DNA of 64,000 nt from Pseudomonadota bacterium (GTDB lineage: Bacteria; Desulfobacterota; Binatia; Binatales; Binataceae): assembly GCA_021325025.1 (NCBI GenBank), contig JAJPHZ010000027.1, forward strand, positions 1 to 64,000, written 5' to 3'. The notes below the pieces were generated by a model. That model had not been told where the DNA came from. It made no database searches and saw only the letters and a program-made list of their open reading frames with translations. A program made the position numbers and the translations under genes. Shown one piece after another: positions 1 to 64,000 of this stretch. Within the stretch, counting starts at the first letter, position 1. Each line of letters begins with the position of its first letter.

Positions 1-15
1 AGGAGGACGCGGGCG

Positions 16-198
16 ATGGAGTTGCCGAAGTGCCAAAAGTGCAACAACGGGGCACTCATACCACTTTCGGATTACGGGCAGGAAGGCGCTTCGGTTATTT
101 TCAAGGCTTGGGTCTGCACCAATCCGGAATGTGGGTTCAGCTTGCGGGTCGATAAGGGCGAAGTGACCTACGGCAAGCGCATCGAAACCAAGCATTAA
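16..198 (+). CDS. Small zinc-ribbon protein
   Basis: A 60-residue protein of unknown function. It holds two Cys pairs, CQKC near residue 6 and CTNPEC near residue 34, spaced as in a zinc ribbon or rubredoxin-like knuckle. A consensus AGGAGG lies at bases 1-6, nine bases before the ATG, so translation is well supported. There is no signal peptide. Nothing nearby on the same strand suggests a partner; the next gene starts almost 400 bases away. Comparable small ribbons bind RNA, DNA or proteins, but no specific role can be assigned. Confidence 0.75.
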   Translation: MELPKCQKCNNGALIPLSDYGQEGASVIFKAWVCTNPECGFSLRVDKGEVTYGKRIETKH

Positions 199-587
199 CA
201 AACCCCTGACTCTCAACGCTGCGGCGCAGAGCAATTTATCGCTGCGGGCTGTTTTTCGGCGACGAGATGCAGCGCGGCCCCAACGGCGAGAGGCGGCCCC
301 CTGAGCTGGCGCTCTGTGCGGGCAAAAGCGCTGCGAAAATCTCCACGCCGCACACCGGTGCAAAGCCGGGAACAGCGCTGCACTTTGACCCTTGACGGAA
401 ATTTCAAAATTAAGTAAACGGCACAGTCGAACGCCGGACGGCGCATGCTGCGGGCCGGTTTTGTCAAATCCAGCCCGCGATGGTTTTGAAGAATGACCCG
501 GGTTAGGATTGCGCCGCAGTGCCAAAGCAAGGTAAGGAATCGAGGCGGAATTTCCAAATTCCTGCTCGGTCAAAGAAGCGAGGATCA
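199..587. other. Intergenic region without recognised gene
   Basis: About 390 bases between the zinc-ribbon gene and the Ycf48-like lipoprotein gene. Open frames here are short, lack ribosome sites and have no recognisable protein pattern. No tRNA or clear terminator was seen. The promoter of the downstream lipoprotein probably lies here. If that gene starts at the upstream GTG (519), the last 69 bases are coding. Confidence 0.5.
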
Positions 588-1586
588 GTGAAAGCAGCAG
601 CCAAGAGTTTGGGTTTGAGCCTGGCCGTGATGCTGCTCATGGGCGCGATGCTCAGCGCGTGTTCCCATGAGCCGGCAAAGGGGATTCCAGAAAAGTCCGA
701 GAACCTGGGACCGCGGCCTTGGGAGCCGCTGTACGGCATCGCCATTCATTCGGGGACCTGGTTCATCGTTGGCGCCCGGGGCGTGGTGTTGACCACCGCC
801 GACCAGGGCAAGAACTGGCATCGCCGCTCCCTGATCAATCGTGACTTCTATTGCATCCGCTTCAGCCCCAGCGGCAAGAAGGCATGGATTACCGGTGAGG
901 ATGGGCTCATCTTCGTCTCCGACGACGAAGGCAAGACGTGGACCCAGCAGAAGTCGGGCACCGAGGACCGGTTGCTGAAAATCGGCATCGCTGATGACCA
1001 GCGGGCGGCCATCGCCGGCAGCGACGGCACCACGCTCTACACCGCCGACGGCGGCGCCACCTGGAGCGCCAACAAGTTCAAGGACATCACCTTCTTCGAT
1101 ATCGCGATGAACCCCAACGGCGAAGGTTGGGCGGTGGGCGAGTTCGAGACCATTCTGCACACCACCGACGCGGGCAAGACCTGGCAGGTGCAAAAAGGCG
1201 GTATCACGCGCGATTTCCGCGTCGGTCCGTATTTCGCCGTGGATTTCGAGCCCAACAGCCAAGAAGGCTTCGTGGTCGGCTTGCAAGGTACCGTACAGAG
1301 CACCACCGACGGGGGCAAAACCTGGCATGACACCAAGCTGCCGATTAATCGGGCGATGTACGTGGCGGTAGGCGCCGATAAGTCGCTGTGGATGGCTGGA
1401 GCGGACGGCACCTTTATCAGCGCCAAAGTGGATCAGCAGCAACTGGGCGGCTGGAAGGTCGAAAACCCGACCTTTAACGATATCGCCGACCTGGCAGTCT
1501 CGGGCGACCTTCAGGTCGCGGTGGGGCTCAACGGAACCGTAATTATGTCGCAGGACAGTGGCGCGCACTGGCAACAGGTGCCGTAA
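588..1586 (+). CDS. Ycf48-like beta-propeller lipoprotein (BNR/Asp-box repeats)
   Basis: Predicted lipoprotein of 332 residues. Starting at GTG 588 gives a short basic N-terminus, a hydrophobic stretch and the lipobox LSAC; a possible upstream GTG at 519 would add 23 charged residues before the signal peptide. The mature part has at least six Asp-box motifs of the type S/T-x-D-x-G-K-x-W (for example DQGKNW, DEGKTW, DAGKTW, DGGKTW), characteristic of Ycf48/Hcf136-like propellers. In non-photosynthetic Proteobacteria such proteins are often encoded beside DUF1302/DUF1329 and RND-type exporter genes; here a DUF1302 gene follows about 600 bases later. A role as a periplasmic assembly or transport accessory factor is inferred. 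Confidence 0.88.
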   Translation: MKAAAKSLGLSLAVMLLMGAMLSACSHEPAKGIPEKSENLGPRPWEPLYGIAIHSGTWFIVGARGVVLTTADQGKNWHRRSLINRDFYCIRFSPSGKKAWITGEDGLIFVSDDEGKTWTQQKSGTEDRLLKIGIADDQRAAIAGSDGTTLYTADGGATWSANKFKDITFFDIAMNPNGEGWAVGEFETILHTTDAGKTWQVQKGGITRDFRVGPYFAVDFEPNSQEGFVVGLQGTVQSTTDGGKTWHDTKLPINRAMYVAVGADKSLWMAGADGTFISAKVDQQQLGGWKVENPTFNDIADLAVSGDLQVAVGLNGTVIMSQDSGAHWQQVP

Positions 1587-2189
1587 GACAGAGAGCTTTG
1601 CTGAGTTTCCCGCCCTGAGAAGGCGTTTCTCTGCCTGCTCAGGCTGGGAAGAAGGCGGGGTAAGCGCGCAGGTCGAGTGCAGGCTTAAGTTAGCGTGGAG
1701 TGAGGCTTGATAACCTTCGTTTTTTTAGGGCTGATTGGCTTGCAATGTTCGATCAATTGAGGTAGAGCCTTTCGCGTTGGCTGGATGAGGATGACCGCAG
1801 TTCCAGCGGAACTGCGAAATCCATATGACGCAGCCGTGCTTGCGGCTGCTAAACGAGGTGCGGGGGTTGACGGTTTCTGGCATATTCGCGGCGCTGGTCC
1901 AGGGCGACGCCCACAACGAATCATCAGCTAAGGTTCGTGCCCACGGGGCAGAGTTCAGGCCAGCATTTACCGCTTCATCTCGCCGGTCAGGGCAGCGCGC
2001 ATTGCGCCCCGGCCGCTTGCGGCGGTCACTTTCGTGGGCATGTCGTTGCGCCTGCGTTGCTAGGACGGTTTGTTTCCGGGCTCGAGACCCGGCGCATGGA
2101 CGGAGAGGCAGCCCATCCCGGATGCGGGAGGCGTGCCGTTAACCGAGGGTAAATCGGTCAAAAAGCGGGGTAAAGCAGGGGTAAACATT
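1587..2189. other. Long intergenic region, no supported gene
   Basis: About 600 bases between the Ycf48-like gene and the DUF1302 gene. Several overlapping frames exist on both strands but none has a ribosome site, domain pattern or consistent codon use. Nested complementary blocks near 1609-1659 (CCCGCC with GGCGGG, CCTGAG with CTCAGG) could fold at the 3' end of the upstream transcript, without a convincing U tract. A short hairpin at 2076-2092 resembles a tRNA T-arm but lacks the rest of a tRNA. The promoter for the DUF1302 gene is expected near the right end. Confidence 0.45.
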
Positions 2190-4052
2190 ATGATAAGAAG
2201 AAGTGGGAAACGGTATGTGTGGCGGATGCCGCTGGCTCTATCCGCATCGGTGGTGGTGGCGGCAGCGGTGGTGGTTTTGATCGGTCTGAGCGCGGGTATC
2301 AGCGCCGCGCAGGACCAGGGCGCGGCGGCAGGCGCGCCGGCCTCCAATCAGCCCGCCTTCATCAAGAATCTTCACATCACGGGGTTTGTGCAAAACACCA
2401 CCTCGACGTGGGTTAACTCCAGTGCCATGGAGTACAACACCTACCCGGTGACCAATCCGCTGGCACCCAACCGCCTCCACCCGGTGCTCAACCGCAACTC
2501 GCTGGCGGCCGAGCGCAACATGATCCAGGTGGACGTCAACGACGACTTCACCGAAAACGACAGCATGTTCATGCGGGTGTGGGGCGTATACGAACCCAGC
2601 TATCCGTGGGAGGAGAACTGCGCGCAGCAATATGGTAACCTTGCGCCGGGCGTGCCCTTTGGCATCAGCGAACTCGGTGAAGGTCCCAACGGCCATTGCA
2701 ACTCCGACTTCTACAACCAGTACGGCATCCGCGAATTGTGGTTCAAGCATCGCTGGGGTCCGCTGCAGTTCTTCGTCGGCCGCCAGATCGTGACTTGGGG
2801 TGAATCGCTGGCCTTCCGTGTCGGTGACCAGATCAACCCGCAGGACCTGAGCTGGGCTTTTGGCTTTGCCAACCTGGAGCAGTCCCGAACTCCGGTGTGG
2901 ATGCTCCACCCGATTCTGAACCTGCCCAGCGTGGGGCCGTTCAGCTCCAACTTCGCGGAGTTGGTTTACATCCCGGGCTTCGACTTCATGTACACCCAGG
3001 TGGACTATGCCAATGACTCATTCGATGGCATGGACAACATCCGCGGTCGCGTCAACATCACTGCGGACTCTCCTGGTGGTCGCTTCGGCGTTCGGACCGA
3101 CAGCCGCGAGATTGTTTTCCTGGGCGCCCCCGAAATAGCGCCGCCGTTCGCGATGGTGCAGGCGGGTATTCCGGTACCAGGTTGTATTGCAGGCTGCTTT
3201 TATCTGAGTGCTGGCAGAAACGTCCAGCAGCAAGTCCCCAGTGCCACGTGGGGCAACTCCCAGATTGGCTTCCGTCTGCACACTCTGGTGGAGAATGCCG
3301 AAATCACCGCTTTCTATCTGTGGAACCATGATTACAGCCCGGTTGCGCGCTACGACAACCGCTCGGCGCTCGCCATTGCGCCGGGCTTTGCTCTGCGGCG
3401 CGTCAATCTGTTCTATCCCCAGTACCAGGCGGTGGGCTTCACGGTGAACCGGCCGATCTATCTGCCGGGTGCACTGGCCCAGTTGCCCTTCGTCATCCGG
3501 GCCGAGACGCTGTACAAGAACCACGATGCGTTCAATACGCTGGCGATGCCGGGCACGCCTTTGAACCATTTCGCAGGCATCGGGGTGCGCAACTTCTCCA
3601 TCGATGGTACGACGCGCTCCGACACCTTGCTGTGGCTGTTCGCCCTGGACTTGGATCAGGCCTACACGCCCTGGCTGACCACCACCGGCAACCTGACCGC
3701 GAACTTCGAGGTCATGGGTACCACCATCCTCAGCTACAGCAGGTTCATGCAGGGTGCCGCGGGCTTCTTCGAGCGCGCCTATCACAACGACGTCAACATG
3801 CTGCTCAGCGTGGGCAGCAGTTGGTGGTGGGGCGCGATCTCGCCCAACTGGACCACGATCTTCAACCCCAATGGGTTGACCTTCCTGTCCTTCCCGAGCA
3901 TCCAGCTCACTCCGCCATGGACCAACAAGTACTTCATGAAGCTGGAATGGGTTGATGTGCAGGGCACCAACCAGTTCGGTCTTGATGGCGGCGTGTTCAA
4001 GGGCAAGGACATGATCTTTGCCCAGTTCCAGTACAACTTCTCGCTGCTCTAG
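2190..4052 (+). CDS. DUF1302 family outer-membrane beta-barrel protein
   Basis: Predicted outer-membrane protein of 620 residues. The ATG at 2190 follows GCAGGGG with eight bases spacing and gives a basic N-terminus, a long hydrophobic segment and an Ala-x-Ala-type cleavage region, so it is preferred over frames extending upstream. The body is rich in alternating aromatic residues and carries the DUF1302 hallmark around residues 185-230, where a strand ending in FVGRQ-x-V-x-WGE is followed by a loop with INPQDL. DUF1302 proteins are thought to act at the outer membrane with LolA-like DUF1329 proteins, which occur here as two paralogues at 29-32 kb. The transcript ends in a strong terminator. 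Substrate unknown; lipid or hydrocarbon handling is only an inference. Confidence 0.9.
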   Translation: MIRRSGKRYVWRMPLALSASVVVAAAVVVLIGLSAGISAAQDQGAAAGAPASNQPAFIKNLHITGFVQNTTSTWVNSSAMEYNTYPVTNPLAPNRLHPVLNRNSLAAERNMIQVDVNDDFTENDSMFMRVWGVYEPSYPWEENCAQQYGNLAPGVPFGISELGEGPNGHCNSDFYNQYGIRELWFKHRWGPLQFFVGRQIVTWGESLAFRVGDQINPQDLSWAFGFANLEQSRTPVWMLHPILNLPSVGPFSSNFAELVYIPGFDFMYTQVDYANDSFDGMDNIRGRVNITADSPGGRFGVRTDSREIVFLGAPEIAPPFAMVQAGIPVPGCIAGCFYLSAGRNVQQQVPSATWGNSQIGFRLHTLVENAEITAFYLWNHDYSPVARYDNRSALAIAPGFALRRVNLFYPQYQAVGFTVNRPIYLPGALAQLPFVIRAETLYKNHDAFNTLAMPGTPLNHFAGIGVRNFSIDGTTRSDTLLWLFALDLDQAYTPWLTTTGNLTANFEVMGTTILSYSRFMQGAAGFFERAYHNDVNMLLSVGSSWWWGAISPNWTTIFNPNGLTFLSFPSIQLTPPWTNKYFMKLEWVDVQGTNQFGLDGGVFKGKDMIFAQFQYNFSLL

Positions 4053-4071
4053 CCGGAGCAAGAGACCTAAC

Positions 4072-4115
4072 CAGGACGGCCGGGCGGCGGCGCCACTCGG
4101 CCGTCCTGCTTTTTT
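4072..4115 (+). terminator. Rho-independent terminator after DUF1302 gene
   Basis: An 11-bp perfect stem (4072-4082 pairs with 4098-4108) with a GC-rich 15-base loop, followed by C and a run of six T at 4110-4115. It lies 20 bases after the DUF1302 stop codon. Confidence 0.93.
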
Positions 4116-4215
4116 GGACAACGGTTGGCGCGCCACCTGGCCTCTCTGAGAACGCAGAGTTGTGGTGTCTGGTGCCCTCCTGGAGGCGAGAAAGACCAAA
4201 GCGCAGCGCAGGCCG

Positions 4216-5499
4216 CTACTGCCCGGTGCCGCCGGGCGCCGAACCTTCCCTGCCACAGGCTTGATCGCGGCTAGGGCGGGTCTCAGTGCTGCCGCCAGAG
4301 CGGTCCGTTACCCAGTGATTGTAAATCATGTAGTCGTAGATGCTTCGAGCGATAAGCGCGGAGAGCGCCGGGTTGTAATGCACCCAGTCAACGTACAGGT
4401 TTTCGCGCAGACCCTCTTGTATGTCACCGAGCCATAGAAAATTCTTGCCCATCAGTCCGCCACGACTCCTGGCTTCAAGCACCGGGTACACGGCCTGCAC
4501 CAACGGTATTCTGAGGCCAAACGCGCGGCTGTCTTCCACTGCCTTTTTGTATAAAAAGTGATACTTTATGTCGTAGTTGTACATCGGCACCGGCTGCCAG
4601 GTCAGAAGCACTTTGGTACCGAAACATTTCCCAAGCTGATTTATCAGTGCGCGGTTGGTTTCGTAGCGCGAGATGATGGCGTCGGCCTTTTCCCTGACCT
4701 GGCGCACGACGGGCGGACGCGAAGGTTGCTTCGGCTTGAAGACGCCGATTATGCCGTTGACAAGTCTCAGCAGCGGCAGCTCGGCTGCGATCGAAGCATG
4801 CGAGGCGCCACGCAGGGCCGCGGCGAACGCATCCCCTTCCTGCCATCCGTGGCGATACCAGAGGCACTCGTTAAGGCCGTCGATAAAGACCACGATGTCG
4901 GGCCGAAGCCCCAAGCGCAGAAGTTTAAAATAAAGCAGCAGTTCCTGGGTCGAGGTATAAGCGCTGAAGCCAAAGTTGTAGACGTCAACCGGTGGTATTG
5001 CCGGGGTTTGGTCGAACAATTGCTGCAGTTGGGAAGGAATGGTTTGCTGGTCGGTAAGGCCCATGCCGAAAGTGGTCGAGCCGCCGAAAACGAAGATGCT
5101 GATACGACCCGGAGCGGGCGGCCACGGTGCGGGCCTGCTATTCAGCCGGTACCCTGCCGGAGCCACGTTGACGAAACGCCCGCGGTGCGGCAGAGGTTGA
5201 ATCTGGGTAATAGCATCGTATTCCCAATCGAGTTGTCCCTTCGGTGTTCCCCAGGTTTCTGTCATCAGCTCTGAGAGCTGTTGCAGGGACCATCCCGGAT
5301 AGGCCCCTGCCATGGTCTTGTAGCCATAGGTGGAAACCGGATTGTACTCGGGCAGCGCATACTCAGGTCTCAATTTCAGCCACACATATATCAAGATCCA
5401 CGCTGCGAAATTCAAAATGATGAAAATCGCAACCAGGTTGAAAAACGTAATAGCAAGTCCAAAATACAAGCGCTTCAACTTGTCTGAAATAGATTCCAT
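4216..5499 (-). CDS. Membrane-anchored SGNH/GDSL-type hydrolase
   Basis: A 427-residue protein with one N-terminal transmembrane segment (about residues 15-40) and an extracytoplasmic SGNH hydrolase domain. Visible blocks are FGGSTTFG with the candidate nucleophile Ser141, DGLNE with Asn210, and a C-terminal DWVHYN giving Asp371 and His374. Such enzymes act as esterases or as O-acetyl-handling enzymes on polysaccharides; no glycan biosynthesis genes lie nearby, so the substrate is unknown. The last 30 residues are polar and low complexity. It is a monocistronic gene diverging from the P450 gene at 5844, and its sequence is somewhat less GC-rich than the surroundings. Confidence 0.85.
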   Translation of the reverse strand: MESISDKLKRLYFGLAITFFNLVAIFIILNFAAWILIYVWLKLRPEYALPEYNPVSTYGYKTMAGAYPGWSLQQLSELMTETWGTPKGQLDWEYDAITQIQPLPHRGRFVNVAPAGYRLNSRPAPWPPAPGRISIFVFGGSTTFGMGLTDQQTIPSQLQQLFDQTPAIPPVDVYNFGFSAYTSTQELLLYFKLLRLGLRPDIVVFIDGLNECLWYRHGWQEGDAFAAALRGASHASIAAELPLLRLVNGIIGVFKPKQPSRPPVVRQVREKADAIISRYETNRALINQLGKCFGTKVLLTWQPVPMYNYDIKYHFLYKKAVEDSRAFGLRIPLVQAVYPVLEARSRGGLMGKNFLWLGDIQEGLRENLYVDWVHYNPALSALIARSIYDYMIYNHWVTDRSGGSTETRPSRDQACGREGSAPGGTGQ

Positions 5500-5843
5500 T
5501 TTGAGTGTTGGCGTCCGGACCGGTGTGATAAAAGGGTTTCGGCTGGCTGGAAAAATCGCAACTCTCTTCTTTTTGCGCTCACCATTGAACCACGAAAATC
5601 ATTGGCCTTCCAAGCCCGCGCCGCAGCCTTGCTTCCAGACCTGGTGCGGGATGTCAACCGGCGCTGGCCGCGCCCGCGTAACCAGGCGCGCTGACCGCAC
5701 GGTTAACCAAATGGTTTAAGCAGTTTGCCAAACATCGCTGCTTGTGCCATCGTGAAGGGCGATGCCGATTTGGCGCCGGCTGGGGATCGCTTCGGGGCAG
5801 GGGCACGGCGGGATGACCGGCAGTTCCGGCAGGGGGTGCCATT
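5500..5843. other. Divergent promoter region, SGNH hydrolase / P450
   Basis: About 340 bases between two divergently transcribed genes. No RNA gene, repeat or supported ORF was found. It should hold the promoters of both genes; no operator palindrome could be identified with confidence. Confidence 0.4.
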
Positions 5844-7037
5844 ATGGAAGAGGCTGCCGCTCAGCCCGGTTTCGATCGCTTCGACCCCGCCTTTCTCAGC
5901 GATCCATATCCGTTCTACAAAATGCTCTACAACCAGCCGCCGATGGTGCTGGAGTTGGAGATGCGCACGGTGCTGCTGGCGCGCTACGCCGATGTGGTGG
6001 CCGCGCTGCGCGATCCCCATACCTTCTCCAGCGCGCCGATCCGCGAGATCTCGCAGGCGCACATTTTCGGCGGTGTGCCGACGCTGATCCTTTCCGACCC
6101 GCCCGTGCATACGCGTTTGCGCCGGCTCGTCAACCAGGCCTTTGCGCCGCGCCGGATACGGGAGATGGAGCCGCGGATTCGGCAGATCGCTGACCAGTTG
6201 CTGACGCGCGCGGAGCGCGCGGGCAGCTTCGAAGCGATGAAGGACCTGGCTGAGCCGCTGCCGACGATGGTAATCGCGGAGGTACTGGGCATTCCGTCGG
6301 AGGACTACCAGATGTTCAAGGAATGGTCCGACGCGTTGCTCGAGGTCGCCAACGTGCCGCCTGGCTCGCCGCCGCCGCCGGGGTTTGAGGAGGCGCTGGA
6401 AGCGGAGCGCGCCTACTTCAGGCAGCGCTACGAGGAACTGCGCCGCAATCCAGGCACCGACCTGATGAGCGGGCTCATCCAGGCGCAGGAGAACGACGCG
6501 CTGACCTTCGATGAGGTGGCGGGCTTCTTCAATCTGCTGCTGCTGGCCGGCAACGAAACCACCACCAATCTCATCGGCAATGGCCTGTATGCCCTGATGC
6601 GCCATCCAGAGCAACTTGAAGCGTTGCGTCGCGATCCGTCCCTGATGCCGGGTGCGATCGAGGAGATGCTGCGATGGGACTGCCCGGTGCAGGCGACCGG
6701 GCGCAACATCCTGCACGACTGCGAATTTGCCGGCGTGCGGCTGCGCAAAGACACCGTCGTGGTGGTGCTCAACGGGGCGGCCAATCGCGATCCGGCCCAG
6801 TTTCCCGACCCTGACCGCTTCGACATCCGGCGCGATCCCAACGATCATGTCGCTTTCGGCGAAGGCATCCACTTCTGCCTGGGCGCGGCACTGGCACGGC
6901 TGGAGGGCTCGATCGCGATCGGCGGGGCGCTAAGCCGCTTTCCACATCTGCGCCTGGACGACAGGCGCGAGCAACCGCGCTACAAGAAGTCGTTCAACGT
7001 GCGGGGCTTGATCAGTCTGCCGCTGAGTATCGGGTAG
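5844..7037 (+). CDS. Cytochrome P450
   Basis: Soluble bacterial P450 of 397 residues, about the usual class length. The I-helix oxygen-activation motif AGNETTTN is present, the K-helix E-x-x-R appears as EMLR, and the heme loop is FGEGIHFCLG with the thiolate Cys345. The ATG is preceded by a purine-rich GCAGGGGG about seven bases upstream. It needs ferredoxin and ferredoxin reductase partners, none of which is encoded adjacent. The overall pattern resembles CYP107-like enzymes that hydroxylate lipids, terpenoids or polyketides. The substrate cannot be told from sequence. Confidence 0.95.
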   Translation: MEEAAAQPGFDRFDPAFLSDPYPFYKMLYNQPPMVLELEMRTVLLARYADVVAALRDPHTFSSAPIREISQAHIFGGVPTLILSDPPVHTRLRRLVNQAFAPRRIREMEPRIRQIADQLLTRAERAGSFEAMKDLAEPLPTMVIAEVLGIPSEDYQMFKEWSDALLEVANVPPGSPPPPGFEEALEAERAYFRQRYEELRRNPGTDLMSGLIQAQENDALTFDEVAGFFNLLLLAGNETTTNLIGNGLYALMRHPEQLEALRRDPSLMPGAIEEMLRWDCPVQATGRNILHDCEFAGVRLRKDTVVVVLNGAANRDPAQFPDPDRFDIRRDPNDHVAFGEGIHFCLGAALARLEGSIAIGGALSRFPHLRLDDRREQPRYKKSFNVRGLISLPLSIG

Positions 7038-7060
7038 CGGGGTTGGATGCGGAAACCTGA

Positions 7061-7135
7061 CGGCTGACCCGTTTCCTGGAAGCGAAGGGGAACCATTTCT
7101 GACCCGTGTCGGGAAGGGGGCTGGGGGTTTAGGAT
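7061..7135. repeat. Dispersed C/G-rich intergenic repeat, copy 1
   Basis: Contains GAAGGGGAACC, then GTGTCGGGAAGG and a GGTTTAGG tail, the same blocks in the same order as the repeat at 16066-16150. It sits 3' of the P450 gene and before the GNAT gene. It is degenerate, with only a weak hairpin. Confidence 0.55.
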
Positions 7136-7215
7136 TCTGCCGCGCTGGCCTTGTGTCGGCTCTGCTTGAGACAAGCGGTTAAAATATCCAGTGCTGCAAG
7201 CACTATAGTGTCGCT

Positions 7216-7854
7216 GTGAATGACGACCTTAAACTTCCCGTATTGGCGCTCTATCCTGAACTGCACGAGCAGGCCGCGGCGGCGTTGGGGCGGGCGTTTA
7301 TCAACGATCCGGTCTTTCTTGCAATCGCACCCGGCGTTGACGACACCACCGAGCGTGCGCGGATACTGGGCGAGATGTTCCGCGCGATGCTCTTCGTGCA
7401 GCGCCGCACCGGACAGCCCGCCTTCGGCATCATCCGCGACGCCCGGGTGATCGCCGCTGCGGTCACGGAAGGCGCAGGGCGCGCGTCGGTTGTGGACACC
7501 GTGATGGCCGGGGTGGGACAGATGCCGCGGATGGTGCGCGCGATCGGTGTAGGGGGCATCCGCCGTGCGATGGCGATTTTCAGCGCGCTTGCGCAAAGCC
7601 ATCCGCACGAGCCCCACCTTTATCTGCAAACCCTGGGTGTCGAGCCGGCCTACCAGCGGCGGCATTTAGGCGGCGCGCTGCTCGACTATCTGCGGGCGCA
7701 GGCCCTGGCGCGTCCCGACCTCACCGGCGTGTACCTGGAGACGGCGACCGAAGCCAACGTCGCATATTACAGCGCCCGGGGATACCAGGTGATCGGCGAA
7801 ATCGCGCCGCTGGGTGTCAGGATGTGGCGGATGTTTCAACGGGTGCGCGGTTGA
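7216..7854 (+). CDS. GNAT family N-acetyltransferase
   Basis: A 212-residue protein starting at GTG 7216. The acetyl-CoA-binding signature is seen as VEPAYQRRHLGGALLDYL around residues 137-154, and the C-terminal beta-strand pattern (YLETATEANVAYYSARGY) is typical of the GNAT fold. Substrate unknown; small molecules or protein N-termini are possible. It is downstream of the P450 gene but separated by about 180 bases containing a repeat, so it is probably transcribed alone. It is convergent with the lipoprotein gene that ends at 7871. Confidence 0.87.
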   Translation: MNDDLKLPVLALYPELHEQAAAALGRAFINDPVFLAIAPGVDDTTERARILGEMFRAMLFVQRRTGQPAFGIIRDARVIAAAVTEGAGRASVVDTVMAGVGQMPRMVRAIGVGGIRRAMAIFSALAQSHPHEPHLYLQTLGVEPAYQRRHLGGALLDYLRAQALARPDLTGVYLETATEANVAYYSARGYQVIGEIAPLGVRMWRMFQRVRG

Positions 7855-7870
7855 GGCGCGGGCGGCCGAC

Positions 7871-8398
7871 CTACTTCGCGCTGCTGCTCTGGGCACCGGG
7901 ATTGGTATAGACGATCGCGATCGCGTCGACATAGGTCCCGCGATGACCGACGCCGCCGATGTCAGGCTGGTGTTCGCGGTCGTTGATGTAGTCGCCCGGC
8001 GGCGCGTTGGCTCCGTAGGCCAGGCGCATCTGGTTGGGGGCGCCTTCGTAAAGCAGACGGCGAGTTTCCTGCTTGGCGCCGGACAAAACCAGCACCGCGT
8101 CAGCGCCGGTTTCGCACGCCTTGCGTTTAATTTCGTCAAGCACCTGCTGTTGGGAGTATTGGAGCGATGCCCACGCGTCGACAATCGCGACTTTGTGGTA
8201 ATCCACCGTCGGTTCGGCGTAGATCACCGGCATGTAGCAGTTGGGATCCTTGGCCGGTCGCGAGGGAGTCTCGATTTCGGTGACAGTTGCGGTCGGCGGC
8301 ATGTCGGGCTCGGTGGAGCATGCCGCCAGCGCGACCATCAGCCCCAGAGCTGCCACCCAGGGTTTTGCCAGCTTCGCGATACCGGTCATGGCGTTCAC
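7871..8398 (-). CDS. Hypothetical lipoprotein
   Basis: A 175-residue predicted lipoprotein with lipobox LAAC about 27 residues from the start. The GTG at 8398 has GAGGGG nine bases upstream and is chosen over an in-frame ATG four codons later. The mature domain has an alpha/beta pattern with KACETGADAVLVLSG, similar in style to small lipoproteins with a heavy-metal-binding-like or YbjQ-like fold, but I do not recognise a named family. It diverges from the VanZ gene. Confidence 0.7.
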   Translation of the reverse strand: MNAMTGIAKLAKPWVAALGLMVALAACSTEPDMPPTATVTEIETPSRPAKDPNCYMPVIYAEPTVDYHKVAIVDAWASLQYSQQQVLDEIKRKACETGADAVLVLSGAKQETRRLLYEGAPNQMRLAYGANAPPGDYINDREHQPDIGGVGHRGTYVDAIAIVYTNPGAQSSSAK

Positions 8399-8589
8399 TT
8401 AACCGCGCCCCTCAGCGTTTTATTACAGCAAAGGCGGCGTTGCGATCCAAGCTCGCGACGCCTAACCGCCCCCTTTCAAGGCGAAGGAAAGCGAATTTTT
8501 AGTTCTCTACCTCTTCCTGTTTTTAGGCGGAGCTGCGGGCCGGGTGTAAGCCGCTCGCGCGGGCGCCATTTCCCGGATACAATGATGAT

Positions 8590-9033
8590 GTGACGGCACG
8601 CATGAGGTTTGGCCTGGATGCCCACGCGCATCCGAAGTTGTGGTCGTGGCTGCCGGCGGCGGCCTGGGCCATCCTGATTTTCTTCCTGTCCACGTCACTT
8701 TTCACCGCCCAGGAAACCGGGTCCTGGATCGAGCCGATACTTGGATGGCTGATGCCGTGGGCCACGGTTCAAACGATCGAGGTGATGCATTACGGCATCC
8801 GCAAGCTGGCCCATTTCACCGAATACGGCATCCTGTTTCTGCTCCTGATTCGCGGCCCGATGCGCGGGCATGCGGTGATAGCGCTGGCTGTATGCGCGGC
8901 CTACGCGATGCTCGATGAGGGGCATCAGATGCTGGTGCCGGAACGGACCGCGTCGCTCTATGACGTCGCGCTGGACTTCAGCGGCGCCCTGTTCAGCCAT
9001 TTCATGAGCGTTGGCCTCACCGAATTGGTTTGA
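8590..9033 (+). CDS. VanZ-like family membrane protein
   Basis: A 147-residue membrane protein with about four hydrophobic segments. The VanZ-family signature is clear: RKLAHFTEYGIL in the second segment and DEGHQMLVPERTASLYDVALDFSGA in the third to fourth. VanZ proteins are uncharacterised membrane proteins linked in some cases to teicoplanin resistance or to lipid-linked processes. The GTG at 8590 lacks a strong ribosome site; an in-frame ATG at 8602 is possible. Confidence 0.88.
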   Translation: MTARMRFGLDAHAHPKLWSWLPAAAWAILIFFLSTSLFTAQETGSWIEPILGWLMPWATVQTIEVMHYGIRKLAHFTEYGILFLLLIRGPMRGHAVIALAVCAAYAMLDEGHQMLVPERTASLYDVALDFSGALFSHFMSVGLTELV

Positions 9034-9081
9034 CGCAACTCCCGTCCCATTGCGCCAGGATCACTGGTTACAAAATCCCGT

Positions 9082-9120
9082 CCGGTTCTCCTTCCCGTTG
9101 GGGAAAGTGGCCAGGGATTA
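9082..9120. repeat. Dispersed C/G-rich intergenic repeat, copy 2
   Basis: A CTTCCC-GTT-GGGGAAAG hairpin and a GGATTAGG tail lie between the convergent VanZ and GST genes. The tail supplies the stop codon of the GST gene. It shares its layout with the copies near 7.1 and 16.1 kb. Confidence 0.5.
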
Positions 9121-9780
9121 GGCGTCCAACGCTGCCGACAGCCGATCGATTCGTCCGAAGAACTCGCGCAGATTGGCCAGGCGCGCGGGAAGTTTGAGCT
9201 CGCCGGTAAAGGCCAGGCGCCAGAGTTGGCCGTAGAGGGCGAAGTCGGCCAAACCCAGACGCCCGAGCAGGAACGCCTTGTCATTTAGCGCTTCGTCCAG
9301 CGGCGCCAAAATTTCCTCTGCCCGGCGCAGGTTGGCTTCGTGTTCGGCGGCCATCCGCGCGCAAAAGCCCGCACCATGGCGCCGTTCGTGTATCAACTTG
9401 AAGAAGGCCAGGTGCTGGTCGCTCTGGCGCCCGTAGTACTCCATCAGGTCGGGAATCGCGGCGCGCATCAGGACTTCGGCGGCATCGCCTTCCAGGTAGC
9501 GCGTCAGCGCCACGTGCAGGCCGCGGCTTAGCGGCGGCAGCACGGTCGGATCGGGATAAAGCGCCTCCAGCCGCGTCACGATCGAGGCGGAATCGGTCAG
9601 CACCTCGCCGCTTTCAAGCTCCAGCGCCGGCACATTGATTTGTCCGGAAACCGCGAGCAGTTGGGCGCGGTCAAGGTAATCGACTTCGACCGTCTCGTAG
9701 GTCAATCCCTTGAACTCGAGGATCTTGCGGACCTTGGCGCACAGGGGGCTTGGATGGAACTGGAACAGGCGTGGCTTCAT
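9118..9780 (-). CDS. Glutathione S-transferase family protein
   Basis: A 220-residue protein with an N-terminal thioredoxin-like GST domain (residues 1-80: FHPSPLCAKVRKILEF start motif, INVPALE with the cis-Pro, and DSASIVTRLE for glutathione binding) and an all-helical C-terminal domain. It is the last gene of a minus-strand series; its ATG overlaps the TGA of the DUF72 gene by 4 bases, so they are translationally coupled. Glutathione use is consistent with the glutamate-cysteine ligase gene at 59-60 kb. Confidence 0.88.
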   Translation of the reverse strand: MKPRLFQFHPSPLCAKVRKILEFKGLTYETVEVDYLDRAQLLAVSGQINVPALELESGEVLTDSASIVTRLEALYPDPTVLPPLSRGLHVALTRYLEGDAAEVLMRAAIPDLMEYYGRQSDQHLAFFKLIHERRHGAGFCARMAAEHEANLRRAEEILAPLDEALNDKAFLLGRLGLADFALYGQLWRLAFTGELKLPARLANLREFFGRIDRLSAALDA

Positions 9781-10691
9781 GCGGGTTTTGGCCGCGTGCG
9801 GGCCAGGATTTGGCTCATCATGGTGGCGTTCATCACTGCGAAATTACTGTAGCAGTTGTTGAAAATCACGTAGGCGCGACTGACGTTGGGCATCGCGCGC
9901 AGCCGTTCGGCCTGCTCCTGCAGCTCGCGTTCGGAGTAAAGATACTTGAAGCGCTCGGCGGCGGTGATGTGCTTCTTGAACCAGGTCTCGCGATTGCGGC
10001 CGTGAAATCGAACATACATCTGTTCGGTGGTGGCTTCCAGGAACGCCGGCACGATCGATGGTCCCTGCGGACAGTCCACTGATACATAGCACAGACCGTG
10101 GCGGCGCAGGAATTCCATCGTCTCGTGCCGTGCCGCCCCTTCGATCACCCAGCTTGGATGGCGGAATTCGATCGCTAATTCGGCCTGCGGCAGACGCTCG
10201 CGCAGCGCTGCCAGATAATCGAAATTGGCGCTCCTGCACACGAAATAGGGCGGGAACTGGAAGAGCAGCATTCCCAGCTTTTGCGCCTTGCGCAGCGGCT
10301 CCAACGAGGACCAGAACATGTCGAAGGCCAGGTTGAGCACCCGGGCCGACGGCCGACTGAGCCGCTGCTGGGCTTTTTCTTTCTCGCTCAGCAAGTCCTT
10401 GAGCGCTGCGGGCAGGCGCGAAACCTCCGCCGGATGCTGGGTGAGCAGGGCGAAGGCTTTGATGTTGAACACGAAGCCGGGCGGCGTGCGCGCCACCCAC
10501 GCCTTGGAGGTCTTTTCGCCCAGCAGCGTGTAGTAGCTGGCATCGACTTCCACCGTGTTGAAGTGCGCCGCGTAAAACCGCAGGCGTTCCTCGGCGGTCT
10601 TGAGCGACTTGGGATAAAAGAGGTCGGATTTCACCAGCGTCGGATCGGTCCACGACGCGGTCCCTACCATGAAGACGGTATCGATGGCCAT
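9777..10691 (-). CDS. DUF72 domain-containing protein (YecE-like)
   Basis: A 304-residue TIM-barrel protein of the DUF72/YecE family. Hallmarks are the N-terminal VGTASWTDPTL, FNTVEVDASYY, LLFQFPPYF, ELAIEFRHPSW and YVRFHGRN motifs in the expected order. The biochemical role of the family is unknown. The start at ATG 10691 begins directly before the conserved N-terminus; upstream sequence in frame overlaps the HAD gene and is unlikely to be coding. It sits between HAD hydrolase and GST genes, 25 bases after the HAD stop. Confidence 0.92.
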   Translation of the reverse strand: MAIDTVFMVGTASWTDPTLVKSDLFYPKSLKTAEERLRFYAAHFNTVEVDASYYTLLGEKTSKAWVARTPPGFVFNIKAFALLTQHPAEVSRLPAALKDLLSEKEKAQQRLSRPSARVLNLAFDMFWSSLEPLRKAQKLGMLLFQFPPYFVCRSANFDYLAALRERLPQAELAIEFRHPSWVIEGAARHETMEFLRRHGLCYVSVDCPQGPSIVPAFLEATTEQMYVRFHGRNRETWFKKHITAAERFKYLYSERELQEQAERLRAMPNVSRAYVIFNNCYSNFAVMNATMMSQILARTRPKPA

Positions 10692-10716
10692 CGCGAGCAC
10701 GCACCCGGGCGGATGA

Positions 10717-11403
10717 TCAATCCTCCAGCAGGCGCAGCACCTCGTCGAGGTCGGTTTCAGCCAGCGACGGCAGAACGAGATCTGCGCCGGCCAGCGCGTT
10801 GGCCGGCACCGTGTGTGCAATTGCCAGCACCTTCATGCCGGCGGCGTGAGCCGCCTCGATACCTGCGACGGTATCCTCGATCACCAGGCATTCGCTCTGG
10901 CGTATCGGAGGACCGTACTCGGTATGGGCCTGCAGATGCACCAGCGCCATCAGGAAGGAATCGGGTGCCGGCTTGCTGCGCTCGACATCCTCGGCCGCCA
11001 CGATCTCGATAAACAATTCGCGCAGGCCGGCGCGATGCAGGATCAGTTCGGCCTCGGCGCGCAGCGTCCCGGTGGCCAGCACCAGCGGGTAGCGCCGCGC
11101 GCATTGGCGCACGAATTCCTGCGCGGCGGGGTAAAACAGGTCTTCGCCGTGAATCAGTTCCATGTAGCGGGCGGCCTTGCGTGCGACCAGCGCGTCGATA
11201 AGCGGCGGCGTGGGGTCGCGCCCGTGCTCGCGCAGCACCACGCTGAAGCATTCGCGGTCGGTATAGCCGATCAGACGGCGGAAATAGTCCTCCCGGTCAA
11301 GCTTGATTCCTTCGGCGGCGAGCACCTCGCTGAACCCCTTGAAGTGCAGCGGCTCGGTGTCAACCAGTGTTCCGTCGAGGTCGAAGATGATGGCGCGGAT
11401 CAT
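10717..11403 (-). CDS. HAD-superfamily hydrolase (beta-phosphoglucomutase-like)
   Basis: A 228-residue subfamily IA HAD phosphatase. Motif I is DLDGTLVDTE with nucleophile Asp8 and acid/base Asp10; the helical cap follows; motif III Lys lies in SKPAPDSF and motif IV in VIEDTVAGIEAA. The acid after motif I and cap type suit sugar-phosphate phosphatases or phosphoglucomutase-like enzymes. It follows the PPOX gene by about 60 bases and precedes DUF72, probably one operon. Confidence 0.92.
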   Translation of the reverse strand: MIRAIIFDLDGTLVDTEPLHFKGFSEVLAAEGIKLDREDYFRRLIGYTDRECFSVVLREHGRDPTPPLIDALVARKAARYMELIHGEDLFYPAAQEFVRQCARRYPLVLATGTLRAEAELILHRAGLRELFIEIVAAEDVERSKPAPDSFLMALVHLQAHTEYGPPIRQSECLVIEDTVAGIEAAHAAGMKVLAIAHTVPANALAGADLVLPSLAETDLDEVLRLLED

Positions 11404-11464
11404 CGCAATTCCCGTTTATCAGAAACTCGGTCGACCGGGCGATAGCGCCCGTGCTCGATGGCAT

Positions 11465-11944
11465 TCAGCCGGAGGCCGCGGCGGCCGGCTCGCGGAAGCG
11501 CGCGCCCCACACGTGCACGCGCTGGGGCTCGATGCGCACCATCAGGTTGGCTTCGTAGCTCAGTGCCATGTTGCGATACTGCGGATACTTGTCGCGCAGG
11601 TTGCGCAGCGCCAGCATGTATTCCTCGCGATCCTCGACCACGCGCGCCGTGCCGCCGACCAGTACGTAAGCCAGTTGACTCCAGTCCTCCTCATAATGGT
11701 CGATCAGCAGCGCGACCTGCGGATTGGCCGCGATGTTGCGCATCCGCTTGAGCTTAAGCCCGCTGTGGCGCTTGGGTTTCTGATCGATCACGAAATAGAA
11801 ATTGACGCCGTCGAACCAAAAGCACAGCGGGATATTGTGGGGAACGGCGTCGGGCGCGGCGCTAGCCAGGCGCGCCACGCGTGAGGTGGACAGGAAGCGG
11901 CGTACCCCCTGATCCTGCAAAGCCGAAGACGTCGGTTCCTTCAT
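11465..11944 (-). CDS. PPOX-class flavin/F420-binding protein (Rv0121-like)
   Basis: A 159-residue split-barrel protein of the pyridoxamine-phosphate-oxidase fold. The N-terminal RFLSTSRVARLAS, the central KRMRNIAANPQVALLIDHYEEDW and the C-terminal RIEPQRVHVWGA match the group often annotated as PPOX-class probable F420-dependent enzymes. The ATG at 11944 overlaps the TGA of the HEAT gene by 4 bases, fixing the start. Cofactor (FMN, F420 or heme) cannot be decided here. Confidence 0.87.
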   Translation of the reverse strand: MKEPTSSALQDQGVRRFLSTSRVARLASAAPDAVPHNIPLCFWFDGVNFYFVIDQKPKRHSGLKLKRMRNIAANPQVALLIDHYEEDWSQLAYVLVGGTARVVEDREEYMLALRNLRDKYPQYRNMALSYEANLMVRIEPQRVHVWGARFREPAAAASG

Positions 11945-12762
11945 GATTCCTCCTGCAGTCTGCCCAGCGTTCGGCGCGCCGCCTTGCGCAACCCGCCGTC
12001 GCGCCCATCGGCCGCCGCTTGGCGCAGCGCACTCAGGACCCGCTCGGAGCGAACATCCAGATATCCCAGCGTGAATGCGGCAGCGCGCCGCACCCCGTGG
12101 TCGGGATCGGACTGGAGGCGTTGGAGCACAACATCGATCGCCTGGCCGCCGGCGCGGCCGGCGGATTTGAGAAACGATAGCGCGGCGAGCCGGACCTGGC
12201 TGTCCGCACCGGCGCACGCCGCGCCAGCCGCCGCTATCACGGCGGCGTCGCGGATGGCCAGGTCGCGCAGGGCGTACAGGGCCATCTTGCGGCGGTTAGG
12301 ATTGACGTCATTGCACATCGCCAGCAAGCGGTTGCGAAGCACGCCGCGATGGCGCCGGCCAAGCGCCAGCAACAGCTCGTGCGCGGCCCATCGCACGTCG
12401 CCATCAGCGTCGCCCAGCGCCTCCAGCAACACAGCCAGGGCGCGCAAATCCAGCGCGCCGTCGATCCGGCCCAGCGCATACGCACAAGCCCATCGCAGCC
12501 GTGCTTGCGGCGCGTCCAAAAGGGCATTCAGGCGTGCGGCGATCGCGGGGTTATGCGCGCCGGCGGCGGCCAGCGCGCCCGCCGCATGGCGCTGAGCAGC
12601 CTTGCTCGGCGAGGACAGGTTTTCGATCAGCGCATCGATTACGTCCTCGGCCAGCTCGGGCTGCGGCGCGCCTGCCAGGCGCAGCATCGCGTCGATGCGG
12701 CAGTCCGGGTCGGGGCTGCGCAACTGCGCCGCGATGGACTGGGAAGATTTGGCCTCGTTCAT
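11941..12762 (-). CDS. HEAT-repeat protein
   Basis: A 273-residue protein made almost entirely of HEAT-like helical repeats of about 30 residues, with recurring patterns such as VRWAAHELLLALG, VRLAALSFLKSAG and VRRAAAFTLGYLD. There is no signal peptide or catalytic motif; such scaffolds bind proteins or, in phycobilin-lyase-like members, small molecules. The ATG at 12762 overlaps the stop of the lipoate-ligase-like gene, and its own stop overlaps the PPOX start. This sandwich suggests a function tied to the ligase-like protein. Confidence 0.88.
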   Translation of the reverse strand: MNEAKSSQSIAAQLRSPDPDCRIDAMLRLAGAPQPELAEDVIDALIENLSSPSKAAQRHAAGALAAAGAHNPAIAARLNALLDAPQARLRWACAYALGRIDGALDLRALAVLLEALGDADGDVRWAAHELLLALGRRHRGVLRNRLLAMCNDVNPNRRKMALYALRDLAIRDAAVIAAAGAACAGADSQVRLAALSFLKSAGRAGGQAIDVVLQRLQSDPDHGVRRAAAFTLGYLDVRSERVLSALRQAAADGRDGGLRKAARRTLGRLQEES

Positions 12763-13829
12763 GATGCCTTCAGTATCAATCGGGCCAGGTTGCCCAGCTC
12801 GCCGCATCCCAGGATGAAATTGGTGCCGTCGGCGTAAGTCTCCATCGTGGCCGCGGCCAGGGTCATCAGATCCAGACGTTGGCCGGCCAGAGTTCGTTCG
12901 AAACGTTCGAGTCCAGCCGAATTGGCGATAAAGTCGCCGTAAAACTCGATCCGGCCGATTCGGCCGTCCGCCGCCGCCAGATAAGCCTGCATCGACCCAA
13001 GCTGGATGGCCATGTGTCCGACTTGATTCAGTGAGGCAGCCGGCCGCCGCCCGCCCAGCCATCGCGTTCCCAATCCGTACATCTGCGCGGCAGCACCCGA
13101 CCGCTCGGCCGCGGTCAAAGCGCGCCGCCGCGCGCCGCCGAACATCCAACGGTATCCGGCCTCCAGATTGGCGGCCAGCTCCTCGAAGGCCGGCGTGCGG
13201 CCCAGTTCGCGCGCCAAGAGCGTGCAGGTCCGCTCGTCATAAAAGCGGCAGGCCAGCCGTCCCTCGGGATCGAAGCGTTCCATATCACGCGGCATCGACT
13301 CCAGCCCTTGCCCGACGGCGATGAATATTTCAAAGAGCAGGGCGCCGCCCGTGTCCTCCTCGAAGGTGCACATCGCCAGTTCGCGTCCGCCGCAGGTCAG
13401 CGCGTCGCGTCCGGGGTAAGAACAATCCACTCCCAGTGCGCGCAGCGCCGCCATCGCGCCGCGCACGTATCGGTTCATCACCTGCTCGGGCCGCAGTTTG
13501 GCGTCGCGCGCATCCAGCACCGCGGTGCGCGATGGCATGACCAGCGCGCATCCGATCCACCCCGCACCCGGGTTGATGATTCTGCCCCCGGTCAGACGCC
13601 GATAAGCCGCGACCCCGCCGTGCTGCGCTGGTCCTTCATAGAGATGGTAGCGGCCGAGCGAAATGGTCGGACCGGAAAATTGGAAGATCAGCACAACCGG
13701 CGCGCCGCCCGCGCATTTTACCGCGTCGAGCAGATGCAGTTGCAGGCCCGTCAGTTCGGCCGGCTCGAGCGCCGGCAGCCAGATGACGTCGAAAGGGATC
13801 ACACTTCGATGGTAGGCACGCCGCCGCAT
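12759..13829 (-). CDS. Lipoate-protein ligase A-like (BPL/LplA fold) protein with altered active site
   Basis: A 356-residue protein with an N-terminal biotin/lipoate ligase catalytic-like domain (about residues 10-200) and a C-terminal helical/beta extension containing EFYGDFIAN, as in the accessory domain of LplA. The substrate-loop motif reads RRLTGGRIINPG (77-88) in place of the usual RR-x-S/T-GGGAVYHD, and the lysine that normally follows GR in D/G-GRK is a glutamate here (CGGRE, Glu150). It may thus not be a working ligase, or may use another acyl substrate. It begins a chain of overlapping minus-strand genes. Start at ATG 13829 is likely; TTG 13838 and GTG 13802 are alternatives. Confidence 0.75.
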   Translation of the reverse strand: MRRRAYHRSVIPFDVIWLPALEPAELTGLQLHLLDAVKCAGGAPVVLIFQFSGPTISLGRYHLYEGPAQHGGVAAYRRLTGGRIINPGAGWIGCALVMPSRTAVLDARDAKLRPEQVMNRYVRGAMAALRALGVDCSYPGRDALTCGGRELAMCTFEEDTGGALLFEIFIAVGQGLESMPRDMERFDPEGRLACRFYDERTCTLLARELGRTPAFEELAANLEAGYRWMFGGARRRALTAAERSGAAAQMYGLGTRWLGGRRPAASLNQVGHMAIQLGSMQAYLAAADGRIGRIEFYGDFIANSAGLERFERTLAGQRLDLMTLAAATMETYADGTNFILGCGELGNLARLILKAS

Positions 13830-13921
13830 CGTTCTCAATCGCCCCAGCCAAGCCTTTTCTTTCGCGCTCCCATTGAGTTATGCCAAAGAGCTGGGGAGCT
13901 GCTGACCGCCACCCTTTAAGG

Positions 13922-13939
13922 AACGCGGCAGCGTTTTTT
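13922..13939 (+). promoter_or_regulatory. Small hairpin plus T run in leader of small secreted protein gene
   Basis: A 5-bp stem AACGC/GCGTT with a GGCA loop followed directly by T residues, just ahead of the ATG at 13947. The stem is short; it could be a weak terminator from upstream or a leader structure. Confidence 0.3.
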
Positions 13940-13946
13940 CGCCACC

Positions 13947-14258
13947 ATGAATAGCCATCGGACAAGATGGAGGATGGCCGCTCGTATCGGCCTGTTAGCG
14001 CTGGCCTTGCCGGCCTTACCGGCGCTCGCGCAGACCAAAGCGCCGCCTGCCGAGCTGACCGCATTGGAGCGTCAGGTGTCGCTCAAGATCGCCCACGTCA
14101 GGATCAAGGGACCCACCAACCTCGCCGACTTGAAACAATTGGGGCAGGCGCAGCGCGCACAGTTCGAGGGCGAGCAGGCGATCAAGGCAGGCGACTACAA
14201 AAAGGCGGAACAGGCGTTTCTGCGCGCCAACGTGCTGATCAGCACGGTCAACGAATAG
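13947..14258 (+). CDS. Small secreted TPR-like protein
   Basis: A 103-residue protein with a Sec signal peptide (basic residues, a Leu/Ala-rich core, ALPALAQ cleavage region near residue 29). The mature part is helical; its C-terminal 35 residues (EGEQAIKAGDYKKAEQAFLRANVLI) match a single tetratricopeptide repeat. A second ATG at 13974 would abut a GGAGG and is less likely. Function unknown. Confidence 0.7.
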   Translation: MNSHRTRWRMAARIGLLALALPALPALAQTKAPPAELTALERQVSLKIAHVRIKGPTNLADLKQLGQAQRAQFEGEQAIKAGDYKKAEQAFLRANVLISTVNE

Positions 14259-14309
14259 GACGCCTGCTTTGGCCGAAGCGCGGGCTCTGATAAAATCGGA
14301 CTGAACACG

Positions 14310-15449
14310 ATGCCAAGTCCCGACAAAATCTGGCTTGAGGCCGAACGCACGTTGAAGCAGGGCAAGCCGTTTGCGCTGGCTACCGTAATCAACGTGCGCG
14401 GCTCGACGCCGCGCGAAGTGGGCGCCAAGATGCTGGTGCGCGACGACGGCCAGGTCGGCACGATCGGCGGCGGATGCGGCGAGGCGGAGGTCTATCGCAA
14501 GGCGCAACTTCTACTCGAGGAGTCGGCGCCGGCGCGCCTGGCCGAGGTCGACCTGACCGGCGACTTCGAGCAGCAGGAAATCGGCACCTGCGGCGGCATC
14601 ATGGATGTCTTTATCGACCTGTGGTCACCCGAACCCGACCTGCCCGTGGCGCGCACCATGGCCGAGGCGGTGCGCGGCAGTCAGCCGCTGGCGCTGGTCA
14701 CGCTGATCGAGCCGGGTGACGGCGCGCACAAGCCGGCACGCGCCCTGGTGGGTCCCAACACGGAAGGAATCGCGCTGCCTATCGAATTGCCGGCCAAGGC
14801 AGTCGGGCAACTTGCCGAGGTCGTTTCCTCCGCAGTGCCGGCCCTGATGGAGATCGAGGCCGGCGGGACGCTGCGGGCAACCACGCATCTGAGCGACAAG
14901 GCGGCACAACTCTTCGTCGATCCGCTGCCCGGCGCGCAGCGCCTGATAATCGTCGGTGCCGGACATGTCGGACAGGCGCTGGCCGAGCTGGGTGCGATGC
15001 TGGGCTTTCACGTGATCGTGATCGACGACCGGGCCGCGTTTGCCAATCGCGAGCGATTTCCCAATGCCGCCGAGATTATCGTCAGGCCTTTCGACAAAGC
15101 GCTCGATTCCCTCAAGCTTGATCGCAACTGTTACGTGGTCGCCGTTACGCGCGGCCACGCTTTCGATGAGCTTGCGCTGCGCACCACCCTTAAGCAGCGG
15201 CCTGGCTACGTCGGCATGATTGGTTCCAAACGGCGGGTGCGCGCCACGCTGGAACGCCTCGAGGCCGACGGCGTGGAGCGCGCGATCCTCGATCAGGTCC
15301 ATGCCCCGATCGGCCTGGATATCGGCGCCGAGACCCCCGAGGAAATCGCCGTGTCGATCATGGCCGAGATCATCCGCGAGCGGCGCCAGGGTGTCAGGGA
15401 CCAGGCGTCGATGGGAGTCAAACTGGGCCGGCTCAAGCCCGTGCGCTAA
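14310..15449 (+). CDS. xdhC: XdhC/CoxI family molybdenum-enzyme maturation protein
   Basis: A 379-residue protein with the N-terminal XdhC/CoxI domain (VRGSTPREVGAKMLV, the GGGCGE motif near residue 55 and GTCGG near 94) and the C-terminal Rossmann XdhC domain (IIVGAGHVGQALAELGAMLGF near 212). XdhC binds molybdenum cofactor and aids its sulfuration and insertion into xanthine-dehydrogenase-type hydroxylases. The cytidylyltransferase gene mocA follows after 9 bases, forming the expected maturation pair. No Mo-hydroxylase structural gene lies in this window. Confidence 0.93.
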   Translation: MPSPDKIWLEAERTLKQGKPFALATVINVRGSTPREVGAKMLVRDDGQVGTIGGGCGEAEVYRKAQLLLEESAPARLAEVDLTGDFEQQEIGTCGGIMDVFIDLWSPEPDLPVARTMAEAVRGSQPLALVTLIEPGDGAHKPARALVGPNTEGIALPIELPAKAVGQLAEVVSSAVPALMEIEAGGTLRATTHLSDKAAQLFVDPLPGAQRLIIVGAGHVGQALAELGAMLGFHVIVIDDRAAFANRERFPNAAEIIVRPFDKALDSLKLDRNCYVVAVTRGHAFDELALRTTLKQRPGYVGMIGSKRRVRATLERLEADGVERAILDQVHAPIGLDIGAETPEEIAVSIMAEIIRERRQGVRDQASMGVKLGRLKPVR

Positions 15450-15458
15450 AGCGTCGCG

Positions 15459-16076
15459 ATGGGGCCGCGAATCGAAGGGATTCTGCTGGCGGCCGGCGAG
15501 TCGCGGCGGATGGGTTATCCCAAACCGCTGCTGCAGATTGACCACGAATCCTTCATTTCACGCTCGGCGCACCTGATGCTGAAGGTTGTGCCGCGCCTGA
15601 TAATCGTGTTGGGCGCGCACGCCGAGCGAATCCGCGCGGTAATTCCCGCCGATCCGAGAATCGTCGTGGTGGACAATCCCCGCTGGCAGGCGGGTCAGCT
15701 CTCCTCGCTCAAAGCGGGTCTGGGTGCGCTGAGTCCCGACGCCGACGCCCTGATGGTGCATCTGGCCGACCATCCGCTGGTCTTGCAATCCACCTTTGAA
15801 CGGGTAATCGAGCAGTTCGCGGCCGGGCGCGCCTCGATCGTAATCGCGCGCCATGCGGGCAAGCGCGGCCATCCGGTGATTTTCTCCCGGGCGTTGATCG
15901 GCGAGCTGCGCGACGCTCCCGAAGAACAGGGCGCGCGGTGTGTGGTCAATCGCGATCCATCGCGCGTGATGTATGTGGACGTCGATGATCCGGGCGTCAA
16001 CCTGGACCTGGATACGCCGGCTGACCTGGCGCGTGCGGGGCTGCCAGGTCCTCCGGCGGAGAAACCCAACCCCTGA
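15459..16076 (+). CDS. mocA: Molybdenum cofactor cytidylyltransferase (MocA-like NTP transferase)
   Basis: A 205-residue nucleotidyltransferase. It carries LAAGESRRMGYPKPLL for nucleotide binding at the N-terminus, the acceptor-side LADHPLV, GHPVIF and the closing DLDTPADL motif. MocA converts molybdopterin-Mo to the cytosine dinucleotide used by xanthine-dehydrogenase-family enzymes. It follows xdhC at a 9-base distance with no separate ribosome site, so translational coupling is likely. Homologous nucleotidyltransferases with other substrates cannot be fully excluded, but the xdhC context supports the call. Confidence 0.88.
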   Translation: MGPRIEGILLAAGESRRMGYPKPLLQIDHESFISRSAHLMLKVVPRLIIVLGAHAERIRAVIPADPRIVVVDNPRWQAGQLSSLKAGLGALSPDADALMVHLADHPLVLQSTFERVIEQFAAGRASIVIARHAGKRGHPVIFSRALIGELRDAPEEQGARCVVNRDPSRVMYVDVDDPGVNLDLDTPADLARAGLPGPPAEKPNP

Positions 16077-16150
16077 TCCCTTCCCCGAAAGGGAAGGGGA
16101 ACCGCTGCCACCGCTACTTCCTGTGTCGGGAAGGAGACGTGGTTAGGTTG
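16066..16150. repeat. Dispersed C/G-rich intergenic repeat, copy 3
   Basis: A hairpin CCTTCCC (16079-16085) with GGGAAGG (16091-16097) is followed by GGAACC, TGTGTCGGGAAGG and GGTTAGG. It occupies the whole gap between the convergent mocA and TPR genes, where it could act as a bidirectional transcript end. Confidence 0.65.
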
Positions 16151-16157
16151 CTCCGCG

Positions 16158-16709
16158 TCAGAAGCCGGCCATCTCGCGCAGGGTTTTGCTCGCTTCCTGC
16201 GCGTAAGCCGGATTGGTGCTGTCCGCGGCGGCCTGTTTGAGATAGCGGATCGCCTGGTCGCGATCGCCCTTGCGCGCCAGTATTTCGCCCAGCCGCAGCG
16301 CGGCGAAACTGGATTTGGGGTCCAGTTCGTAGGCCTTGCGGTAGTAGGGCAGAGCGTCGTCGAAGCGCGGCGGATTGAACGACATGTACGCCTCCCCGAT
16401 GTTGAGGTAGGCGCTGGCCTCGTTGGGCCGGTATTTCACGAGCTTTTTGTAGACCTCGATCAGCTTGTCGTAATCCTCGCGCGAATTGTAATACAACCCA
16501 AGGTAGATGTAGGGTTCGGTGGAGGTCGGGTCGATATCGGTGGCCTGCCACAGCATCTTGACCGCCTGTGCACTGTCAGTCAGTTGTATCGCGGCGTCGG
16601 TCAGCGCCCGCGCCTTGATGCGCGCGGCGTCGTCGGCGTGCGCGATGCCGGCCAACAGGATCGCCGCGCACAAAGCGATCCAAAGTCGATGGGGTCTGCG
16701 CGCTGTCAT
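16158..16709 (-). CDS. Secreted TPR-repeat protein
   Basis: A 183-residue protein with a Sec signal peptide (MTARRPHRLW then a hydrophobic core ending AGIAHA) when started at ATG 16709; the frame's upstream extension from 16784 is not convincing. The mature part contains about three tetratricopeptide repeats, for example AYLNIGEAYMSF and AALRLGEILARKGDRDQAIRYL. It likely works as a periplasmic protein-binding scaffold. Partner unknown. Confidence 0.82.
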   Translation of the reverse strand: MTARRPHRLWIALCAAILLAGIAHADDAARIKARALTDAAIQLTDSAQAVKMLWQATDIDPTSTEPYIYLGLYYNSREDYDKLIEVYKKLVKYRPNEASAYLNIGEAYMSFNPPRFDDALPYYRKAYELDPKSSFAALRLGEILARKGDRDQAIRYLKQAAADSTNPAYAQEASKTLREMAGF

Positions 16710-16862
16710 TCTCACCTTGGATCGTGACACGAAAAGGGCGCCGTTCAAAGCCGTCGCGGACGGGAAAAACATCTTGCCTGGCACATCAGCATCGGGTAGG
16801 CGCTATGGGCAGCCGGGAGGTGCGGCGCCGCGCGGGTGCGCGGCGCGTTTAGTCAAGCTCCA

Positions 16863-17687
16863 ATGTCACAGCCGTCAAGCCGGGTGATGCCCGGATCGCC
16901 CAGGTTGCACTACCTGGAATGGAACCCCGCGGGCGCAAAAACCCTGGTGCTCCTGCATGGCGTGACCGCCAACGCCTGGTGGTGGGAGGATTTCGCCCGC
17001 CATTTGCCCGCCAACCTCAGGCTGCTGGCGCTGGATCAGCGCGGGCATGGCGACAGCGAATGGGTCAGGCCGCCCGCCTACAGTCCCGCCGATTACGCAC
17101 GGGACGTGGAACGCTTCATCGATTTCTGCGGTGCCCGCGGCGCGGTGATCGTCGGCCACAGTCAGGGCGGCATCAACGCTCTGGCTTTCATCCATGACCG
17201 CCCCGCCGCCGCCCGCGCCGTGGTCGCGGTCGATATCGCGCTGACCTCGACCGCGCGGCGCGATCGGTTCCTGGTGCGGCTGAAAAACCTGCCCGTCGTC
17301 GCCTACCCCGATGCGGAGATTGCCAAGGCCAGGTTCAGGCTGATGCCGCGCGAGGGCGATATACCTGCCGAAGTGCTGGCGCGGGTCGCACAGCGCAGCC
17401 TCGCGCAAGCGGCGTCGGGCGGCTACATGTTCAAATTCGACCGCGACAGTTTTTACGGCAGCGATGGAATCAACGTGCTTGAAACCATTGCGGCAGTGCG
17501 GGTTCCGTTGCTGCTGGTGCGCGGCGGGCGATCACGAATCATGACCGCCGAAGCGGCCAATCGCGCGGTGCAGTCAAACCCGATGGTGCGCCTGGCCGTA
17601 ATCGAGGACTGCCACCATCACGTGATTATCGAACGGCCCGCCGCGCTGGCCGCGCTGGTTGAGGATTTTGTCTGCGAAGTGGGTTGA
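16863..17687 (+). CDS. Alpha/beta-fold hydrolase
   Basis: A 274-residue cytosolic hydrolase. Motifs: LVLLHGVTANAWWW (oxyanion region HG), DQRGHGDS, nucleophile elbow VGHSQGG, and a C-terminal His in EDCHHHVIIERP. The strand where the catalytic Asp is often found reads VRGGRSRIM and has no Asp, so the acid must come from another strand, as in some family members. The start at ATG 16863 is chosen; the frame is open to 16836. Substrate unknown; ester or lactone hydrolysis in catabolism is plausible. Confidence 0.85.
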   Translation: MSQPSSRVMPGSPRLHYLEWNPAGAKTLVLLHGVTANAWWWEDFARHLPANLRLLALDQRGHGDSEWVRPPAYSPADYARDVERFIDFCGARGAVIVGHSQGGINALAFIHDRPAAARAVVAVDIALTSTARRDRFLVRLKNLPVVAYPDAEIAKARFRLMPREGDIPAEVLARVAQRSLAQAASGGYMFKFDRDSFYGSDGINVLETIAAVRVPLLLVRGGRSRIMTAEAANRAVQSNPMVRLAVIEDCHHHVIIERPAALAALVEDFVCEVG

Positions 17688-17707
17688 AAGGTGAAGGTCC
17701 GCTCGTT

Positions 17708-18145
17708 TCAAAGCGCAAGCTTCATCTTGCGGTGCGGGATGCCGGCTTCCTCGAAGATGCCGCCGGCCGGTGCAAAGCCATACCTGAGGTAGAAGCCCTC
17801 GACTGGGACCTGGGCGTGCAGATAGGCGAGTCTTGCTCCAATTTGTCGCGCCGCCGATACCAGATGGTCCAGCAGCAGGCGGCCGATTCCCCGCCCGCGA
17901 TACTCCGGCAGTACCGCCATCCGGCCGATCTTGGCGCCGCTGATCGACAGCATCATACGGCCGCATCCAACCGCCTGCCCGCCCCGCATCGCGAGCACGT
18001 GCAGGGCGCGTAGATCGTCGAAGTCGCGTTCCAGGTTTTCGTCGATGCGTTGTTCCTCGATGAACACCCGCCGCCGGATTGCGTAGGCCGCCGCCATCTG
18101 CTCGGCGGTGCGCACCGGCACAATCTCCACGGCGGCGGGCGCCAT
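17708..18145 (-). CDS. GNAT family N-acetyltransferase (ElaA/YjcF-like)
   Basis: A 145-residue single-domain GNAT. The N-terminal AYAIRRRVFIEEQ, the strand GRMAVLPEYRGRGIGRLLLDHL with the classic Q/R-x-x-G-x-G acetyl-CoA loop, and the terminal FYLRYGFAPAG motif are typical of ElaA/YjcF-like acetyltransferases. It lies 30 bases downstream of the flavin reductase gene on the same strand and is convergent with the hydrolase gene. Confidence 0.92.
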   Translation of the reverse strand: MAPAAVEIVPVRTAEQMAAAYAIRRRVFIEEQRIDENLERDFDDLRALHVLAMRGGQAVGCGRMMLSISGAKIGRMAVLPEYRGRGIGRLLLDHLVSAARQIGARLAYLHAQVPVEGFYLRYGFAPAGGIFEEAGIPHRKMKLAL

Positions 18146-18175
18146 CGTCGATACCGGAGGAGCAGCGCGGCTACT

Positions 18176-18652
18176 TCAGCCGCCGTAGTTCCATCCCGTC
18201 TCCTTCATGGTAAGGACTTCGGACTCCTTCTTGACGTAAGCTTCGGTTACCTTGCCGACCACCACACTGTGGTCGCCCAGTTCGTAAAAGCCGACCACGT
18301 CACATTCGACCGCGGCGGGCGCTTCGGAAATGATCGGCGCGCCGTTCTTGCCGGGCTCGAAGGCGTAATTGCCGAACTTGCCCTCCTTGGGCTCGACGTG
18401 CCTGAAGAAGGCGCCCGCGATCGCTTTCTGCCCGGTGCCCAGCACCGAGAGCGTGAATTTGCCGGAATTCTTGATCAGGGGATGCAGGCTGGAGTCGCCC
18501 TTGACTCCGATCGCCACCAGCGGCGGATTGAAACTGGCCTGCGTGACCCAGTTGATGGTGGCCACCGTCTGGGAGTCGCCGTGTTTGGCGCCCAGGATGA
18601 ACAGGCCGTAGGGGATCATCAACAGTGCGCGCTTTTTTGCATTCTCATCCAT
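18176..18652 (-). CDS. Flavin reductase-like FMN-binding protein
   Basis: A 158-residue split-barrel flavin reductase. It shows the N-terminal PYGLFILGAKHGD, the FMN-contact region TINWVTQASFNPPLVAIGV and the HPLIKNSGKFTLSVL block. Proteins of this type supply reduced flavin to two-component monooxygenases or act on their own. GGAGGA eight bases before the ATG supports the start. The two luciferase-like monooxygenases of this window are distant, so partnership is speculative. Confidence 0.92.
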   Translation of the reverse strand: MDENAKKRALLMIPYGLFILGAKHGDSQTVATINWVTQASFNPPLVAIGVKGDSSLHPLIKNSGKFTLSVLGTGQKAIAGAFFRHVEPKEGKFGNYAFEPGKNGAPIISEAPAAVECDVVGFYELGDHSVVVGKVTEAYVKKESEVLTMKETGWNYGG

Positions 18653-18833
18653 CTCGGATGTCCTCCATTGCTGCCTTGCGAGTGCTTGGATTCAACGATA
18701 CCCCGGCCAATTTCCCCAATCGCGGGGCCTTGATCAAGATGGACCCCGGGTTGAGCGCCGGCAACGGCGGTTCAGGATCGGCCCGATGGTATGATAGGCT
18801 GTGCGGCGGGAGCGCGGCGCGGGAGGATCACTC

Positions 18834-19817
18834 ATGCCTGAAATCGAGGAAACCATCTTCGCTCCGGAACCGGTGGGCGGTGAATGGCTGCAGGGCGGGC
18901 CGGTGTCGCTGGCCGCACTGCGCGGCAAGGGCGTGGCGCTGATCGACTTCTGGGACTACACCTGCGTCAACTGCATCCGCACATTGCCCTACGTCGTGCA
19001 ATGGCATCGGCGCTACGCGGGGCACGGGCTGGTGATAATCGGCGTGCATGCCCCGGAGTTCACCTTCGCGCGCCAGGCCGAGTTCGTGCGTCAGGCGGTG
19101 CGGGATTTTCAGATCGAATACCCGGTCGTGCTCGACAACAATTACGTCATCTGGCGCGCCTACTCCAACCGCTTCTGGCCCGCCAAATACCTGGTCGATA
19201 GCGCCGGCCGCATCCGCTACTTCCATTACGGCGAAGGCGCCTACCGTGAGACCGAAGCCCAGATCCAGCGGCTGCTGTGTGAGATCAATCCCGCCCTGTC
19301 CCTGCCGGTCCCGATGGACCCGGTGCGCGATACCGACCGCCCCGGCGCCGTCTGCCATCGGGTGACCCCCGAGCTGTACCTCGGCCATCGGCGCGGCCAG
19401 TTCGGCAATCCGCAGGGCGTGGTGGAGGGTTATCCGCACGAGTATCGCGACCCGGGTGTGCGGATGGAGGGGATGGTGTATCTCGACGGCAAATGGCAGG
19501 TCGGCGAGGAATCCTCGGAGGCGGTGGCCGAAAACGCGTCGATCGCGATCCGCTACACCGCCAAGGAGGTCAACCTGGTGATGGCGCCATCGGAGGAAGC
19601 CGGTCCGGTACGTGTCGAACTGGCGCTGGAGGGTGCACAACGGCCCGGTCAGGACAGCCGCGTGGAGGACGGACGCGTGCTAATCGAGGTCGATCGCCCG
19701 CGGATGTACAACCTGGTGGCCAACGACGAGGTCAGCTCAGGCGGGCTCAAGCTTACCGCGCGCGGCAAGGGCCTCAACGCCTATGCGTTCACGTTCACCT
19801 CGTGCGCATTGAACTGA
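18834..19817 (+). CDS. DipZ-like thioredoxin domain protein without membrane domain
   Basis: A 327-residue protein. Residues 10-160 form a TlpA/AhpC-like thioredoxin domain with the redox motif CVNC (Cys44, Cys47), preceded by DFWDYT. Residues 180-327 match the carbohydrate-binding-like C-terminal domain of DipZ (TPELYLGHRRG, MVYLDGKW). Full DipZ proteins also have an N-terminal CcdA-type membrane domain; here it is absent and no signal peptide is seen, so the protein appears cytoplasmic. GGGAGGA seven bases before ATG 18834 fixes the start. Confidence 0.9.
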   Translation: MPEIEETIFAPEPVGGEWLQGGPVSLAALRGKGVALIDFWDYTCVNCIRTLPYVVQWHRRYAGHGLVIIGVHAPEFTFARQAEFVRQAVRDFQIEYPVVLDNNYVIWRAYSNRFWPAKYLVDSAGRIRYFHYGEGAYRETEAQIQRLLCEINPALSLPVPMDPVRDTDRPGAVCHRVTPELYLGHRRGQFGNPQGVVEGYPHEYRDPGVRMEGMVYLDGKWQVGEESSEAVAENASIAIRYTAKEVNLVMAPSEEAGPVRVELALEGAQRPGQDSRVEDGRVLIEVDRPRMYNLVANDEVSSGGLKLTARGKGLNAYAFTFTSCALN

Positions 19818-19845
19818 CGGCGCAAATTGCCAAGAGGAAATTAAC

Positions 19846-20625
19846 ATGTTGTCCGACGAACAGATCCAAAGAGCCGCCGAGGCGGTGCTTCGCGCCCGAT
19901 ATCCGATTGCGCTGACCGGTGCGGGAATGTCGGTGGAAAGCGGCATTCCGCCCTTCCGCGGTCCCGGCGGGCTGTGGACCAAGTACGGCGAGCCGCCCAT
20001 GAACGGCTTTCAGATCTTCATGGCCGACCCGAAGAAGGGCTGGGAGGATCGCCTTAAACCGCGCTACGAAGAGTTGTGGAGGCCGCTGCGGGTGGCCAAA
20101 CCCAATCCCGGCCACTATGCGCTGGCGGAGCTGGAAAAGCTGGGCGTACTGCGTTTTCTGATCACGCAGAACGTTGACGACCTGCATCGCCAGGCCGGCA
20201 CCAAAGCGCTGGCCGAAATTCACGGCAACTACAAGCTGATCCGATGCCTGGAATGCAACGCGCGCTATCGGGAAGAGGAGATCAGCCTGGAAGTGCTGCC
20301 GCCGCCCTGCCCCAAATGCGGCGGCCTGCTCAAGAGCGACACCGTCTCCTTCGGCGAGCCGATTCCCACCGACGTGCTGCGCCAATGCGCCGAGCATGCC
20401 GCACGCGCCGACCTGGTAATCGTGGCGGGGACCTCGGCGACCGTCTATCCGGCGGCCGGATTCGCGATCGAGGTCAAGGAACGCGGCGGAAAACTGGTTG
20501 AAGTGAATCTCTACGAAAGCGAAATCACCGGCATCTGCGACTTCTCGCTGCGCGGCACCAGCGCCGAGACCCTGCCGCGCCTGGCCGCTGCCATCGCGCA
20601 GCGCCGCAAAGCGTCCCTGAGCTGA
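19846..20625 (+). CDS. Sir2 family NAD-dependent protein deacylase
   Basis: A 259-residue sirtuin. The NAD-binding GAGMSVESGIPPFRG starts at residue 25, TQNVDDLH at 108, catalytic His126 lies in EIHGNY, and the zinc tetrad is Cys134, Cys137, Cys155, Cys158. SFGEPIP and the VAGTSATVYPAAG ribose-binding region follow. It removes acyl groups from protein lysines, often controlling acyl-CoA synthetases. A good ribosome site, GAGGAA, lies seven bases before the ATG. It is 28 bases downstream of the thioredoxin gene. Confidence 0.96.
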   Translation: MLSDEQIQRAAEAVLRARYPIALTGAGMSVESGIPPFRGPGGLWTKYGEPPMNGFQIFMADPKKGWEDRLKPRYEELWRPLRVAKPNPGHYALAELEKLGVLRFLITQNVDDLHRQAGTKALAEIHGNYKLIRCLECNARYREEEISLEVLPPPCPKCGGLLKSDTVSFGEPIPTDVLRQCAEHAARADLVIVAGTSATVYPAAGFAIEVKERGGKLVEVNLYESEITGICDFSLRGTSAETLPRLAAAIAQRRKASLS

Positions 20626-20646
20626 GCCCCGGCGAGCCTTGCGAGC

Positions 20647-21204
20647 ATGGCCAAGGTTTACGATTGTATCGATGACGCCCTGGCGCGCTTCATTGGCACC
20701 CAGCACATCTTTTTCGTGGCCACCGCGCCGCTTGATCCCGCCGGGCACGTCAACCTCTCTCCCAAGGGCTTGGACAGCTTTCGCGTCATCGATCCCAACA
20801 CCGTTGCCTACCTCGACTTGACCGGCAGCGGCATCGAGACCCTCTCGCATCTGCGCGAGAACGGACGGATTACCATCATGTTCTGCGCCCTGGAAGGCGC
20901 GCCGAAGATTTTGCGCCTGTATGGCCGCGGCGAGGCAATCGAACCGGGCGACTGGCGCTTCGATCATTTGCTGAGGCTGTTCCCGCAGTTTCCCGGTGTG
21001 CGTTCGATCGTCGTAGTATCACTGGACCGAATCGCCGATTCCTGCGGTTACGGCGTCCCGCGTTATCGCTACCAGGGCGAGCGCAGCCAACTGCTGGATT
21101 GGGCCTGCCGCAAGGGACCGCTCGGACTGGCGCGCTATCGGGCCGAACACAACGCAACCAGCGTCGAGGGCCTGCCCGGCCTCAAGGCGCCTGACCGCAG
21201 ATGA
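20647..21204 (+). CDS. Pyridoxamine 5'-phosphate oxidase family protein
   Basis: A 185-residue split-barrel protein. The N-terminal half shows FIGTQHIFFVATAPLDPAGHVNLSPKG, SGIETLSHLRENGRITIMFCAL and GAPKILRLYGRGE, matching the PPOX domain group with FMN or F420 cofactors. The C-terminal third (SCGYGVPRYRYQGERSQLLDW) is typical of members acting on small molecules. It starts 21 bases after the sirtuin stop and is probably co-transcribed. The reaction is unknown. Confidence 0.9.
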   Translation: MAKVYDCIDDALARFIGTQHIFFVATAPLDPAGHVNLSPKGLDSFRVIDPNTVAYLDLTGSGIETLSHLRENGRITIMFCALEGAPKILRLYGRGEAIEPGDWRFDHLLRLFPQFPGVRSIVVVSLDRIADSCGYGVPRYRYQGERSQLLDWACRKGPLGLARYRAEHNATSVEGLPGLKAPDRR

Positions 21205-21298
21205 TTTTCAACGTCATCCGCGTTTGGCGGTGTATCGAGTCAATCGCAGGCTGGAAGCCTGTGCCGCGCGAGCGCAATCGCGTCTGCCCGTAGGGTTT

Positions 21299-22354
21299 TC
21301 ACGGCACCGGGGCAGGGTGGAGCAAACCGGCGGCTTCGTCGAATCCCAGCATCACGTTGAGATTCTGGATGGCCTGGCCGGCGGCGCCTTTGCCCAGATT
21401 GTCGATCGCTGTCAACACCACCAGCGTCTGCGCGCGGCGGTTGAGCACAAAGGCGATCTCGCAGAAATTGGTGGCCCGCACGTTCTTCAGCTCGGGCAAC
21501 TCGCCGGCGCCCAGCAGCCGGATGAATCGCGCCTTGGCGTAGGACGCCTCGAAAGCCGCGCGGATATCTTCGGCGGTCGTGCCGCTGCGTGGACGCAGAA
21601 AAATTGAGCTCAGGATGCCGCGATTGAGGGGCAGCAGATGCGGCACGAACGTGATCGCAACCTCGCGGCCGAGCGTCGCCGCGATTTCCTGTTCCATCTC
21701 CGGCGTGTGACGATGATTGCCGACCTTGTAGGCGCGGAAGTTGTCGTTGACTTCGGCGAACAGTTGCTCCAGTTGCGGACTGCGCCGCGCTCCGGTGGTG
21801 CCCGACTTGGCGTCAATGATGATCGAGGCCGGATCCACCAGATCGCGGCTGATCAGCGGCAGCACGCCCAGCAACGTCCCCGTCGGATAGCATCCCGGAT
21901 TCGCCACCAGCCGCGCCTCGCGAATCTCGCTACGATGGAACTCCGTCAGGCCATAGACCGCCTGGCGGGCCAACAGCGGCGCCGGATGCTCGCGGCCGTA
22001 GGTGGTTTTGTGGACGTCCATGTCCTTGAGCCGGAAGTCGGCCGAAAAGTCGATCACCCGGATTCGATGTCCGAGCAGCTCCCGGATCACCTCGGTCCCG
22101 GTATGCTCAGGCAGGCAGGAGAGCACCACCTCGGCGCGGCCGCGGATCAGGTCGGGGCGCAACTCCTCGAACGGCGGCAGGTCCAGACCGGCCAGATGGC
22201 GGTAGACCTGCGCGACTTCGCGGCCCACGTAGTGCTCGGAGGTCAGCACCGTCAGCTCCACGAAGGGATGGAAGGCGAGCAAACGAACCGCCTCGATCCC
22301 CGAGTACCCGCTCGCCCCCAGGATCGCCACCTTGACCCGGTTTGTCGCACTCAT
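21299..22354 (-). CDS. argC: N-acetyl-gamma-glutamyl-phosphate reductase
   Basis: A 351-residue type 1 ArgC, the third step of arginine biosynthesis: NADPH-dependent reduction of N-acetylglutamyl phosphate to the semialdehyde. The NADP-binding GASGYSGIE is at residue 13, the active-site motif NPGCYPTG has Cys155, and the C-terminal KFVTGAAGQA-like segment appears as NLGKGAAGQAIQN. Length is normal. The other arginine genes are not adjacent. Its 3' end faces the PPOX gene across 94 bases. Confidence 0.97.
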   Translation of the reverse strand: MSATNRVKVAILGASGYSGIEAVRLLAFHPFVELTVLTSEHYVGREVAQVYRHLAGLDLPPFEELRPDLIRGRAEVVLSCLPEHTGTEVIRELLGHRIRVIDFSADFRLKDMDVHKTTYGREHPAPLLARQAVYGLTEFHRSEIREARLVANPGCYPTGTLLGVLPLISRDLVDPASIIIDAKSGTTGARRSPQLEQLFAEVNDNFRAYKVGNHRHTPEMEQEIAATLGREVAITFVPHLLPLNRGILSSIFLRPRSGTTAEDIRAAFEASYAKARFIRLLGAGELPELKNVRATNFCEIAFVLNRRAQTLVVLTAIDNLGKGAAGQAIQNLNVMLGFDEAAGLLHPAPVP

Positions 22355-22430
22355 CGCTGTTCAGGCGCCTCCCGCCGTTCAGAGGCCCATTAAAACATGA
22401 AGGTTTTGTTAAGACCAGCGAGCCGCCCGG

Positions 22431-24701
22431 CTACTTGGTATCCAGCTCGAACAGCAGATGGCGCGCGCCGTCGGCCGGTTCCGCTTTGCGCCGGAAGGGG
22501 TTGAAGCGACCCATCAGGCTGCCATTGCCGCTGGCCGCGTGCAAGCGCTCCAGGTACAGTTGCAGCGGGCGATCTTCGGGCTTTTGCCGCGCCAATTCCT
22601 CCAGGCTGATCAACGCCTGGTGGGTCGAACCCTTTTCCAAAGCCGCCAGGGCGGCGGCGAATTGCTCATAAAAGGCGGCTTCGACCGGCCCCCCGCGCTT
22701 ACCCGCGACCTCGTCGATGCGCACCGCCTGGGCCTTGCCCTTGACCCGCACCGAACCGATATTGCGCACGACAAATCCGTCGGCGGCTTCTTCGGTGGTT
22801 TGTCGATTGACCAACAGATGCACCTTGAAGTGGCGCGTCAGCCCCTCGATACGCGACGCCAAATTGACGGTGTCGCCGATCGCCGAATAATCGAAGCGCT
22901 GGTTGCCGCCGAAATTGCCCACAATCGCGTCGCCGGTGGCGATGCCGATACCGATGTCGATGTCCACGAAGCGCGGGTCGACGCGGCGCAACCGCTCCAG
23001 TTCGGCCAACATCTCAAGCGCGCACTCGACTGCCGAGCGGGCCGGGTTGGGCGTATCGCCCGGCGCGCCCCAAAACGCCATGATCCCGTCGCCCATCAGC
23101 TTGTCCACCACCCCGCCGCTGCGCAGGATAAGGTCGATCATCGCCGTCATGTAGCTGTTGAGCAGCGCCACCAGCTCCTCGGGCGCAGTGCGCTCGCTGC
23201 GCGAGGTAAAGCCGACGATGTCGGAGAACAGGATACTCATGTGGCGGCGCTCGCCGCCTAGCTTGAGCTTTTCGGGGTCCTGAACCAGCCGCTCGATGAC
23301 GTCGGGATGCAGATAGTGTTCAAAGGCGTGGCGATAGTACTGCTTCAGCCGCCCTTCGGTCAGGTATTTGTAACCGGCCAGGATGGCGTAATCCACCACC
23401 ACCATGACCACCGGGAACAGCACCCCCAGCAGCAGGCCGTCGGCGACCAGCAGATACTGCGCAATCGCCAGGTAGCCGAGGATCATCACCGCCGCCGCCA
23501 CTGCCGACCATGACGCGGACAGGTAGGCGACGGCCGCGCTAATCGCAATTCCCATCACTACCGCTGCCACCCGTTCCAGGCCTGCCGTAATTTCCGAGCG
23601 TTGGATAAAATCGCCGGTCAGGATGTTGTCGATCGCGTTGGCGTGGATTTCCACACCGGGAAAGTCCGCGCCCATCGGCGTCGACCATCGGTCCCCTACA
23701 CCCAGCGCCGACGCTCCCACCAGCACGATCTTGTTAGCCAGTGCGCTGGCGGGCACCCGATGCGCGATCACGTCGCTGACGGAATAGTACGGGAAGGTGT
23801 GAGCAGGACCGCGGAAGTTCACCAGCATCCGCCCCTGTTCATCGACCGGCAGCGCGACCGGGCCGATTTTGGCCTGCGCCACGCCGTAATCGGCCAGAGT
23901 CAGCGAGGTGAGCGCGCCGCCCGCGGCGGCGCTGGTCACGGCCAGGATCAGCGGCTCACAGTAGCGGTTGCCGAACCGTATCACCATCATCTCGGAGCGA
24001 AACACCGCGTCGGCGTCGGTAGGCGTGTCGAAATATCCCGTGCCGTGCGCCGCCCGGTTGATGTCGGGCAGATTGGGCAGGTAGGCGACCGCTTGCGGGA
24101 TCGGCGGCGGGCCGGAAATTCCGGGCAGGCTTCGCACCAGGCTGTAAGCCAACGGGGCCGGCGGCATTGTTTGGGAAACAAAACCGGGGCTGATTGTGAC
24201 CTTCTCGCCCTCAGCTTTTACTTGAAGCGGGTAACCAAGGTAGGTCATGCCCTGGGCTTTGATGGCGTTGGCAAAGGCCTGGTCGTTGCCGATTCCGGCC
24301 GCCGCCGTCAGTTTATCAGCCGGCAAACCGGCCTTCTCGAGGCTGTCGACAATTTGCTGGCGCACCAGGTCGTTGTCGTCGCGCTCGCTGAAGACCATAT
24401 CGTAGCCCACCACCGCGACCTTGTACGACATGAGCGCCTCTTCCAGGCGGGCCAACACCGTGCGCGGCCAGGGCCATCGTCCCAGCTCGCTGATACTCTT
24501 GTCGTCGATGGCGACGATTGCCACTTCACCGTGGGGTTTGCGCGTTCCCCGCGCATACATCCGCAGGTCGAAGGTCTTGAGTTCGGCAAGCCTCAGCAGC
24601 GAGGGGTAATGGGCGTTAACCAGGAAGAGCGCGACCACCATCCCCACCCCGATGCCCAAGGTGCGCAACGCCCCGTGGTTCTTTTTGCCAGCTCGGGCCA
24701 T
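22431..24701 (-). CDS. CHASE2-domain adenylate/guanylate cyclase
   Basis: A 756-residue membrane sensor cyclase. After an N-terminal transmembrane segment, residues 40-330 form an extracytoplasmic CHASE2 domain (AELKTFDLRMY, VAIVAIDDKSISELGRWPWPR, KIVLVGASALGVGDRWSTPMG). Three transmembrane helices follow (about 345-430), then a class III cyclase domain with metal-binding aspartates in FSDIVGFTSRS (near 490) and GDGIMAFWG, plus SAIGDTVNLASRIEG. It makes cAMP or cGMP in response to an envelope signal. It is the last of four minus-strand genes beginning with a FecR protein. Confidence 0.95.
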   Translation of the reverse strand: MARAGKKNHGALRTLGIGVGMVVALFLVNAHYPSLLRLAELKTFDLRMYARGTRKPHGEVAIVAIDDKSISELGRWPWPRTVLARLEEALMSYKVAVVGYDMVFSERDDNDLVRQQIVDSLEKAGLPADKLTAAAGIGNDQAFANAIKAQGMTYLGYPLQVKAEGEKVTISPGFVSQTMPPAPLAYSLVRSLPGISGPPPIPQAVAYLPNLPDINRAAHGTGYFDTPTDADAVFRSEMMVIRFGNRYCEPLILAVTSAAAGGALTSLTLADYGVAQAKIGPVALPVDEQGRMLVNFRGPAHTFPYYSVSDVIAHRVPASALANKIVLVGASALGVGDRWSTPMGADFPGVEIHANAIDNILTGDFIQRSEITAGLERVAAVVMGIAISAAVAYLSASWSAVAAAVMILGYLAIAQYLLVADGLLLGVLFPVVMVVVDYAILAGYKYLTEGRLKQYYRHAFEHYLHPDVIERLVQDPEKLKLGGERRHMSILFSDIVGFTSRSERTAPEELVALLNSYMTAMIDLILRSGGVVDKLMGDGIMAFWGAPGDTPNPARSAVECALEMLAELERLRRVDPRFVDIDIGIGIATGDAIVGNFGGNQRFDYSAIGDTVNLASRIEGLTRHFKVHLLVNRQTTEEAADGFVVRNIGSVRVKGKAQAVRIDEVAGKRGGPVEAAFYEQFAAALAALEKGSTHQALISLEELARQKPEDRPLQLYLERLHAASGNGSLMGRFNPFRRKAEPADGARHLLFELDTK

Positions 24702-24781
24702 CGTGCTACCCGGGGCGATTGTAGCGGTTTTGATTAAATTTCGCTAATCCGAACAGTTTTCCCCGGACCTGTGGACAATCG

Positions 24782-24819
24782 CATGGACCGCGCCGCTGCA
24801 GGCGACGGCGCAGTCCATG
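24782..24819. other. Long imperfect hairpin
   Basis: Fourteen-base arms at 24782-24795 and 24806-24819 pair with one mismatch around a 10-base loop. It lies between the lipoprotein gene and the cyclase gene. No U tract follows on either strand, so it may be an mRNA processing, attenuation or protein-binding site rather than an intrinsic terminator. Confidence 0.5.
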
Positions 24820-24843
24820 GCAAACGGAACGACCGGGTCAAGC

Positions 24844-26298
24844 CTACTCTGCAACGAAGGTCACAAGCTTAAGCGCGACCAGGTCAAGGGTCGGATCCAC
24901 GGTATGCGCTGCGCTGCGCTTGGCCTTCAACAGACCGTCCAGATCGACCACGGCCAGGAAGCTGAACGCTTCGTTGCCCAGCACCCCGTAAGCTTTGCCG
25001 CTGTTGGGGCTGACGTAGGCCGTGGTGGGATGCGGATCGAAACCCTGGGCCCACGGCGTACCGGATGGGTCATTCGGCATGGTGAAAGCCACCCAGTCGA
25101 CCACCGACGGGATTCCGCTGCCGGAGGTGGATGGCAGTTGGATCACACCTTCCACGCTGCCGCCGAACTCGCCGGTTACCAATGCCAAATGTGTTCCCGG
25201 AGCAACGGCAATGCCCGATGTCCCGGCCGCCAGCGAGCCAAACTCGGGGAAATCCTGGAATTGGCTTGGTGCATGCCAGGTTCCCGGCGCTCCGCTGACA
25301 AAAGTCGCTTGGGTCAGGTCAGCGATAAACAGAAGGCCGGTAAATTCATCAGTGGATAGCGCAATGCCAGTCGTGCAGTCTTCCCCCGCCGAGTCCAGAT
25401 CAGGCCCAGGATTGGGCGCGCCCACCGGGGTCGGCGTCGGAATCGGTACGATTTGATTGGTGAACACCTGGGTGCTGGCCCCAATCTTTGCCAGTTCGTA
25501 ATTCCCGCGTTCGTTGGGTGAGAGGATCAGGTGCCGGATCGGGTCCACCGCGATGTCTTCTGACACACCGGTGGGCGAATCAACCGGCAGGTCGAAGGTG
25601 TTGGTGGAAAGATGCAGTGCCTGATAGGCGGAGGAGGACGGCGAATCGCTCTTGGCGATCGCCAACTGGGCGGTATTGGTGCTCGAATCGACCACTACGC
25701 CGCAGGTCGTGCACGATCCGCCAGTGAAGCTGACCGTGCCTGTTCCCGCACTGGTCAGGGTATTCTTAAGCGTGGTGCCGTTAAGGATGTAAACGTCGGT
25801 ACCGTTGGCGACGCAGACCGTGTCGCCGGTGGTAGAATTGGACGAGCAGGAGTTAACCGTATCCCGCGTCGGGACCACCACTGCCGGGCCGCCGGTGCCG
25901 ACTCCGGCGCTGGTTTCCAACGGCACAACAGCGACGCCGCCACTGCCCACCGGGCCTCCCCAATCGCCTTGCGGAGCGTATGCGGTTGCGTTGGTGCCCT
26001 GGACGAGCACGCCGATCGAGCTGGACGGAAGACAAGCCTCTGGCGCCAGGGTGGGTGTTGCAGTTGGGGTAGCAGTTGCGGTCGCGGTTCCAGTCCCTGT
26101 TGGCGTCGGGGTCGAGGTCGGAATCGGTGTCGGGGTGGGGCTGGGGAGCGGCGTTCTGGTCGGCGCTGGGGTGGTGGTCGCGGTCGTGGTGGGGATGACG
26201 CGGGGACAACTGCCACACGGGTCGCAACCGGCAAGACCGACCAGAATGCAGATGCCGAGCAAGGTCGGCCCTGCCAGCGCAATCAAGGCTGACTTCAT
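24844..26298 (-). CDS. Lipoprotein with Pro/Thr-rich stalk and propeller-like domain
   Basis: A 484-residue predicted lipoprotein: a hydrophobic N-terminus ends in the lipobox LAGC, followed by CDPCGSCP and then about 55 residues of TP/TA repeats (roughly residues 35-90) that form an extended stalk. The rest has repeated short beta-strand segments with aspartates and glycines, like a surface-exposed propeller with WD40/NHL-like content (VDPIRHLILSPNERG, GLLFIADL, KAYGVLGNEAFSFLAVVDLDG). AGGAG precedes the ATG. It sits between the outer-membrane protein and CHASE2 cyclase genes and may be a surface or periplasmic sensor part. No named family recognised. Confidence 0.75.
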   Translation of the reverse strand: MKSALIALAGPTLLGICILVGLAGCDPCGSCPRVIPTTTATTTPAPTRTPLPSPTPTPIPTSTPTPTGTGTATATATPTATPTLAPEACLPSSSIGVLVQGTNATAYAPQGDWGGPVGSGGVAVVPLETSAGVGTGGPAVVVPTRDTVNSCSSNSTTGDTVCVANGTDVYILNGTTLKNTLTSAGTGTVSFTGGSCTTCGVVVDSSTNTAQLAIAKSDSPSSSAYQALHLSTNTFDLPVDSPTGVSEDIAVDPIRHLILSPNERGNYELAKIGASTQVFTNQIVPIPTPTPVGAPNPGPDLDSAGEDCTTGIALSTDEFTGLLFIADLTQATFVSGAPGTWHAPSQFQDFPEFGSLAAGTSGIAVAPGTHLALVTGEFGGSVEGVIQLPSTSGSGIPSVVDWVAFTMPNDPSGTPWAQGFDPHPTTAYVSPNSGKAYGVLGNEAFSFLAVVDLDGLLKAKRSAAHTVDPTLDLVALKLVTFVAE

Positions 26299-26392
26299 CT
26301 ACGAACTCCTAAAAAATACAATGTTTATCTAAAGTTTGCGCACGAGGCGCTGGCACCTCGGCTTTTCTCAAGCTTCCGCCCGCCTGCCGGAC

Positions 26393-27199
26393 TCACTCGG
26401 TCCAGCTGAACTGCTTGTAAAGGGTGAGCTGACCGTATCCGTTGGGCGTGCCGTAGCCGGCCTGCACATCGGCCCCGATCTGCCAGGGACGGTAGTAGAT
26501 GCCGAGATCGGGACCGCCCTGGCCCGCGACACCCGACACAAACCCGCCGCCGTAGATCACTCCGCCCCCACCCGCCATCAGCATGTAGTCTTCGGTCGAC
26601 AGCAGCACGATGCGCAGGTCGATCGAATTGGAACTGATGTTGTTTTGCCAGCTATAGACCGAACTGACGAGAAAATTCACCGGATGCTGACTATGGACCA
26701 GCCACCAGCTGGAGAGGTCGCCCTCGATGTTGGCGTTGTGACTGTCGCCGCCGTCGTCGCCGCCCAACACGTACACATGGTCAGTGGGGGTGACTGCGAA
26801 ATCGATTCCGCCCTGAAAGCGGCCGAAATTGTAGCGTGAGCTGCCCGAAGCCGTGCCGGGGCTGGGCAGCAATGGATTGGCGAATCCATGGCCCATGTAC
26901 AACTGATAGCCGGTCGCGCGCGCGACGATGCCGACATAGCGGGTCAGGCTCTGTTCGGCCTGCACCCCTTCCTGGGTGACCCCGTACTGGTCACTGCCGA
27001 AGCCGCCGCCGAACAGGGTCAGACTGAAGCGCCCCGGCGTCGCGATTTCGAAAAAGTTCGGATAAAGATTGGAAGCGCTAAGCGGCGTCATTCCGGTCAT
27101 CTGTGCGTGAGCTGCCGATCCCAACAGCCCCGCCGTTACCGCCACCAACAGCCCGAAGAGGCCAGCGCCCCGTCGCTTCGCCGAAATAAAACCGGCCAT
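26393..27199 (-). CDS. Putative outer-membrane beta-barrel protein
   Basis: A 268-residue protein with a Sec signal peptide ending in AAHA near residue 32. The mature region alternates hydrophobic and polar residues with many aromatic and glycine residues, and ends in LTLYKQFSW, close to the aromatic C-terminal strand that outer-membrane barrels use for BAM recognition, though two residues (TE) follow. It starts 31 bases after the FecR-like gene stop on the same strand. Ligand or pore function unknown. Confidence 0.72.
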   Translation of the reverse strand: MAGFISAKRRGAGLFGLLVAVTAGLLGSAAHAQMTGMTPLSASNLYPNFFEIATPGRFSLTLFGGGFGSDQYGVTQEGVQAEQSLTRYVGIVARATGYQLYMGHGFANPLLPSPGTASGSSRYNFGRFQGGIDFAVTPTDHVYVLGGDDGGDSHNANIEGDLSSWWLVHSQHPVNFLVSSVYSWQNNISSNSIDLRIVLLSTEDYMLMAGGGGVIYGGGFVSGVAGQGGPDLGIYYRPWQIGADVQAGYGTPNGYGQLTLYKQFSWTE

Positions 27200-27230
27200 A
27201 CTCCGCTCCTCTCAAAACGCCAAGGAACTC

Positions 27231-27968
27231 TTAACAGCCCGGCGGGGGACAGACTGGACAGGCTGGTGGCGGCGCGCCGCCCACTCCCGGACCAGAACCC
27301 GGAAAGCCGCCCGCCGCGGTGCCGGTGCCGCCGGGGCCTGCAATTCCAATCGGGCCAGGTGGCAGCGGCGGCCGATTCCCGCAAACCACCGTTTCATAGC
27401 CGGCGTCAACGGTGATTCCGACACCGGGCGTGGCGCTATTGGCCACCTCGACGGCGCCTTGGCCCACCGACACGCCGGTAGAAGGTTCGTCGCCGCATAC
27501 CGGAGAATAGGTTGCGTAGCCGACACGGAATTTCGTGCCGCGCACGCCGGCTATCGCGTTGGGCGTCTTGACCTCGAAGCTGGGTGCGGTGCCGCGCAGG
27601 GCCTTGGTTACCAGGGACTCCAGATGGCCACCCAGCAGGCTTACCTTGGTGGTCTGCGCTCCACCCCCGCCCAGCACCTGCTCATCGATTGTCAGCGTGC
27701 TCTGTTCAGCCAGATCCAGCCGGCTGTTGTCGTTAAGCGTAATGGTCAGATGAGCGCCCGCGTCGGTGCTGAACTTGTCCTTCAACTCAACCGCCATCCC
27801 GCTGCTCACAGGCTGGGTGCTGCCGCCACGTTCCACGTGCGCCGACCCGGATAACTCCGAAACCGTTCCGACCGTGTTCTGTGCCCACACCGCCGCCGTG
27901 CACGCAAGGCTCAACACAAGCGCCTGGACCACGATCCAGATGGCCGGACGCCGTTTTTGCTCTTTCAT
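27231..27968 (-). CDS. FecR domain protein with Gly/Pro-rich C-terminus
   Basis: A 245-residue exported protein. The signal peptide ends AVWAQ; the FecR domain occupies about residues 35-140 (VGTVSELSGSAHVERGG, LTITLNDNSRLDLAEQSTL, LLGGHLESLV, FEVKTPNAIAGVRGTKF). The last 45 residues are Gly/Pro-rich and end in a Cys-Pro motif cluster, perhaps a surface-exposed or disulfide-linked tail. Unlike iron-transport FecR it has no anti-sigma helix and no sigma-factor gene nearby. FecR-like proteins of this sort often neighbour CHASE2 cyclases, as here. The start could also be GTG 27983. Confidence 0.88.
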   Translation of the reverse strand: MKEQKRRPAIWIVVQALVLSLACTAAVWAQNTVGTVSELSGSAHVERGGSTQPVSSGMAVELKDKFSTDAGAHLTITLNDNSRLDLAEQSTLTIDEQVLGGGGAQTTKVSLLGGHLESLVTKALRGTAPSFEVKTPNAIAGVRGTKFRVGYATYSPVCGDEPSTGVSVGQGAVEVANSATPGVGITVDAGYETVVCGNRPPLPPGPIGIAGPGGTGTAAGGFPGSGPGVGGAPPPACPVCPPPGC

Positions 27969-28094
27969 CGATTTAAACCGCACACCTGCACCGAAGAGTT
28001 ACGATTCCCTTTGCGACAGCTTTTTTATCCGTTCCGGTAAACGAGAGTCAACCATATTGCACCCGGCGAGCCCAAAATTTTGCCACTTCAAAGC

Positions 28095-28131
28095 AAAAAA
28101 AAGAGGCTCCAGCCATACGTTGGAGCCTCTT
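28095..28131 (-). terminator. Rho-independent terminator after rpsI
   Basis: Perfect 11-bp stem (28101-28111 with 28121-28131), 9-base loop, and a run of eight A on the plus strand at 28095-28102 that reads as U in the rpsI transcript. Confidence 0.95.
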
Positions 28132-28152
28132 AAATCCCGCTTGAGAAGCGGT

Positions 28153-28554
28153 CTAGCGCTTGGAGTATTGGGGCCGTTTGCGCGCCTTGTGGCGGCCGTA
28201 TTTCTTGCGTTCCACGGCGCGCGGGTCGCGCGTCAGCATCCCCGCCTTGCGCAGCGTCCCGCGCAAGCTCTCGGCCGCCGTCACCAGTGCCCTTGAGATG
28301 CCGTGGCGCACCGCGTCGGCCTGCGCCGAAATGCCGCCGCCGTTGACTTCCGCGAATACGTCGTACTGCGCGGCGGTCTCGGTGATTTGCAGCGGTTCCA
28401 GGATGCGCATGCGGGCGGTCTCGCGCGGAAAATAATCCTCAAACCCGCGTTGGTTGATGGTGATCGTGCCGCTACCGGGCAACAGCCGGACCCGCGCCAC
28501 TGCGGTCTTGCGTTTGCCGGTGGCGGCATACAGCGGTTTGTTGTTGTCTGCCAT
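28153..28554 (-). CDS. rpsI: 30S ribosomal protein S9
   Basis: A 133-residue S9. It has the conserved N-terminal [17 protein letters not shown], the central [21 protein letters not shown] and the C-terminal [18 protein letters not shown], where the terminal SKR tail contacts tRNA in the ribosomal P site. It begins eight bases after rplM, the usual rplM-rpsI order, and the transcript ends in a strong terminator. Confidence 0.99.
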
Positions 28555-28562
28555 GTGCGACC

Positions 28563-29012
28563 CTATTTCAGTGCAGCCGGGACCGGTTTTTGTGCGGCAT
28601 GGGGATGTTGGGCGCCGCGATAAATCTTGAGTTTGGTGAACAGCCGGCGCGCCAACCGGTTCTTGGGCAGCATCCCGCGCACCGCCATCTCCAGCATCCG
28701 CTCCGGCCGCGTTTGCAGCAACCGTCCGGCGCTGACCGAACGGATGCCGCCCGGATAACCGGTATGACGATGGTAAATCTTGTTGTCCGCCTTGGCGCCG
28801 GTCAGGCGCACCTTGGCGGCGTTGATAATCACCACGAAGTCGCCGGCGTCCTGGTTGGGGGTGAAGTCCGGGCGATGCTTGCCGCGCAGGATGCTGGCGG
28901 CACGCGACGCCACCCGCCCCAGCGGTTTGTCGGCGGCGTCGATCACCACCCAGTGCCGGTTCTCAAGCGCGGCTTGATGCGCCACACTTTTGGTCTGCTC
29001 GCTGAGTTTCAA
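28563..29012 (-). CDS. rplM: 50S ribosomal protein L13
   Basis: A 149-residue L13 with [48 protein letters not shown] and [16 protein letters not shown]. The likely start is TTG 29012, which gives the usual basic N-terminal extension MKLSEQ; GTG nine codons later would truncate it. GGGAAG lies roughly ten bases upstream of the TTG. A tRNA-Asp gene lies 59 bases upstream on the same strand. Confidence 0.97.
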
Positions 29013-29071
29013 AGCTCACACTTCCCGTTGTGTCTGGCCGCCCGCCCCAACGGGCAGGTTGCGGTATAAAT

Positions 29072-29149
29072 TGGCGGGGCCGATGGGATTTGAACCCACG
29101 ACTTCCGACGTGACAGGCCGGCGTTCTAACCGGGCTGAACTACGACCCC
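29072..29149 (-). tRNA. tRNA-Asp (anticodon GTC)
   Basis: Cloverleaf read on the minus strand: acceptor GGGGTCG pairs with CGGCCCC (one G-U), discriminator G, and an encoded CCA ending at 29072. The anticodon loop is CTGTCAC with GTC, the anticodon stem is CCGGC/GTCGG, and the T loop is TTCAAAT. G73 and anticodon GTC are aspartate identity elements. Confidence 0.97.
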
Positions 29150-29338
29150 GCCGCAAACTACCTTTCTGACATGTTCCCGCGCTTTGAGCAACGGCCAGGC
29201 TCGCTAATGTTGCAAAATGACATGGCGGTGCGTGCCGCTCCACCCTTGACTCCGTCGCCGTTGCGCTGTGCCAGCCATTATGGGGCCGGCTCGACCAACC
29301 GCCGCCAACGCCTCCTTCAGCAGGGCGCTCGCCCATCG

Positions 29339-30724
29339 CTATTTCATGATTTGATTGAGGCCGCTGGGTAGCGCGTAGATCGAAATATCGTGCAGTTCCT
29401 GGGGGGCCTTTGAAAGCAGCGCTGGCGGCGAGCCGGGCCAGGCCACGCTGGCGTGGCTGGCCTGAACGTCATAGATGACGCCCAATTCCCCGCCCGACGG
29501 CATCACAAAACTGCTCTTTCCGGTCAACTCCGGCGGCACCGCGGTGGTGGCGCCGCGCGGAATGAACTGCAATTTCCACAGCTTGCCGTTGCGGTCCCAG
29601 GTGTCGGCCTGATCGGCGGTAAAGCCGAGATTTTTGTCCAGGTACAACACCCGATGCGAGTAGCAGTAGCTGTCGCGAAGTGCGGCCGTTGGCACCAGGT
29701 CGATCACGTACACATCGCGCAACTCGGCTTTGGTTTGTTCCGGCTTGGGCCATCCGATCGCGTTGCCGGTCAGAGTGTAGTTGCCCAGGAACTTCACGCT
29801 GTTGCTGGCCGCCGCGATCCATGGCGAATGGAGCATGAAAAGCAGCCTCTTTTCGCCCAAGTAGCGCGGAATGAACCAGTTGGGGATGCCACTGAAGCCG
29901 CCGCGCTGATCGTCGTTGGTCCAGTCGGTGCCCTGCAAAGGCGCGCAGCGCGCCACGCTGGACAGCCGCAGCGAGCGCCGCAGCGAGGGCAGGAACACGT
30001 AAAGCTCCGGTACGCGCCGCGGATCGTCGGGATACAGCGCCATCGCGGTCGTGTACTTCGACTGCTCGGGCGACAGTACCTGGTTGTTGATCGACAGATA
30101 AAGGCCGTTGGCCTGGGGGTTGGTCATCGGCGCACCCGGATCGCTGACGTGGGAGAGCTTGAAGAAGATCTGCCGCGACTGGTTTTGGGCGATGCTGCCG
30201 TAGCGGTCGACTAGCGCAAGATTGTAGTATCCAGTGTATATCGATGGGATATACGTGTAGTAAAAGTTATAAAGCAACTGGCCCGCCATATCCGGTCCTG
30301 ACGGATGCGGAAACGGGATGCCGGCCGCATAGTTTTTGATTTCATACGCGCCGCTGGGCAGCTTCACCAGTTGCGCCTGGCCGGAATACTTTTCCGTATC
30401 GCTGATGTATCGGGTTGGAAGCTCGGTCGAAATTGAAGGTCCCACTTCGATATAGTGTTGCGGGTCCGAGCCCAGCTTCCAGAAGTATTTGCCGCTGACG
30501 AACGCCTGCATGCTGACGGTCATGAACTTGCCGTAGTGCTGCCAGTTGGCGGCGGTGATTCTGGTGCCGGGGGCGATGGTGTCGGTGGAGTCGGCGCCAT
30601 TAAGCCGCGCGATCTGGGCGTCGTCGTAGGTGCCGAGCTCCTGAGCCAGCGCGGGGGCGGTTATCAGCAGCGCGAGGGCTGCCGCCAAAACGCCCGGCAG
30701 TTTGCGGATTCTGTGGCGAACCAT
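29339..30724 (-). CDS. DUF1329 family exported protein (paralogue 1)
   Basis: A 461-residue periplasmic protein with a signal peptide (ALLITAPALA-Q). DUF1329 features: an N-terminal block with TDTIAPGTRITAANWQHYGKFM, KLPSGAYEIKNYAAGIPFPHP, then FLPSLRRSLRLSSVARCAPLQGTDWTNDDQRGGFSGIPNWF, and VYVIDLVP. The family is structurally LolA-like and co-occurs with DUF1302 outer-membrane barrels, so a periplasmic carrier of hydrophobic cargo is inferred. GGGAGG seven bases before the ATG supports the start. A near-identical neighbour gene of the same length lies upstream but is separated by a terminator. Confidence 0.92.
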   Translation of the reverse strand: MVRHRIRKLPGVLAAALALLITAPALAQELGTYDDAQIARLNGADSTDTIAPGTRITAANWQHYGKFMTVSMQAFVSGKYFWKLGSDPQHYIEVGPSISTELPTRYISDTEKYSGQAQLVKLPSGAYEIKNYAAGIPFPHPSGPDMAGQLLYNFYYTYIPSIYTGYYNLALVDRYGSIAQNQSRQIFFKLSHVSDPGAPMTNPQANGLYLSINNQVLSPEQSKYTTAMALYPDDPRRVPELYVFLPSLRRSLRLSSVARCAPLQGTDWTNDDQRGGFSGIPNWFIPRYLGEKRLLFMLHSPWIAAASNSVKFLGNYTLTGNAIGWPKPEQTKAELRDVYVIDLVPTAALRDSYCYSHRVLYLDKNLGFTADQADTWDRNGKLWKLQFIPRGATTAVPPELTGKSSFVMPSGGELGVIYDVQASHASVAWPGSPPALLSKAPQELHDISIYALPSGLNQIMK

Positions 30725-30804
30725 TGTGCAACCTCCCAGCTAAGAAAGATTCCGCGCTGAATACCTAACGCTTGTTAGATTGTCAAACGCAAAGTACGCG
30801 CGCC

Positions 30805-30835
30805 AAAAAAAGAGCCGGCCCGGGCGGGCCGGCTC
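30805..30835 (-). terminator. Rho-independent terminator between the two DUF1329 genes
   Basis: A 10-bp GC stem (30812-30821 with 30826-30835) followed on the minus strand by seven U residues (A run at 30805-30811). It ends the upstream DUF1329 transcript, so the two paralogues are probably expressed separately. Confidence 0.92.
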
Positions 30836-30891
30836 CGCAGGTGAATCGGGCAGTCGCCGGGCGGTGCAACTCGCCACCCGGCCTGAGATTT

Positions 30892-32277
30892 TCATTTCAT
30901 GATCTGGTTCAACCCGCTCGGCAGCGCATAGAGCTGAATGTTGTGATACTGCTCGGGCACCCTGGAGTTGAGGGTCGGCGGCGATGCTGGCCAGGCGATG
31001 CTGGCGTGTTCAGCCTGGACGTCGTAGATGACGGCGTTTTCTCCACCGGAGGGCTGAACGAAGCTCTTCTGGCCGTTGAGGTCGGCCGGGATGGCGACCG
31101 TCGGGCCGCGGAAGACGAACTGCATCTTCCACAGTTTCAGGTTGCGATCCCAGGTATCGACGTGATCGCCGGTGTAACCCAGTTCCTTGTCCAGATAGAG
31201 CACCCGATGAGAATAGCAATAGAATGACTTGACGTCGGGATTAGGTACCAGGTCCAGCACGTAGACATCGCGCAGTTCGAACTTCTGCCTTTGGGGTTTG
31301 GGAAATCCGCTGGAACGGCCGCCGTAAACCCAATTGGTCAGGTAGTGCTGGCTTTCGCTGGCGTTGGCGTTCCATTCGCCATGCACCACAAACAGCATCT
31401 TCTTCTCGCCAAGATAGTGTGGCACGAACCAGTTGGGGATACCGCTGAATCCGCCCCGCTGATCGTCATTGGTCCAGTCGGTGCCCTGCAGCGGCGAGCA
31501 TCGCGCGGTGCTGGACAATCGCAGCGAGCGGCGCAGCGAGGGCAGAAATACGTAAGTTTCCGGGACCCGGTTGGGGTCGTCCGGATAGATCGCCAGCGCG
31601 GTCAGATACTTGGACTGCTCGGGCGTTATCTGTTGATCGTAGATGGACAGATAGAGTCCATTGGCCTGCGGATTGGTAATCGGTTGGCCGGCATCGCTGA
31701 CATGCGAGAGTTTGAAAAACAACTGTTGACCGATGCTACCGGTGGTATTGAAGAAGCGGTCTACGAACGCCACCGGATATAATGACCAATACATGCTTGG
31801 TATGTAGGTGTAGTAGAGATCGAACAGCAGCTTGCCGCCGATGTCGGGGTCGGCCGGATTGGGGTTGGGAAAAGGAATTCCGGCCGTATAATTTTTGATG
31901 TTATAGCTGCCCGATGGTAATTTGACCAACTGGGCCTGCCCGGAGTATTTCTCGGTGTCGGCAAGGTATTTGGTGGGAAGCTGAGTAGGTTGTGTAGGCG
32001 CTACTTCGATGTAATACTCGGGACCGCTGCCCATCTTCCAGAAAAAGTTCCCGCTCAAAAACGCCTGCAGACTGATCGGCATGAACTTGCGGTACTGCTG
32101 CCAGTTGGCGGTGGTAATTTTGGTGCCGGGAGCGATGGTGTCGGACGAGTTGGCGTCGGCAAACTGATGGATCAGCGCTTCGTCGAAGGTGTTGAGGTCC
32201 TGTGCGGCGGCCGGGCGGGACATAACAGCCAACAGGGCCATCATCGTGACGATCAACAGCAAGGTTGCATGGCGCAT
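30892..32277 (-). CDS. DUF1329 family exported protein (paralogue 2)
   Basis: A 461-residue exported protein, same length and domain order as the next gene, with identical core segments such as FLPSLRRSLRLSS and GTDWTNDDQRGGFSGIPNWF. AGGAGG seven bases upstream of ATG 32277 selects this start over an upstream one at 32322; a signal peptide ending RPAAA-Q follows. Differences cluster in the N-terminal third and in loops, suggesting different cargo or partners after duplication. It diverges from the large AsmA/DUF748 gene. Confidence 0.92.
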   Translation of the reverse strand: MRHATLLLIVTMMALLAVMSRPAAAQDLNTFDEALIHQFADANSSDTIAPGTKITTANWQQYRKFMPISLQAFLSGNFFWKMGSGPEYYIEVAPTQPTQLPTKYLADTEKYSGQAQLVKLPSGSYNIKNYTAGIPFPNPNPADPDIGGKLLFDLYYTYIPSMYWSLYPVAFVDRFFNTTGSIGQQLFFKLSHVSDAGQPITNPQANGLYLSIYDQQITPEQSKYLTALAIYPDDPNRVPETYVFLPSLRRSLRLSSTARCSPLQGTDWTNDDQRGGFSGIPNWFVPHYLGEKKMLFVVHGEWNANASESQHYLTNWVYGGRSSGFPKPQRQKFELRDVYVLDLVPNPDVKSFYCYSHRVLYLDKELGYTGDHVDTWDRNLKLWKMQFVFRGPTVAIPADLNGQKSFVQPSGGENAVIYDVQAEHASIAWPASPPTLNSRVPEQYHNIQLYALPSGLNQIMK

Positions 32278-32549
32278 TGTTGATCCTCCTGAACGCACGT
32301 TTTCCGCTGCCTTATCGCACAACCGTGGCGGCTGTCAAACGCGTGTAACGAAGTGTAGGAAAAGACGGTGGAGGATAAGTCGACCGGCCGGCGCACGCCG
32401 CGCCCGGCGCCGCCGGATAGACCACGCCGGCACGGGTCTGTTATAGGCGAGCCGGGGCGAAATGCCCCGCTACAGGCCGGGGCCGCAGCCCCTGGCGGCA
32501 AGGATTTCCGTCATGGAGACCGCGGCGCGGCGCGCCCTGTAGCCGGCAA

Positions 32550-35500
32550 GTGGCCGAGATGAAAGAAGCGCGAAGATGGATTGCCGCCGCCTTGTGTTCG
32601 CGTCGGCTGCGCGCGACGCTGCTGGCGGTGGCGGCTGCGTTTGCCATTTACACACTGGCCGGGTTTTTCGCGGTCCCGGTGCTGGTGCGCTATCTGGCGC
32701 GCGGACGCCTGGCGGCAGCGCTCCATCGCCCGGTCAGCATCGGCACGGTGCGCTTCAACCCTTTCACGCTGCGGCTGAGCGCCGATGATTTACGGGTTGG
32801 CGAGCGCGGTGGCGGCGGTGACTTTGGGGTAGTCGGAAGCCTGCGCCTCAAGGCGTCGTGGACTTCCTTCTATCGTTGGGCGCCGGTGCTTGAGGAACTG
32901 ACAATCGATCGCCCGATGTTGCACCTGGTGCGCGGCCCCGAGCGGCGCTTTAATTTTTCCGACCTGCTCGAAACCTCCGCGTCGCAAACGCCGGCGCCGT
33001 CCTCCGCCGCTGCGCTGCATTTTGCAATCTCCAACATCCGGCTCAATCAAGGCCGGATACTTTTTGACGATCAGGCCTTCCACGCACAGCATCGGATCGA
33101 ACAGATCCAGATAGGGGTGCCCTTTATCGCCAACCTGCCCGCCGACGTGGAGATATTCGTGCAGCCGCTGCTGCGGATGGTAATCGACGGCAGCCCGGTT
33201 CGCCTCATGGGGATAACCAAACCCTTCGCTTCAACTCGCGAGTCGACGCTGGAGTTGCGCCTGCGCAAGCTGGATTTGACGCGGATGGCGGGCTATGTCG
33301 CCCAGGCGCTGCCGCTGGAGCTTCCGAGCGGGACGCTGTCGGCCGACGTTCAGGTCCATTTCATGCAGCCGCAGTCGGGCCCGGTTATCCGCCTGTCGGG
33401 AAGCCTTGAGATGGACGGGCTTGACCTGCGCGATGCGTCCAACGGTCCCCTGCTCAGCGTCAAGCGTGCAGCCGTTGAGTTGACCGACGTCGAGCCGGTG
33501 CGGCAAATCCTGATTCTGGGGCCGATTGAAGTTGAGGGGTTGGCCGCGACGCTGACGCTCAACCGCAACGGCACGAGCAACCTCACGCCGCTGGCGGCCG
33601 CCATCGCGCGGTCCAAAGGCGGGACGAAAAGCGATCAGCAAAGCGCGATGCCCTACGTGTTCATCGGGTCGTTTGACCTGGCCGACGGCGCCCTTGCCTT
33701 CAGCGACAAAAGTGCGCCGGTCCCGGCCGCCGTGGCTTTGAACGCCGTGCACATCGGCTTCAAGAATTTTGCCACCAACAAGCGCGCCGCGCCGATTCCA
33801 TTCCAGTTCCAGGCGCGCCTGGGCCAGGGTTCGGTGGCGATGACGGGGTCGCTGGACCTGCCGCATTCGCATGCCGCGATACAGGCCGCGCTTGAGCAAA
33901 TCGATCTGCCGCCGCTGCAGGCGTTCGCCCCGGCCATTTGGGCCGGCACGGTCGTTACGGGCAAGTTCGGCGCCCACGCGCAATTACAAACCGACTTTAG
34001 TGCCGGCCGCTTCAACGTCGTGATGCAGCCGGCCACCGCCTCGCTCGACGCCGTGGAACTGCGTCCACCCGATGAGACGCAACCGCTGACCTTCAACCAT
34101 CTCAGTGCCGCAGTCGACCGTTTCGACCTGGCGGGTCGTCGGGCCGCTCTTAAGGAGCTGCGGATTGAGGGGTTGCGCCTGTCGGCGCGACGCGGAGCCG
34201 ACGGCCGGCTCAGCCTGGCGGCGTTCCTGCACCCGGGTGCGGAGCAATCGGCGCAGAACGCGTCTGGACCGTGGCAGTACCGAATCCAGTCGCTTGCGAT
34301 AGAGAACGCCGAGACTGCCGTCCAGGATGACAGCCTTGCCAGTCCGCTCACGCTCGAGTCCGCGCCGCTCAATGTGCACCTCAAGGACGTCTCCAGCGAC
34401 TTGAGCCAACCTTTTGGGCTTGAGATCGACGGTACGCTCAAGCCCCGGGGCAGCTTCAAGGTCGAAGGAACGGCCTCGATCAGTCCGCCCGCGGCCGCTC
34501 TCCATGTCATTACGAGCAAGGTCGACCTGACGCCCGCGGTCAGCTATATCGAGGGGCGCCTTAATGCCAAATTGACGCGCGCTGCGCTGACCACGGCGGG
34601 CGACCTCGAGATCGGCCGGGCGCAGGAGAATTTTCGCCTGCGCTACCGGGGCGATGTGACCGTGGTCAACCTGCGCATGCGCGACAAGTTGACCAACGAG
34701 AGATTCCTGAGTTGGGGCGCATTCAGCGCCAGGCGTATTGATGCCGAGCTGGGGACGGCAACCCCACGCATCGAGGTCGGTGAGCTGGCGCTGGCGGATT
34801 TCTACGCCCGCCTGATCCTCAACAGCGATGGCAAGCTCAATCTGAACGACGTCATTGCGGGGCCGCGCGCACCGGCGACTTCGCTGACCCGGGCCAAGCC
34901 TGGACCATCCGTTCAACCGCCGCCGTTGGCAGCACCGTCGGGAACGCCTGCGCCGGAAGCGTCGCCGGCGCTCTCGCGTCCAGCGTTGGGCGCCGACGTA
35001 AGCGTCGGCCGCCTGACGCTTGCGGAGGGACACGTCAACTTTACCGACCACTTCATCAAGCCCCATTACACGGCCGACCTGACCGATATCGCAGGTAAGG
35101 TTGGCGGTTTTGGGACGCGGGCGGCCAAGCCGGCGCAAGTCGAGTTGCAGGGACAGATCAATTCCAGCGCGCCGGTGGATATTACCGGCTTGATCGATCC
35201 GCTGGCGCCGCAGGCCTTTGTCGATATCAGGGCCAAGGCCCAGGGCATCGAACTGACCAACCTCAGCCCATATTCGGCCAAGTACACGGGCTATCCAATC
35301 GTCAAGGGCACGCTCAACGCCGATTTGCACTACCTGCTGGAGCATCGGCGCCTTTCGGCCACCAATCATTTGTTCATCAGCCAACTCACCTTCGGCGACA
35401 AGGTCCCCAGCCCTAGCGCGCTCAACCTGCCTATCGCGCTGGCGGTCTCGCTGCTCAAGAACGCGCGCGGCGAAATCGACCTGACGGTGCCGGTGTCGGG

Positions 35501-36179
35501 TTCGCTCAACGATCCACGCTTCAGCATCGGCGCGGTGGTCGGTGCGGCGCTGACCAACCTGGTTATGAAAATCGTCTCCTCGCCCTTCTCCGTGCTGGCG
35601 TCGGTGGCGGGCGCCTCGCGCGGTCAGCGGCTTGACTATGTGGAATTCCAGCCCGGCCAGGCGACGCTCACGCCCGACAGCCTCGGCAAGCTTTCGACGC
35701 TGGCCAAGGCGATGCAGGATCGGCCCGGCCTGCGCCTGACGATTTCGGGGCGGGCCGACCCTGTTGTGGACCGCGACGGGTTACGCGTGGCGAGGGTGGA
35801 GCGGCAAATCAAGGCGCAAAAGGCGCGCGAACTCAGGGAACAGGGTGAGAACGTCGAGACGGGCGATATCGTGCTGTCGCCCGAGGAATATGACAAGTAC
35901 CTCAAGCAGGCCTACAAACGGGCGAAATTCGACAAGCCCCGCAACTTTCTGGGCCTGGTCAAATCGCTGCCGCCCGAGGAGATGAAAAAGTTGATGCTCG
36001 CCAACACCCCGGTCACCGACGATGACCTCAAGGAGCTGGCCGGTGCGCGCGCCGCGGCGGTGCGCCGCTACCTGAGCAAGCAGGTCGACCCGGTGCGCCT
36101 GGCAGTGGTCGCTCCGACCCTTGCCCAAGGGAGCCGGGACAAGGGCCGGTCCACGCGCGTGGAGTTGGCAATCGAATGA
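32550..36179 (+). CDS. Large AsmA-like DUF748 protein
   Basis: A 1,209-residue envelope protein. One N-terminal transmembrane segment (about residues 20-45) is followed by VSIGTVRFNPFTLRLSADDLRV, the AsmA/DUF748 opening, and a very long beta-rich region with repeated two-strand units (DLTPAVSYIEGRLNAKL, GTLNADLHYLLEHRRLSATNHLF). The C-terminal 200 residues hold YVEFQPGQATLTPDSLGKLSTLAKAM, an OmpA-like segment. Long AsmA-like proteins form periplasm-spanning grooves that carry phospholipids to the outer membrane. GTG 32550 or ATG 32559 may start it. Its TGA overlaps the DUF885 ATG by four bases. Confidence 0.92.
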   Translation: MAEMKEARRWIAAALCSRRLRATLLAVAAAFAIYTLAGFFAVPVLVRYLARGRLAAALHRPVSIGTVRFNPFTLRLSADDLRVGERGGGGDFGVVGSLRLKASWTSFYRWAPVLEELTIDRPMLHLVRGPERRFNFSDLLETSASQTPAPSSAAALHFAISNIRLNQGRILFDDQAFHAQHRIEQIQIGVPFIANLPADVEIFVQPLLRMVIDGSPVRLMGITKPFASTRESTLELRLRKLDLTRMAGYVAQALPLELPSGTLSADVQVHFMQPQSGPVIRLSGSLEMDGLDLRDASNGPLLSVKRAAVELTDVEPVRQILILGPIEVEGLAATLTLNRNGTSNLTPLAAAIARSKGGTKSDQQSAMPYVFIGSFDLADGALAFSDKSAPVPAAVALNAVHIGFKNFATNKRAAPIPFQFQARLGQGSVAMTGSLDLPHSHAAIQAALEQIDLPPLQAFAPAIWAGTVVTGKFGAHAQLQTDFSAGRFNVVMQPATASLDAVELRPPDETQPLTFNHLSAAVDRFDLAGRRAALKELRIEGLRLSARRGADGRLSLAAFLHPGAEQSAQNASGPWQYRIQSLAIENAETAVQDDSLASPLTLESAPLNVHLKDVSSDLSQPFGLEIDGTLKPRGSFKVEGTASISPPAAALHVITSKVDLTPAVSYIEGRLNAKLTRAALTTAGDLEIGRAQENFRLRYRGDVTVVNLRMRDKLTNERFLSWGAFSARRIDAELGTATPRIEVGELALADFYARLILNSDGKLNLNDVIAGPRAPATSLTRAKPGPSVQPPPLAAPSGTPAPEASPALSRPALGADVSVGRLTLAEGHVNFTDHFIKPHYTADLTDIAGKVGGFGTRAAKPAQVELQGQINSSAPVDITGLIDPLAPQAFVDIRAKAQGIELTNLSPYSAKYTGYPIVKGTLNADLHYLLEHRRLSATNHLFISQLTFGDKVPSPSALNLPIALAVSLLKNARGEIDLTVPVSGSLNDPRFSIGAVVGAALTNLVMKIVSSPFSVLASVAGASRGQRLDYVEFQPGQATLTPDSLGKLSTLAKAMQDRPGLRLTISGRADPVVDRDGLRVARVERQIKAQKARELREQGENVETGDIVLSPEEYDKYLKQAYKRAKFDKPRNFLGLVKSLPPEEMKKLMLANTPVTDDDLKELAGARAAAVRRYLSKQVDPVRLAVVAPTLAQGSRDKGRSTRVELAIE

Positions 36180-37957
36180 CGGATCGAAGCCCGATGCGAA
36201 CGGCGAACGCCGGTTGGCGCGCACGCATCGCGGCTTGCGTGGCGTTGATATTTGGCGCAATTGGCGCCCTGCCCCGGCCCGTGCGTTGCGCACCGCCACC
36301 CTCGCCGAACGAGGCTGACGGCGAGTTTCGGGCAACGGTGGCGCGGTTCATCGAAAGTGAGATGCGCCTGTTCCCCGAGCGTGCCACCGCGGCCGGGGAC
36401 CATCGCTTCGACGCGCGGCTAAGTGCATATTCCGCCTCCGCGATCCGGGCCCGAATCGACCACGCCCGCAAATGGAAGGTGCGCTTTTCGCGCTGGCCCG
36501 GCGCGTTGGCCGCGGCTGACGAGGCCGACCGCGAATGGCTGGTCGCGCAACTGGACGAGGAACTGCTGTGGGAAGAGGAGTTGAAGGTTTATCGCAGCGA
36601 CCCGGGCCTTTATCTGCCCACCGCGGCGGTGGACAGCCTGATCAAGCGCGATTTCGCGCCTGCCGCGCAGCGGATGGAGTCGGTGGCGGCGCGTGAACGC
36701 GCCGCGCTTATCAACCTGCGCCAGGGGCGCCGCAACTTGCAGGCCGCCGACACTTCCCGGGTCACGGTGGACATCGTGCTTGAGCAGATGCCGGCCACGA
36801 TTGCTTTTTTCCGCAACGACGTGCCCGCCGCCTTTGCCCGCGTCCCTGACGGCGAAGCCAAGCGTGACTTTGCCCGCGCCAACGCCAAACTGATTGACGA
36901 AATTGTTGCCTACCGGGAATGGCTAAAGGGTTTCCGCGCCAAAGCCCGCGGCGGCATCCGCCTGGGCGTCCATGCCTTCCGCAGGATGCTGCACGACGAC
37001 GATTTGGTCGACACGCCGATCGACCGGCTGGACGCATTGGGCCGTGCTGAGTTGGCCCGCCTTCAGGACCGGTTCAAGCGCACCGCGGCACTGCTCGATC
37101 CTCATCGCACACCCCAGGAGGTCTTCACGTCGCTCAGCCGCAACCATCCCAAGCCTTCGGAGTTGATCGCGGCGGTCAGTGCCGGACTGGCGCAACTGCG
37201 CGCCTTCGTGATCGACCATCATATTGCTACGATTGCGTCCGCCCAGGAGCCGCTGGTACACGAAACCCCACCCTTTGCGCGCGCTACCACCTTCGCTTCG
37301 ATGGACACGCCGGGTCCGTTGGAGAAAAAGGCTCTCAACGCGTACTTCTATGTAACGCTGCCCGATCCGTCCTGGCCCGCCCAGCGCGTCGAGCAACTGC
37401 TGGATTTCTTCTCGGCCACGGCGATCTCGAATACCTCGGTCCACGAAGTCTATCCCGGTCATTTCGTCCAGTTCCTGGATAATCGCAACAATCCCGACCC
37501 GGTGCGCTCGTTATACTACTCGGGCGCCAACGTGGAGGGATGGGCGTTTTACTGCGAGCAGATGATGCTCGACGAGGGACTGCACGGCGGCGCTCCCCAG
37601 TATCGGCTGGCGCAGTTGCAGATGGCGCTGCAGCGGGTGTGCCGCTACCTGGTGGCGATCGCGATGCATACCGGGTCGATGACGGTGGCGCAGGCGGCGC
37701 AGTTTTTCCGCGTCAATGCCTACATGACGCCCAACAATGCGATGATGGAAGCGCTGCGCGCCACGCAGGATCCCGGTTTTCTGCGCTATCAGCTCGGCAA
37801 GTTCATGATTCTCAAGTTGCGCGAGGATCTAAGGCGCAAGCAAGGCGCCGCTTTCGACCTGCAGAGCTTTCACGACGCCTTCCTGGCCCAGGGCGGACTG
37901 CCGATCAAGTTGATACGCCGCGCGATGCTGGGCGCCGACAACGGCAGCCTTCTTTAA
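36176..37957 (+). CDS. DUF885 family protein (predicted metallopeptidase)
   Basis: A 593-residue protein with a Sec signal peptide (ALPRPVRCA cleavage area) and a DUF885 body. Zinc-binding and catalytic signature: HEVYPGH (His423 and neighbours) with a downstream EGWAFYCEQMMLDEG that supplies a Glu ligand, the arrangement of gluzincin-like peptidases. Substrates of the family are unknown. The four-base overlap with the AsmA-like gene implies coupled translation, an unusual pairing that hints at an envelope role. An in-frame ATG at 36194 is possible. Confidence 0.9.
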   Translation: MTDRSPMRTANAGWRARIAACVALIFGAIGALPRPVRCAPPPSPNEADGEFRATVARFIESEMRLFPERATAAGDHRFDARLSAYSASAIRARIDHARKWKVRFSRWPGALAAADEADREWLVAQLDEELLWEEELKVYRSDPGLYLPTAAVDSLIKRDFAPAAQRMESVAARERAALINLRQGRRNLQAADTSRVTVDIVLEQMPATIAFFRNDVPAAFARVPDGEAKRDFARANAKLIDEIVAYREWLKGFRAKARGGIRLGVHAFRRMLHDDDLVDTPIDRLDALGRAELARLQDRFKRTAALLDPHRTPQEVFTSLSRNHPKPSELIAAVSAGLAQLRAFVIDHHIATIASAQEPLVHETPPFARATTFASMDTPGPLEKKALNAYFYVTLPDPSWPAQRVEQLLDFFSATAISNTSVHEVYPGHFVQFLDNRNNPDPVRSLYYSGANVEGWAFYCEQMMLDEGLHGGAPQYRLAQLQMALQRVCRYLVAIAMHTGSMTVAQAAQFFRVNAYMTPNNAMMEALRATQDPGFLRYQLGKFMILKLREDLRRKQGAAFDLQSFHDAFLAQGGLPIKLIRRAMLGADNGSLL

Positions 37958-38020
37958 CACTCAACTTGTCCGGATTGGCACCAAAACTGCTAACTGGACC
38001 ATCGTCAGTCGCTTTGGGGG

Positions 38021-38066
38021 CATGTTTCCCCTCTCCGCGTGGGGAGAGGGTCAGGGTGAGGGAGAC
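38021..38066. repeat. C/G-rich hairpin repeat of the GGGAGAGGGTCAGGGTGAGG type
   Basis: Stem CCCTCTCC (38029-38036) with GGAGAGGG (38043-38050), followed by GTCAGGGTGAGGGAGACGC. This motif recurs in many bacterial genomes as an intergenic repeat. It directly precedes, and supplies the ribosome-binding GAGGGAG of, the flavin monooxygenase gene at 38071. Confidence 0.75.
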
Positions 38067-38070
38067 GCTA

Positions 38071-39147
38071 ATGAAATTCGGAATGCTTCATCTGTTTGAA
38101 AATCCGGCGGGCCGCAGCGAGCAGCAGGTGCTCAAGGAGGAGATCGACCTGATGCGCCGCGCTGAGGATCTGGGCTTCGATTCGGTGTGGGCCTCGGAGC
38201 ATCATTTCTCCGAATACGGCTTTTGCGCGTCGCCGGCTCTGACCCTGGCCGCGGTCGCGCCACAAACGCGCAGCATCCGCCTGGGCACCGGGGTCACAGT
38301 CCTGCCGTTCAACCATCCGGTGCGCATTGCCGAGGAAATCGCCCTGCTTGACCTGATTAGCGACGGGCGCGTGGATTTCGGCGTGGGACGCGGTTTTCAA
38401 CCCATTGAATATCGCGGCTTTCATGTCGACCAGAGCCAGTCGCACGAAATCTTCGATGAAGCCCTGGACATCGTCCTGCAGGCGTGGGCCGAACAGAGGG
38501 TCGATTATCCTGGCAAGCACTTCCGATTCGAAGTCGAACACGTCACGCCCAGGCCGCTGCAGAAGCCCCATCCTCCAGTCTGGGTGGCAGCGGTCAGCGG
38601 GGACAGTTTTGGGGCGGCCGGCAAGCGCGGATTCAACCTGTTGTGCGCCCCCACCTTCGGCTTTTACGGCGCCGCCGCCACCAGGATGATCAAGCGCTAC
38701 CGCGACGGTTTGCGGCTGGCGCCCAACCCCACCGTCCCGCGCGACATCGGGGTGCTGTGCATGGTCTTCTGCGGCGAAACCGAAGAGCAGGCGCGGCGCG
38801 ATTTCACCGGTCCGGTACTGTGGACTTATCGCACGCTGGCCAAATATATCGCGCCGCCGCCGGGGCAGCATGTCGCTCCCAGCTATGAAATCTACGAGCA
38901 ATTGCGCAGCATTTGCGCCTCCATCAACTGGGATGAGCTCAAGGAGGCCGGCGCTGTGGTGTGCGGCGACCCCGACTCGTGCATCGCTCAGATTGCCGCT
39001 CTCAAAGAGCGTTTCGGTGCCACCCAACTGCTGTGCTGGACGCGGATGGGCGGTTTGGAGGGCCCGAAGGTCACCCACAGCATGGAGCTGATGAGCAAGC
39101 ACGTGATTCCCCATTTCAAGGCTGAAGAGCAAAGCGCGAAGGCCTGA
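38071..39147 (+). CDS. LLM class flavin-dependent oxidoreductase (luciferase-like)
   Basis: A 358-residue bacterial-luciferase-family TIM barrel. Motifs: LGFDSVWASEHHFSEYG, IRLGTGVTVLPFNHPVRIAEEIALLDLISDGRVDFGVGRGFQPIEY, and PHPPVWVAAVSGDSF. These enzymes use reduced FMN or F420 for oxidations or Baeyer-Villiger reactions. ATG 38071 starts at the conserved N-terminus; the open frame continues upstream through the repeat and is not coding. A second, distinct member lies at 45-46 kb. Confidence 0.94.
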   Translation: MKFGMLHLFENPAGRSEQQVLKEEIDLMRRAEDLGFDSVWASEHHFSEYGFCASPALTLAAVAPQTRSIRLGTGVTVLPFNHPVRIAEEIALLDLISDGRVDFGVGRGFQPIEYRGFHVDQSQSHEIFDEALDIVLQAWAEQRVDYPGKHFRFEVEHVTPRPLQKPHPPVWVAAVSGDSFGAAGKRGFNLLCAPTFGFYGAAATRMIKRYRDGLRLAPNPTVPRDIGVLCMVFCGETEEQARRDFTGPVLWTYRTLAKYIAPPPGQHVAPSYEIYEQLRSICASINWDELKEAGAVVCGDPDSCIAQIAALKERFGATQLLCWTRMGGLEGPKVTHSMELMSKHVIPHFKAEEQSAKA

Positions 39148-39304
39148 GCTTGATTTGATGCCGGTGACGCCGCCGGCGACATCCGATGGTGCGGTTGGAG
39201 CCACTGGTTCCAAGCGGCTTGGACCAGGCGCGTTCTGTGTTTAGTGTCGAAAGCGGCACGAATGATGCTCCTTGGAGGTCATCAAAGCGGAGGTTCATCT
39301 GGCC

Positions 39305-39652
39305 ATGCTGGAAGTTGAAAAGATTCGGGCGCGGCTATTGGCGGAACGGCGCGCGCTGGTCGCCAAGGTTGCCGAGGTAGACGACAATCTGCGCTGGCTG
39401 GATGCCAACGCCATGGAATACGAGGCGCAGGTGCAGGCCGAAAATATCGTCCGAGCGCTGGGCGCCCGCCTCGACGACAAGGGCAGGGCACAGCTCGACG
39501 CGATCGGGCGTGCACTGGTCCGGCTTGCGTCGGGCGAGTACGGACGCTGCACCAGTTGCGGCAGCGACATCCCTCACGAGCACCTGGAACAATCGCCCAC
39601 TGCGGAGAATTGCCCACCGTGCGCCGAGGGGCGGGATCCGTTTCGGCAGTAG
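39305..39652 (+). CDS. DksA/TraR-type C4 zinc-finger protein
   Basis: A 115-residue protein. Residues 1-75 form an alpha-helical coiled-coil-like arm and the C-terminus carries a four-cysteine zinc finger: CTSC (Cys82, Cys85) and CPPC (Cys103, Cys106). This is the layout of DksA/TraR regulators that enter the RNA polymerase secondary channel. The short length is closer to TraR-like or YbiI-like members than to full DksA. ATG 39305 has GGAGG ten bases ahead; an upstream TTG at 39272 is less likely. Confidence 0.88.
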   Translation: MLEVEKIRARLLAERRALVAKVAEVDDNLRWLDANAMEYEAQVQAENIVRALGARLDDKGRAQLDAIGRALVRLASGEYGRCTSCGSDIPHEHLEQSPTAENCPPCAEGRDPFRQ

Positions 39653-39656
39653 TCAC

Positions 39657-39701
39657 GGTGCGGAGCGGGGCGCGAACGTAGTCCGCGCCCCGCTCCGCAC
39701 C
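39657..39701. terminator. Perfect 18-bp hairpin, possible bidirectional transcript end
   Basis: Arms 39657-39674 and 39684-39701 are fully complementary around a 9-base loop. It starts five bases after the DksA-like stop codon. There is no U tract on either side, so it is not a classical intrinsic terminator but may block read-through or exonucleases. Confidence 0.55.
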
Positions 39702-39710
39702 AGGCCAACG

Positions 39711-39747
39711 GCAGGGGGCCGCGAGCATCGCTCGCGGCCCCTTCTGC
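39711..39747. terminator. Second GC-rich hairpin adjoining the first
   Basis: An 11-bp perfect stem (39715-39725 with 39731-39741), 5-base loop, flanked by GCAG/CTGC that extends pairing. It follows the first hairpin by ten bases. No U tract. Confidence 0.5.
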
Positions 39748-40002
39748 AGTCGGCGCCTTGTGCGCGTCCCGCGGCTGATGTCACCACGTCCGTGGCCGGC
39801 CCATGGCCATCGGCATGACCTTTCGTCGGCGGCGCGAGCAACAAACGCTCGCGCATCATGGACAGGCACGACGGCTGTCGCTTGCTGATTTTTTCTTCTG
39901 CAATGGCGTGGCGGGAGTTTGCCGAGGCTTGACGAAATGGCGGCTGCGCTACGAACACGCGGCGGGCCGGGGCCGCTGGAGGACCGCGCGAAATCTTTTG
40001 CG

Positions 40003-40941
40003 TTAGATCGGATAGCGCACCCCGGTTAGCTGCTCCGATACCTGCCACAGCCTGGATGCGGCCTGCGGGTCGCGGGCGCGTGCGCTGCAGCGGGCGCGAT
40101 GCGGCGCGCCGCGCGCTCGGCCGTAGTAGATGGGCGCGATATAGTCGCCGCCGCGCACCTCGGGCGCGGTGGCCGCGTACAGCGTCGGCAGCGCGCCCTG
40201 CACGGCGTCCTGTGCGAACAGCCGGTTGGACCATCCCCACAGCGACTCCATCAACGCCGAGCCCTCCATCCTGGGGCCTGCGGTCTGCAGATTGGTGGCC
40301 GCATATCCGGGATTGCATCCCGTGCTGATCAGCCGGGCGCCCGCGCGCTCGGCGCGCCGCTGCAATTCAAAGGCAAACAACAAATTGGCCAGCTTGCTCT
40401 GTCCGTAGGCCAACCACTTGTTGTAGCGGCGCTGCGATTGCAGATCGTCAAACCGCATCGTGCCGATGTGATGCATCCCGCTGCTGACCGTCACCACGCG
40501 CGCGCCGTCGGCTGCCAGCAGCGGGTCCATTAGCAATCCGGTCAGCGCGAAATGCCCCAGATGATTGGTGCCCAATTGCATTTCGAAGCCGTCGGCGGTG
40601 CGCCGATACGGAATCGCCATCACGCCGGCGTTGTTGCACAGCACGTCAAGCCGCGGATAGCGCTGATGAAAGGCGTCGGCGAACGCCCTCACCGAAGCCA
40701 GGCTGGCCAGATCCAGCTCCATCGCATCGACCGCACCCTCGGGATGCGCGGCGGTGATCGCCGCCGCGGCGGCGGCGTGCGCCTTGTCCAGATTGCGACA
40801 GGCCAGGATCACGCGCGCATGGCGTGCGGCTAGCACTCTGGCCGCCTCGTAGCCGATACCGCTATTGGCGCCGGTGACAACAATCGTGCGGCCGCCAAGG
40901 TCGGGGACGTCGTCGGCGCTCCAGGCTTTTGCGTTGGCCAT
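40003..40941 (-). CDS. Short-chain dehydrogenase/reductase
   Basis: A 312-residue SDR of the retinol-dehydrogenase / WW-domain-oxidoreductase type. NAD(P)-binding TGANSGIG near residue 24, NNAGVMA, the catalytic Ser in VSSGMHH and the YGQSK pair are all present, as is the GTNHLGHFALT motif. Length and the ending with PGYAATNLQ suit enzymes acting on long or bulky hydrophobic alcohols. It stands alone; the next gene on the strand starts about 120 bases upstream. Confidence 0.94.
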   Translation of the reverse strand: MANAKAWSADDVPDLGGRTIVVTGANSGIGYEAARVLAARHARVILACRNLDKAHAAAAAAITAAHPEGAVDAMELDLASLASVRAFADAFHQRYPRLDVLCNNAGVMAIPYRRTADGFEMQLGTNHLGHFALTGLLMDPLLAADGARVVTVSSGMHHIGTMRFDDLQSQRRYNKWLAYGQSKLANLLFAFELQRRAERAGARLISTGCNPGYAATNLQTAGPRMEGSALMESLWGWSNRLFAQDAVQGALPTLYAATAPEVRGGDYIAPIYYGRARGAPHRARCSARARDPQAASRLWQVSEQLTGVRYPI

Positions 40942-41061
40942 GATCGAGACTCGGTGCCGATAATTGCTTCAGTATGGCGGTAAGGTCGATTACCGCATCC
41001 TCCAGCATTAGGAAGTCGCTTACCGTTATCGGCTGCCGCCGTCAAACCTGACCGCGATACG

Positions 41062-42480
41062 CTATTGCGGTGCGGCGACGATTGCCAGGGTCGGATGGTC
41101 GGGCAGGCCGGCGAGAACCGCCAACTGGCTGCCGTCGGGCGACCAGCTTTCCAACATGCTGCCCAACCTGCCCGTCCCCAACACGCCGCCGTTATGGCCC
41201 GCGGCCGACAGCCACATCAGGACCGTAAACGGTGCCTTGGGATGGGGCGTTTGAAAACTCGTTGCCACCAGCCCCTTGGCCGCCGAATAGCGCAGATGCG
41301 CGTGCAACAATTCGGCCGCCGTACTCAAAAAACCCGTCGGCACGATATTCAGTTCCGATTGCATCGGGTCAACCCAGGCGATTTCCGCCGGGAACAATGC
41401 CTCGGGATTAGCCGCCATCGCCGCAGCATTCAGCCGCCGGCTACCCAGCACCGCGACCTTACCCCCGCCCACATAGACCGCGGCTGTAGCCGGCGACGCC
41501 AGCAGCCGCGCCTTGTGTGTAGCAATCGTGTACTCCATGACGGCGATATGGCCGGGGTCGGGCGAGCCCACCGGCACGGCGGTGAACAGGAAGCTGCGTG
41601 ACTTTTCCTCCCATTCGATAAAGCCGGTCGGAACGATGCCCGTCAGGCGGATTGCCTGGCAGACGGCCTTGGTACGGTCGAGCAGGGCCCATTGAGCCTG
41701 CTCATCGTTCTGCCCCACGGCGTAGCGTCCACCAGGACCCCAGGTCAGCGTCACCGGGTCGAGGCTGCCCAGGCAATCCGGCGCCATCGCGGCCGGGGCC
41801 TGTTTTGCGTCGGTGCGAACTATATACAGGCTGCGCCTGGGCGCGGGTGGCGCAGCGGGAACTTGCTGTGCCGGGCCGATGATCGCAGACTCGCTGGCGG
41901 GCGGGGGTGTGCCGGGGTGGAGCAGTGCGCCAACCGCAAGGGTGTCGGCATCGAGCCAGGCAACCCCGGCCTTGTCGCAGTGGCCGTCGATGGTGGCGAT
42001 GACCGTCGCGGGCGCTGAGCTGTGCGTATCGCGCAGCCAGATTTGCAGTTTGTCGCCGCCGGCCGCGGCTATCGCCAGACGCCTGGCGTCGCGGCTGATC
42101 GCCATATCCAGGATGGCGCCACCCTGCACCGTCTGCGCATCAGCTACGACTCGCGAATTGCTGAAGTCTTCGCCATACCAGGCCAGCATCGTGACGCGCC
42201 CGCGCCGTGTGCCCAGCAAAGCGACCGCTTTGTTGCCCAGCCACAGCGGCGCCCACGGCCCCAGCAAACTGAAATCCTTGATGCTCACCATCGCCTCAAC
42301 GTGTACGTTGCGTGCCGGCGCAAAGGGGACGTTCGGTATCTCCGGCGGTGGGGGCGCTTTGGGCGCGACCGCGGTGGAGGCGGGCGGTAGCGCCTCGAAA
42401 TAATTGTTGGCGATCTGCGCCGCGGCGGCTGCCGCCGCCAGAACGACCATCGCGGCCGCGGCTGGAACAGACCTCATCAT
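41062..42480 (-). CDS. Secreted propeller-like protein of unknown function
   Basis: A 472-residue exported protein with an Ala-rich signal peptide. The mature part begins with a Pro-rich segment (KAPPPPEIPNVPFAP) and then shows WD40/TolB-like strands: LDMAISRDARRLAIAAAGGDKLQIWL, LTWGPGGRYAVGQNDEQAQWALL and SWSPDGSQLAVLAGL. No enzyme motif seen. It diverges from the sppA gene across about 75 bases, and the two may share a promoter region. Confidence 0.78.
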   Translation of the reverse strand: MMRSVPAAAAMVVLAAAAAAAQIANNYFEALPPASTAVAPKAPPPPEIPNVPFAPARNVHVEAMVSIKDFSLLGPWAPLWLGNKAVALLGTRRGRVTMLAWYGEDFSNSRVVADAQTVQGGAILDMAISRDARRLAIAAAGGDKLQIWLRDTHSSAPATVIATIDGHCDKAGVAWLDADTLAVGALLHPGTPPPASESAIIGPAQQVPAAPPAPRRSLYIVRTDAKQAPAAMAPDCLGSLDPVTLTWGPGGRYAVGQNDEQAQWALLDRTKAVCQAIRLTGIVPTGFIEWEEKSRSFLFTAVPVGSPDPGHIAVMEYTIATHKARLLASPATAAVYVGGGKVAVLGSRRLNAAAMAANPEALFPAEIAWVDPMQSELNIVPTGFLSTAAELLHAHLRYSAAKGLVATSFQTPHPKAPFTVLMWLSAAGHNGGVLGTGRLGSMLESWSPDGSQLAVLAGLPDHPTLAIVAAPQ

Positions 42481-42557
42481 GCAAAAAAGGCTATTCTAAA
42501 CCGGGATGCTGGAAAACGTGGGCATCATATCTGCCCACCACAGAAAGGATTGGACCT

Positions 42558-44417
42558 GTGACCTTCAAGGCTCGCATGTTGGCTGTCGTTGCGGTGCTCG
42601 TGCTGCTGAGCGCAGGCGCGTTTGCCATGGGATGGCATAGGATCGGCACTGCTTTCGGCGCAAGTGCCGCCGCCGTTGTAGCCGCATATTATTTTCTGAT
42701 CTTCAGGCCCGCCCGGATTCCCGCCGATTCTTTGCTGCGGCTGCGCCTGTCGGGCCGCCTCTCCGAGCATTCGGTCGGCTCGCTGATCGATCGCCTGATG
42801 GGGCGCGAGTTCGTCACGATGCATTATCTGCGCGACGCGCTGGGCCACGCCGCCGCCGACCCGGCGCTGGCGGCCGTGATGGTCCAGGTCGGGGGTGTGA
42901 GCTGCGGCATGGCTTGCGCCCAGGAGTTGCACGATCTGCTGGCCGCGGTCGGACGCAGCGGCAAACGCACGATTGCCGTGCTAGAGGCCGAAGCCACCGA
43001 GCCGCTGGACTACCTGATCGCGGCGGGCGCGCACGAAATCATCGCCAATCCGGACACGGCGCTGATGATGCTGGGGTTGAGCGCCGGTGGGCTGTTCCTT
43101 AAACGCGCTCTCGCCAGGGTGCATATCGGTGCGCAGAGCCTGCAATGGAAGGAGTACAAGGGGGCAGGGGAGATCACCAGCCGCGAACACATGTCGCCCC
43201 AGGTGCGCGAAAGCCTGGAGGCGTTGGTGCGCGATTGGCAGCGCGTGCTGGTCGATTACGTCGCGCGGGCGCGCGGGTTTGACGCCGCGCGCGCCGGTGA
43301 GCTGCTCAACGGCGGCTTTCTGAGCGCGCGCGCCGCGCAGCAGGCCGGACTGATCGATCGGCTGGGCCACGCACAGGATGTTCTGGCGGAGTTTGAGCCG
43401 CAGGAACGGGCCGAAGAGCTGATGCCGTTGCTCAGGCGCCTGATGCGCGCGGGGCGCTGGCGCGAGCGGGAAAAACCCCGCCACACCAACCGGGTCATCG
43501 AGCTCTATCGCTACTTGCGGCGTACAGCCTATTTGGAAGACAAGGGGCACCGGCCGCGTATCGGGTTGGTTTACGGCCTGGGCCCGGTGATTGCCGGTGA
43601 GTCGCCCCGCGGCGGCGAATTCATCAGCGGCCAGCAAACCGCCGCCGAATTGATGCAGGCCGCGCGCGATCCGCGCGTGCGCGCCGTGCTCTTCCGCGTC
43701 AATTCGCCGGGCGGTTCCGCGCTCGGCTCCGACCTGGTCTGGCGCGCGGTCACCGAAGTGCGCCGGCGCGGCAAGCCGGTGGTAGTGTCGATGGGCGATG
43801 TGGCGGGCTCGGGCGGCTATTACGTGTCGATGGCGGCAGATGCGATTGTCGCCCAGCCCTCCACGCTCACCGGCTCGATCGGCGTGGTCTACACAAAGTT
43901 CAATCTCGCCGACTTGCTGGACAGAGTTGGAATCAATGTGGATTACGCCAAGACCTCGCCCTCCGCCGACGCGCTCTCGCTCAGCCGCGCGATGACCGAG
44001 CAGGAACTGGAACAGCTAAACCAGGTGATGGGCGAGCTGTATGGGAATTTCTGCGCCAAGGTGAGCGAGGGACGCAAGCTTGATCCGGCGCAGACCGAAG
44101 CCGTTGCGCGCGGCCGGGTATGGAGCGGCGCGGCGGCCGCCGCCAACGGCCTGGTGGACGAGTTGGGCGGGATGGCGCGCGCGGTGGAGGTGGCGCGCGA
44201 AAAAGCCCGCCTGGCTCCCGGCCAGGAGCATGAACTGGCGCTGTACTCCGGTCTGCGCGGAGTGCTGAACTTGCGCCCGGCGCTGACGCCGTCGGCGCAG
44301 CCCGTATGGTGGGTGGCGGCGTTGGCACGGCTCACCGGATGGCCCGAACAGTGGCTGCCGGCGCTGGCGAAAGTGGTTCTGGGGGGCGGCATTTCACTGC
44401 TCTCCCCGTGGCCCTGA
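42558..44417 (+). CDS. sppA: Signal peptide peptidase SppA, 67K type
   Basis: A 619-residue membrane protease with two short N-terminal hydrophobic segments and two tandem S49 domains. The general-base lysine lies in WKEYKGAGE (Lys201) of the N-terminal domain and the nucleophile in GDVAGSGGYY (Ser418) of the C-terminal domain, the split dyad typical of the long form. It degrades cleaved signal peptides. GTG 42558 is preceded by AAAGGA eight bases upstream; the longer frame from 42312 overlaps the divergent gene and is rejected. Confidence 0.95.
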   Translation: MTFKARMLAVVAVLVLLSAGAFAMGWHRIGTAFGASAAAVVAAYYFLIFRPARIPADSLLRLRLSGRLSEHSVGSLIDRLMGREFVTMHYLRDALGHAAADPALAAVMVQVGGVSCGMACAQELHDLLAAVGRSGKRTIAVLEAEATEPLDYLIAAGAHEIIANPDTALMMLGLSAGGLFLKRALARVHIGAQSLQWKEYKGAGEITSREHMSPQVRESLEALVRDWQRVLVDYVARARGFDAARAGELLNGGFLSARAAQQAGLIDRLGHAQDVLAEFEPQERAEELMPLLRRLMRAGRWREREKPRHTNRVIELYRYLRRTAYLEDKGHRPRIGLVYGLGPVIAGESPRGGEFISGQQTAAELMQAARDPRVRAVLFRVNSPGGSALGSDLVWRAVTEVRRRGKPVVVSMGDVAGSGGYYVSMAADAIVAQPSTLTGSIGVVYTKFNLADLLDRVGINVDYAKTSPSADALSLSRAMTEQELEQLNQVMGELYGNFCAKVSEGRKLDPAQTEAVARGRVWSGAAAAANGLVDELGGMARAVEVAREKARLAPGQEHELALYSGLRGVLNLRPALTPSAQPVWWVAALARLTGWPEQWLPALAKVVLGGGISLLSPWP

Positions 44418-44488
44418 AGCCGCAGCCCCGCATGTGCTGTGCTCGCGTAGCAATTGCGCTTCCTTGCCCAACAGCCCGATGAAAGCCA

Positions 44489-44947
44489 TCAGGGCATCGG
44501 GGCATGCAGCGACCCGGCCTCACCGGAATTGTGCTCCGGCCAGCTCGGCATCACGCCCACCGCGCGCAGCGCCGCATCGAAGTGCTGCGCGGCTTCGGTA
44601 TCCAGACCGTGCATCAGCGCCGCCTGGCCCATCACCTCCTGCGTCTCGGCGGCGCTGGTATCCTCGCCGCGGGCCTTGGCCAGGGCGATTTGCTGATCGA
44701 CATAGGCCGCTTTGACCTTGCCTTCGTGCGAATCCGGATTCATCCCTACCCCTGCCGGTGGAAACTGCGCCGGGTCATTGGGGTTAACCACTGGCGCAGT
44801 GGTGGTTGTAGTAGTGGTGGTTTGGGTGGTGGTCACGCTCGGCGTGTAAACTTCCGTTGTCTGAGCCAGGCCCGGTGCCGGCCTCAGAGCAAGCGCGGCG
44901 GCGATCGTCAGGCCGGCGATCGCACCCATCGGAGAAGCAAACTTCAT
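44489..44947 (-). CDS. Small secreted protein with Thr-rich tract
   Basis: A 152-residue exported protein. The signal peptide ends GLAQ near residue 30; next comes a low-complexity TTTQTTTTTTTTAP stretch; the C-terminal 90 residues are helical (KVKAAYVDQQIALAKARGED, QEVMGQAALMHGLDTEAAQHFDAAL) and resemble a degenerate TPR. GGAGGT eight bases before ATG 44947 fixes the start. Function unknown. Confidence 0.75.
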   Translation of the reverse strand: MKFASPMGAIAGLTIAAALALRPAPGLAQTTEVYTPSVTTTQTTTTTTTTAPVVNPNDPAQFPPAGVGMNPDSHEGKVKAAYVDQQIALAKARGEDTSAAETQEVMGQAALMHGLDTEAAQHFDAALRAVGVMPSWPEHNSGEAGSLHAPMP

Positions 44948-45141
44948 GCGTTTCACCTCCAGTCATTGGAGTGACTGGCGGTAAACGGGAAGCAAGGGCC
45001 ATGCCCCGGCGATTCCCCGCATTTCCCTGCACGCCGCATGCGATGCAGGCGCTGCACCGCGCAAAAATTTCAGATTACAGCGGCAACCGCTGATTGCGCC
45101 CGGCGCGCATCGCTGGCGGCAATCGCACGAGGGCCGATGAT

Positions 45142-46263
45142 TCAGAGAGCGGCTTGGGCGTCGGGCGCGGCGGTGCGGGCGATGACCTGATGCTCGGGCG
45201 GTACCAGCTTCTTGAGCTCCGGCATCACCTCGCGCGCAAACAGGCGCATGTTGCGCTCGGCCAGCTCATAGGGCATCGCGCCATAGCTGAAGACGGCAGT
45301 GAAGGCCTCGGCCCCGGTGCGTTTGCGGAACTCCACAATCCGCTCGTAGCACTGCTCAGGGGTGCCGAAGATTTGCAGGCTCAGGAAGAACTCGGTCATC
45401 TTGTCGACCGTTTCGGGAGTCGCGTGGCGGCCAACCGTTTTGTAGGATTCATAACCTCTTAGTTTGCTGAGGTAGTCGTCCAGCAGTTCGTAATGCCGCA
45501 GGATCGACTGGTAGTAGGCGCCGATATACTTGCGGGCGCCTTCGCGCGCCGCCTCGGGATCCTTGTCGCAGAACACCCATCCGGCCAGCACCGGCGGCGG
45601 CGGTTCGGCGCGATTGGCTTCGCGATAGGTGCGGTTGTAGGTCTCGAGGTCGGCGCTGACCTGGTCCCAGGGCTTTTGCGGGATGATCAACAATCCCACC
45701 CCAAGCTGCGCCATGATCGGCATCGATTCGGGCGACACCGCCGCCGCATAGGTGCGGCCCCGAAACGATTTGAAGGGAGCGGGCCGGATGTTGCGCCGCT
45801 CCTGCTTGATTATTTTGCCGTCAAACTCGCAGTAGCCGCGTTCCAGTCCTTCCAGGATCATGCGGCCGAATTCCACGAACATGTCGCGGCTGTTGTTCTG
45901 ATCGATGCCGAACCCGCCGAACTCGACCCGCGCCACGCCACGTCCGATTCCCAGGATCAACCGCCCGTTGGACATGTGGTCGAGCATCGAGACCTGCTCG
46001 GCGACCCGCATCGGATGATGCCAGGGCAGCACCACCACCATCGAGCCCAGCCGGATGCGCTGGGTGCGTCCCGCAAAGTAGGTCAGGTACTGGAGCACGT
46101 CGGGGCACATCGTGTAGTCGGTGAAATGGTGCTCCACGCCCCACAGCGAATCGAAGCCCAGCGGCTCGGCCAGGTCGCCCAGATGCAGCTCGTTGCGATA
46201 CACCTCGCGGTCGGTGCGTCCCTCGCCCTGACCCTGAAAGATTACCGTGGTTCCTACATGCAT
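45142..46263 (-). CDS. LLM class flavin-dependent oxidoreductase (luciferase-like)
   Basis: A 373-residue luciferase-family barrel. Motifs: LGFDSLWGVEHHFTDYT, IRLGSMVVVLPWHHPMRVAEQVSMLDHMSNGRLILGIGRG and RTYAAAVSPES. AGGA seven bases ahead of ATG 46263 supports the start. It is the last gene of a minus-strand pair with enoyl-CoA hydratase (about 100 bases apart) in a cluster of CoA-pathway genes, so oxidation of a hydrophobic substrate before beta-oxidation is a reasonable inference. Confidence 0.94.
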   Translation of the reverse strand: MHVGTTVIFQGQGEGRTDREVYRNELHLGDLAEPLGFDSLWGVEHHFTDYTMCPDVLQYLTYFAGRTQRIRLGSMVVVLPWHHPMRVAEQVSMLDHMSNGRLILGIGRGVARVEFGGFGIDQNNSRDMFVEFGRMILEGLERGYCEFDGKIIKQERRNIRPAPFKSFRGRTYAAAVSPESMPIMAQLGVGLLIIPQKPWDQVSADLETYNRTYREANRAEPPPPVLAGWVFCDKDPEAAREGARKYIGAYYQSILRHYELLDDYLSKLRGYESYKTVGRHATPETVDKMTEFFLSLQIFGTPEQCYERIVEFRKRTGAEAFTAVFSYGAMPYELAERNMRLFAREVMPELKKLVPPEHQVIARTAAPDAQAAL

Positions 46264-46364
46264 TGGGAAATCCTCTTGCTTGCGATGTTTCGCGGCGCAC
46301 CGGCGCCTCAACACGTCGGCACCCTCCTAACTACCGTAAACGGCGCAAAACGGAAACGGGGCGC

Positions 46365-47207
46365 TCAGCGGCCCTTGGTGGGCGGGAGGCCGATACCGCG
46401 CAGGAATTCGCTGCGCGCCGCCTGCGGATCCTTCGCGACCGCGGCGTTGTAGGCGCCCATCAGGGTGCGCGCGTCTTCGGAGATGATCACGCCTGCCATC
46501 TCGTTGCGTTCCACATAAAGGCCGGTCTCCAAATCGCGGTCGGCGCCCAGATACACCGCGCGCTTGATGGCGGCGATCGAGCGCGGCGGGCGCTGGGCCA
46601 GCGTCTGCGCCCATTCAAGCGCGGTCGGCATGAGCTGGTCGGGCGGCACGACGCGATTGACCATGCCAAGCCGACCGGCCTCGGCGGGGCTGTATGCGGT
46701 GCCGAACAGCAGCGCCTCCAGCGCCGCACCGCGCCCGATCAATCGCGTCAGGCGCTGCGTGCCGCCGCCGCCCGGCAGCAGGCCGAGCAGAATCTCGATC
46801 AAGCCGATCTGATACGGTCCGTCGGCGGCGATTCGGAAGTCGCAGGCCAGCGCCAGTTCGTAGCCGCCGCCCATGCAGTCGCCGTTGATCGCCGCGATCA
46901 CTGCCTGCGGCAGCAGCATCAAGCGGTTGAGTGTGCGATGCGACGCGGCGAAAAACCGCGGCATCACTTGCGCGCATTCCGCGGGGTCGGCGGCGGACGC
47001 GGCCAGTTCGTCGACGCTGTAGTGGGTTATGAATTTGCCTTCGACGGCGCCGGTAATGATCAGCACCCGCGTGGCGTCGTCGCCCTCAAGCTTGCCGATC
47101 AATCCGACCAGTTCGCGGCTTAGCGGACCGGTCATGTAATTCATCGGCGGATTGTTGATCTTCCAGATCTGAATGGGGCCGCGCTGCTCGACTTCGAAAT
47201 ATTGCAT
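46365..47207 (-). CDS. Enoyl-CoA hydratase/isomerase family protein
   Basis: A 280-residue crotonase-fold protein. The CoA-binding and oxyanion region is seen as FITHYSVDEL followed by AAINGDCMGGGYELALACDFRIA, and GLLPGGGGTQRLTRLIG marks the catalytic-Glu region. In the second position typical hydratases have Glu at a site that here appears as Ile/Leu (IGLIEILLGLLPGG), with a Glu in ...LIEI..., so hydratase versus isomerase or thioesterase cannot be settled. GGGAGGA six bases before ATG 47207. It diverges from the acyl-CoA ligase gene. Confidence 0.92.
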   Translation of the reverse strand: MQYFEVEQRGPIQIWKINNPPMNYMTGPLSRELVGLIGKLEGDDATRVLIITGAVEGKFITHYSVDELAASAADPAECAQVMPRFFAASHRTLNRLMLLPQAVIAAINGDCMGGGYELALACDFRIAADGPYQIGLIEILLGLLPGGGGTQRLTRLIGRGAALEALLFGTAYSPAEAGRLGMVNRVVPPDQLMPTALEWAQTLAQRPPRSIAAIKRAVYLGADRDLETGLYVERNEMAGVIISEDARTLMGAYNAAVAKDPQAARSEFLRGIGLPPTKGR

Positions 47208-47300
47208 GGCTGTCCTCCCGCGTTGGATCGCGTGCTTATTACTCCCTCGCGGGGCCAATCGGAATACTGCGACGGTGCGCCTTGGGGTACTATCGAGGCG

Positions 47301-48947
47301 ATGATTGGACTCAGGGAACAGGCGGTTCGCGGCGCGCGCTCCATCGCCGAGGCGCGCGCCCGGCATCGATGGCACATTGCGCAACGTTATAACCCTGCGG
47401 TCGATTGCCTGGACCGCAACGCCGACCGCGCGCAGCGCGCGGCGCTGCTTTACGAGGACGGCGGCGGCCGCGTCGTGCGTTACAGCTTCGGCCGGATGAC
47501 TCAAGCGTGTTGCCGCTTTGCCAACGCGCTAGCGGAGCTGGGAATCGGGCGCGGCGACGTGGTCGCGGTCGCGGCCGGACAGCGGCCCGAGACCGCCATC
47601 GCGCACATGGCCATCTACCGGCTCGGCGCGGTGGCGCTGCCGCTGTCGCGGCTGCTGGGCGATGACGCGATGCGCTATCGGCTGGAGCACAGCGGCGCCC
47701 GTGCGTTCATCGCGGAAGCGGAGATCATCGAGCGCGTCGAGCCGATGCGCCAGGACCTGCCCGAACTGCGCCACGTAATCGTGGCCGACCGCCGCGCTCC
47801 CGGCATCAGCTTCGATGAGCTGGTGGCGCGCAGTGCACCGGTGCGCGAGCCGGCGCCGACCGCTGCCGGCGATCCGCTGCTGCTGATGTACACCTCGGGA
47901 ACCACCGGCAGTCCCAAAGGTGTGCTGCAGGCCGCCGCCAACATTATCGGGCGCAACGGCTTTGACTACGCGCTCAACTTCATCCGCCCCGACGACGTTT
48001 ACTTCAGTCCGGCCGACTGGGCCTGGTCCGCCGGCCTGACCGGGCTGGTGTGCCCCTGGGCTTACGGAATTCCGGTGGTGGCGCGCACCGCCAAGGGCAG
48101 ATTCGATGCCGAAGCCGCGCTGCGGCTGATGGAACGCCATCGCGTTACGATTGCGATGTTTCCGCCCGCCGCGCTGGAACTGATGCGCCAGGTCAGCCGC
48201 CCGCGCGAACGCTTTCGTCTGGCGCTGCGCTGCGTCTTTGTAACCGCGGGCTCTCCCAGCGCCGCGCTGACCGACTGGATGCGGAAGGAGTTGCGCGTCG
48301 AATTCAACGTCGGCTACGGGCAGACCGAGGCGAACACCGTGATTGGCACCTGCACGGCATTGGAGCCCGCCCGGCCCGGCGCGCTGGGTAAAGGATATCC
48401 GGGCCATGACGTCGCAATCCTGGGCGAAGACGGGGCGGTGCTGGCGCCCGGCGACACCGGCATCATCGCGCTGCGCCGCGGCGATCCGGTGCTGATGCAG
48501 GGATACTGGAAGGAACCGGAAGCGATGGCCGGGAAGTTCACCGGCCAATGGATGCTGACCGGTGACTGCGCGACCATGGACGAGGAGGGCAACGTCTACT
48601 TTGTGGGCCGCGCCGACGACGTGATCAAGAGCTCCGGCTACCGCATCGGTCCCGACGAGGTGGAAGCCGCTCTGTTGGAGCATCCGGCGGTCGCGTCATG
48701 CGCCGTGATCGGAGCGCCCGATGCCGAGCGCGGCCAGATCGTCAAGGCCCTCGTCAAGCTGCGCCCGCCGCACGCCCCCTCGACCGCGATCGTGGCGCAA
48801 CTGCAGCAATGCGTGCGCGCACGGGTCGGTGCGCATGCCTATCCGCGCCAGGTCGAGTTCGTCGACGATTTGCCGCACACCGTCACCGGCAAAATCAAAC
48901 GCAAGGAACTGCGCGACCGCGAGGCGCTCAAGGCAAGGCTTCAGTAG
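47301..48947 (+). CDS. AMP-dependent acyl-CoA synthetase
   Basis: A 548-residue ANL-superfamily ligase. Motifs in order: YTSGTTGSPKGV (P-loop, near residue 197), WAWSAGLTGLVCPWAYG, GYGQTEANTVIG, GDCATMDEEGNVYFVGRADDVIKSSGYRIGP and the catalytic lysine in TGKIKRKELR. The pattern resembles medium-chain acyl-CoA or benzoate-CoA-type synthetases. It activates a carboxylate with ATP and CoA, feeding the neighbouring enoyl-CoA hydratase. The ATG has GAGG only two bases upstream, an unusually close ribosome site. Confidence 0.95.
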   Translation: MIGLREQAVRGARSIAEARARHRWHIAQRYNPAVDCLDRNADRAQRAALLYEDGGGRVVRYSFGRMTQACCRFANALAELGIGRGDVVAVAAGQRPETAIAHMAIYRLGAVALPLSRLLGDDAMRYRLEHSGARAFIAEAEIIERVEPMRQDLPELRHVIVADRRAPGISFDELVARSAPVREPAPTAAGDPLLLMYTSGTTGSPKGVLQAAANIIGRNGFDYALNFIRPDDVYFSPADWAWSAGLTGLVCPWAYGIPVVARTAKGRFDAEAALRLMERHRVTIAMFPPAALELMRQVSRPRERFRLALRCVFVTAGSPSAALTDWMRKELRVEFNVGYGQTEANTVIGTCTALEPARPGALGKGYPGHDVAILGEDGAVLAPGDTGIIALRRGDPVLMQGYWKEPEAMAGKFTGQWMLTGDCATMDEEGNVYFVGRADDVIKSSGYRIGPDEVEAALLEHPAVASCAVIGAPDAERGQIVKALVKLRPPHAPSTAIVAQLQQCVRARVGAHAYPRQVEFVDDLPHTVTGKIKRKELRDREALKARLQ

Positions 48948-48975
48948 CCGCGCTTCCGGGGCCGTTTGCAAAGAC

Positions 48976-50223
48976 TCAGCGGGCGACCTCGCGCGGGGTG
49001 AACCTGACCGGCATGTGCTTGATGCCGGGGACCTGGGTGGACTGTGTCCACTGGACCTGGCCGTCGAGTTCCATGTCGGGCAGCAGCGAAATCAGCTCAG
49101 AGAGAATCACGCGCAGCTCCAGGCGCGCCAGATGGGCGCCCAAACAGTAGTGCTCGCCGTACAAGAAGGCCAAATGCTCATTAGGTGTGCGCCCCACGTC
49201 GAATCGGTCCGGATCGGGGAAGACCTCCTCGTCGCGGTTGGCCGACGCAATCCAGACCACCACCCAATCGCCCTGGCGGATTTTTTGTCCACCCAACTCG
49301 AAGTCGCGCGTCGCCTCGCGCCGCACGTGTGCGATGGGACTGGTCCATCGCAGCGCCTCTTCCACCGCCGTGCGCATCAGCGCCGGATTGGCGCGCAGGC
49401 GGGCCATCTCCTGCGGATGGCGGATCAGCTCCAGCATCGCGCCCGCCGTGGTGTTGCGCGTGGTGTCGATGCCGCCCAGCACCGTCAGCACGCCATTGAA
49501 CGCGATCTCCCGCTCATTCCATTTGCGCCCGTAAACCTCGGCATTGCCCATCGCGCTGAGCAAGTCGGTGACCGGCTGGCCGCGCCGCTCCAGCGCCGCT
49601 TTGAGGCAGTACGTGCTGATTCGTGCAAACCCCTCGCGGCGCGTTTCTTCTGCGGTGCCGATCTGATATTCGGGTTCGTCGCTGGCGATCGCCATGTTGC
49701 TCCAGCGCAGCAGCGAGGCCCAATCGCTGCGCGGTACGTCCATCATCCGGCAGATGATGGTTAGCGGAAAGCGCGCGGCGACGTCGGTGACCAGATCGCA
49801 TCGGCCTTTGGGCGCCACCTCGGCGATGATTTCGCGGGCCAGCTGGCGGGCGGGTTCCTCCCATTTGGCGACCGCGCGCGGGAGAAACGATGCGTTGTAC
49901 GACTTGCGCAGCGCGGTATGGAAGGGCGGGTCGGTCATCACCAGGATCGCGCCCTTGCCGTCTTCGCGCTCATGCTCGTGCGCCTCGGCCCAGGTATCGA
50001 CGGGCAGCAGCGGCGACACCCGCTGGGAGCTGAACACGGTAGGATTGCGGAACACCGTCAGCGCGTCCTCATGTCTGGTCACCGACCAAAAGGGGGTGCG
50101 GATGCGGCCGCGCGTCAGACGCACCGGCGCCTCGGCACGCATCCGCCGCCAGATCGCATGGGGGTCGCCGGTGGCGAAAAACGCCGGGTCGGTCAAATCG
50201 CAGGCGTAATCGCGCTCTTCCAT
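48976..50223 (-). CDS. Cytochrome P450 (CYP124/125/142-like)
   Basis: A 415-residue P450. The I-helix shows GGIDTTRNTTAG, the K-helix EALRW, and the heme loop FLYGEHYCLG with Cys360. The DTTRN signature resembles actinobacterial sterol- and branched-lipid omega-hydroxylases, but relationship is inferred. The heme loop differs from the common F-G-x-G-x-H/R-x-C form. It starts 23 bases after the amidohydrolase stop and is likely in one operon with it. Redox partners are not adjacent. Confidence 0.93.
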   Translation of the reverse strand: MEERDYACDLTDPAFFATGDPHAIWRRMRAEAPVRLTRGRIRTPFWSVTRHEDALTVFRNPTVFSSQRVSPLLPVDTWAEAHEHEREDGKGAILVMTDPPFHTALRKSYNASFLPRAVAKWEEPARQLAREIIAEVAPKGRCDLVTDVAARFPLTIICRMMDVPRSDWASLLRWSNMAIASDEPEYQIGTAEETRREGFARISTYCLKAALERRGQPVTDLLSAMGNAEVYGRKWNEREIAFNGVLTVLGGIDTTRNTTAGAMLELIRHPQEMARLRANPALMRTAVEEALRWTSPIAHVRREATRDFELGGQKIRQGDWVVVWIASANRDEEVFPDPDRFDVGRTPNEHLAFLYGEHYCLGAHLARLELRVILSELISLLPDMELDGQVQWTQSTQVPGIKHMPVRFTPREVAR

Positions 50224-50246
50224 TTCCAACCCGTCCTTGCGGCTAA

Positions 50247-51359
50247 TTACAACTTGTAGAGCCTGGCGGCGTTGTCGGCCAGGATCTTGCGCCGCTCCTG
50301 CGCGCCGACGCCTTCGAAACTGCGCTCGATGTACTGACGGGAATTGGGCCAGGTGGTGTCGGTGTGCGGATAGTCCGAAGACCACATGATGTTTTCCACG
50401 CCGATGCGATGGCGGTTTTCGATACCGACGCGGTCGTCGATAAAAGTGGCCAGTACCTGGCGATGGAAGTAAAAGCTGGGCGGCTCCTTGAGCTCCAGCT
50501 TGCTCCAAAAACGATGGCGCTTGTAGACGTCGTCGGCGCGTTCCAGGAAAAACGGCAGCCAGCCGATGCGCGCCTCGACCAGCACGAACTTGAGCCGCGG
50601 GAAACGCTCCAGCATCCCGCTGAATATCACCTTGGACAGCACCTCGTAGGTGCCCATGAAGTTGTCGTTCATGGCCGCCGCATAGGCGCCCCGCACGCGC
50701 GGATTGCTGTTTTCAAGCGGCCTGGCCAACCGCGGGTCGCCCACCGCGACGTGGACATGCACCGGTAGTTCCAAGTCCTGCGCCACCGCCCACAGCGGAT
50801 CGTAAAAATTGCTGTTGAGCGGCTCGGTGCGCGGATACAGCGGGATGATGATACCGTGCAGGCCGGGCAGCTTGGCGATGCGCCGCGCCTCGCGCTGGGC
50901 CTCTTCCATGTCATCCGCCGTCACCATCCCGATTCCCGCCAGACGCTGCGTGTCAGTGCTGCAGAACTCGGACAGGAAATCGTTGTAGGCCCGCATACAG
51001 GCGGCCTGCAACTCGACGTCGGCGATATGCAGCAGGCGGAAGGTGCCGGTGTTGGAGTACAGCACCTGGGCGTCGATGCCGTCGAGGTCCATGTCCTTGA
51101 GCCGTTCCACCGGGTCGTAGGCGCCCTTGCGGATGCTGTCGTAGGTTTCGCCGCTGGCCTTGTAGTCTTCGAATTTGCGCCCCGCCTGGACCTCCATCCC
51201 CAGCGTGGTGGCCTGGCCTTCGATGACCCAGGCGTCGCCATTGTCGGTGCGCACCACCCGTGGCGCGCGGTCGCGGAATTTGGCTGCCACCCGCCGCTGC
51301 CAGGTGTCGGGCGGCTCCTGGACGTGGTCGTCGGCCGAAATCAGGTTGTACTGTCTCAT
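50247..51359 (-). CDS. Amidohydrolase family 2 protein
   Basis: A 370-residue TIM-barrel hydrolase or decarboxylase of the amidohydrolase-2 group. Metal-site residues: an N-terminal ADDH (Asp and His near residues 10-12), VHVHVA in the mid barrel, and SSDYPH near the C-terminus. Members include gamma-resorcylate and ACMS-type decarboxylases and bile-acid or aromatic side-chain enzymes. It is first in a two-gene unit with a P450, under a region holding a palindrome at 51411-51426. Substrate unknown. Confidence 0.9.
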   Translation of the reverse strand: MRQYNLISADDHVQEPPDTWQRRVAAKFRDRAPRVVRTDNGDAWVIEGQATTLGMEVQAGRKFEDYKASGETYDSIRKGAYDPVERLKDMDLDGIDAQVLYSNTGTFRLLHIADVELQAACMRAYNDFLSEFCSTDTQRLAGIGMVTADDMEEAQREARRIAKLPGLHGIIIPLYPRTEPLNSNFYDPLWAVAQDLELPVHVHVAVGDPRLARPLENSNPRVRGAYAAAMNDNFMGTYEVLSKVIFSGMLERFPRLKFVLVEARIGWLPFFLERADDVYKRHRFWSKLELKEPPSFYFHRQVLATFIDDRVGIENRHRIGVENIMWSSDYPHTDTTWPNSRQYIERSFEGVGAQERRKILADNAARLYKL

Positions 51360-51410
51360 CGCTCGGTCCTCCGCGGGAGCTTGCGCGATTGTTGCACCTT
51401 TGCAGGATAT

Positions 51411-51426
51411 CTGAAAGAGCGTTCAG
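51411..51426. promoter_or_regulatory. Candidate TetR-type operator palindrome
   Basis: CTGAA-N6-TTCAG with inner half-sites TGAAAG and CGTTCA, in the style of TetR-family operators. It lies about 50 bases upstream of the amidohydrolase start and about 190 bases from the sdh membrane-subunit start. No regulator gene is adjacent. Confidence 0.4.
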
Positions 51427-51437
51427 AACGTGGGTGG

Positions 51438-51560
51438 ATGGCGGAGAGCTGGCGCTATTTAAGAGCGCTTTATGGACTGGCCATTGACCGCGATGTAGTA
51501 GTTGGACTAATAGATGGCCGGTTTCCCAATGAGCGGGTCTATCTTGGAAGGGCGGTGTAA
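51438..51560 (+). CDS. Possible small ORF (40 codons) upstream of sdh operon
   Basis: An ATG-TAA frame encoding MAESWRYLRALYGLAI...LGRAV, ending 43 bases before the succinate dehydrogenase membrane gene. It has lower-GC codons (TTA, AGA, CTA, ATA) than the neighbours. The ribosome site is poor (GGGTGG abutting the ATG). It could be a leader peptide, a remnant of a larger gene, or chance. Confidence 0.25.
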   Translation: MAESWRYLRALYGLAIDRDVVVGLIDGRFPNERVYLGRAV

Positions 51561-51603
51561 GCGCGATATGCTACGCCGCGTTTTTTAGAGGAAGGATTAA
51601 CCT

Positions 51604-52422
51604 ATGGCAAATGGTGCTGCGGGAGCGGCAAGTCCCGGCGCGCTTGGGGTGACCGCCCGCCGCGACGCGTGGTGGGTGCAGCCGCTGGCGGTATTTCTCG
51701 GACTGACCGCGTTCGTGATCTACGCGACTTGGGCGGCCTTTCAGGGCAACCATTATCGCTATACCGGCGGCGGCGCCGATTACCTGTCGCCGTTTTATTC
51801 GCCCGAGCTGTTCGGCGATCCCAAAACCGCCTGGTTCGGCGGCAAGCCGGCGTGGTGGCCGGGTTGGCTGGTGTTTTCTCCGGCCTTGCTCATTCTGCCT
51901 TTCCCGGCCTTCTTCCGTGTCACCTGCTATTATTATCGCGGCGCCTACTACAAGGCGTTTTGGGCCGATCCTCCTTCCTGCACGGTCAAGGAGCCGCGCA
52001 GCCACTACCGCGGCGAAGCCTCCTTCCCGCTTATCCTGCAGAACGTCCACCGCTATTTCCTGTACGTTGCGCTGCTGTTCATCCTGATCCTGGCCCATGA
52101 CGCCTGGAACGGGATCTGGTTCACTGACCCGGCTACCGGCCAGGCCCATCTGGGCCTCGGCGTCGGCAGCCTGGTGCTGATCCTCAACGTTGTGCTGCTC
52201 AGCGGCTACACCTTCGGCTGTCATTCGCTGCGCCATCTGTGCGGCGGCCGGATCAACAAACTTTCGCAATGCCCGATGCGCAGCCGCATCTACGGCTGCG
52301 TCAGCATGTTTAACGCCCGCCACATGGCGTGGGCATGGCCGAGCCTGGTATTCGTTGCGTTCACTGATATCTACGTGCGGCTGTGTTCGATGGGGATCCT
52401 GACGGACTGGAGGTTTTTCTAA
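51604..52422 (+). CDS. Succinate dehydrogenase membrane subunit, Sdh1-like
   Basis: A 272-residue polytopic protein with about five hydrophobic segments. It resembles the membrane subunit of mycobacterial Sdh1 in length, in gene order and in motifs: FRVTCYYYRGAYYKAFW...PPSC (Cys108, Cys126), NVHRYF (His149), GCHSLRHLC (Cys206, His207, His211, Cys213) and FNARHM (His240). The ending LTDWRFF also fits. In mycobacterial Sdh1 this subunit is reported to hold an iron-sulfur centre rather than heme; I have not verified the ligands. GAGGAAGGA precedes the ATG. Its TAA overlaps the next ATG by one base. Confidence 0.88.
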   Translation: MANGAAGAASPGALGVTARRDAWWVQPLAVFLGLTAFVIYATWAAFQGNHYRYTGGGADYLSPFYSPELFGDPKTAWFGGKPAWWPGWLVFSPALLILPFPAFFRVTCYYYRGAYYKAFWADPPSCTVKEPRSHYRGEASFPLILQNVHRYFLYVALLFILILAHDAWNGIWFTDPATGQAHLGLGVGSLVLILNVVLLSGYTFGCHSLRHLCGGRINKLSQCPMRSRIYGCVSMFNARHMAWAWPSLVFVAFTDIYVRLCSMGILTDWRFF

Positions 52423-54239
52423 TGGTCCAATACGACACCCATGAGCACGACGTACTGGTGATCGGGGCGGGCGGTGCCGGGCTGCGCGCCGCGATCGAGG
52501 CCTCGGCGCACGGTGCCAAGGTCGGGCTGATCTGCAAATCGCTGCTGGGCAAGGCGCACACGGTGATGGCCGAGGGCGGCGTGGCAGCGGCGATGGCCAA
52601 CGTCGACGAGCGCGACAACTGGCGGGTTCATTTCGCCGACACCATGCGCGGCGGCCAGTACGTCAACAACTGGCGGATGGCGGAGTTGCACGCCAAGGAA
52701 GCGCCCGATCGGGTGCGCGAGCTGGAGGCGTGGGGCGCGGTTTTCGACCGCACCCGCGACGGCCGTATTCTGCAGCGCAACTTCGGCGGCCATCGCTACC
52801 CGCGCCTGGCGCACGTCGGTGACCGCACCGGGCTGGAGATGATCCGCACGCTGCAGGACCGCGGCATCCATCAGGGCATCGACGTGTTCATGGAATTCAC
52901 CGTCATCGGCCTGATCAAGGACGGCGCGCGCGTGTCGGGCGCTTTCGGCTACGATCGGGAGCGGGGGCTGTTTCATCTCTTCCGCGCCAAGGCGGTGGTT
53001 ATTGCCACCGGCGGCATCGGCCGCGCCTACAAAATCACCAGCAATAGCTGGGAATACACCGGCGACGGCGACGCGATGGCGTATGACGTCGGCGCCGACC
53101 TGATGGACATGGAGTTCGTCCAGTTCCATCCCACCGGCATGGTGTGGCCGCTGAGCGTGGCCGGTATCCTGGTGACCGAGGCGGTGCGCGGCGAGGGCGG
53201 TATCCTGGTCAACAAGGAAGGCCGCCGCTTCATGTTTGACGATATCCCCGAGAACTACCGGGCGCAGACCGCCGACAACGAAGAGGAAGGATGGCGCTAC
53301 ACGCAGGGTGACAAGAACGCGCGCCGTCCGCCCGAGTTGCTGACCCGTGACCATGTCGCGCGATGCATCGTGCGCGAAATCAAGGCCGGCCGCGGCAGCC
53401 CGCACGGCGGCGTGTTCCTGGACATCGCCTGGATCAAGAAGAAGATTCCCAACGCCGAACAGCACATCAAGGAAAAGCTCCCCAGCATGTACCATCAATT
53501 CCTCAAGCTGGCGGACGTCGATATCACCAAGGTGCCGATGGAAGTCGGGCCGACCACCCATTACATGATGGGCGGCATACGCGTGGACGGCGATACGCAG
53601 ATGTCCAGCGTGCCGGGGCTGTTTGCGGCCGGCGAGGCGGCGGCCGGGCTGCATGGCGCCAACCGTCTGGGCGGTAATTCGCTCTCCGACCTGCTGGTGT
53701 TCGGCAAGCGCGCGGGCGAGTATGCGGCGAAGTTCGCCAAGGAAAACGGTCCGGTTGCGATCGACCAGGCACAGGTCGAAGCGCTGGCACAGCGCGCCTT
53801 GGCGCCGTTGGAGAATACGTCCAGCAACGGCGAATCGCCCTACCAGATTCAAAAAGAGCTGCAAACCCACATGCAGGACCTGGTGGGGATCGTGCGGCGC
53901 GAAGAGGAAATGCAGCGTGCGCTGGAAGTCATCGCCCAACTCAAGGAGCGCGCCAAAAATACCCGGGTCGAGGGCAACCGGATGTACAACGCCGGATGGC
54001 ATACCGCGATCGACCTGCACAACCTGCTGACGGTTTCCGAGGCCATCACGCGCGCGGCGCTGGTGCGCAAGGAAAGCCGCGGCGCCCATTTCCGCGAGGA
54101 CTATCCCAACAAGGACACTTCGCTGGGCGGCTTCAACGTCATCCTGCGCAAAACGGCTGAGGGGATGCGGGTTTCGATGGAACCGCTGCGGGAGATGCCC
54201 GCCGAACTGAAACAGATTATCGAGGAACAGCAAAAGTGA
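52422..54239 (+). CDS. sdhA: Succinate dehydrogenase/fumarate reductase flavoprotein subunit
   Basis: A 605-residue flavoprotein. VLVIGAGGAGLRAAIEA binds FAD at the N-terminus; His46 in GKAHTVMAEGG is the candidate covalent FAD site; catalytic features include EFVQFHPTGM, the ARG in a later loop and the C-terminal HGANRLGGNSLSDLLVFGKRAG. The start at ATG 52422 overlaps the membrane gene stop, and the stop overlaps the sdhB start. Oxidises succinate in the TCA cycle or reduces fumarate; the anchor type suggests an Sdh1-like quinone-linked complex. Confidence 0.96.
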   Translation: MVQYDTHEHDVLVIGAGGAGLRAAIEASAHGAKVGLICKSLLGKAHTVMAEGGVAAAMANVDERDNWRVHFADTMRGGQYVNNWRMAELHAKEAPDRVRELEAWGAVFDRTRDGRILQRNFGGHRYPRLAHVGDRTGLEMIRTLQDRGIHQGIDVFMEFTVIGLIKDGARVSGAFGYDRERGLFHLFRAKAVVIATGGIGRAYKITSNSWEYTGDGDAMAYDVGADLMDMEFVQFHPTGMVWPLSVAGILVTEAVRGEGGILVNKEGRRFMFDDIPENYRAQTADNEEEGWRYTQGDKNARRPPELLTRDHVARCIVREIKAGRGSPHGGVFLDIAWIKKKIPNAEQHIKEKLPSMYHQFLKLADVDITKVPMEVGPTTHYMMGGIRVDGDTQMSSVPGLFAAGEAAAGLHGANRLGGNSLSDLLVFGKRAGEYAAKFAKENGPVAIDQAQVEALAQRALAPLENTSSNGESPYQIQKELQTHMQDLVGIVRREEEMQRALEVIAQLKERAKNTRVEGNRMYNAGWHTAIDLHNLLTVSEAITRAALVRKESRGAHFREDYPNKDTSLGGFNVILRKTAEGMRVSMEPLREMPAELKQIIEEQQK

Positions 54240-54991
54240 GCTCGACGGCGACTTTCAGAATCTGGCGCGGCGACGCCAACGGCGGTCAGTTCCGCGACTA
54301 CCAGGCGCGCATCGACGAAGGCATGGTGGTGCTCGACGCGGTCCATCAGATCCAGGCCGAACAGGCCCCCGACATGGCGGTGCGATGGAACTGCAAGGCC
54401 GGTAAATGCGGCTCGTGCAGCTCGGAGATCAACGGGATGCCCAAGCTGATGTGCATGACGCGGCTGTCCGACCTGCCGCTGGACCAGCCGATCACGGTCG
54501 AGCCGATGCACACCTTCCCGCTGATCAAGGACCTGGTCACCGATGTATCGTGGAACTTCCGGGCCAAGAAGAAGCTCAAGCCGTTCAACCCGCGCCGTCC
54601 CGACGCACCCGACGGCAGTTGGCGCATGGCGCAGCGCGACATCGAGCGCATCCAGGAATTCCGCAAGTGCATCGAATGCTTCCTGTGCCAGGACGTCTGC
54701 CACGTGCTGCGCGAGCATCATCTGGAGGACCAGTTCATCGGCCCGCGCCTGTTCGTCTTCACCGCCGCCCTGGAGATGCATCCGCTGGACACGGAAAACC
54801 GCCTGCCCAACCTGCGCAAGCTCGACGGCATCGGCTACTGCAACATCACCAAGTGCTGCACCAAGGTCTGTCCCGAGGAGATCCACATCACGGACAACGC
54901 AATCATCCCGCTCAAGGAGCGGGTGGTGGACCAGTTCTTCGATCCGATCACGCGGATCATCAACGCGGTCACTGGCGGCGACAAGCGTTAA
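54236..54991 (+). CDS. sdhB: Succinate dehydrogenase iron-sulfur subunit
   Basis: A 251-residue ferredoxin-like subunit starting at GTG 54236, four bases before the sdhA stop. [2Fe-2S] ligands: Cys53, Cys58, Cys61, Cys73. Second cluster: CIECFLCQDVC with Cys145, Cys148, Cys151 and next-cluster Cys155. Third cluster: Cys202, Cys208 and Cys212 region (CNITKCCTKVCPEE). All three clusters of a normal SdhB are supported, so electrons should pass from FAD to the membrane subunit. Together with the previous two genes it completes a compact operon. Confidence 0.95.
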   Translation: MSSTATFRIWRGDANGGQFRDYQARIDEGMVVLDAVHQIQAEQAPDMAVRWNCKAGKCGSCSSEINGMPKLMCMTRLSDLPLDQPITVEPMHTFPLIKDLVTDVSWNFRAKKKLKPFNPRRPDAPDGSWRMAQRDIERIQEFRKCIECFLCQDVCHVLREHHLEDQFIGPRLFVFTAALEMHPLDTENRLPNLRKLDGIGYCNITKCCTKVCPEEIHITDNAIIPLKERVVDQFFDPITRIINAVTGGDKR

Positions 54992-55081
54992 CCGCTTCAC
55001 CTGCGCTCCGATTCCTGCCGCTGCCCGCTGATCAGAAGAGCGGCGATGGAGCCGCGGAGTTTGTGGCGCGTTCGAAAGATC

Positions 55082-56599
55082 ATGAGCGCCAAAAGCCTGA
55101 TGGTGATGGGGACCGCCTCGGACGTGGGCAAGAGCGCGGTGGTCAGCGGGCTGTGCCGGGCCGCGCGCCGCGCCGCAATCCGCGTCGCTCCGTTCAAGGC
55201 GCAGAACATGTCCAACAACGCTGCCGTATGCGCCGGGGGCGAGATCGGACGCGCCCAGGCGGCGCAGGCCGAGGCCTGCGGCCTGGAACCCACCGTCGAC
55301 ATGAACCCGGTGCTGCTCAAGCCCGAAAGTGAACTCGGATGCCAGGTGGTGATCGCGGGACGCGCACGCTTCCACATGCATGCAATGGAGCATCAGCGCT
55401 ATCGCGCCGAAGCCTGGCCGCAGATCGTGGAAAGTTACGCGCGGCTGGCCCGTGAGTTTGACCTGATCGTGATCGAAGGCGCGGGCGGTGCCGCCGAGAT
55501 CAATCTGCGCGATCGCGATTTGGTCAACTGGCGGATTGCCGAGCTGGCCGATGCGCCGGTGCTGATTGTCGGCGACATCGATCGCGGCGGGGTATTCGCC
55601 TCCTTGTTCGGCACGGTCGAGCTGCTCCAGCCACACGAGCGCGCCCGCGTCAAGGGCTTGGTCATCAACAAGTTTCGCGGCGACCGCCGCCTGCTGGAGG
55701 ACGGGCTGCGGATGCTGGAGCGGCGCACGGGTGTGCCGGTCCTCGGAGTGCTGCCCTATCTGTCCGGGCTGCGCATCCCGCACGAAGACAGCGTCGTGCT
55801 CGACGCGCCGGCAAGTCGTACGGGTACGGGTCAATTCGAAATCGCGGTCGGAGTGCTGCGCTTTCCGCTCATCTCGAACTTCACTGATTTCGCGCCCCTG
55901 GAGGATGAGCCCGGCGTCGCCGTCCATTATCTGACCGAGCCGGCTGCCGCGCTCGAGCTGGATGTAGTCATGCTGCCGGGCTCCAAGAACACGACCGCCG
56001 ATCTGCATTGGCTGCGGCGCACGGGATGGGAGGAGTACCTGGCGATGCATCGGGCGCGCGGCGGATGGACGCTGGGCGTGTGCGGCGGCTACCAGATGCT
56101 GGGACGGCGCATCGTCGATGCTTTCGCGGTTGAATCCAAATCTCCGGTAACGCGCGGATTGGGTCTGCTTGATGTGGAGACTCACTTCGAGCGCGAAAAG
56201 ATCACCGCTCGTGTCCGCGGGGTCCATCTGGCCTCAGGGCTTGAAGTTTCGGGCTACGAGATTCATGCCGGGCGCGTGACTCGCGGTGAAGGCGCGCACC
56301 CTTTCTTGCGGATAACCGAGCGGGAGCGCTGCGCCGTCGACGAACCTGAAGGAGCCAGCTCCCATGATGGACGCGTGGCAGGCACATCGATGCACGGACT
56401 GTTCGATTCGGCGCAATTCCGCCGCAGCTTTGTCGACTTGCTGCGCCGGGAAAAAGGCCTGGCTCCGTTGCGCAGCGCAGGCGAAGATTTCAAATCGGTG
56501 CGCGAGCGCGCCTATGACCTGATGGCTGACGCAGTCGAGCAGTATCTGGACGTGCCGAAGCTGCTGTCACTGGCCGGGCTGAATCGGGCGGAAAAATAG
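55082..56599 (+). CDS. cobQ: Cobyric acid synthase
   Basis: A 505-residue CobQ/CbiP: ATP- and glutamine-dependent amidation of adenosylcobyrinic a,c-diamide in vitamin B12 synthesis. The N-terminal ATPase domain has GTASDVGKS near residue 10, FKAQNMSNNA, and IEGAGGAAEINL; the glutamine amidotransferase domain has Cys334 in GVCGGYQMLG and His438 in TSMHGLF. The other cobalamin genes are not adjacent. ATG 55082 is favoured; an ATG at 55046 is in frame. It starts 90 bases after sdhB. Confidence 0.96.
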   Translation: MSAKSLMVMGTASDVGKSAVVSGLCRAARRAAIRVAPFKAQNMSNNAAVCAGGEIGRAQAAQAEACGLEPTVDMNPVLLKPESELGCQVVIAGRARFHMHAMEHQRYRAEAWPQIVESYARLAREFDLIVIEGAGGAAEINLRDRDLVNWRIAELADAPVLIVGDIDRGGVFASLFGTVELLQPHERARVKGLVINKFRGDRRLLEDGLRMLERRTGVPVLGVLPYLSGLRIPHEDSVVLDAPASRTGTGQFEIAVGVLRFPLISNFTDFAPLEDEPGVAVHYLTEPAAALELDVVMLPGSKNTTADLHWLRRTGWEEYLAMHRARGGWTLGVCGGYQMLGRRIVDAFAVESKSPVTRGLGLLDVETHFEREKITARVRGVHLASGLEVSGYEIHAGRVTRGEGAHPFLRITERERCAVDEPEGASSHDGRVAGTSMHGLFDSAQFRRSFVDLLRREKGLAPLRSAGEDFKSVRERAYDLMADAVEQYLDVPKLLSLAGLNRAEK

Positions 56600-56693
56600 T
56601 GGGGCGGGCCGCCGCGCCCGATGACGCGCGAGCGTTTCTTGTTCACCACCGATCAGGCCCAAAAGCATCAATCGGTGATCAAAGCCACGCAGG

Positions 56694-57917
56694 TTACAAC
56701 CGGCCGATCAGGCGCGAGACGAGGCCGCCTTGCGGGATGTCGGCGGGCGCGACCAGCGGGGCAGTGCCGGCCGGATGGCCGTCGACGCTGACGATGCCCT
56801 TGCCGACTTCCTGTCCGGCCTTGATCGGTGCCTGCACCTTGGCCGGCAGCTCATAGGCAATCTTGACCGCGCTCTTTTCCTGCCCGTGTTTCATGAACAC
56901 GTCGAGGTCGGCACCCCACACCGGTTTGAAGCGCGAGGATGCACCGCCGCCGACCGCGACTTCCTGATCGATCGGCGCGCCTTTTTTCGCCGCCGCATAC
57001 AGGTAGTAGTTCATGAAGCCCTGCGAGAGCAGGGTCGCGGCAGCGTCGAAATTCTGCTGCTTGCGCGGCGAGCCCATCACCACCGCGATTAGCCGCAGGC
57101 CGCCGCGCCGGGCGGTGGCGGCCACGTTGAAGCCCGCTTTGGCATAAAAGCCGGTTTTCAGCCCATCGCAGCCCCGGTAAGTCCTGATCAGGTGGTTGGT
57201 GTTGCGCAACTCGAAGCTGTTATTGCGAAAGCCGGTCACGTCGATCGACGACCAGCGCAGCACGTCGGGATACTTGACCAGTTCGCGCGCCAGGATCGCC
57301 GTATCGTAAGCGCTGCTGACATCGGGCTGCTGACCGGGGGCGGGCGGCAGTCCATGGGGCGAGTAGTAATGCGTGTCGTTCATGCCCAGTTCGTGCGCGC
57401 GCTTGTTCATCATCTGCACAAATGCTTCGCCCGACCCCGCGACATACTCGGCCACCGCCATCGACGCGTCATTGGCCGAATGCACCACCACCGCCTTCAT
57501 CATGTCATCCAGTGAGAAGGTCTCGCCTTCCTTCAGATAGACCTGCGAGCCGCCCATCTTCGAGGCCAAGGCCGAAGTGGAGACTTGATCGCTGAGCTTG
57601 AGGCTGCCGTCGTGCAGCTTTTCCGCGACGATCAGCATCAGCATCATTTTGGTCATCGAGGCCAGCGGCCACGGCTTGTGCATGTCCTTGTCGAAGATGA
57701 TCTGCCCGGTGACCGGCTCCATCACACAGGCGCTGACGTACTGCCCGCTGAGCCCGGACCCCGCAGCGACCTCGGCCGCCTCCTCCGATGACACGCCCGC
57801 CGTACGGGCACGGGCGCGATGGCGCGCCATCGCGCCCTCGGGCGCAACCAGCATCGCCGCCGTCGCCATTGCCAGAAAAATCGAAAGTACGCCCGCTTGC
57901 CGACGCCGCGGCCTCAT
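56694..57917 (-). CDS. D-alanyl-D-alanine carboxypeptidase (S11 family, DacA-like)
   Basis: A 407-residue penicillin-binding protein type 5/6. The active-site SMTK (Ser87, Lys90), SAN (147-149) and DGLKTG (Lys254-Gly256) boxes are complete, after a signal sequence ending ARARTAG. The C-terminal beta domain and an amphipathic tail follow. It trims pentapeptides in peptidoglycan. GGAGG six bases upstream of ATG 57917 fixes the start; the frame's extension to 57938 is not needed. About 175 bases separate it from gspC. Confidence 0.95.
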   Translation of the reverse strand: MRPRRRQAGVLSIFLAMATAAMLVAPEGAMARHRARARTAGVSSEEAAEVAAGSGLSGQYVSACVMEPVTGQIIFDKDMHKPWPLASMTKMMLMLIVAEKLHDGSLKLSDQVSTSALASKMGGSQVYLKEGETFSLDDMMKAVVVHSANDASMAVAEYVAGSGEAFVQMMNKRAHELGMNDTHYYSPHGLPPAPGQQPDVSSAYDTAILARELVKYPDVLRWSSIDVTGFRNNSFELRNTNHLIRTYRGCDGLKTGFYAKAGFNVAATARRGGLRLIAVVMGSPRKQQNFDAAATLLSQGFMNYYLYAAAKKGAPIDQEVAVGGGASSRFKPVWGADLDVFMKHGQEKSAVKIAYELPAKVQAPIKAGQEVGKGIVSVDGHPAGTAPLVAPADIPQGGLVSRLIGRL

Positions 57918-58093
57918 CGTCCACCTCCAGCTCTTCATTGGGGCCGCCGCCCGCAGCCCCCGTCGCAGGTCAAATCAGGTTGGCGCACCACGAATTATCG
58001 GCGTGATCGGCCGCACGCTGCAATAGCGCCCGCGTCATTTCAATCAACAGATGAGAAAAATTCACGCGCGCGTGCGCTGATCGTAAGGGACAG

Positions 58094-58984
58094 CTACTGG
58101 ATTTGGTAATTGAGCTCGACTGGACGCCCGTGGCGCATCACGGTGATGGACAGCGAGCTGGCATTGCGCAGGCCGTTGAGCAGGGCGATAGCCTGAGTCG
58201 GGTCGTTGAGTTCCTGGCCGCCCACCGACGTCACGATGTCGCCGTTGCGCAGCCCCATCTGCGAGAATAATGAACCGGGCACGACTTCGGACAGCCGGAA
58301 GCCGTCGGTCTTGCCGTCCTGGACGTTGGGTATCGCACGCATCTGGGTGAAGAGCTGGCCCATGTTCTGTAAGTTGCGGTCCACCGATGAGCGATGGACC
58401 AGGAACTGATTGGGCCCCACGCGCTCGACGTCGCGCCCCATAATCGGCGGCATCGCCGGGACCATCGGCGCGGGTTGGGGAATCGGGGGCGAGGGCGATC
58501 CGGCGTCGGCCTGATCGGTCGGCATCTCCAGGCTGACCAGGGTGCCGTTGTGATTGATGACAACCCTGCTCTTTTCCACCGCGACCAGTTCGCCGGCGTC
58601 GGGAATCTGATCGCCCTGGCGATAGATTTCCTGGTCGTGGCTGTTCTGATCCTCGAACACGGCAAATGGTTTGGTCCAGCTCAGATGCGAGGTACCAACC
58701 AGCTTGATATGCAGGTCGGCGGCAGTGGGCGGCGGAGGCGCCGCGGGCGTCACTGCCTGCTGCTTGACCGCGTTGAAGATGTCGCGATCGACGATTACGT
58801 CGTACGCGGTGCGTGCCAGCTCACGCGGCGCGCGCGCCGACGCGGCGATCCTGGGCGCGGGCGGGATCACCGTCAGCCGCCGCGCCACGATATCGTTGAA
58901 CGAGCGCGCCGCGAAATACGCGCAGGCCGCAATCAGCAGGAAATTCAACCCCACCACGTAGCGCTCGGACAGAGTCAGCCGCAT
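58094..58984 (-). CDS. gspC: Orphan GspC-like type II secretion protein with PDZ domain
   Basis: A 296-residue inner-membrane protein: short cytoplasmic N-terminus, one transmembrane helix (about residues 10-28), a homology region (VIVDRDIFNAV, LVGTSHLS...AVFEDQNSHDQEIYRQGDQIPDAGELVAVEKSRVVINHNG) and a C-terminal PDZ domain (FRLSEVVPGSLFSQMGLRNGDIVTSVGG). This is the exact GspC layout, where it links the inner-membrane platform to the secretin GspD. No other gsp gene lies in the window, and its stop falls next to the glutamate-cysteine ligase gene. It may be part of a split system. Confidence 0.93.
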   Translation of the reverse strand: MRLTLSERYVVGLNFLLIAACAYFAARSFNDIVARRLTVIPPAPRIAASARAPRELARTAYDVIVDRDIFNAVKQQAVTPAAPPPPTAADLHIKLVGTSHLSWTKPFAVFEDQNSHDQEIYRQGDQIPDAGELVAVEKSRVVINHNGTLVSLEMPTDQADAGSPSPPIPQPAPMVPAMPPIMGRDVERVGPNQFLVHRSSVDRNLQNMGQLFTQMRAIPNVQDGKTDGFRLSEVVPGSLFSQMGLRNGDIVTSVGGQELNDPTQAIALLNGLRNASSLSITVMRHGRPVELNYQIQ

Positions 58985-60349
58985 TTAGACGATGCCTTCG
59001 GCCTCGTATGAGACCCCCGCCACCATCCGGCTGAGGTCGTAGTTCCACGGCCCCTTCCATCGGGCAACGACGAGGTTGGCCTGATTATAGCCGTTGCGCA
59101 CCTGGTCGAACAGCCGCACCAGGTAAATCGACTCATCCTCGCCGCGCTCGTTGAGGGCCTGCTGACGCGCCAGCCCCACCATCGCGATCTGCATCAACTC
59201 GACCGCCAGGTCCTTGAGCCGGAGCCGGCCCACCGGAGCCTCCAGTCCTGCCTTGTGCGCCAGGTCGTCGAGCTTGAGCCGTTCCTCGTAACTCCAGCGC
59301 TTGACCAAATCCCACGCGGCCAAAGTGCAATCAGCGTCATACAGAATGCCTTTGCACAGTGCGGGCAGCGCCAGCATCAACGGCGGCGGCTGACTGTCAG
59401 CGGAGCGAATCTCGATGTACTTCTTGAGCCTGACCTCGGTAAAAATGGTGGTTAGATGATTGCCCCAGTCTTCCAGGGTGGCGCGTTCGCCGTCATAACC
59501 GCGCTCCATGAACTGGCGGAAGGTTAGGCCCGGCGGGCGGGTCAGGTCGATATAGCGATGGTCGCGGATGAGGAAATACATGGGGACGTCAAGTGCAAAC
59601 TGCAAGTAGTCCTCGAATCCGGCGCCTTCATTGAAGACAAAGCGCGGAATGCCGCAGCGGTCGGGGTCGGTGTCGGTCCAGATGTGGGCGCGATAGGTCA
59701 GGTAGCCGTTCAAGTCGCCGTCGGTCAGCGGTGAGTTGGCGAAAATCGCGTGCACCAGCGGCGTCAGCGCGAAGCTCACCCTTAGCTTGCGCATCGCGTC
59801 GGCTTCGTCGCTGTAGTCAAGATTTGCCTGCACGCCGGCGGTCTGCTTCATCATCCGCTGACCCAGCCGTCCCTTGCGCCCCATGTAGGGGTACATGATG
59901 CGGTAGCGGGCCTTGGGCAGCAATTCGATCTCGTCCACCCGGCTCAGCGGCTGCATTCCCAGCCCCAGCACCGCGACGTCGAGGTCGCGCGTGACCTCGA
60001 GCAACTCCTGCACGTGGCGTTGAAATTCGCGATGGGCGCAGTGGATGTCGGCGCACTGCTCGCCCGACAGCTCGATCTGGCCGCCCGGTTCCAGCGTAAT
60101 CGATGACACCGGCCCCTTGAGCGCGATTATCCGCCCTTCTTCATCCTCGGGTTCATAACCGTAGCGGTCGGCCAGACGCTTGAGAATGGTCTCGACGCCG
60201 CGCGGACCGGAGAACGCAAGGGCGCGGGCGCTGTGCGCGTCGACCGCGACCTTTTCGTACTCGGTCCCGATCCGCCATTTATCGCGAGGCTTGGAACCGC
60301 TTTGGAAATACTCCAGCAGTTCCTCGGTACTGCGAATTTCGTCGCTCAT
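58985..60349 (-). CDS. gshA: Glutamate-cysteine ligase, plant/EgtA type
   Basis: A 454-residue GCS2-type ligase forming gamma-glutamylcysteine. Conserved blocks: WRIGTEYEKVAVD, ITLEPGGQIELSGEQCADIH, RYRIMYPYMGRKGRLGQRMMKQTAGVQANLDYSDE, and VRLKKYIEIRSADSQPPPLMLALPAL. It belongs to the plant-type/alphaproteobacterial clade rather than the E. coli form; EgtA of ergothioneine pathways is related. AAGGG five bases before ATG 60349. The adjoining GST supports glutathione use. gspC starts immediately after its stop on the same strand. Confidence 0.94.
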   Translation of the reverse strand: MSDEIRSTEELLEYFQSGSKPRDKWRIGTEYEKVAVDAHSARALAFSGPRGVETILKRLADRYGYEPEDEEGRIIALKGPVSSITLEPGGQIELSGEQCADIHCAHREFQRHVQELLEVTRDLDVAVLGLGMQPLSRVDEIELLPKARYRIMYPYMGRKGRLGQRMMKQTAGVQANLDYSDEADAMRKLRVSFALTPLVHAIFANSPLTDGDLNGYLTYRAHIWTDTDPDRCGIPRFVFNEGAGFEDYLQFALDVPMYFLIRDHRYIDLTRPPGLTFRQFMERGYDGERATLEDWGNHLTTIFTEVRLKKYIEIRSADSQPPPLMLALPALCKGILYDADCTLAAWDLVKRWSYEERLKLDDLAHKAGLEAPVGRLRLKDLAVELMQIAMVGLARQQALNERGEDESIYLVRLFDQVRNGYNQANLVVARWKGPWNYDLSRMVAGVSYEAEGIV

Positions 60350-60497
60350 CGCGCCCTTACCGGACGCCACCGGAGGCGGCCGATGCGGCCTATCATGGCC
60401 ATGGCCCACGCCCAACGCAAGCCACGATCCGCGCGGCGCGCTGTGATCGCGCCGGGCTATCGCCTAATTTGAGTTAACCCGCCCAAGGAGGCGTGCG

Positions 60498-61988
60498 ATG
60501 GCTCAACTGGTGGTGGCAATCGATCAAGGTACGACCGGCACAACCGTGTTGATCCTCGGCCCCGACGGCAAAGTGCGGGCCCGCGCTTACAGCGAGATCC
60601 GCCAATACTTCCCGCGTCCGGGATGGGTCGAGCACGACCCGGAGGAGATTTTTCATACCGCCGCGGCGCTGACCGGCCGGGCACTGCGCGCGGCGCGTGC
60701 CAGCGCCGCCGACGTCGCCGCGATCGGTATTGCCAATCAACGCGAGACGTTCGTGGTGTGGGAGCGCGCCAGCGGACGTCCGCTGGGCCGCGCCATCGTC
60801 TGGCAATGCCGGCGCAGCGCGGATATTTGCGCGGCGATACGCGGGCACGAACCCGACATTGCGCAGCGCACCGGCCTAATCGTCGACCCGTACTTTTCTG
60901 CATCGAAGCTTAAATGGATGTTGGACCGCGACCGCAGCTTGCGCCGGCGCGCGGCGCGCGGCGAGTTGTGCTTTGGAACCATCGACAGTTGGCTCATCTT
61001 CCGGTTGTCGCGCGGTGCGGCGCACGTGACCGATTTCACCAATGCGTCGCGCACGATGCTGTTCAATCTGCGCGCTCGGCGATGGGATCCGGCCATGCTG
61101 GAGCTGTTCGGCGTGCCGCCCGAGATGCTGCCGCAAGTGGTCGGATCGCGCGGCCCGCTGGCGGAAACCGCGCCCGGCACGCTCGCCTCGCGTTCGATTC
61201 CGATCGGCGCCGCAATCGGCGATCAGCAATCCGCGCTGTTCGGGCAGGGCGCGGTCCATCCGGGTCAGGCCAAAATCACCTACGGAACCGGCGCGTTCCT
61301 GCTGATGCACACCGGCGAGCGCGTGGTGCGTTCCAAAAACCGTCTGTTGAGCACGGCAGCGCTGGGCCCCGCCGGCGAGCCGGCCTATGCCCTGGAGGGG
61401 GCGATTTTCGTGGCCGGCGCGGTGGTCCAATGGCTGCGCGACGGGCTGGGCATCATCCGCAAGGCAAGCGACACCATGGAGATGGTGCGCCGCAGCGCGG
61501 CGCGCAGCGGCACGTATTTGGTGCCGGCGTTTGTGGGGCTGGGCGCGCCGTGGTGGGACGCCGGCGCGCGCGGCGCAATCGTCGGCATCACGCGCGGCAC
61601 ATCGGCAGCCGATATCGCGCGCGCCGCTTTGGACAGCATCGCTTACCAGGTCTGCGACGTGTGCCGCGCGATGGAACGCGACGGCGGCCGGCCGATCGCC
61701 GAACTCAGAGCCGACGGCGGGGCCGCGGCCAATGACTACCTGATGCAGTTCCAGGCCGATATCGTAGCGCGCCCGGTGCGGCGCGCGGCGATGCTGGAGA
61801 CGACCGCGCTGGGCGCCGCGATGCTGGCGGGATTGGCGTGCGGCGTATGGCGTTCGCCGGCCGAGCTGGAACGGATGCGCGGGCGGGCTCGCATCTTCAA
61901 GCCGCGCATGGCGGCCGCCGAACGCAAGCAACTGCTGCGCGGATGGCACGACGCAGTCGCCCGCGTGCTGACCAGGCCCGCCCCTTGA
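60498..61988 (+). CDS. glpK: Glycerol kinase
   Basis: A 496-residue FGGY-family kinase. DQGTTGTTVLIL at the N-terminus, GWVEHDPEEI, ANQRETFVVWERASGRPLGRAIVWQCRR, GAAIGDQQSALFGQG, YGTGAFLLMHTG and the ADGGAAANDYLMQFQADI motif match GlpK specifically. It phosphorylates glycerol to glycerol-3-phosphate. Ribosome site AAGGAGG at seven bases. No glpF or glpD is adjacent; the gene runs alone and convergent with the small cold-shock-like gene. Confidence 0.96.
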   Translation: MAQLVVAIDQGTTGTTVLILGPDGKVRARAYSEIRQYFPRPGWVEHDPEEIFHTAAALTGRALRAARASAADVAAIGIANQRETFVVWERASGRPLGRAIVWQCRRSADICAAIRGHEPDIAQRTGLIVDPYFSASKLKWMLDRDRSLRRRAARGELCFGTIDSWLIFRLSRGAAHVTDFTNASRTMLFNLRARRWDPAMLELFGVPPEMLPQVVGSRGPLAETAPGTLASRSIPIGAAIGDQQSALFGQGAVHPGQAKITYGTGAFLLMHTGERVVRSKNRLLSTAALGPAGEPAYALEGAIFVAGAVVQWLRDGLGIIRKASDTMEMVRRSAARSGTYLVPAFVGLGAPWWDAGARGAIVGITRGTSAADIARAALDSIAYQVCDVCRAMERDGGRPIAELRADGGAAANDYLMQFQADIVARPVRRAAMLETTALGAAMLAGLACGVWRSPAELERMRGRARIFKPRMAAAERKQLLRGWHDAVARVLTRPAP

Positions 61989-62000
61989 GTCCGCACCGCT

Positions 62001-62267
62001 TCATAGCGGCTTGATCTTGGTCACGACCAGACCGCTGGAACTCCAGCCCACGTCGAAGCCGACGCGATCTCCAACGTGCAACAGGTCCATCCCGGGTGCA
62101 TGGCCGCCGATCGGCGCGCCGACGACCTCGACGTAGGGGAATTGAAAGCGGATCTCGCGCCCGCTGTCCGAACGCACCATACCCCTGAGCGTGGCCCGAT
62201 TGAGGCTGACGATCACGCCGCGATAGAAATTGTCGGGAAAGCGCTCGTCGTACACGTCGCCGCTCAT
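62001..62267 (-). CDS. Small cold-shock-like OB-fold protein
   Basis: An 88-residue protein. The pattern GVIVSLNRATLRGMVRSDSGREIRFQFPY and LHVGDRVGFDVGWSSSGLVVTKIKP follows the cold-shock domain layout (G-x-I/V near the start, aromatic-rich central strand, G-D-x-V-x-F), but the RNP motifs are weak. It may bind nucleic acid. ATG 62267 is accepted; no strong ribosome site seen. It ends 12 bases from the glpK stop. Confidence 0.65.
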   Translation of the reverse strand: MSGDVYDERFPDNFYRGVIVSLNRATLRGMVRSDSGREIRFQFPYVEVVGAPIGGHAPGMDLLHVGDRVGFDVGWSSSGLVVTKIKPL

Positions 62268-62346
62268 CTCAAAACCGGTTCGATCCAGTACGGTGGTAGA
62301 TGAACCTTTAGCATGCTGCGGGGCGCAGCCAAAGTTTGCGCGCTCA

Positions 62347-63183
62347 TTAAAGCGGCAGGGCAGTGCGAAACAGGATGAAACGGCCCATCAATTCTCCCAC
62401 CAGCACCGACATGACCGCGATGTACAGCAGGCCGGTGGCCGCCATCGTCTGCGGGATCTTCAGCGTCTGCCAGGTCATCCACGCCAGCACAATGGAGGCG
62501 ACCGGCCCCAGCAGCAGGCGCATCGTGAGCAGGATCCAATCGCTGCCCAGCAGCGTGGCGACCGCGTCCGAGGAAGCCTGACCGCCCAGCAGTCCCATCA
62601 TCGCCACGATCGCCATCAGCACCGCCAGTTCGGCGACCAGCGCGATTCCCAGCAGCCGTACAATCGTGCGCAAGTAATCCACCGGCAGATTGGGATCGAT
62701 CAGATACCAGTGGCCGAACAGCATGCCGCCGCTGGCCAGTCCCAGCACGGCGGCGGAAAAGATGGCGCCAAGTGCGTAGCCGGCGGCTGCCAGCAATCCG
62801 AAGTCGGCGGGTTTCAGCGTAAGCGCGCTGATGATCACTGCGCTCAGCCCGATGAGCAGCGTGGCCAGGTAGGAGCGCGCCCGGAGCAGACCGAGGTCGG
62901 TCCACAGCGTGAACATGTAAATGGCGACGGCGGCGCAAAAGGCGATCCATAGGGCGCTGTCGATCCACAATGCTACCGCAGCGGGCGCCTGCGGCTCGGG
63001 ACGACGCATCGCCAGCAGCGCGAACCCCACTGCCGGTACCAGTGCGGCGCCCAGGTAAACGGCGGCGCTGGATTTGTAAAAGCCGCGCTCGACCTTGAAG
63101 AAGGGCGGCACTGCGATCGCCACCATCCCGCCAAAAGCCAGTTCGGCGAACACCAACAAAAAGCAGCTAGCGAATCTCGTCAC
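62347..63183 (-). CDS. Polytopic membrane protein of unknown function
   Basis: A protein of about 278 residues with seven or eight hydrophobic segments. Recognisable features: GHWYLIDPNLPVDYLRTIVRLL in a mid-loop and GELMGRFILFRT at the end, with a TGLLYIA segment, all conserved-looking but not in a family I can name. The GTG at 63183 begins at a natural N-terminal helix; a TTG at 63219 would add 12 residues. It lies 51 bases downstream of the CMD-like gene. Confidence 0.78.
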   Translation of the reverse strand: MTRFASCFLLVFAELAFGGMVAIAVPPFFKVERGFYKSSAAVYLGAALVPAVGFALLAMRRPEPQAPAAVALWIDSALWIAFCAAVAIYMFTLWTDLGLLRARSYLATLLIGLSAVIISALTLKPADFGLLAAAGYALGAIFSAAVLGLASGGMLFGHWYLIDPNLPVDYLRTIVRLLGIALVAELAVLMAIVAMMGLLGGQASSDAVATLLGSDWILLTMRLLLGPVASIVLAWMTWQTLKIPQTMAATGLLYIAVMSVLVGELMGRFILFRTALPL

Positions 63184-63234
63184 CCCGCCGATCTTATCGG
63201 CCGTTCCCGCTCCGGCCAACCAGGGTGGCTAGTT

Positions 63235-63786
63235 TCAGCCGGTGCGCTGGCTGGCCTTGAACACGTCGATCTTGCCGGCGAAATCGTCGGGCTCGACCTC
63301 GGTGGTCTCCAGCAGGCGGGCCAGTCCGCCGTAAAAGCCGCATACCATGATCAGCTCGACCAGCACCGACGGTCCCAGCTTGTGGTTGAGCGCCAGCACC
63401 GCCTCGCGGCTGCCCTTGACGTTTTTGGCCATCTCGCCTGCCAGGCGCACAATCAGACTTTCGGTTTCGTCAAAGCATTTCGCGCCGGGATTCTCGATAT
63501 TGTCGATCTGCTCCTGCGTAACGCCCACGCCCTTGCCGACCACCACGTGATGCAGCCATTCGTAGTTGGAGCCGCAGGCCTTGGCGGTGCGTAAAATCGC
63601 CAGTTCGCGCAGTTTGGGGTCGAGTTCGCCCCTCATGATCATGTCGCCAAAGCCGGCCAGCGCCTTCTGCGCCTTGTGCGAGTTGGCGATCATCCGCGTG
63701 ACGTTAAGCGTGATCGGCGCGCGTTTGAGTGCGTCGAGCAGTGCCTGTGAGGGATTGTTTTGGTCGGCATAAGGAATCAGAGCCAT
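63235..63786 (-). CDS. Carboxymuconolactone decarboxylase/AhpD-like protein
   Basis: A 183-residue all-helical protein. CMD-family features are LRELAILRTAKACGSNYEWLHHVVVGKGVGVTQEQIDNI and ELIMVCGFYGGLARLLETTEVE. The AhpD CxxC dyad is replaced by CGSN, so peroxidase-reductase activity is unlikely. Such single-Cys members are common in aromatic-degradation contexts but are mostly uncharacterised. GGAGGA seven bases before the ATG. Confidence 0.92.
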   Translation of the reverse strand: MALIPYADQNNPSQALLDALKRAPITLNVTRMIANSHKAQKALAGFGDMIMRGELDPKLRELAILRTAKACGSNYEWLHHVVVGKGVGVTQEQIDNIENPGAKCFDETESLIVRLAGEMAKNVKGSREAVLALNHKLGPSVLVELIMVCGFYGGLARLLETTEVEPDDFAGKIDVFKASQRTG

Positions 63787-63838
63787 GTTATGTCCTCCAG
63801 ATTGAGAGCGATGCTGCCGGACAGGCGGCGCCCGCCGA

Positions 63839-64000
63839 TCATTCCTCCAGCGCCATGCCCCAGTTGAGCGCGTCGTGCCCGGGCGAATAGCGCATGATGT
63901 TCTGGCTGGGATCGCGATTTACCAGCGGCCGCATGAACATCGGCGAGGTCATGCTGCGCACCTCGTGCTCGATCGCGAACAGCGGTTTGCCGTCGCGCGG
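63839..64000 (-). CDS. Partial gene at window end (C-terminal 53 residues)
   Basis: An open minus-strand frame enters from the window edge and ends at TGA 63839. The fragment reads as ...PRDGKPLFAIEHEVRSMTSP then MFMRPLVNRDPSQNIMRY and ends GMALEE. It is upstream of the CMD-like gene on the same strand with about 50 bases between, so the two are likely co-transcribed. The family cannot be told from this piece. Confidence 0.65.
   Translation of the reverse strand, partial: PRDGKPLFAIEHEVRSMTSPMFMRPLVNRDPSQNIMRYSPGHDALNWGMALEE

Follow-up and report, generated by a model that had tools for sequence, protein, structure and literature searches.

The window considered here, that is, the whole stretch of 64,000 nucleotides that was analysed, belongs to a genome of 5.36 Mb in 43 contigs, from a soil-dwelling member of Binataceae, an uncultured family of the candidate phylum Binatota. 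A cluster of four minus-strand genes sits between rplM-rpsI and argC, all of them on the same strand. In the direction of reading, the open reading frame listing gives a FecR-domain protein (27231-27983), a predicted outer-membrane barrel (26393-27199), a lipoprotein (24844-26298) and a CHASE2 receptor bearing a nucleotide cyclase (22431-24701), separated by gaps of 31 bp, 94 bp and 142 bp; the cluster begins 169 bp after rpsI and ends 76 bp before argC. A preliminary description of this DNA had reported four minus-strand genes with modest gaps, and all four are indeed present as open reading frames. Further away, a tRNA gene (29075-29149, minus strand, Rfam match) is found just upstream of rplM and, beyond rplM, two DUF1329 (LolA-like) genes lie in tandem (29339-32322).

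Products of the four genes

The first gene encodes a protein with a signal peptide and a FecR domain (Pfam PF04773, E 5.7e-16) at residues 69-179, which correspond to positions 27447-27779 of the minus strand, as expected of the exported FecR-domain protein that had been announced. It ends in a Gly/Pro tail that terminates in CPVCPPPGC. No ECF sigma factor gene is found beside it, the flanking genes being ribosomal genes and those of the barrel, the lipoprotein, the cyclase and argC.

A Pfam search returned nothing significant for the two middle genes, so that their description depends on structure models. The barrel gene encodes 268 residues with a signal peptide, and its sequence has no relative among solved structures and no homology that we could find to plasmid records. 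Its AlphaFold2 model, built from an alignment of 15 homologues, has a mean pLDDT of 76 and shows 12 strands spanning residues 57-267. The model is close to known 12-stranded barrels (Z 20.8 to the beta-domain of the autotransporter BrkA, Z 20.6 to KdgM), and the predicted fold is in line with the barrel-like outer-membrane protein first suggested. The third gene encodes a lipoprotein of 484 residues, with the lipobox LAGC-D. It carries a disordered Thr/Pro stalk at about residues 36-88 (residues 1-54 and 60-87 being of low confidence in the model), and its head, at residues 94-484, is predicted by AlphaFold2 from an alignment of 12 homologues to be a seven-bladed propeller, with a pLDDT of about 90 over most of its length. 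The stalk and propeller-like head of the preliminary description are thus recovered in the model. The head resembles the YVTN/YncE seven-bladed propellers (Z 28-29 to 1l0q and YncE); it falls in no Pfam family, so this likeness is one of fold only, and the lipoprotein sequence has no relative among solved structures.

The last gene encodes a CHASE2 domain (23577-24632, minus strand; PF05226, E 5.6e-60) together with a class III cyclase domain (about 22728-23243, minus strand; PF00211, E 1.2e-22), in agreement with its initial assignment as a CHASE2 nucleotide cyclase. When aligned to CyaB of Pseudomonas aeruginosa and Cya2 of Synechocystis, the cyclase has both metal Asp residues as well as the catalytic Asn and Arg, and its purine-selecting positions are Lys and Ser, the adenylate-type pair. 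The Cya2 chain 2w01, a known guanylate cyclase, has a Glu where the enzyme of the window has the Lys. In class III cyclases, Lys and Ser at these positions indicate ATP as the substrate, hence cAMP as the product. Since the adenylate-type pair is associated here with intact catalytic residues, the predicted output is cAMP; from the cAMP/cGMP output originally put forward we would keep the cyclic nucleotide and drop cGMP. The cyclic-nucleotide-binding family has ten matches in the genome, and therefore receptors are available.

The receptor has other relatives. A CHASE2 paralogue, 67% identical to it, stops after the transmembrane part without any cyclase domain and is found in two congeners (L145:8301-9674, that is G000:C33:166303-167661, and G001:C10:52857-54224); it is possibly a decoy or a partner subunit. 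In the genome of the window, L144:7094-9265 (G000:C25) encodes CHASE2 fused with a phosphatase of the SpoIIE type, and close by is a FecR-domain gene in the opposite orientation. As this fusion also has a FecR gene near it, the link between FecR and CHASE2 does not depend on one particular output.

The conserved unit

Four protein searches over 57 relatives, together with the inspection of 40 regions, were used to follow the conservation of the cluster. The conserved unit is made of the FecR, barrel and CHASE2 cyclase genes, not of all four. This trio is found in nine genomes (G000, G003, G010, G016, G018, G023, G027, G032 and G034), seven of which have it at the rpsI-argC site, while G003 and G018, which belong to one genus, carry it intact elsewhere. 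Because it was relocated intact in these two, the trio does not merely travel with a housekeeping locus. In G010, where the trio is otherwise intact, the cyclase gene is broken into two reading frames close to its 3' end (L127:2883-5107, G010:C13), through either a frameshift or a sequencing error. The trio has decayed in G011, where one reads rpsI, a barrel remnant, the cyclase and argC, and G029 has the cyclase alone between rpsI and argC, with no adjoining FecR or barrel gene. The four-gene order, whose conservation had been proposed as a check, is therefore limited to the genus of the window, whereas the trio and the FecR-CHASE2 pair reach beyond close relatives.

The two partnerships of FecR can also be considered separately. 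Among 297 genomes sampled across the phylum, the barrel family is found in Binataceae only (its named carriers include Candidatus Binatus soli and a Candidatus Binataceae MAG), and the searches over the 57 relatives gave two marginal matches outside this family (E 1.6e-4 and 9e-4). Each of the 16 intact barrel genes is immediately preceded by a FecR gene of the same strand. In nine cases the cyclase comes next after the barrel-FecR pair, and in the other seven the pair has no adjacent CHASE2 gene; pairs without an adjacent cyclase include those of G004, G014, G021, G019, G023:C235 and G001:C93. On the CHASE2 side, a FecR domain lies within 4 kb in 23 of 38 matches, and FecR-cyclase pairs without a barrel occur in G007, G030, G033, G014, G026 and G021. 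Across the 57 genomes, 28 have both CHASE2 and FecR, 3 have CHASE2 only, 4 FecR only and 22 neither, an association whose Fisher p of 7e-9 is inflated by shared ancestry.

Known counterparts and the proposed receptor

In a pSymB record of Sinorhizobium meliloti, cyaK is directly preceded by a gene for a protein of 1190 residues that combines a FecR domain and TPRs with a long C-terminal region, and which we take, from its position and length, to be NsrA. The window cyclase is 30% identical to CyaK along most of its length, and the FecR domains of the window protein and of NsrA are related (hhalign probability 97.4, E 1.2e-11). NsrA is a beta-barrel outer-membrane receptor that is needed, with CyaK, for the cAMP response to a plant signal (PMC7529298; PMC10463352; PMC13001267). 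Both systems, the other including CyaD1/D2, thus bring together adjoining genes for a FecR domain, an outer-membrane barrel and a CHASE2 adenylate cyclase, the FecR and cyclase parts being homologous by sequence and the barrel being assigned here by its predicted fold. Unlike NsrA, which is one chain with TPRs, the window has its FecR domain and its 12-stranded barrel in separate genes, without any TPR, and no relation could be detected between the sequence of this barrel and the barrel region of NsrA (hhalign probability 0.6).

Similar associations exist elsewhere. A FecR gene lies directly upstream of a CHASE2 cyclase on four alphaproteobacterial plasmids, those of Shinella, Paracoccus, Ruegeria and Methylocystis. 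In Campylobacterota, CHASE2 cyclases are clustered with FecR-domain proteins that are themselves outer-membrane proteins (PMC9239204), an arrangement that recalls the window, although a phosphodiesterase and a TPR protein, which our four genes do not include, also belong to those clusters. The BiofilmReg operon of Burkholderia likewise has an exported FecR protein adjoining a CHASE2 receptor (PMC5192318), but there the FecR protein carries a peptidoglycan-binding LysM and the output is a histidine kinase with a response regulator, whereas the window has a cyclase output, a barrel and no LysM. Finally, as in FecA-FecR-FecI, the FecR domain is assumed to sense what state an outer-membrane protein is in; unlike in that system, the window FecR has no anti-sigma domain (only the FecR domain follows its signal peptide), the cluster has no sigma factor, and the barrel is 12-stranded, which sets it apart from a TonB-dependent receptor. 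The statement that the pathway linking FecR and CHASE2 is not defined is thus out of date, since the idea is already established by NsrA/CyaK of S. meliloti and by the clusters of Campylobacterota.

On these grounds, we propose, with a probability of about 0.6, that the FecR protein, the barrel and the CHASE2 cyclase make up a single receptor spanning the envelope, the NsrA-CyaK pathway in a split form. The barrel would sense something, presumably a ligand, at the outer membrane; the exported FecR protein would bind it on the periplasmic side and touch the periplasmic CHASE2 domain, which would change the activity of the cyclase in the cytoplasm; and the cAMP produced would act via CRP-type regulators. 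What supports the trio as one envelope signalling unit is its conserved order in nine genomes, its intact relocation, the strict pairing of FecR and barrel and the NsrA-CyaK precedent. The envelope signalling system suggested by the preliminary description therefore stands for these three genes; it does not for all four, as the lipoprotein is multicopy and absent from the locus outside its genus. Several observations count against a trio receptor, namely the barrel-FecR pairs with no adjacent CHASE2 gene, the several FecR-CHASE2 pairs with no barrel, the absence of sequence relation between the barrel and that of NsrA, and the cyclase of G029 that has neither partner beside it.

Alternative readings and significance

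The alternative that survives best, which we nevertheless regard as unlikely, is that FecR-barrel and FecR-CHASE2 are separate partnerships, the barrel and its FecR forming a channel or an envelope anchor whose place before the cyclase is historical. The pairs that lack one or the other partner are what one would expect of it, and so is the fact that barrel-paired and barrel-less FecR proteins differ in their tails. Within Binataceae, the tails of the 15 FecR proteins examined that precede a barrel are soluble and of the Gly/Pro kind (the highest hydropathy over 19 residues being 1.09), whereas the six whose genes immediately precede a cyclase, with no barrel (loci L131, L133, L135, L150, L151 and L152), have a stretch of Gly/Ala that is hydrophobic (from 1.56 to 2.12); CHASE2-adjoining FecR proteins in other families of the class do not have this hydrophobic tail. 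In the FecR tree, the barrel-paired and barrel-less proteins do not form two clean clades, and the starred branches force at least two changes. The tail trait largely tracks relatedness there, and since near relatives are clustered, the correlation rests on few independent events. Separate partnerships fit less well with the intact trio being found at two different genomic places, and with the fact that a single chain of NsrA holds the FecR domain together with the barrel on which cAMP signalling depends.

A full four-part system, in which the propeller lipoprotein would be a surface sensor relaying through FecR and the barrel to the cyclase, appears improbable. The common strand and modest gaps are compatible with it, as are the partial orders seen in two congeners. 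In G001, FecR, barrel and lipoprotein adjoin rpsI, and the cyclase is found beside argC on a different contig; in G002, lipoprotein and cyclase stand together at the end of a contig. Both cases may be due to gaps in the assembly. The lipoprotein, however, is inside the cluster only in the genus of the window; no genome of another genus has it at the locus, trios included, and the four-gene operon was therefore rejected as the conserved unit. Its paralogues are scattered, and further copies lie in the genome of the window beside unrelated genes. Two same-family stalk-propeller lipoproteins of this genome, at L148:8325-9659 (G000:C25) and L149:6505-8088 (G000:C14), differ in the length of their stalks and have unrelated neighbours. 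Recent gene conversion among the copies was considered, as the protein matches a paralogue at 81% and the same-locus copy at 74%, but it was set aside, the DNA identities being similar (0.71 and 0.69).

The 142-bp gap between the lipoprotein and the cyclase also speaks against a four-part system. It contains a hairpin of about 18 pairs without a U-tract (24779-24823, minus strand; -34 kcal/mol), as stable as which only 1 of 200 shuffles was found (z -3.0). Just upstream of the cyclase start, an element (24718-24748, minus strand) is alike in three congeners whose flanks differ further upstream, and it is possibly the cyclase's own promoter; a consensus promoter and terminator scan performed at chance level and did not flag it. 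The hairpin and this element both suggest, without proving it, that transcription of the cyclase can be separate from that of the lipoprotein. Moreover, in Escherichia coli an Asp after the lipid-bearing Cys leads to retention at the inner membrane, a rule that is not necessarily that of Binatota but that would hold the lipoprotein away from the surface. Most likely, the lipoprotein is an accessory gene that was inserted in the genus of the window and is not part of the core; it is probably accessory or unrelated to the signalling trio.

Passive synteny, in which the genes would be co-carried between rplM-rpsI and argC without any shared function, draws on the largely vertical inheritance implied by the seven trios at this one locus, and is very hard to maintain in view of the two relocated trios, of the pairing of FecR with every intact barrel gene at many loci, and of FecR and CHASE2 being paired in Alphaproteobacteria and Campylobacterota as well.

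If we return to the receptor proposed for the trio, its concept is already known from NsrA-CyaK; what is new is that FecR and the barrel are separate proteins and that the barrel family is unrelated by sequence. A broader and more tentative reading is that FecR is a general adaptor for CHASE2 with an interchangeable input, which would be a fused barrel in NsrA, a separate barrel in the trio and the hydrophobic Gly/Ala tail of FecR itself in the barrel-less pairs, where this tail may replace the barrel as the membrane contact. If this were true, the step that stays the same would be the feeding of CHASE2, whether the output is a cyclase, a kinase or a phosphatase. The way in which the signal crosses from the outer membrane to the inner-membrane cyclase is the open step of the NsrA-CyaK pathway, and a FecR protein split from a small barrel, each of them individually expressible, together with natural barrel-less relatives, offers simpler parts with which FecR can be tested as the link.
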